Part shown: positions 1-21,853 of the stretch, in pieces
Layout: every line of letters begins with the position of its first letter
How positions within the stretch are numbered: position 1 is the stretch's first letter
From: a virus
Length of the DNA stretch: 21,853 nt
IMG/VR virus record: IMGVR_UViG_3300028392_001143
Span: 1-21,853 of that record
Reading direction: 5' to 3' (one strand)
Notes under the pieces: model-generated
Seen by the model: the letters and a program-made list of their open reading frames with translations, nothing else
Told to the model about the DNA's origin: nothing
The model's database searches: none
Translations under genes and position numbers: made by a program

Positions 1-350
1 ATAACGTCTCCATTCAAAATGATACCATCTGGCTTGAGAGACTTGCATACTTTTACGAAGGCTTTGTAAATCAGGGGCGGATCGCCATCCCAAATGTGAA
101 GATCGGAACCAATTACCCACCGCGTATTGGGAACATCTTTCATAATAATGCGGGGATATGTCCAACGACCATTGATGTTTTGCTCAGGTGATCCACTGGG
201 AAATTGTTCTTTTGCACGGTTTAATCTGTATTCAAATGTTTGGCGTGGGATATTTAGAGAACGAGCAGCGGCGGATATATTATTGTTGTTGCTTTCAAAA
301 ACGCGCAGTGTTTCAAGCAGGAGTTCAAAGCTGATTGGAGGAGTAGGCAT
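1..350 (-). CDS. HTH-metallophosphoesterase (partial, 3' end off window)
   Basis: The minus strand from 350 to the left edge is open for 116 codons with no stop, so this is the N-terminal part of a larger gene. Residues about 23-46 (SAAARSLNIPRQTFEYRL) form a helix-turn-helix of the type that reads as AT-content or sequence binding. From residue 79 the sequence VIGSDLHIWDGD matches the first metal-binding motif of calcineurin-like phosphoesterases (D83, H85), and ILNGD at 111-115 is the second motif with D115. HTH plus metallophosphoesterase proteins are common in podovirus-like phages. The substrate is unknown; nucleic-acid or nucleotide phosphoester cleavage is inferred. The start at 350 has a GGAG ribosome site about 8 bases upstream on the minus strand. 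The gene is divergent from the virion genes, so it probably belongs to an early or middle operon. The rest of the catalytic domain lies outside the window. Confidence 0.85.
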   Translation of the reverse strand, partial: MPTPPISFELLLETLRVFESNNNNISAAARSLNIPRQTFEYRLNRAKEQFPSGSPEQNINGRWTYPRIIMKDVPNTRWVIGSDLHIWDGDPPLIYKAFVKVCKSLKPDGIILNGDV

Positions 351-401
351 TATGTGTTCTCCGGTTTCATTCTTCGCAAACTACGTTCGCTATGTGTCGC
401 T

Positions 402-429
402 TTTATATCTTTCTGTGAATATAGTCCAA
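402..429 (-). promoter_or_regulatory. possible sigma70-like promoter for the phosphoesterase gene
   Basis: On the minus strand TTGGAC (429-424) is followed after 16 bases by TATAAA (407-402), about 50 bases before the start codon at 350. The -10 matches at five of six bases, but the -35 is weak (three of six), so this is only a candidate. Confidence 0.3.
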
Positions 430-466
430 TAGTGATAGCTAAAGTGGTTAATCTGTAGGGGGTTAA

Positions 467-598
467 GTGATTCGCACCGGCAATTTCCGTTACGTTCCTT
501 GGGAGAAAATAGACGAATACCACCTTAAAGGTTGGATGATTGTTCAATGGATAGGTGTTCATTCCGTCTTGATGTGGACATGCGACTGTCAGAATTGA
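467..598 (+). CDS. small conserved phage protein, 43 aa, GTG start
   Basis: A GTG at 467 opens a 43-codon frame ending in TGA at 596-598. It directly follows an in-frame TAA (464-466), so no longer form exists. AGGGGG at 457-462 is a strong purine-rich ribosome site with a short 4-base spacer. The product is rich in Trp and ends in HSVLMWTCDCQN. That ending, together with YVPWEKIDEYHLKGW near the start, recalls a family of tiny phage proteins with a pattern like W..VE.YL..GW...HSVLM...CDC (from memory, function unknown). The paired Cys at residues 39 and 41 could bind metal. It sits between the divergent phosphoesterase gene and a gene-free structured region. Its length is below most gene-calling cut-offs, so it is easily missed. 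Confidence 0.65.
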   Translation: MIRTGNFRYVPWEKIDEYHLKGWMIVQWIGVHSVLMWTCDCQN

Positions 599-621
599 CA
601 CAAAACGTGAACACTGTATTA

Positions 622-661
622 TAAAAAAAGATGCCCCGGCGAGACTTGCTCAAACCGGGGC
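622..661 (-). terminator. rho-independent terminator, leftward
   Basis: GCCCCGG (633-639) pairs perfectly with CCGGGGC (655-661). On the minus strand the hairpin is followed by ATCTTTTTTT (632-623), a classic U-tract. On the plus strand no U-tract follows, so the terminator faces left. It implies a leftward transcript that starts somewhere in 662-1185, where no minus-strand gene is convincing. Confidence 0.7.
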
Positions 662-1140
662 TATCTGAACCGAATGTTCTTCGCAGGAGCAGGTTCAGAC
701 GAGAAATGTTATAACATTACATTTCTAGGCTGTCCATCTTCCGCAACGCATTCCGATCCCGACACTACCCAGCATTATGCTGATTGAGTAGAAACGGTGG
801 AGAGTGGTTCACAGTCTTTGGCCGTTCTTCTGGAATGAATGGTGGTTATTGGTCCGAAAAAACCAAATTGACGTCGCTGCTCCTTGCCCCACTCTTACGC
901 GGTGGGATCGTTCCAGCGGCCCCGCATCCGTGCAGGAGAGGGGATAACTACACACTTAGGAACCCCACTGATAGCTGTAGCCAGCTAGGGGGCGGTATTG
1001 GCCCACCGATTTAAATAGGGCATGTGTAGGTAAACGGCGTCTTGATAAGCACTCCTCCACGGGAGCCCCTTGCGGCCTATTAAGGCTAAGACTTATAAGG
1101 GGAAGGGGGATAGCGGAAGGGAAAAATGTATCTAAATTTA
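662..1140. ncRNA. gene-free region with many hairpins; candidate structured RNA
   Basis: No convincing reading frame fills 599-1185 on either strand, yet inverted repeats are dense. TCTGAACC (664-671) pairs with GGTTCAGA (692-699), and AGAAATGT (702-709) with ACATTTCT (719-726). CAGCAT/ATGCTG (770-782) forms a palindrome, and CCCAC/GTGGG lies near 889-905. TAGCTG-TAGC-CAGCTA (972-987) is enclosed by CCCC (963-966) and GGGG (988-991). CTCC-ACG-GGAG is at 1055-1065, and CCCCTT (1066-1071) pairs with AAGGGG (1097-1102) around an inner GCC/GGC hairpin. Together with the leftward terminator at 622-661 this suggests a large non-coding RNA on the minus strand. The strand, ends and class are not proven. 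I do not recognise a known RNA family. It could also be a regulatory or replication region. Confidence 0.35.
705..718. repeat. perfect 14-bp palindrome nested in a larger hairpin
   Basis: AATGTTATAACATT is a perfect palindrome. It lies inside the alternative 8-bp stem AGAAATGT/ACATTTCT (702-709 with 719-726), and the two structures are mutually exclusive. It could be an operator half-site pair for a dimeric regulator or simply part of an RNA fold. Confidence 0.5.
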
Positions 1141-1157
1141 AGTTAGGTAAAAAAACC

Positions 1158-1177
1158 TATAATATTGGCTTAAAGGA
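1158..1177 (+). promoter_or_regulatory. TATAAT -10 element and ribosome site before the 85-aa gene
   Basis: A perfect TATAAT is at 1158-1163, partly inside a TAGGT/ACCTA hairpin (1144-1159). No good -35 is visible at the usual spacing, so it may need an activator or another sigma factor. AAAGGA (1172-1177) is a good ribosome site 8 bases before ATG 1186. Confidence 0.4.
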
Positions 1178-1185
1178 ATAAAATC

Positions 1186-1443
1186 ATGGATGCGATTATA
1201 CAACAACATAAACTAGCTTTAGGCACATTATTGATCGCCATTGATGACGATTGGTCAAAATCTAAAGCTGCAATGGCTGTAAGAGAGCTAGTTTCTAGTG
1301 ATGACATGACAGCAGCAGCGGTATTTGCTGAAAACCTTGATCTTCGTAACACAGTCAAATTATTGAACGATAAAGTTAAGGTTCTTAATAAACGGGTAAA
1401 AGAATTGGAAAAATTGGTTTCGTTGCATGAAGACACCGATTAG
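1186..1443 (+). CDS. hypothetical coiled-coil protein, 85 aa
   Basis: The frame starts at an ATG with AAAGGA 8 bases upstream and ends 33 bases before the portal gene. I do not recognise the family. The N-terminal half (IIQQHKLALGTLLIAIDDDW) looks helical and amphipathic. The C-terminal half (roughly residues 48-80) has repeated Leu/Val heptads with Lys/Glu on the outside (LRNTVKLLNDKVKVLNKRV), a probable coiled coil that would give dimers or trimers. An antisense frame of similar length exists but lacks a ribosome site. Its place just before the portal suggests a small late protein, for example an assembly factor, but that is position-based inference only. Confidence 0.7.
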   Translation: MDAIIQQHKLALGTLLIAIDDDWSKSKAAMAVRELVSSDDMTAAAVFAENLDLRNTVKLLNDKVKVLNKRVKELEKLVSLHEDTD

Positions 1444-1476
1444 CTTATAGTGCATTATCATTTTGAGGATTAACCA

Positions 1477-3771
1477 ATGGCTTTAGTTCCCGGCTCATCA
1501 CCTAATATTCGTCTTGGTGATCAAAACCCACAGCAACCAGAGTTGCCTGAGGCTATGGATATTGTTGTTGAGGTGGCCGGTGAAGACGGCTCCGACAAGC
1601 CAGAACTGGACATGGACGGTAATATTCTCCGTATTGAGCACCCCGATGGCACGATTAGTGTGTCGTTGAACGGTGAGCCAATCGAGAAGGCCAACAAGAA
1701 GACGCAAGAGGGTTGGTTCGCCAATCTGGCTGACGAAATTGAAGAGCAGGAACTAAGTCGCATTGTAGAAGACTTGTCACGAGGTATCGCAAATGATCTC
1801 ACCAGCCGTGAAGAGTGGATACAAGAACGGGCGCAGGGAATTAAACTTCTTGGCCTCAAGATTGAACTCCCCGGACTTCAAGGAACCGCTGACGGTGCGC
1901 CGGTGGAAGGAATGTCAAAGGTTCGCCATCCCTTGTTGCTTGAAGCTGTGTTGCGCTTTCAAGCAAATGCAAGGTCAGAGCTACTTCCAACTGATGGGCC
2001 TGTAAAGATCAGAGACGATTCAACGCATGGTTCACCAGACCGCGACACCATGTCGAATGCCCTTGAGAAGGATATGAACCACTACCTGACCGCAGTAGCC
2101 AAAGAGTATTATCCAGACACGGATAAGATGCTTCTATTGCTGGGCTTTGGTGGAACGGCGTTTAAGAAGGTTTACTATTGCCCACTCCGCAATCGTCCCG
2201 TATCCGAATCAATTGACGCTGATGACTTGATCGTCAACAACTCAGCCACGGACTTGGATGGCGCTCGTCGTATCACTCACCGTATCTACATGCGCCCATC
2301 TGTTGTGAAGCGGATGCAAATCATTGGTGCGTATCGTGACGTTCAACTAAATGATGCAAAGCAGCCAACGCTTGACGCTGTTCAGATGGAGAAGAATGCA
2401 CAGCAGGGTATTTCGCAAGGCACTATGAACACGGAAGATAACGACCGTGAGATTTATGAATGCTACTGCGAATTGAATATTAAGGGTTACGAACACAAGA
2501 TGGATGGCGCTGAGACGGGATTAGAGGTTCCGTATCGTGTGACCATTGATGTGTCGTCAAAGCAAGTTTTGTCCGTTGTCCGTAACTATGACGAAGACAC
2601 CGAAGATTTGCCTGAAGCACGTAAGAACTTCGTAAAGTACACATTTGTTCCGGGATTTGGCTTTTACGACATTGGATTGTTGCATATCCTTGGCAATACG
2701 ACAAATGCGGTTACGGCTGCGTGGCGTGAGTTGCTTGATGCCGGTATGTACGCCAACTTCCCCGGCTTCCTGTATGCCAAACAGTCTGGCCGTCAGAACA
2801 GTAACATTTTCCGCGTCCCCCCCGGCGGCGGTGCTCAGATTGACACTGGTGGCATGGCAATCAATCAAGCTGTTATGCCGTTGCCATACAAAGAACCATC
2901 AGCTGCATTGGGCGCATTAGTCGAAAGTATGGCTCAGTATGGCCAGCGTTTGGGCGGAACTTCTGAGGCTGCGGTGGGCGAGGGACGCTCAGATGCTCCA
3001 GTCGGAACAACAATCGCATTGATTGAGCAGTCGGTTAAGGTTCTCAACTCTGTTCATAAGCGGATGCACGCCTCACAGGCTGATGAGTTTCAGCTTCTGG
3101 CTAACTGCTTTAAAGAAAACCCCGAATCATTCTGGCAGCGCAATCGTCGCCCTAATATTCCGTGGGATGAGCAGCAGTTCCTTCAAGCACTTGAAGACTT
3201 CGATATGGTTCCACAGGCTGATCCCAATACGTCATCAAGCAGCCAGCGAATCATGAAGGTTGCGGCACTTGTTCAAATGGCTACGCAAGACCCATCAGGC
3301 TTCAATCTCCCTGAAGTACGCAAGGAAGCATTGAGCGCAGTCGGTTGGGAAAGTCCAGACAGGTTCTTAGCCCCTCCAGTTCCGCCACAGCCAAATCCAG
3401 CGGATCAGGCTAAGCAAGTTGATTCGCAAGCTAAGATGATTACGGCTCAGGCTAAAATGGCTGAGGTGCAACATAAGGTGAGTGGCGGCGAGAACCAGCA
3501 GTCACAGGCTAATCCACAAGAGCTGCAAATCAAGATGATGTCTGAGCAAAATCAGGCTGATGAGACCAAACAGAAAGCCGCTGACAGTCAGATCGACGCC
3601 ATGAACCGTATGCGTGATCGTGAGAGCCGTGAACGTCTGGCGGCGGTTAAGCTGGCTGAGGAAGTGATGAAGAACCCAATGGACGGTATGCAAGTGGTTA
3701 GCCAGATGCTTGACCCCGGCATGATCCAGCGTTTGGAAGCCAACGAACAACCTGAGGGAAAGTTACAATAA
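1477..3771 (+). CDS. portal protein (podovirus/P22-like)
   Basis: This 764-residue product is the dodecameric ring at one capsid vertex through which DNA is packaged and ejected. The size fits the large P22/marine-podovirus portal family. Recognisable stretches are the acidic segment GWFANLADEIEEQELSRIVE near residues 78-97, EGMSKVRHPLLLEAVLRFQA then ARSELLPTDGPVK (about 144-177), and MLLLLGFGGTAFKKVYY around 217-235, all typical of that family by memory. The region from about 615 is Gln/Ala/Lys-rich with repeated AQAKM and NPQELQIKMM and is probably helical or coiled coil, like the barrel or C-terminal tail of P22-type portals. GAGGA (1465-1469) lies 7 bases before the ATG. A terminator follows about 155 bases downstream, so the portal probably ends a transcription unit. 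Confidence 0.93.
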   Translation: MALVPGSSPNIRLGDQNPQQPELPEAMDIVVEVAGEDGSDKPELDMDGNILRIEHPDGTISVSLNGEPIEKANKKTQEGWFANLADEIEEQELSRIVEDLSRGIANDLTSREEWIQERAQGIKLLGLKIELPGLQGTADGAPVEGMSKVRHPLLLEAVLRFQANARSELLPTDGPVKIRDDSTHGSPDRDTMSNALEKDMNHYLTAVAKEYYPDTDKMLLLLGFGGTAFKKVYYCPLRNRPVSESIDADDLIVNNSATDLDGARRITHRIYMRPSVVKRMQIIGAYRDVQLNDAKQPTLDAVQMEKNAQQGISQGTMNTEDNDREIYECYCELNIKGYEHKMDGAETGLEVPYRVTIDVSSKQVLSVVRNYDEDTEDLPEARKNFVKYTFVPGFGFYDIGLLHILGNTTNAVTAAWRELLDAGMYANFPGFLYAKQSGRQNSNIFRVPPGGGAQIDTGGMAINQAVMPLPYKEPSAALGALVESMAQYGQRLGGTSEAAVGEGRSDAPVGTTIALIEQSVKVLNSVHKRMHASQADEFQLLANCFKENPESFWQRNRRPNIPWDEQQFLQALEDFDMVPQADPNTSSSSQRIMKVAALVQMATQDPSGFNLPEVRKEALSAVGWESPDRFLAPPVPPQPNPADQAKQVDSQAKMITAQAKMAEVQHKVSGGENQQSQANPQELQIKMMSEQNQADETKQKAADSQIDAMNRMRDRESRERLAAVKLAEEVMKNPMDGMQVVSQMLDPGMIQRLEANEQPEGKLQ

Positions 3772-3925
3772 AAAGTTGATTATGACAGTTTGACTTGCGA
3801 TTATGATCTCACTTGGACCGCTGCGGCGGCGAGTGGCTGCGGGATGTTCCTGTAGTTAATCATCGGGCTAATCCTTTGCGGGGTCTACCGACTTCAAGTC
3901 CTCCTAAGTTGTTTTTCCTGACTTG
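3772..3925 (+). other. gene-free GC-rich spacer, possible structured RNA
   Basis: This 154-base spacer after the portal has no start with a ribosome site. It is GC-rich in places and has several short self-complementary stretches: CCGC/GCGG near 3820, GGAC near 3815 with GTCC near 3900, and a GACTT/AAGTC palindrome near 3890. It leads straight into the terminator at 3926. It may be the structured 3' end of the portal mRNA. Confidence 0.3.
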
Positions 3926-3961
3926 GCCCGTCTCTTATCTTCGTGGGAGACGGGCATTTTT
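3926..3961 (+). terminator. rho-independent terminator after portal
   Basis: GCCCGTCTC (3926-3934) pairs perfectly over nine bases with GAGACGGGC (3947-3955) and is followed by ATTTTTA. This is a strong rightward terminator that separates the portal unit from the polyvalent-protein unit. Confidence 0.85.
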
Positions 3962-3974
3962 AAAGGCTAAGCGA

Positions 3975-4091
3975 TTGATTGAGTTGATAAGAAAATACGG
4001 TGCTGTGGTTGAGGTTGGTGCAGCTACTGTTTGGTTTGGGCTAATATCTTACTACGTGCATCTTGCCGCCCGCACGTTGGTTGGCAAATAA
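3975..4091 (+). CDS. small single-span membrane protein, 38 aa, TTG start
   Basis: TTG at 3975 has AAAGG (3962-3966) 8 bases upstream and opens a 38-codon frame ending in TAA. The frame stays open further upstream through the terminator, but no start there has a ribosome site. The product begins with a charged segment (IELIRKYG) followed by one hydrophobic stretch of about 20 residues (VGAATVWFGLISYYVHLAAR), so a single membrane helix is likely. I do not recognise a family. A holin-like or lysis-accessory role is possible but unsupported; many phage membrane miniproteins look like this. It lies immediately after a terminator with no space for its own promoter, so it would depend on read-through. 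Confidence 0.45.
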   Translation: MIELIRKYGAVVEVGAATVWFGLISYYVHLAARTLVGK

Positions 4092-4109
4092 ACCAATATA
4101 AAGTATGAT
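4081..4109 (+). promoter_or_regulatory. sigma70-like promoter for the polyvalent-protein gene
   Basis: TTGGCA (4081-4086, five of six bases of the consensus) and TATGAT (4104-4109, five of six) are separated by 17 bases. A start near 4116 would leave a short leader carrying AGGAG at 4121-4125, 9 bases before ATG 4135. It overlaps the end of the 38-aa frame. Confidence 0.6.
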
Positions 4110-4134
4110 GCTGTCGCCTTAGGAGTGATAGCAG

Positions 4135-7100
4135 ATGCCTATGCCAGATAATTTAGAAGATGCCCAAAATATAGCATATGGCAGAGATGCTTCTGCTCGT
4201 GCAATTGATGATAAAATTAGGGCGTTAACTAGTAATGCTCAATCTGGTTTAGATATGGCGGTTCAAACGCCTTATTTTGGTACTGGATTAGATCGGCCTA
4301 GTTTAGGTGGCGCTGGTATGCCTTCTGGCATTCATGCTTATCAAGGTGGCCCTCATTCTGTTGGGCCAGAAGGCTACAGCAATGAAAAAATTGGTAGTGG
4401 CGAAGGTTCTCAAGCATTTGGACATGGGCATTATTTTGCTGAAGCAGAACCTGTCGCAACAACTTATCGTGGGGATGCAGAGGCGCGTTATCGTCGTTTT
4501 TCTGGACACATGGACCCTAAAGAAGAATTTGCTTTTGATATAGCAACGAAGCCAAATGTTAGAGATTGGGATGTTATCCAATCTATTGCTCAAAAGTATC
4601 CTAATATTGGATTTGATGAAGCACAGGCAATTGCAAATAAGGCAATGGCTCAACGTGGCCATATGCACGAAGTTAATATCAATGCACAACCAGAGCATTT
4701 TCTTGATTGGGATAGGCCTTTAAGCGAGCAAAGTAAGCACGTTCAAAATGCTTTATCTAATTTTCCATCTAATCTTACTGGCGATGAAATTCATCAAAAA
4801 ATGTTTCATCAATCTAGAAAAGAACTTGTTAATCAAGGTGGTGGACAAGCATACTCTGCTTTAACAGCAAAAAAATTATTAGAATCAGGTTTAAAAGGCA
4901 TTAAATACCTTGATGCTAGTTCTCGAAGTGCCGGTGAAGGTTCACGCAACTACGTCGTATTTGACCCAAAGGATATTGAAATTATGCGTCGTTACGCAAG
5001 AGGTGGTGATGTAAGAGCGCATCATGCTGGTGGCGGGCGTGCCGGGGTTAACAATGCCAATGACGATATTGATACGTCTTATTTAGGTAATTTATTGCGT
5101 GGTCTTAAATCAATTCCAGAAACAGCATACAATTACTTGGCAAACACATCTTATAATCAGATGGGTTCTGACGCATTAGATTTGGGCAAAAATGTCTATC
5201 ACGACGTTACTGAGCACCCAATTGAGAATTTGCTTGGTGCATTGCCAGTTGTTGGAAGCGGCATGGCTGCATATGATGCTTATAAACTGAATGACCGTAT
5301 TAAACAGGCTTACGCGTCTGGGAACCATGAAGATGCCCAAAAGCTAGAACGGGCATTGGCATTATCCTCATTGGGTGCATTACCAATCTTTGGTGAATTA
5401 TCGTCAGTTGGCTCTAGCGCCGCTCGTATGGCCGAAGAGGCTGCGTTGCATGGTGCTGCTGAGACTGGAAGTCGTGCGGTTGCCAATTCAGTTCCGCGTG
5501 ATGCATACCAAGTGGCTGAAAACATTGCATCAAATAAAATTAATCAAGCACTTGATTCGGCTAAAAAACATATGTTTTCTGATGTTAGTGATGAGCGCAT
5601 TACAAGCCCCGATATTGGTGGGGATAGGGGTAAAGACGTGAGATCAAACCATAAAAAGGGTGGTCGTACTGGATACGCAACTATAGGTGGCGTGCCATTA
5701 TCTGAAGATGATCAGATTGATTATGCAAGGAATCTTGCTACGGGCAATGATCCTATGGCGGATGTCATACAAAATAAGATTAATGCTTTAAGCAGCAATC
5801 TTAATTTTGAAGATGTTACGCATAATCCCGGAATGGGCGGCAAAAGTATGTTGCCGGGTATGGCAGCAAATGCCTCTAATCAGCCAATTACTCGCAGTGG
5901 CGCTGATATGATGCGGAAAGACCCTGTTTTGGCCGCAAATCCACCTGTTTTGTCAAAGTTTGGTCGTCCATTTCATGAGTTGGAATACACTTATACGCCT
6001 AAAGATAATCTTGTTCCATATAAAGAAAAAAAACCCGAAGATTTGTACAATGAGCGGGCTTTAATTACACCATTTGTAGGTGATAAAACTGCGGGCAACT
6101 ATATCGTAAATAGCGTTATGAAAGCTCAATTAAGCAATCCATCTAGCATGGAGGGTGGTGGAGATTTTCAACGTCAATTGCAAAATCAAGGGGTTAATCC
6201 AGCAGCTGGGGCTTCCCGTGCTGGAGCAGTAGATTCTATTTGGACCAAAATATTAAATAAAAACCCAGATTTAGAGCGTCCTCTTTATTTCTCTCATACA
6301 GTTATGGGGAACCCATCTGGCGATTCATCGCACATGATGGCGCAAAGTTTGTTGCGTCAAATTGATCCAAGCAAATTAGATAAATTTGGTATTGATGCTG
6401 TAAATCAATATATGGGGTCAAAAATTAAAGATTGGCCCGGAATAGAAAACCCGCAAGCAGTGGAAGCCTTACTGCAACGTAATAACATTGGTGATCAAAC
6501 TTCAATTTTGGCAAAAGCAATGGACAAAGCAACGCCATATGCAGCTGGTTTCCCAGATGTGGGCGCAACTAGATTTGCTATTACCGATCCCCGCTTAATA
6601 AGCGCAGATCAAGGATCATCTGGTTATAGTTTATCAAAACTTGATTTATCAAAAACTCCATTCATGGTTGAAGATGGTCATCCAACATATCCAAAACAAT
6701 TTCCAAGTGTTGCTGGATATGAAGGTGGTTTGAAATATCAGGTTCCGACCAAACTCATGTTCAGTGATTGGGCAAAGGGAATCAAAGAAGTAGACAAGAA
6801 TGGAAATCCTATAACCCCAACTGGTATTCAATATACACTTGGCTCTCAAATGCCTGTTCAGCAAGCCCATCAAGAATGGTTGGATAATATCATGCGTCAT
6901 CAAGAAGAACATAAAAAGGTCTGGGGCTATCGCAAGGGTGGTCGTACCTTGGGCAACAATGCCATCGACAACGCATTACGTCTTGCCACTGGTGGTGATG
7001 CTGATAGCAATAAGCCTGATGCACCGATTACATTGCAGGATTTGAAAGATTGGAAGAAAGCACACCCGTTGTCATTAAACAAAAATGCAATGGACAATGT

Positions 7101-8700
7101 GTTTAGCAGCCGTCAATCGGGCTTTGAAGGCGCTGAACCTATTGCGATGCCAGCTAATCTTGATGAGTTAATGGCTTATTTACGCCGTAAACATCATGCC
7201 ACTGGTGGTAGAGCGCATTTCGGTTATGGCGGCGATACTGATTCTGATTCGCATCCAGAATCGGGCCAAACTGGAACGGCTTCAGCTGAACGATCCGCTG
7301 AGGCTCAAGCACAAGGTGATAAACGCACCAATGAACGTGGTTTTGCTGATCGGTCACAGCCTGATGCAGTTTCGGCTGACGTTGGATCGCGTGCGTTTGG
7401 TGGTGATTTTAATGTTGGCGGCGATAATTACACCGGACATGAAATGCCAACTGGCTTGGTTAACTATTCTGAGCAGCGCATGAATACGCCTTACGAGGGT
7501 AGTTTGTTGAGCGCAACAATGGACCCAAGCACTGCATTTGGTATGGGTTATGGTTCGTTGGTTGGTCGGCAAAACACTCGCGCTGGCGCAGCTGGCTTCC
7601 TTGGTAGCGCAATGGGTGAAAGTGGCGCAGAGCTTGACCCGTCAGCTATCAATGCCGGTTCTATCGGTATGTTGCAGGAAACTGGTCCGCGTCGCATTGG
7701 CTTGGAAAATACATTAGGAATTGACACTTCGTTGAAGGGCAACGCATTGCGCGATGCTTTAGCTGGGACGCAGATGGCCCAGTTGGGCTATGGCCTAAAT
7801 GAAGTTGCTACTAAACCAGAGTATGGCTTGACCAGAAACGCTATGGCGACAGGTACTAATGCGGCCAATGTAGCAGACATTGCGTTGGAGAATTTTGAGC
7901 GACCCACATTGGAAAACCAAATAAAATCAGCTCCATCCCGTGAGGCGTATGCTCAAGGTATTATGGCTGGTCGTCCATCGGGCGCTACTTTAGGCGTGGG
8001 TCAATATGATGCGGCCCCTGCCAGCTTCAGGGATGCATTGATGAGTGGCGTTAAACAAGCAGATCAACAGCGGGCAAGAATTAGTGGTTATGATGTCGGA
8101 TCAATGTTGGCTAACGCATCTGTTAGTGATGCAAGTAATGATCCGGCTATTACTGCTGCTCGTAATGCAGCTATTGCTTCCGGTGAAATGCCACAAACTA
8201 ATCCATACGCAGGATTTAGCAGTGAAGACCCAGCTGAAATTGCACGTTATAATGCGGCGATGAATGCCGCTGGGCCTAAAAATGCTTACGCTGACACGAC
8301 TTTAGGACAACGTGTTCCTGACGTTACAAGTAGAAATCCGTTTGTAAATGTTGCTCAAGGCGCGAGCAACTTCTTAACCAATATGATTACTCCATCTTAC
8401 GGTATTAACTCTCCAGAGTATAACAAGATTAGCCAAGCGATTGATATTGCTCGTGAGCCTAGAGAAGGGCGGGGCGGTGAACAACCGTACATTCCACCAA
8501 CGGCTACTACACAGGCACCAGCGGCTCCAGTAGCTCCGTATACGACTGAGCTTGGAACGTACAACCAGCAACTTCCATCAGTTGGTGGCATGACGGCGGC
8601 TCAGTGGGCTGCGGCCAATACTGCGGGTGATATGTCTAAAGTTCATGGTCGCATTAAGTACGTTAATGGTGCGCCAATGCTGGAATACTACACTCAGTAA
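4135..8700 (+). CDS. polyvalent virion protein: ART-like N-terminus, tail-lysozyme-like C-terminus
   Basis: The 1521-residue product is a mosaic. Residues about 63-285 resemble the ADP-ribosyltransferase domain of phage polyvalent proteins: GSGEGSQAFGHGHYFAE at 87-103, GIKYLD at 255-260 and NYVVFD at 272-277. Two hydrophobic, Gly/Ala-rich segments (about 363-383 and 407-425) may touch membrane. Residues about 610-930 contain LITPFVGDKTAGNY (from 643) and look like a second conserved phage domain of unknown function. Residues about 1145-1257 match the phage tail-lysozyme pattern (GFLGSAMGESG, IGMLQETGPRR, ALENFERP) with E1162 as candidate catalytic acid. K/R-x-GGR motifs lie near 289, 299, 508, 934 and 1024, at module borders, and a short motif (IDxAxxLATGxD) repeats. 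It is probably packaged or tail-associated and delivered on infection. Base composition varies by module. Start: AGGAG 9 bases upstream. Confidence 0.85.
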   Translation: MPMPDNLEDAQNIAYGRDASARAIDDKIRALTSNAQSGLDMAVQTPYFGTGLDRPSLGGAGMPSGIHAYQGGPHSVGPEGYSNEKIGSGEGSQAFGHGHYFAEAEPVATTYRGDAEARYRRFSGHMDPKEEFAFDIATKPNVRDWDVIQSIAQKYPNIGFDEAQAIANKAMAQRGHMHEVNINAQPEHFLDWDRPLSEQSKHVQNALSNFPSNLTGDEIHQKMFHQSRKELVNQGGGQAYSALTAKKLLESGLKGIKYLDASSRSAGEGSRNYVVFDPKDIEIMRRYARGGDVRAHHAGGGRAGVNNANDDIDTSYLGNLLRGLKSIPETAYNYLANTSYNQMGSDALDLGKNVYHDVTEHPIENLLGALPVVGSGMAAYDAYKLNDRIKQAYASGNHEDAQKLERALALSSLGALPIFGELSSVGSSAARMAEEAALHGAAETGSRAVANSVPRDAYQVAENIASNKINQALDSAKKHMFSDVSDERITSPDIGGDRGKDVRSNHKKGGRTGYATIGGVPLSEDDQIDYARNLATGNDPMADVIQNKINALSSNLNFEDVTHNPGMGGKSMLPGMAANASNQPITRSGADMMRKDPVLAANPPVLSKFGRPFHELEYTYTPKDNLVPYKEKKPEDLYNERALITPFVGDKTAGNYIVNSVMKAQLSNPSSMEGGGDFQRQLQNQGVNPAAGASRAGAVDSIWTKILNKNPDLERPLYFSHTVMGNPSGDSSHMMAQSLLRQIDPSKLDKFGIDAVNQYMGSKIKDWPGIENPQAVEALLQRNNIGDQTSILAKAMDKATPYAAGFPDVGATRFAITDPRLISADQGSSGYSLSKLDLSKTPFMVEDGHPTYPKQFPSVAGYEGGLKYQVPTKLMFSDWAKGIKEVDKNGNPITPTGIQYTLGSQMPVQQAHQEWLDNIMRHQEEHKKVWGYRKGGRTLGNNAIDNALRLATGGDADSNKPDAPITLQDLKDWKKAHPLSLNKNAMDNVFSSRQSGFEGAEPIAMPANLDELMAYLRRKHHATGGRAHFGYGGDTDSDSHPESGQTGTASAERSAEAQAQGDKRTNERGFADRSQPDAVSADVGSRAFGGDFNVGGDNYTGHEMPTGLVNYSEQRMNTPYEGSLLSATMDPSTAFGMGYGSLVGRQNTRAGAAGFLGSAMGESGAELDPSAINAGSIGMLQETGPRRIGLENTLGIDTSLKGNALRDALAGTQMAQLGYGLNEVATKPEYGLTRNAMATGTNAANVADIALENFERPTLENQIKSAPSREAYAQGIMAGRPSGATLGVGQYDAAPASFRDALMSGVKQADQQRARISGYDVGSMLANASVSDASNDPAITAARNAAIASGEMPQTNPYAGFSSEDPAEIARYNAAMNAAGPKNAYADTTLGQRVPDVTSRNPFVNVAQGASNFLTNMITPSYGINSPEYNKISQAIDIAREPREGRGGEQPYIPPTATTQAPAAPVAPYTTELGTYNQQLPSVGGMTAAQWAAANTAGDMSKVHGRIKYVNGAPMLEYYTQ
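4162..4236 (+). repeat. module-start repeat, copy 1 of the polyvalent protein
   Basis: Residues 10-34 align without gaps to residues 531-555 (offset 521), with identities at A10, N12, A14, G16, D18, A21, I24, K27, I28, A30, L31, S33 and N34. This is a diverged protein-level repeat. Confidence 0.6.
5725..5799 (+). repeat. module-start repeat, copy 2 of the polyvalent protein
   Basis: Residues 531-555 form the second copy and lie shortly after a KKGGR motif at 507-511. A shorter third copy, IDNALRLATGGD, is at residues 944-955, just after KGGR at 934-937. The core pattern is ID-x-A-x-x-L-A-T-G-x-D. Confidence 0.6.
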
Positions 8701-8707
8701 AGTATGA

Positions 8708-8736
8708 TTGTACAAATATTAAAAACACGCTATTAT
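8708..8736 (+). promoter_or_regulatory. possible promoter before the 390-aa gene
   Basis: TTGTAC (8708-8713) and TATTAT (8731-8736) are spaced by 17 bases in the AT-rich 61-base gap, followed by AGGAG (8751-8755) 6 bases before ATG 8762. The -10 is good; the -35 matches only at TTG. Confidence 0.4.
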
Positions 8737-8761
8737 TCGTCGTCCCTGTCAGGAGCTGCCC

Positions 8762-9934
8762 ATGTCTGAACTAGCTAAATCATCACGCGAAGCAATGCGT
8801 GCAAAGGCGAAACGTCTTACCTCTGGTGAACCACACACCAAGGTTGATTCGTCCACATGGTCTCCTCCTGAGATGGAAAACGCTGGTATCAAGACCGGTG
8901 CTCGCCCACTTAGCAAGCGTCAGTACAAGTCTGGCGGTAAAGTTCATGGAGCAGATGCTAAGAAGCGTGCTGACCGTGCCAAGCGCAAGTCGGGTGGCCG
9001 CACTGAGAGTGCTGATCGTTCGAAGCGTTTTCTGACGCCAGATAATTTGATTAACCGCGACGTTCGCATGGCTAACGATGACCGTGAAGGCATTAAGCAT
9101 GTAGGCGCATTCAAAAAGGGCGGTCGCATCCATAAGGATGATGGCGGTCAGGTTGATCCTATTGCACAGGCAATTCGTCAGGCAGAAATTGAAGACAACA
9201 TGAAGAACCGTGGCATTCCAGCCCGCGTTCCAATGCCTCCTCGTCGCCCAGTCCCAGTTCCAGTTATGCCTAGGGAACGTATCCCAGTCGGTTCAAGCCC
9301 AACTATGAAGCGTGGCGGCAAAGCTGCGAAGCATGAGGATGTTGCTGAGGACAAGAAGCTCATCAAGAAGATGATTAAGTCATCGGCCATGAAGCGTGAT
9401 GAGCATTGCTGGGGTGGTGAAACCAAGCAGAAGAAGGCTGACGGCGGCAAGATTGATTGGCTCCGCAAGAAGCACGCTAAGGGCGGCGAAGTATTTTCTG
9501 GCAATTCGGTTACAAAGATTCCGGGTGAAGTACCGGGTGGTCGCAAGGCTCATAAGCATGGTGGCAAGGCCAAGGGTAAGACACACATTAATATCAATGT
9601 GAATGCTCATCCGGCTGGCGGTATGCCAATGGCTGGTGGTCCAATGGGCGGTCCTCCAATGATGCCTCCTCGTCCTCCAATGGCTCCCCCAATGGCTCCT
9701 CCTGCTGGTGGTACTCCAATGGGTGGTGGTCAGCAGATTGATCCAGCTATGCTCGCGATGTTGGCCAAGGGCGGCGCTGGCGGCCCCCCTCCAATGCCTC
9801 CTCAGGGTGGTATGCCAATGGCTCGTAAGTCAGGCGGTCGCACGATGGGCAAGCCTGAACATGTTATTGACCACGCCGCTGGTGGTGGTCTTGGCCGTCT
9901 TGAGAAGATCAAGGCATACGGTCACAAAGCATAA
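8762..9934 (+). CDS. Lys/Gly-rich repeat protein with K-x-GG-[RK] motifs, 390 aa
   Basis: The product is very basic and low in complexity. Residues 1-50 (REAMRAKAKRLTSGEPHTKV, STWSPPEMENA) resemble a family of uncharacterised proteins in uncultured tailed phages (from memory). Basic double-glycine motifs recur: KSGGK 56-60, KSGGR 76-80, KKGGR 118-122, KRGGK 183-187, ADGGK 226-230, KGGE 240-243, PGGR 258-261, KHGGK 265-269, KGGA 336-339 and KSGGR 356-360. Residues about 284-355 are a Pro/Met/Gly-rich tract. It is predicted to be largely unfolded, so it may bind DNA or RNA, be packaged with DNA, or act as an assembly linker. Residues 66-81 are close to residues 89-104 of the 133-aa protein at 14910. 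GC content is clearly higher than in the gene before it. A strong terminator follows. Confidence 0.85.
   Translation: MSELAKSSREAMRAKAKRLTSGEPHTKVDSSTWSPPEMENAGIKTGARPLSKRQYKSGGKVHGADAKKRADRAKRKSGGRTESADRSKRFLTPDNLINRDVRMANDDREGIKHVGAFKKGGRIHKDDGGQVDPIAQAIRQAEIEDNMKNRGIPARVPMPPRRPVPVPVMPRERIPVGSSPTMKRGGKAAKHEDVAEDKKLIKKMIKSSAMKRDEHCWGGETKQKKADGGKIDWLRKKHAKGGEVFSGNSVTKIPGEVPGGRKAHKHGGKAKGKTHININVNAHPAGGMPMAGGPMGGPPMMPPRPPMAPPMAPPAGGTPMGGGQQIDPAMLAMLAKGGAGGPPPMPPQGGMPMARKSGGRTMGKPEHVIDHAAGGGLGRLEKIKAYGHKA
8957..9004 (+). repeat. basic module shared with the 133-aa protein (copy 1)
   Basis: Residues 66-81 (AKKRADRAKRKSGGRT) match AKMRADRPKRKAGGKV of the gene at 14910 at 11 of 16 positions. An HG pair three residues before is also shared. 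Confidence 0.65.
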
Positions 9935-9962
9935 TCTTTGGTTTTTCCCCCAAAGACAAACT

Positions 9963-9994
9963 AAGCCGTGGCTTAATTGCTGCGGCTTTTTTTT
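9963..9994 (+). terminator. rho-independent terminator
   Basis: AAGCCGTGGC (9963-9972) pairs with GCTGCGGCTT (9979-9988) around a TTAATT loop, with two G-T pairs. It is followed by a run of T to 9994. It ends the polyvalent/390-aa unit. Confidence 0.88.
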
Positions 9995-10047
9995 GTTTAA
10001 ATTCATTGGGACATTACGATCATCGCAAACAAATGACCAAAGAACGG

Positions 10048-10063
10048 TATTATAGTACCTCTC
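10048..10063 (+). promoter_or_regulatory. possible -10 with near-leaderless start
   Basis: TATTAT at 10048-10053 lies only about 10 bases before ATG 10064, and no Shine-Dalgarno sequence precedes that ATG. If transcription starts near 10060 the mRNA would be almost leaderless. No clear -35 is seen at the usual spacing, so support is modest. Confidence 0.35.
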
Positions 10064-10276
10064 ATGGCACAAACATATTCAGACAGGTTCGCCCGAATAC
10101 TTGCTCAATTGATTGATGAGACAATCATTGAAGAGATGGATCATTTGGGCAAGGGAATGATCGATAACATAGCGGACTATAAGTACCGCTCTGGGATCAT
10201 CTATGGTTTGCGAAAGGTTATCGACCTCATGGAAGAGGCCGAAGCCATTAATAACGGCAAAGAAAGGGATATCTAA
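10064..10276 (+). CDS. conserved small phage protein, 70 aa
   Basis: The product is acidic and mostly helical. Near its middle it has the pattern IADYKYRSGIIYGLRKVIDL followed by MEEAEA, which recalls small helical proteins found beside structural genes of many podovirus-like phages (pattern from memory, function unknown). It ends in TAATG, so its stop overlaps the GroES start by one base and the two are likely translationally coupled. Its own start has no visible ribosome site, although the ATG is the first in frame after a terminator. If a leaderless start is wrong, a later start would truncate the conserved part, so I keep 10064. An antisense frame here is a shadow. Confidence 0.7.
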   Translation: MAQTYSDRFARILAQLIDETIIEEMDHLGKGMIDNIADYKYRSGIIYGLRKVIDLMEEAEAINNGKERDI

Positions 10277-10668
10277 TGCCATATATGCGTATGGAGCACG
10301 CTAATGACCCCCAAAAAGCAATTTTAGAGGAAATTGGCAGCATTGACGACATCAATGTCTTCAATAATCAAATTTTGGTTGCAATCTACATGCGCCCAGA
10401 AAAAACCAAGAGCGGCATTATCCTAACAGACGATACCCGCAGCGAAGATCGGTATCAGGGCAAGGTTGGCTTGGTCCTCAAGAAGGGCGCAACGGCTTTT
10501 GTCGATCCAGACAACAAGTGGTTCGTTGATACCAATGTTGAAATTGGCGATTGGGTTTATTTCCGCGTCACGGATGGCTGGTCGGTCAATGTTCATGGCG
10601 TCTCATGCCGTATCCTTGAAGACACGGACATTCGTGGCAGCATTAAATATCCAGACACGGTTTGGTAA
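10276..10668 (+). CDS. phage GroES-like co-chaperonin
   Basis: The 130-residue product has the Cpn10 layout. The core starts near residue 24 (DDINVFNNQILVAIYM). It continues with the mobile-loop region PEKTKSGIILTDDT (41-54), QGKVGLVLKKG (61-71) and VEIGDWVYFR (88-97), and ends with VHGVSCRILEDTDIRG. Cellular GroES is about 95-100 residues; the N-terminal 20 residues and the C-terminal tail are extra. GroES caps the GroEL folding chamber. Phage versions such as T4 gp31 help fold the major capsid protein, which fits its position shortly before the scaffold and capsid genes. The start overlaps the upstream stop (TAATG), so translation is coupled. Confidence 0.85.
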   Translation: MPYMRMEHANDPQKAILEEIGSIDDINVFNNQILVAIYMRPEKTKSGIILTDDTRSEDRYQGKVGLVLKKGATAFVDPDNKWFVDTNVEIGDWVYFRVTDGWSVNVHGVSCRILEDTDIRGSIKYPDTVW

Positions 10669-10677
10669 GAGGTTAGT

Positions 10678-11559
10678 ATGACTGAAGAGAAAGAAATTCA
10701 GCCGGAAGTCGAAGACAAAATTGAAGTTGTTAACGATGATGCTCCGGTAAATGTGGAAAAAGCTGCGGTTGTTGATGAAATTACGCCTGAAGAGGGCATT
10801 AATCATCTTAAAAAGCAGTTGGAAGATGAGCGTAAGGCTCGTGCTGATGCAGATCGACGTGCAAACGAAGCTCAACATCTGGCTAACAGGGCGCAACGCG
10901 ACGTTCAGGACGGTGATTATCAGCTAATCGTGAGTGCTATTGATAAAGCAAAGAGCAATTCAGAGCTTTTAAAGAATGCTTATGCCGAATCAATGGCGGC
11001 TGGTGACTACCGTAGGGTTGCTGACATCCAAGAAGCTCTCGCACTTAACGCCAACAAGCTATCAACGCTTGAAAATGGCAAATCTGCGCTTGAAAATAAG
11101 TTGAGGCAGCCCGTTCAACAGGTAAATAATGATCCCGTTGAAGAATTTGCGTCACGTCTTACGCCCCGTTCGGCCAATTGGATCAGAAATAATCCAGATT
11201 ACGCTCGTGACCCTAAGAAGTACGAGAGTATGGTTCGCGCACACAACCACGCAATGGGTGAAGGCTACGTTCCCGATACCGATGCGTATTTCCAGCATGT
11301 TGAAAGCCGTCTTGGTCTGCGTAATGCGCCAGAACCAGAGGTGGATGATGATGTTGTGTCAGTGGCAGCCGCTCCAGTTCAGAAAAGAACAGCGGCACCG
11401 GCAGCCCCAACTACCCGCATGGCATCAAACACATCTGGTAAACCGACAACTGTTCGGTTGACGCCAGAGCAGCGTGAAATGGCATCCATGATGGGCCAAA
11501 CACCTGAAGAGTATGCAAGAAACATGGTCGCGCTAAAGCGTGAAGGCCGTTTAAACTAA
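10678..11559 (+). CDS. capsid scaffold (assembly) protein
   Basis: The 293-residue product is acidic at the start (EEKEIQPEVEDKIEVV), then strongly helical and charged (HLKKQLEDERKARADADRRA, about residues 44-63), consistent with a coiled-coil scaffold. A middle segment, FASRLTPRSANWIRNNPDYA, and a C-terminal Ala/Pro linker leading to LTPEQREMASMMGQTPEEYA are typical of scaffold-like proteins of podovirus-like phages. Such proteins fill the procapsid and guide shell assembly, then leave; the short C-terminal helical region usually binds the shell. Position before the decoration and capsid genes agrees. AAGAGG lies 5 bases before the ATG. No protease motif is seen in it. Confidence 0.8.
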   Translation: MTEEKEIQPEVEDKIEVVNDDAPVNVEKAAVVDEITPEEGINHLKKQLEDERKARADADRRANEAQHLANRAQRDVQDGDYQLIVSAIDKAKSNSELLKNAYAESMAAGDYRRVADIQEALALNANKLSTLENGKSALENKLRQPVQQVNNDPVEEFASRLTPRSANWIRNNPDYARDPKKYESMVRAHNHAMGEGYVPDTDAYFQHVESRLGLRNAPEPEVDDDVVSVAAAPVQKRTAAPAAPTTRMASNTSGKPTTVRLTPEQREMASMMGQTPEEYARNMVALKREGRLN

Positions 11560-11569
11560 GGATATGATT

Positions 11570-12109
11570 ATGACTGAAGCAGAAAAGTATAAAGTTGAAA
11601 AGGTTCCAGCACGTCAGCCAGTTCGTGAGGCTCTGCGTGAGGAAGACCCCCGTGAACGTGCAGCCCGTCGTGCGGAACAAATCCGTAATCAGCGTGGCGG
11701 TCTTGATAGTGATGGTATTGATGAGTTCTTTGTTGATCCATCCATTGTTCCAGATGGTTGGTCCTATGAGTGGAAGCGTCATACCTTTCTAGGCAAAGAA
11801 GACCCATCGTATCAAGTTCAGATCGCTCGTGGCGGTTGGGAAGCAGTTCCAGCAAGCCGTCATCCTGAGATGATGCCGTCGGGAAACTACACAACTATTG
11901 AGCGTAAAGGCCAGATTTTGATGGAACGTCCTTTGACGTTGACAAATGAAGCGCGTGATATAGAATTGCGCCGTGCTAGAACACAAGTACGTGCTAAAGA
12001 AGCTCAACTTAGTACAGCGCCCGACGGAACTATGACGCGTGAACATGACCGTGTTCGTCCTTCGGTAAAGAAGTCGTTTAGCCCTATCCCTGTTCCAGAG
12101 GATAAGTAA
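11570..12109 (+). CDS. conserved phage head-region protein, 179 aa
   Basis: Two in-frame ATGs exist, at 11564 and 11570. AAGGA (11558-11562) is only one base from the first but an ideal 7 bases from the second, so the start is 11570. The central part, FVDPSIVPDGWSYEWKRHT then ARGGWEAVPASRHPEMMPSG, and ILMERPLTLTNEARDIELRR match a conserved family of unknown function that sits between scaffold and capsid genes in many alphaproteobacterial phages (from memory). It has an Arg-rich N-terminus (RERAARRAEQIRNQRGG) and a late helical segment, and ends in a basic Pro/Ser tail. It may be a minor capsid or assembly component; no enzyme motif is visible. Confidence 0.75.
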   Translation: MTEAEKYKVEKVPARQPVREALREEDPRERAARRAEQIRNQRGGLDSDGIDEFFVDPSIVPDGWSYEWKRHTFLGKEDPSYQVQIARGGWEAVPASRHPEMMPSGNYTTIERKGQILMERPLTLTNEARDIELRRARTQVRAKEAQLSTAPDGTMTREHDRVRPSVKKSFSPIPVPEDK

Positions 12110-12119
12110 ACGACAACCA

Positions 12120-12182
12120 CTCGCCCTTGGGGAGGCGGGTCACAATTATTCTAGGTTGGCAGTGCCGGGCGCATAGCAACCT
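12120..12182 (+). promoter_or_regulatory. two hairpins in the leader of the decoration gene
   Basis: CTCGCC (12120-12125) pairs with GGCGGG (12134-12139), and AGGTTG (12153-12158) pairs with CAACCT (12177-12182). Neither is followed by a U-tract, so they are not plain terminators. They may stabilise or process the mRNA of the abundant head proteins, or modulate access to AGGA at 12192. Confidence 0.4.
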
Positions 12183-12204
12183 TCATCATTCAGGATTATC
12201 TGCT

Positions 12205-12825
12205 ATGGCGAATACGCAAGCGTATTACGGCTTCTTGCAGTTTCAGGGTGGTGCTGGCGGCGCTCCTACGTTCGCCCAGTCTCCACGTCGAATCGCAAGC
12301 ACCAACTCCACGGCCATTTACACTGGCGATCCGGTAATGCCGGTCGTTAGTACGGCCAATGGTTACATCACTCAGGCTGCCGCTGGCACGACTGCTCTCG
12401 CGGGCATTTTTGTTGGCTGCAAGTATCTTTCCACTTCGCAGAAGCGCGTCGTCTGGTCTTCTTATTGGCCGGGTTCTGATGCAACGGGCGACGTCGAGGC
12501 TTATGTTATCGATGATCCAGCAGCTCGTTTCATTGTTCAGACCAGCACCTCGTCATTCCCAATGACTGGCTCTGTTACGACCATGACTTCTGGTGTGATT
12601 GGTCAAAATGCTCAGTTCACGATTGGTACGGGTTCGACGGCGACTGGCCGTTCGGGTGCTTATCTTTCGGCTGTTGGCACGACGGCTACCTATCCATTCA
12701 CTATCGTCGATTACGCTGTTTCATTCGGTAACGGTGGCGATCCTACAACGCAGTATTGCAACGTAGTCGTCCAGTTCAACAATGAAGCATGGCGTTCTAA
12801 CGGCGCAGTGACCGGCATCTCGTAA
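12205..12825 (+). CDS. capsid decoration/structural protein, 206 aa
   Basis: The frame could be read from an upstream TTG, but AGGA at 12192-12195 and the sequence MANTQAYYGFLQF fix the start at 12205. The product is rich in Ser/Thr/Gly/Ala with alternating hydrophobics, typical of beta-sandwich virion proteins. Its pattern (ASTNSTAIYTGDPVMPV, AAAGTTALAGIFVGCKYLS, KRVVWSSYWPG, VEAYVIDDPAARFIVQT) resembles a family encoded directly next to the major capsid gene in many uncultured phages (from memory), likely a head-decoration or stabilising protein. It has no Lys-rich or enzyme motifs. It lies 13 bases before the capsid gene, so both are probably made in large amounts from one transcript. Confidence 0.75.
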   Translation: MANTQAYYGFLQFQGGAGGAPTFAQSPRRIASTNSTAIYTGDPVMPVVSTANGYITQAAAGTTALAGIFVGCKYLSTSQKRVVWSSYWPGSDATGDVEAYVIDDPAARFIVQTSTSSFPMTGSVTTMTSGVIGQNAQFTIGTGSTATGRSGAYLSAVGTTATYPFTIVDYAVSFGNGGDPTTQYCNVVVQFNNEAWRSNGAVTGIS

Positions 12826-12838
12826 GGAGTAAATAATT

Positions 12839-13753
12839 ATGGCTGTTAATCTCTCACAGATTAAAGACCTTTTGCTCCCCGGTCTCCGTGGCGTTGAAGG
12901 CAAGTATGAGATGATCCCATCTCAGTACGACAAGATTTTCACTAAGCATGAATCGAAGATGGCCCTCGAACGTACCGCTGAAATGCGTTACCTTGGTTTG
13001 GCTCAGTTGAAGACCGAAGGTGGTCAAACTTCGTTTGATTCGGGCGCTGGTGAGCGTTTTGTGTACAATCAGGAGCACACGGAAATCGCACTTGGTTACG
13101 CGATCACCCGTAAGGCAATTGATGACAACCTCTACAAGACCCAGTTCATGCCTTCGAACCTTGGTCTCATTGAGTCTTTCCAACAGACCAAAGAGATTTA
13201 TGGCGCGAACATTCTGAACACGGCCACTACCTATAATGCGGCGGTTGGCGCTGACGGTGTTGCACTTTGCTCCACTGCTCATCCTATCGACGGTTCTACG
13301 GTGGCTAACACCTTCACCGTCCAGCAGGACTTGAATGAGTCTTCGCTCCTTAACGGTATGATCAACATTCGTACCAACTTTAAGGATCAGGCTGGCCTGA
13401 AGGTATTCGCTCGTGGTCGCAAGCTCATCGTTCCACCACAGCTCGAACCAGTTGCAATTCGTCTCACGAAGACTGAACTGCGTCCGGGTACTGCGGATAA
13501 TGATGTCAACGCGATTCTTAGCACTGCCGGTGGTTTGCCAGAAGGTTACATTGTCAACGACTTCTTGACGTCTGCTTACTCGTGGTTCCTTTTGACCAAC
13601 ATTGATGGTCTTGCCTACATGGAACGAATCAAGTTCGAATCAGACATGCAGGTCGATTTTGTCACTGATAACTTGCTCGTAAAGGGCTATGAGCGTTACT
13701 CGTTCGGTTACTACAACTGGCGTGCGATCTTCGGTTCGTTCCCAACCTCGTAA
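12839..13753 (+). CDS. major capsid protein
   Basis: The 304-residue product starts MAVNLSQIKDLLLPGLRGVEG, followed by SQYDKIFTKHESKMALE, GERFVYNQEHTEIALGYAIT and a C-terminal part ending GYERYSFGYYNWRAIFGSFP. This layout matches the Mu gpT-like/HK97-fold capsid proteins of phages (from memory); the length fits a HK97-type shell subunit without a large delta domain. Residues about 140-155 (ALCSTAHPIDGS) and 188-205 (GLKVFARGRKLIVPPQLEP) fit family patterns, the latter being a characteristic basic-to-VPP stretch. AAGGAG 9 bases before the ATG is strong, as expected for the most abundant virion protein. Position after scaffold and decoration genes supports the call. Confidence 0.88.
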   Translation: MAVNLSQIKDLLLPGLRGVEGKYEMIPSQYDKIFTKHESKMALERTAEMRYLGLAQLKTEGGQTSFDSGAGERFVYNQEHTEIALGYAITRKAIDDNLYKTQFMPSNLGLIESFQQTKEIYGANILNTATTYNAAVGADGVALCSTAHPIDGSTVANTFTVQQDLNESSLLNGMINIRTNFKDQAGLKVFARGRKLIVPPQLEPVAIRLTKTELRPGTADNDVNAILSTAGGLPEGYIVNDFLTSAYSWFLLTNIDGLAYMERIKFESDMQVDFVTDNLLVKGYERYSFGYYNWRAIFGSFPTS

Positions 13754-13771
13754 CCTGAAGGAGAAGGCATC

Positions 13772-14899
13772 ATGTCTATTACTGCATTCTCTGGTCCAGT
13801 AGTTTCCTACGGACAGTCGGGCTTTGCCGATTACAATCCTGAATTAGGCCCGTCCCTGTTTTATGCAGGGACGGCACTTGCTGACCCTCGTTTAGCCTTC
13901 TCGTACCAGCCCGGCCAGAACTTCGGCGCTGTTACTGCTGGCTTCCTTGGTTCGAGCGATATCCTGACGTTGACCTATGCCCCCTTCACGCTCAGCACGT
14001 CTGCTATTGCAGCCGCTGCGAACGTTGTTAGTGGCACGGCTATGACGTTGGTATCAACCAACTCTACCTCAACCGGCGTTGCGGTTAGCCAATCATGCAC
14101 GAACCAGAATACTGGTGCGAATGTGACGGGCCTTCTCCTCATCGACGGCCTCGCTTCTTTCACAGGCGTTGTCGCAAGCAACATTCTAACTGTTTCGTCC
14201 CTCACGGGTACTGTTACGGTTGGCATGACGCTTTCGGGAACGGGTGTGGCGACTGGGACGATCATTGCGAACCAGCTTACCGGTCCATCCGGTGGCGCTG
14301 GCACGTACACGGTCACTGGTAATGCTACGGTTGCATCGGCAACGATCACTGGGACGATGAATGGTACGAATGCTTTGCTGCAACCTTTCGGTTCGGCTGC
14401 AAGTATCAATCTTTGGAACCCACAGTGCTTGGTTGCTCGTGCAGTTAGCGTAACCGGCTCTGCATCGGCCACTGGTGGCAATATCACTATCTCTGGTTAC
14501 GACGTTTACGGCGTTCCTATGAGTGAAGTTATTGCAGCCCCTGCGAGTGCCACGACGGTCAACGGTAAGAAGGCGTTTAAGTATATCTCGTCGGTAGTTC
14601 CGGCATTTACTGACGCGCACAATTACTCAGTTGGCACGACTGACATTTACGGCTTCCCTATTCGTTCGGAATACTTTGGTGACGTAGTAATTAACTACAA
14701 CGCTACTGGTATTACTGCGAGTACGGGTTATACGGCGGCTGTGACCACAAGTCCTGCCACCACAAGCACGGGTGACGTTCGCGGAACCTACGCATTGCAG
14801 TCGGCGGCTGATGGGACCAAGCGTCTCATGGTTCGTCAAGTACCACTCGTTTCGAACATTGGCAGCATTGCTGGTCTGTTCGGCGTCACACAAGCATAA
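13772..14899 (+). CDS. beta-rich virion structural protein with an inserted repeat domain
   Basis: The 375-residue product is Thr/Ser/Gly/Ala-rich. Residues 1-125 and about 206-375 read as one conserved virion protein ([14 protein letters not shown] at 242-255, [19 protein letters not shown] at 288-306, [11 protein letters not shown] at 346-356). Residues about 129-195 ([20 protein letters not shown], then GAGTYTVTG and ATITGT) look like a separate all-beta domain of a type widespread in phage surface proteins, apparently inserted in the middle. AAGGAG lies 8 bases before the ATG. Its place right after the capsid gene suggests a head surface or neck protein. The exact role is not known to me. 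Confidence 0.75.
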
Positions 14900-14909
14900 G
14901 AGGTAGGCC

Positions 14910-15311
14910 ATGAAGGGTCATAAGCATCACTACGGTCATGAGGTGCACCACAAGCATCCTCGTGCGGAACACAAGAAGGGCGGCTCAGTCAAGGCTCATG
15001 GCGTTGACGAAGGTTCGGCCAAAGAGGGTGATTTCTACGCTGATGAAGCCGTAGAAGACACCTATGCTGGCGCTAATTCTCCAACGGCTAAGGAAGCCAA
15101 AGAGAAGAAGCATGGCGGTCGCACTAAGCGCAAGCATGGTGGCCACGTCATGGGTAAAATCCACGGTGAACACGCCAAGATGCGCGCTGACCGTCCAAAG
15201 CGTAAGGCTGGCGGCAAGGTAGGTGCTAACATGCACCCGCTTTCGACGGCTGCACACGGCACGGAACCTTCTGCTCATAAGTCGTATGAGCCAGAAGAGC
15301 ACGGCAAGTAA
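14910..15311 (+). CDS. His/Lys-rich protein with K-x-GG-[RK] motifs, 133 aa
   Basis: The product is extremely rich in His, Lys and Gly (for example KGHKHHYGHEVHHKHP at the N-terminus), with no hydrophobic core, so it is probably disordered. Basic double-glycine motifs lie at 22-26 (KKGGS), 67-71 (KHGGR), 75-79 (KHGGH) and 99-103 (KAGGK). Residues 89-104 are nearly the same as residues 66-81 of the 390-aa protein at 8762. A middle acidic patch (KEGDFYADEAVED, 38-50) breaks the charge. AAGAGG lies 6 bases before the ATG. Possible roles are DNA or metal binding, virion packaging, or a linker on the capsid; none is proven. It ends directly at a terminator. Confidence 0.8.
   Translation: MKGHKHHYGHEVHHKHPRAEHKKGGSVKAHGVDEGSAKEGDFYADEAVEDTYAGANSPTAKEAKEKKHGGRTKRKHGGHVMGKIHGEHAKMRADRPKRKAGGKVGANMHPLSTAAHGTEPSAHKSYEPEEHGK
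15174..15221 (+). repeat. basic module shared with the 390-aa protein (copy 2)
   Basis: Residues 89-104 (AKMRADRPKRKAGGKV) match the module at 8957-9004 at 11 of 16 positions. Confidence 0.65.
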
Positions 15312-15315
15312 TAAA

Positions 15316-15348
15316 AACGGGGGTGTAAAAAGCCCCCGTTCTTTCTTT
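15316..15348 (+). terminator. rho-independent terminator closing the head module
   Basis: AACGGGGG (15316-15323) pairs over eight bases with CCCCCGTT (15333-15340), followed by the T-rich run TTCTTTCTTT. The next ribosome site, GGAGG, starts right after it at 15349. Confidence 0.85.
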
Positions 15349-15358
15349 GGAGGCTTGA

Positions 15359-15601
15359 ATGACGGCTGCATGGACACGTTCTGAGGGCAAATCGCCTTCT
15401 GGTGGATTAAATGCTAAGGGACGGGCATCTGCTCGTGCTGAGGGCCATCATTTAAAGGCTCCAACTAAGGATAAAGACAATCCTCGTCACGATAACTTCT
15501 GTTCCAGAATGACCGGAATGCGAAGGAAGATGACTGGTTCGGCCAAGGCTGCTGATCCAGATAGTCGTATTAATAAGTCCCTTCGAAAGTGGGGTTGTTG
15601 A
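15359..15601 (+). CDS. small basic phage protein, DUF6321-like, 80 aa
   Basis: The sequence AWTRSEGKSPSGGLNAKGRA (residues 4-23) and LKAPTKDKDNPRHDNFCSRM, followed by DSRINKSLRKWGC, is the pattern of a conserved phage family that I recall as DUF6321. Function is unknown. The protein is strongly basic, with two Cys (residues 48 and 80). GGAGG (15349-15353) is 5 bases before the ATG. The stop overlaps the next start (TGATG), so the two small genes are coupled. It follows a terminator with no visible promoter, so it depends on read-through or a phage-specific promoter. Confidence 0.85.
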   Translation: MTAAWTRSEGKSPSGGLNAKGRASARAEGHHLKAPTKDKDNPRHDNFCSRMTGMRRKMTGSAKAADPDSRINKSLRKWGC

Positions 15602-15765
15602 TGTCTGATAAACCATTTTGGGAAACCAAACTGTCCAAGGGACATCACACAAAACACTTGTCGCATAAACAAGAGCAAAGTGCTAAAGCTAGAGCACGGG
15701 CGGCTGGTAGGCCATATCCCAATTTAGTTGATAATGCCGCAGCGGCACGTAAGAAGGGTAAATAA
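15601..15765 (+). CDS. small basic conserved phage protein, 54 aa
   Basis: ATG at 15601 overlaps the preceding stop by one base (TGATG) and opens 54 codons to TAA at 15763-15765, two bases before the next gene. The product has DKPFWETKLSKGHH at the start and ARARAAGRPYPNLVDNAAAA near the end. The second segment is a pattern I associate with a small phage protein family often encoded beside the SPSGGLNAKGRA protein (from memory). It is Lys/Arg/Ala-rich and probably binds nucleic acid or another virion protein. It has little ribosome site of its own and probably relies on coupling. Confidence 0.75.
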   Translation: MSDKPFWETKLSKGHHTKHLSHKQEQSAKARARAAGRPYPNLVDNAAAARKKGK

Positions 15766-15767
15766 TC

Positions 15768-16529
15768 ATGGTTTCTGGAGTTGTTAATCAATCCATTACT
15801 CGTATTGGAAGAAACGAACCATTTGAGCTTCAAGTGGCCCGTAGCCAAATTTCCCTTCATAATGTTGTTAATATCTTTGGCTATCAACCCAGTGTAACGA
15901 CGACTAGCATCCCAGTTTGGGAAAACGCGTCAACCTATACCTACCCAACATCTGCGTTGACCATGACATATGCCAGCACGGTGTCTGAAACCTTGACTAT
16001 GACTGTTACTGGTTTGGATGCGAACTACGCTGTCGTGACCGATACTGTGACATTCTCCGGCGGCACTTCCGGTACGGCCACCAACGGCACGGCATTTTTC
16101 CGCATTAACAGCATGATTGTAACGTCTGTGGCGACACTGGGCGGGTCAAATGTCGGCACCATTACAGCTAAAAACAGCGGAACGACTTACGCACAGATTG
16201 CTATTGGTGTTGGTAAGACGCAGATGGCTATCTATACCGTTCCCGCCAATTATTCGTTCTATCTCAATCGAATTGATGTCTTTGCATCCAACCCATATAC
16301 ATCTGCCAATAACTTGACCTTTATCAACTGGCAGCAAAATCCCTCTACAAAGGTTGCATTTAACATTGCTCAGTCGCCATTTATCAGCATTTTAGATATT
16401 CATCGGCAATATCCGCTGATCTATACGGAAAAAACAGACATTCAGTTTCGCGTTAATACGACTGCCGGAACTTATGCTGTCGGCGCGTTCGGTGAAGGTG
16501 TATTAGTTGGCAATGATGGTTCTTACTAA
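15768..16529 (+). CDS. virion structural protein, 253 aa
   Basis: The N-terminal stretch RIGRNEPFELQVARSQISLH then VNIFGYQPSV is a conserved phage virion-protein signature (from memory, in marine and freshwater phages). The rest is beta-rich with Thr/Ser/Val alternation (YASTVSETLTMTVTG). Later come KTQMAIYTVPANYSFYLNRI and a C-terminal IQFRVNTTAG pattern of the sort seen in trimeric surface proteins. No enzyme motif is visible. It is encoded between small basic proteins and the gp4-like adaptor, so a head-surface or tail-tube-region role is plausible. AAGG lies upstream of the ATG in the overlapping end of the previous gene. Confidence 0.75.
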   Translation: MVSGVVNQSITRIGRNEPFELQVARSQISLHNVVNIFGYQPSVTTTSIPVWENASTYTYPTSALTMTYASTVSETLTMTVTGLDANYAVVTDTVTFSGGTSGTATNGTAFFRINSMIVTSVATLGGSNVGTITAKNSGTTYAQIAIGVGKTQMAIYTVPANYSFYLNRIDVFASNPYTSANNLTFINWQQNPSTKVAFNIAQSPFISILDIHRQYPLIYTEKTDIQFRVNTTAGTYAVGAFGEGVLVGNDGSY

Positions 16530-16538
16530 GGATCAGTC

Positions 16539-17231
16539 ATGACCACTAGCGGAACAACAGATTACAATCCGTCACTTGGTGAACTCACTTTATATGCGTT
16601 CAATCTTTGCGGCGTAAGAAATACGGCACTAGCGCAGGAGCATATGTCTTCTGCGCGTACTGCTGCTAATCTTATGTTATCCAGCTGGTCAAATCGTGGC
16701 GTTAATCTTTGGAAAGTTGACCTTGTGACAGTTCCGCTTGTTACGGGAACGTCAACCTACGCTGTTGATTCTAGCACCGTAATGATCCTTGACGCCTATG
16801 TTACTAATACAGGCAATGGTCAAAGTATTGACAGGATAATCCTTCCGGTCAGCCGTACAGAATATGCTTCTTATCCTAACAAGCAGCAGCAAGGTTTTCC
16901 TACCACGTACTGGTTTGATCGTTTAATTAGCCCAAATATTACAATTTGGCCCGTTCCAAATACGTCTAATGGCCCAACAAGTTTGTCGTATTACCGTGTT
17001 AGCCAAGTGCAGGACAGCAACTTCACTGGCGGACAAACCATTGATATCCCATATCGCTGGCTTGACGCGTTTGCTACTGGCCTTGCGGCACGTTTATCTA
17101 TGGTGTGGGCACCGGCTATATCGCAGATGCTAAAACCAGCGGCTGACGAGGCATATAATATCGCCGCACAGCAAGACACAGAGTATGTTTCCATGTATAT
17201 TAGTCCGCAGATTTCGGGCTATTATAGGTAA
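16539..17231 (+). CDS. P22 gp4-like head-completion / tail accessory protein
   Basis: The 230-residue product matches the packaged-DNA-stabilisation protein family that binds under the portal and closes the head before the tail hub attaches. Typical parts are LGELTLYAFNLCGVRNTA (13-30), ARTAANLMLSSWSNRGVNLW (39-58), ILPVSRTEYASYPNKQQQG, then NITIWPVPN (133-141), a YYRVSQVQDS strand and a helical C-terminus with IPYRWLDAFATGLAARL (170-186). Order and length fit family members by memory. AAGGA is upstream of the ATG. The gene is directly followed by a homing endonuclease that begins within its stop-codon region. Confidence 0.88.
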   Translation: MTTSGTTDYNPSLGELTLYAFNLCGVRNTALAQEHMSSARTAANLMLSSWSNRGVNLWKVDLVTVPLVTGTSTYAVDSSTVMILDAYVTNTGNGQSIDRIILPVSRTEYASYPNKQQQGFPTTYWFDRLISPNITIWPVPNTSNGPTSLSYYRVSQVQDSNFTGGQTIDIPYRWLDAFATGLAARLSMVWAPAISQMLKPAADEAYNIAAQQDTEYVSMYISPQISGYYR

Positions 17232-17234
17232 TGC

Positions 17235-17852
17235 ATGTTCTATGTGTATGAACACTGGAGAACTGATCGCGATGAATGCTTTTACGTAGGTAAAGGTAAA
17301 GGAAAACGCGCTTATAATATGTTAAAGCGTAATCCCCATCACAAAGCGATACAGAACAAAGTGATTCGTGAAGGGTTTGCCATTGAGGTCCGAATCGTTT
17401 CCTCTGGATTGACGGAAGACGAAGCATTTCAACTTGAAATTGAACGAATTGCGTTTTGGCGCAATCATAACATTGATTTAACAAACATGACGGCGGGTGG
17501 TGATGGCGTATCTAATCCCACTCAAGAAGTTAGGTTTAAAATTTCTAATGCGCTTAAAGGAAATAAACATGGCGCTCACAAAAGGTCAGATGAGACTAAA
17601 AAAGCGATTTCTGCATCAAAAATAGGAAATAAAAATGGAGTTGGAAACAAGAGTCGGGCTGGATTTAAGGCATCAGAGGAGCATAAGAAGAAACTTTCTG
17701 AGGCTCAAAAACGTCGTCGTGCAAATGAGACTTTAGAAGAGCGTTTAAGAATTGGTGCTTTTCATAAAAATAAAGTAGTATCAGAGCAGACGCGCATGAG
17801 GATGTCCGAATCCATTAAGGATTCTTGGATTAAAAGAAAGTTGGGTGTGTAA
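17235..17852 (+). CDS. free-standing GIY-YIG homing endonuclease
   Basis: The 205-residue product starts with a GIY-YIG variant: YVY (3-5) and YVG (17-19), with a catalytic-type Arg at 25, an E in EAFQLEIERI (candidate E68 or E70) and the family's NMTAGGDG near 84-91. From about 97 to 160 there are Lys-rich repeats (RFKISNALKGNKHG, TKKAISASKIGNKNG, HKKKLSEAQKRR) typical of NUMOD3 DNA-binding modules. Such enzymes cut intron-less or endonuclease-less alleles and spread by gene conversion. It sits between the gp4-like gene and the zinc-ribbon protein. An ATG overlapping the previous stop gives only a 6-codon frame, so the true start is 17235. Its stop overlaps the next start (TAATG). It looks more AT-rich than its neighbours, in keeping with insertion. 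Confidence 0.9.
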   Translation: MFYVYEHWRTDRDECFYVGKGKGKRAYNMLKRNPHHKAIQNKVIREGFAIEVRIVSSGLTEDEAFQLEIERIAFWRNHNIDLTNMTAGGDGVSNPTQEVRFKISNALKGNKHGAHKRSDETKKAISASKIGNKNGVGNKSRAGFKASEEHKKKLSEAQKRRRANETLEERLRIGAFHKNKVVSEQTRMRMSESIKDSWIKRKLGV

Positions 17853-18589
17853 TGGGATATGCATCTCTTTCCGGTCGCGCTAGAACTAGTTCTAGAAATC
17901 CAAATGCACATGCGATTTGTGATCGTTGTGGATTTCGTTATAACCACAACCAATTACGTTGGCAGTACGATTGGGCCGGAGCCAGCTTAATCAATAAGCG
18001 TATATTAATTTGCGCTCCTTGTGAGGACGTCCCGCAAAACCAACTTCGCGCCATTATTCTTCCGGCTGATCCAATGCCGATTATAAATGCGCGTGTTGAG
18101 CCATTTGCTAGTGATGAGACCGATAATGTTACAATTAATGCTAAGACTGTCACTGACTTTTGGACTGGCATTCCAATTCCATCAACAACCACAATTTCTA
18201 CTCAGGACGGCGTGAATGTTACAACACAGGTTCTTGGGAAGAATAAAGGTCTAAATCAAAACGCTGTGATGCCATTGATTAATGGTAAAACATACCGCGT
18301 CACGCTTAATCCACTGTCCATTACGTCTCAAACGGGAACAAGCACGATTACGGTGACGTTTTCATCAGCGCATGGATTAAGCACTGATGATCAAATTGCG
18401 GTTGAAGGTTTAACTAATAGAAACGCTGACGGCATTTATAGTGTAACTGTTACGACCGCTACGGCCTTCACATATCAGGTAAGCAATGCTATACCAGCGG
18501 GTGGATTGCTCCAAGGCACTACTTTGATGGTAACTGCATTGGTTGGTCTTCCTTATAATTACAACCAGATACCACTTACCGGGGTTTAG
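17852..18589 (+). CDS. zinc-ribbon virion protein with a C-terminal beta module, 245 aa
   Basis: C23-x-x-C26 and C54-x-x-C57 flank [16 protein letters not shown], a pattern I know from a conserved phage structural protein beside gp4-like genes (ICDRCGFRY...[16 protein letters not shown]). It probably binds one zinc. Residues about 156-215 ([20 protein letters not shown], then [17 protein letters not shown]) are a beta module of the kind often mis-annotated as a ubiquitin-activating-enzyme FCCH domain. The same module occurs twice in the tail fibre that follows. It is likely a neck or tail component. Start and stop overlap neighbouring frames or spacing of one base, so translation is coupled. 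Confidence 0.85.
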
Positions 18590-18590
18590 A

Positions 18591-21500
18591 ATGGCGAACA
18601 TCACCTTAACCAATCTTCCTACGGTAACATCTTTGAACGGCACAGAGCCACTTCTTGGTGTGCAATCAAATACATCTGTCCAAATTACCACGGGCCAGAT
18701 TGTAAGCCTTGCTACTGGTGGTGGCGGTGTTACCCCATTACCAGTAATTGCTGGTGGTACAGGGGACACAACACTTACCCAATATGGCTTATTATATGGC
18801 AATGGCACGGCCCCTGTAACTTCTTTGGCTCCACCAGCCGGTACAAACTATGTCCTCGTCGGGTCCGCTGGCTCTGCGCCATCGTGGCAGGCCACTATTC
18901 CCGTCACGGCGGGTGTTGATTCTATTTCGTTTGGCACCACAGGGCTAACACCGTCTACGAATACGGCTGGTGTCATCACGGTTGCGGGTACGCTTGTAGC
19001 GGCCAACGGCGGAACGGGACAATCATCCTACACAATCGGTGATTTGCTATACGCATCGTCCTCCACGGCTCTTTCCAAACTTGCCGATGTAGCTACAGGA
19101 TCGGTGTTGATTTCTGGTGGCGTAGGTGCGGCTCCGTCTTATTCTTCGTCACCAACGCTTACGACGTCGTTAACAACGCCACTCCATATTGGCGGAACTG
19201 CTGCGTCGTCCACCTTAACGCTTGAATCCACATCTGGCGCAGGTACGTCTGACAGCATTATCTTTAAGACGGGTAGCCAAGTTACGGCTATGACGATTGG
19301 AACTGCGCAAAACGTCAACATTGGGACAACTGCTGTTTCATCTGTCGCTACGTTGCGAATTAATAAAAACATAACAGGAGGAACAACCGCTTATAATCTG
19401 TTAAACCAAGGCACTGTTCAATCTGACGTAACTGCAATTGCTTATGGTAATATCTCACAACTTAACACGGCAGCAACCTCTTTTACTTTAGCAAGTTTGC
19501 TGCATTTTACAGCAGCGCAAGGAACAATTGGTATTGGGTCACAAATTACCACTCAATATGGGTTTAACGCAAACACAACTTTAATTGGCGCAACCAATAA
19601 CTATGGTATGTATAGTAACATACCATCCGTAACTACCGCCACAATTAGCAACGTAGCCCTCACATCTAACGTAGTGACAATTACGACTTCTTCGGCGCAT
19701 AGTTATGGCACGGGTCAATCTGTTATTGTTGCAGCCACAACTACTACATCGGTTAATGGTACATTTACGATTACGTCTGTTCCATCTACAACGACATTTA
19801 CTTATGCGTTGGTTGCTGCTGATATTGCCTCTGTTGCAGACACGGGCAGCACATATGTCAACACAGGGCGGTATAATTTCTATGCTGCTGGCACTGCACC
19901 AAATCTTTTTCAAGGTGGATTAACTATTGCTGGCGGCGCAAATACGGGAGGCGCTGCTTTAGCCCTTGGTTCACCAGCCGCATTAAGAGTTCCGGCCGCT
20001 ACTTATACTGATATTGTAAGTTCTGGAACTGTTTCAATTGCGCCAATTTCAATATTTCAAGGGGGCGTATTAGCTGCAAGAAATACAGTAACTTATACAA
20101 CCGCTGCAACCGTCTATATTCAAACCGCCGCAAGCGCGGGGACAAACGTCACTATAACTAATCCATATTCGTTATACGTAGCGGCTGGAGCGTCTTATTT
20201 TGGTGGCGCATTAACGGCGGCATCTACCGTTACAATGTCACCCGCCAACAACTCTGTAACCATTTCTCCAACAGGAACTGGAACGGTAACAATTAATCCG
20301 GCAACTGCTGGTACGCTTAACAATATGGCAATTGGCGGCACAACTGCTGCTGCTGGTACGTTTACAACACTTTCTGGAACGACAAGCACGACATCACCGC
20401 TTATTATTGGTGGCACGACAGCATCGTCTACGTTGACGTTAGAATCCACATCTGGCGCGGGTACGTCTGATAGCATTATTTTCCAAACGGGTAGCCAAGT
20501 CACCGCTATGACGATTGGAACGGCGCAAAACGTCAACATTGGGACAGGTGCGGCAGTTGTTGGGCAAACACTCCGTCTTACCAAAACCATGACTGGAGCA
20601 ACGATATCTTACGGCATTACCAATCTTGGAACTATTCAATCTGATGTTACAACAACGGCCTATGGATACTATTCAGGTTTAGCCACACAAGCGGCATCTT
20701 TTACGCTCCCTACCTTGTCCAATTATCAAGTTGTTCAGGGAGTAATTGGCCTTGGTTCACAAATTACAAATCAATTTGGGCTTAACATTAATGCTAGTAT
20801 GGTTGGCGCAACCAACAATTATGGCGTGTATAGCAACCTTCCATCTGTAAACACTAGTACAATCAGCAACGTAGCCGCTGACGGCACGACTGCAACTATC
20901 ACAACATCTGCGGCGCATGGATACGGTACAGGCCAATCCGTCATTGTGGCGGCAACTACCAATACATCCCTGAATGGTACATTTACTATTACATCTGTGC
21001 CTTCTACCACGACATTTACTTACACCATTGCAGTTACGATTGCGTCTACGGCAGACACTGGCAGCACATACGTTAATACGGGACGGTATAATTTCTATGC
21101 GGCTGCGGCTGCGCCCAACCTTTTCCAAGGTTCTTTAACGGTAGGAAACGGTGCAAATACAGGTGGCGTAGCCCTTTCAGCAACATCAGCCGCAATTTTC
21201 CGTTCAGGCAGTGGTACAGGCACGACGTATACTGACATTGTTTCTTCTGGAACGGTTGGCACAGCACCCATATCATTGTTCCAAAATATGGCACTTGCTG
21301 CAAGAAACACTGTCACATATACGACAGCCGCAACGCTTTACATTACTGGCGCACCTACCGCTGGCACAAACGTCACCATAACCAACCCGTATGCCTTATA
21401 TGTAGCGGCAGGTACAAGTTATTTTGGTGGTGCTATAACTAGTACTAATGGCCCTACATTTTATAGCGGAACCGCAGTTCCGGCTGGCGGTACGGCAGGT

Positions 21501-21680
21501 ACTGGCGTTAAAATGTCTTCAACGTCCAATCTTGGAATTTTTTTTGGTAGCGGCGTTCCAACTTTATCGGCTGCACAAGGTTCCATTTATATTCGTACTG
21601 ATGGTTCCTCAATTTCAACTCGTATGTACATTAACACTAACGGTTCCACAACATGGACCAACGTAGTAACGGCGGCATAA
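18591..21680 (+). CDS. tail fibre / receptor-binding protein with 406-residue tandem duplication
   Basis: An upstream in-frame start overlaps the previous gene, so [12 protein letters not shown] at 18591 is preferred; the GGGG site is 6 bases upstream. The 1029-residue product begins with [24 protein letters not shown]-type segments typical of fibre shafts. Residues 197-541 and 603-949 are two tandem copies (345 and 347 residues). They share PL-[HI]-[40 protein letters not shown] and a terminal SYFGGA. Each contains an FCCH-like beta module (about 351-415 and 757-820). The linker (542-602) carries [14 protein letters not shown], a phage fibre motif. The C-terminus ([20 protein letters not shown], then [11 protein letters not shown] and TTWTNV) is a common fibre end. 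It likely contacts the host receptor. Confidence 0.9.
19179..20213 (+). repeat. tail-fibre tandem unit 1
   Basis: Encodes residues 197-541. It is aligned to unit 2 with a period of 1218 bases (406 residues). Parts are near-identical in DNA (for example around 19238-19325 compared with 20459-20543), which suggests fairly recent duplication or gene conversion. Confidence 0.85.
20397..21437 (+). repeat. tail-fibre tandem unit 2
   Basis: Encodes residues 603-949, the second copy of unit 1, with two extra residues and scattered substitutions. Confidence 0.85.
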
Positions 21681-21681
21681 C

Positions 21682-21853
21682 ATGGCAAACACATACACTT
21701 GGGATATTGTAGAGTTGCAAGCCTACCCATCACATGAAGGGCAAACAAATGTTGTTGTGGCTGTTCATTGGGTTTTAACTGGTACAGATGACGTTAATAC
21801 AGCCTCATTCAGAGGTGTCCAAGGGATTTCATTTAATCCTAATGGTACATTTA
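21682..21853 (+). CDS. conserved phage tail-region protein (partial, DUF7936-like)
   Basis: ATG at 21682 lies two bases after the fibre stop codon, and 57 codons are open to the right edge. The sequence TYTWDIVELQAYPSHEGQTN followed by VVVAVHWVLTGTDDVNTASF and GVQGISFNPNGTF matches a conserved phage family I recall as DUF7936, often downstream of fibre genes; its function is unknown. No ribosome site of its own is clear, so translation is probably coupled to the fibre. The C-terminal part lies outside the window. Confidence 0.7.
   Translation, partial: MANTYTWDIVELQAYPSHEGQTNVVVAVHWVLTGTDDVNTASFRGVQGISFNPNGTF

Follow-up and report, generated by a model that had tools for sequence, protein, structure and literature searches.

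A recurrent glycine-glycine tag in modular, ejection and small basic proteins of uncultured phages

A short motif built around paired glycines recurs in three proteins encoded by an uncultured freshwater phage and, in a longer form, in unrelated proteins of many other uncultured phages. The best reading of these GG sites is that they all repeat a single short linear motif, basic/x-GG-[RK]-[VIT], the full form of which is A-x-GGR[VI]GYxxGG. We favor, at somewhat less than an even chance, the interpretation that this tag is a docking motif for the loading of virion cargo. (From gene context we infer the virion location of the tagged proteins, their ejection and their binding.) A broader proposal is advanced more tentatively: that GGR[VI]GYxxGG, alone or together with an xxALxhA helix, constitutes a hitherto undescribed portable address label that loads unrelated enzymes as well as ejection proteins in many uncultured phages, effector modules being freely swapped while the label travels along. 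How phages choose the proteins that enter the head and are ejected is understood in only a few model systems. A motif common to unrelated cargo would make this selection a testable question; it would allow the injected effectors of uncultured phages to be predicted from sequence alone, and might serve for loading foreign proteins into the phage particles of laboratory strains.

The window and its tagged proteins

The window analyzed here comprises an entire IMG/VR virus record (21,853 bases) and represents part of the genome of a podovirus-like phage; it encodes an SU10-type portal, a GroES-like co-chaperonin, a capsid protein and an SU10-type adaptor. The portal and adaptor matches (PF23899, 42.7 bits, and PF24175, 36.5 bits) both exceed their cut-offs, and place the phage with the SU10/Pam1-like podoviruses. 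The capsid protein is 88% identical to that of MW202675 (Manatee Spring) and about 39-43% identical to pelagiphage and Roseobacter phage proteins. Capsid relatives with 81-93% identity also turn up in MAG contigs assigned to many phyla, with Verrucomicrobia, Planctomycetaceae, Gammaproteobacteria and Paceibacterota among the assignments (L273-L283), which are probably mis-binned phage DNA. Further along the window, a 205-aa protein resembling GIY-YIG homing endonucleases (17235-17852, + strand) lies between the adaptor and the next tail gene, with an 'intron associated endonuclease' at the equivalent position of MW202675, and a 1045-aa tail-fibre-like protein (18543-21680, +) has a long internal duplication, one stretch being present twice.

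Three genes of the window, all on the + strand, encode tagged proteins: a 1521-aa modular protein of polyvalent type (4135-8700), a 390-aa multi-tag protein (8762-9934) and, downstream of the capsid gene, a 133-aa basic protein that is 33% K/R/H (14910-15311). The strict motif, K-x-G-G-[RK], and the looser GG[RK] were counted and compared with shuffles of the same protein. The strict motif occurs six times in the 390-aa protein (0.19 expected, p=0.0002), twice in the 133-aa protein (0.07 expected, p=0.003) and once, as KKGGR at residue 507, in the 1521-aa protein (0.07 expected, p=0.07); it is absent from the window's other main ORFs. GG[RK] occurs eight times in the 390-aa protein and five times in the 1521-aa protein, the latter a modest enrichment taken alone (1.5 expected, p=0.015), and relaxing the last motif residue gives four sites in the 133-aa protein (0.43 expected, p=0.0002). 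An initial annotation of this DNA had overcounted the 390-aa protein at about ten motifs; its four motifs in the 133-aa protein hold with the last residue relaxed, two of them being strict. The five sites that it listed in the 1521-aa protein are all genuine GG sites, of which KKGGR alone is strict; ARGGD (GG at 290), AGGGR (300), RKGGR (935) and ATGGR (1024) are looser, of the form GG[RD] with no K at -2.

The 1521-aa gene is an open frame between the SU10-type portal and capsid genes, i.e. among late/virion genes, and its modules are shared separately with differently arranged proteins of relatives. Residues ~65-287 (4327-4995) are 53% identical to the N-terminus of a 985-aa protein of one relative (L043), and we call this module ADP-ribosyltransferase (ART)-like on the strength of that homologue, whose ART-PolyVal Pfam match is below cut-off; the window's own protein has no Pfam ART match. 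In the AlphaFold model the ART core has a pLDDT of 80-94, and from residue 292 onward the pLDDT is below 50. Tag 1, YARGGDVRAHHAGGGRAG (4990-5046; GG at about 290 and 300), is located here, and its GG290-291 is nearly invariant in 13 ART modules. Tag 2, NHKKGGRTGYATIGG (5647-5691; GG at 509 and 518), contains the protein's strict match and also has a pLDDT below 50. A helical stretch separates the ART-like module from a module of unknown fold (residues ~577-933; 5863-6933) that is partly folded in the AlphaFold model, gives no PDB fold match, and has homologues in other contexts in at least eight relatives. Tag 3, here combined with a helix motif, is WGYRKGGRTLGNNAIDNALRLATGGDA (6922-7002; GG at about 935 and 953), and tag 4 is KHHATGGRAHFGYGGDT (7186-7239; GG at about 1024 and 1032; pLDDT below 50). 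A phage tail lysozyme module, PF18013, follows at residues 1142-1276 (7558-7962; 34.8 bits, cut-off 28.2; recovered in a second search). Fold searches with both AlphaFold models of the 1521-aa protein gave no significant match, the second model being poor overall (mean pLDDT 48). In MW202675, three proteins occupy the position of the 1521-aa protein; among them they have GNAT, M15 peptidase, ART-PolyVal and pyrophosphatase domains.

The 390-aa protein matches no Pfam or PHROG family, and belongs to a family of 29 non-redundant members with conserved tags, in which 172 strict sites are found against 6.1 in shuffles. Its first strict tag, KSGGK (8927-8941), is invariant in these 29 relatives (K, G, G and K all 1.00). 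The second, KSGGR (8987-9001; GG conserved at 0.93/0.79), lies within RADRAKRKSGGR, a longer stretch that is common to the 133-aa protein. KKGGR (9113-9127; both G 1.00) is part of the double tag GGRIHKDDGG, and is followed by KRGGK (9308-9322; GG 0.97), KHGGK (9554-9568; GG 1.00), which comes after PGGR, and a C-terminal KSGGR (9827-9841; R 1.00, K 0.93, GG 1.00, R 0.86). Eight of the nine GG pairs of the tags (GG58 to GG267 and GG358, without GG218) are mostly conserved at 0.8-1.0, the mean column identity to the window residue being 0.46 in the same alignment; GG218 is a weak tag (0.52). Within the proline-rich stretch of this protein most GG pairs lack conservation, which provides an internal control against mere composition.

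The family of the 133-aa protein is likewise conserved. Its tags are KKGGS (14973-14987), recognized by sequence match, and, by sequence match and conservation, the double tag KHGGRTKRKHGGH (15108-15146) and a KAGGK inside RADRPKRKAGGK (15204-15218). The adjoining gene (15359-15601, +) encodes an 80-aa DUF6321 protein. In pelagiphage HTVC023P (L082:28020-28337), a protein whose C-terminus resembles this DUF6321 neighbour opens with an FKRGGDV tag, as if the 133-aa-type and DUF6321 neighbours formed a single protein in that phage.

Among 80 IMG/VR relatives, the strict motif occurs in 92 proteins: 41 are 390-like, 36 are 133-like, 2 more are of 133-like size and sequence (their contigs gave no capsid match, and they are counted among the same three genome positions), and 13 are encoded just upstream of the 390-like gene. 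None of the other ~777 proteins of these relatives has it. Both the enrichment over composition-matched shuffles and the conservation of motif positions in relatives for which the initial annotation had asked are found, the latter in the 29 390-like proteins and the 80 relatives.

Form, distribution and setting of the tag

In relatives the tag takes a longer form, GGR[VI][GA][YFH]xxGG. A gap of six residues between GG pairs is preferred (97 occurrences against 27 in shuffles with the searched form itself masked); within this gap R comes first, then I/V, then G/A, the R directly after GG being the commonest inner residue. The window's tags are degenerate versions of a GGRVGYxxGG consensus, which counts against the docking reading. 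Their codons differ, so that they are not recent DNA copies of each other; the suggestion that the motif had been copied by recombination therefore survives for the modules and fails for recent DNA copies of the tag. (In spacing controls run as DNA counts, the gap-5 matches listed fall mostly into one conserved enzyme-like family and many gap-7 matches are GGG overlaps. The gap-5 control also brought up, in L380, L381, L383 and others, a conserved tag-like stretch, VELKAAxSSSGGRIGYGGGSQKAK, mostly in ~360-aa frames.)

Searched as a DNA pattern in IMG/VR, GGR[VI]GYxxGG matches at least 120 stretches, against 43 and 15 in the whole collection for two permuted controls with the same codons. In the longest local frame there are at least 113 matches, against 8 and 4, an in-frame frequency at least 14-fold above the permuted controls. 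Among the matches listed, 55 of 115 tag loci have two or more tagged ORFs (0 of 50 control loci do). The 78 tag-bearing ORFs among the matches listed include 13 of the DNA ejection family (PHROG 4287), 5 pyrophosphatases and 4 ART-PolyVal proteins; the remaining family matches are to lysozyme, glucosaminidase, SLT, DarB-like and minor head proteins. Terminase, portal and head-tail adaptor genes are neighbours.

Tags lie at module borders. In differently arranged tagged proteins, 155 of 925 homology breaks fall within 10 aa of a tag, against an expectation of 60 and a highest value of 83 in 500 simulations. In the 1521-aa protein the breaks are at 287, 301, 312, 917, 931 and 1026, and the tags at about 290, 300, 935, 953 and 1024. 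The third module ends in G[FY]xxGGxV whatever comes next; in relatives this appears as GFKKGG[KRA]V followed by ALMIAKGxKK and a stop codon, or else by a pyrophosphatase or another tag. The tag segments, with pLDDT below 50, are predicted to be unstructured. Linkers are to be expected at borders anyway, since these proteins are modular partly by recombination, and this is a point against docking. The tags are also glycine-rich, and it is conceivable that they are flexible, easily unfolded spacers for threading through the portal and for module recombination, their sequence being incidental. That explanation is quite improbable. Residue order matters, as the permuted patterns demonstrate, which largely refutes it; the six-residue spacing is preferred; and tags also stand at protein ends, where there is nothing to space (GFKKGGKVRSALMIAKGLKKG-stop and YHARGGVAK-stop are examples). 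For the same reasons the plain flexible linker proposed in the initial annotation can be set aside.

An amphipathic helix motif, [IV]xxALx[hydrophobic][AVT] or xxALxhA in short, recurs beside tags and at C-termini, as in FKKGGKVRSALMIAKGLKKG-stop and HHARGGSVDHALQLAHYYSN-stop; the window's example is RKGGRTLGNNAIDNALRLATGG. The motif is found in the last 26 aa of 18 of 161 tagged and 16 of 999 untagged proteins (p=5e-8), several of the latter being of the same kinds as the tagged proteins. The regular expression was composed after examples had been inspected, and some of the ejection-protein C-termini are mutually homologous; the association is accordingly a lead. A ~200-aa protein of the ejection locus (L087:8474-9136 and G002:C1:47496-48161) has an N-terminal basic 'HPxxQxIAAALxxAR' helix and, in several relatives, VPIVAAGGEYVI-like stretches, which constitute another GG motif.

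The tag is limited to certain kinds of protein. In four long relatives it is found in modular cargo, multi-tag, 133-like and IVP-D/IVP2 proteins and in nearby proteins of ~165-220 aa. Every homologue identified there of a terminase, portal, GroES, scaffold, capsid, adaptor, stabilization, helicase, AAA or exonuclease protein is untagged; other small ORFs of these relatives yield a few single loose matches. It is also independent of the enzyme to which it is attached, homologous enzyme domains of phages outside this group being without it: Sulfitobacter phage phiGT1 encodes an untagged homologue of the ART domain, and no tag is present in the region surrounding the pyrophosphatase homologue of a Rhizobium phage. 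The original contention that unrelated virion-cluster proteins have a tag in common is thus borne out: the tag is conserved, restricted to the cargo/internal-protein class, placed at module ends and widespread in uncultured phages. Searches of the phage collection with the 390-aa protein and the ejection protein tested gave one environmental genome and no isolate, literature searches for the motif strings returned nothing relevant, and no match came from a 60-aa query built on a small tagged C-terminus. A BLAST match between a composite tag peptide and the VR2 repeat of Bordetella phage BPP-1 bbp36 was rejected as a low-complexity coincidence (GTATAGYRG repeats, in an early gene).

Docking and its alternatives

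What unites the tagged proteins is their expected place inside the virion, and docking for virion loading is favored on this account; among the four options of the initial annotation, a packaging signal, in the sense of a virion-loading signal, fits best, with virion location coming from gene context in fragmentary genomes. The tag would belong to proteins that travel within the virion, namely modular polyvalent enzymes, ejection or internal virion proteins, and the two small lysine-rich proteins. During assembly it would bind a common site, for which the scaffold-filled prohead, the inner face of the portal, packaged DNA and the 390-aa protein are candidates, and any tagged module would in this way enter the particle and be ejected from it along with the DNA. 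In this lineage the 390-aa protein may serve as a hub; a K-rich hub cannot be the general receptor, since it is seen in only 11 of the 115 tag loci listed.

The main rival to docking is nucleic-acid contact: basic GG[RK] loops would bind packaged DNA without sequence preference, and the tagged proteins would enter the head by coating or condensing it. Segments of the RGG/KGG type are known to bind nucleic acids. The 390- and 133-aa proteins, for which this option chiefly comes into question, are K/R-rich, the net charge around hub tags is +3.4 per 20 residues, and R is the commonest residue right after GG. Cargo tags, on the other hand, are weakly basic (+1.6 per 20 residues), often with D/E adjoining; non-specific DNA binding does not require the conserved V/I, G and Y or the six-residue GG spacing; and the terminase, polymerase-region and nuclease proteins tested in the four long relatives are untagged. 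We regard this explanation as unlikely.

There is little chance that the tags instead act after ejection on a host target (the envelope, RNA polymerase or the nucleoid) and are dispensable for assembly. The tagged modules are predicted host-modifying or wall-degrading enzymes, which would suit such a role, but structural ejection proteins and small proteins encoded next to the capsid gene are tagged as well, and the tagged phages come from widely differing habitats and presumably infect different hosts.

Cleavage by a phage protease, another option of the initial annotation, is unsupported, and we consider it very improbable that a protease cuts after GG and so separates modules before packaging or after ejection. 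The location of GG at module borders would suit processing, as would the precedent of phage P1 DdrB, which is described as cleaved before packaging (PMC5512222). However, conservation extends to both sides of GG, and a cleavage site does not fit tags that are a few residues from C-termini or that number up to nine in one module-free protein. The annotation of MW202675 names no prohead or C39-type protease; the scaffold-like 293-aa protein gives a weak protease-family match (E=0.012).

Comparison with known systems

Iyer et al. 2017 (PMC5512222) described polyvalent proteins in phages and conjugative elements. Like them, the 1521-aa protein and its counterparts combine several enzyme domains of unrelated kinds (ART, pyrophosphatase, GNAT, M15 peptidase, lysozyme) in a single chain encoded among virion genes, and the 1521-aa protein has at least two disparate domains in one polypeptide (the PF18013 lysozyme, the ART-like module and the third, shuffled module). 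The words 'glycine' and 'linker' did not come up in a search of that paper, and no recurring inter-domain motif was found described. The present motif differs from polyvalent proteins as described there in that it also links the modular chains to ejection proteins and small basic proteins.

In comparison with the podovirus ejection proteins of P22 and T7 type, the tagged IVP-D/IVP2-type proteins occupy the ejection-protein locus; we know of no GGR[VI]GYxxGG tag in P22 or T7 ejection proteins. In a flexible glycine linker composition matters and order does not; the permuted controls set the tags apart from this. RGG/KGG segments and C39 double-glycine leaders resemble the tags in having GG beside basic residues, with a helix ahead of it in some cases. 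The tags are without the repeated RGG boxes of the former. The latter, which are N-terminal with the helix at a fixed spacing to GG, were dropped as a candidate, since the tags are not N-terminal and the helix-to-GG distance varies. The T4-type capsid targeting sequence, a short peptide, is portable and directs unrelated proteins into the phage head; it occurs once, at the N-terminus, and the prohead protease removes it. The tags, in contrast, show no sign of cleavage, are repeated rather than one per protein, and are internal or C-terminal.
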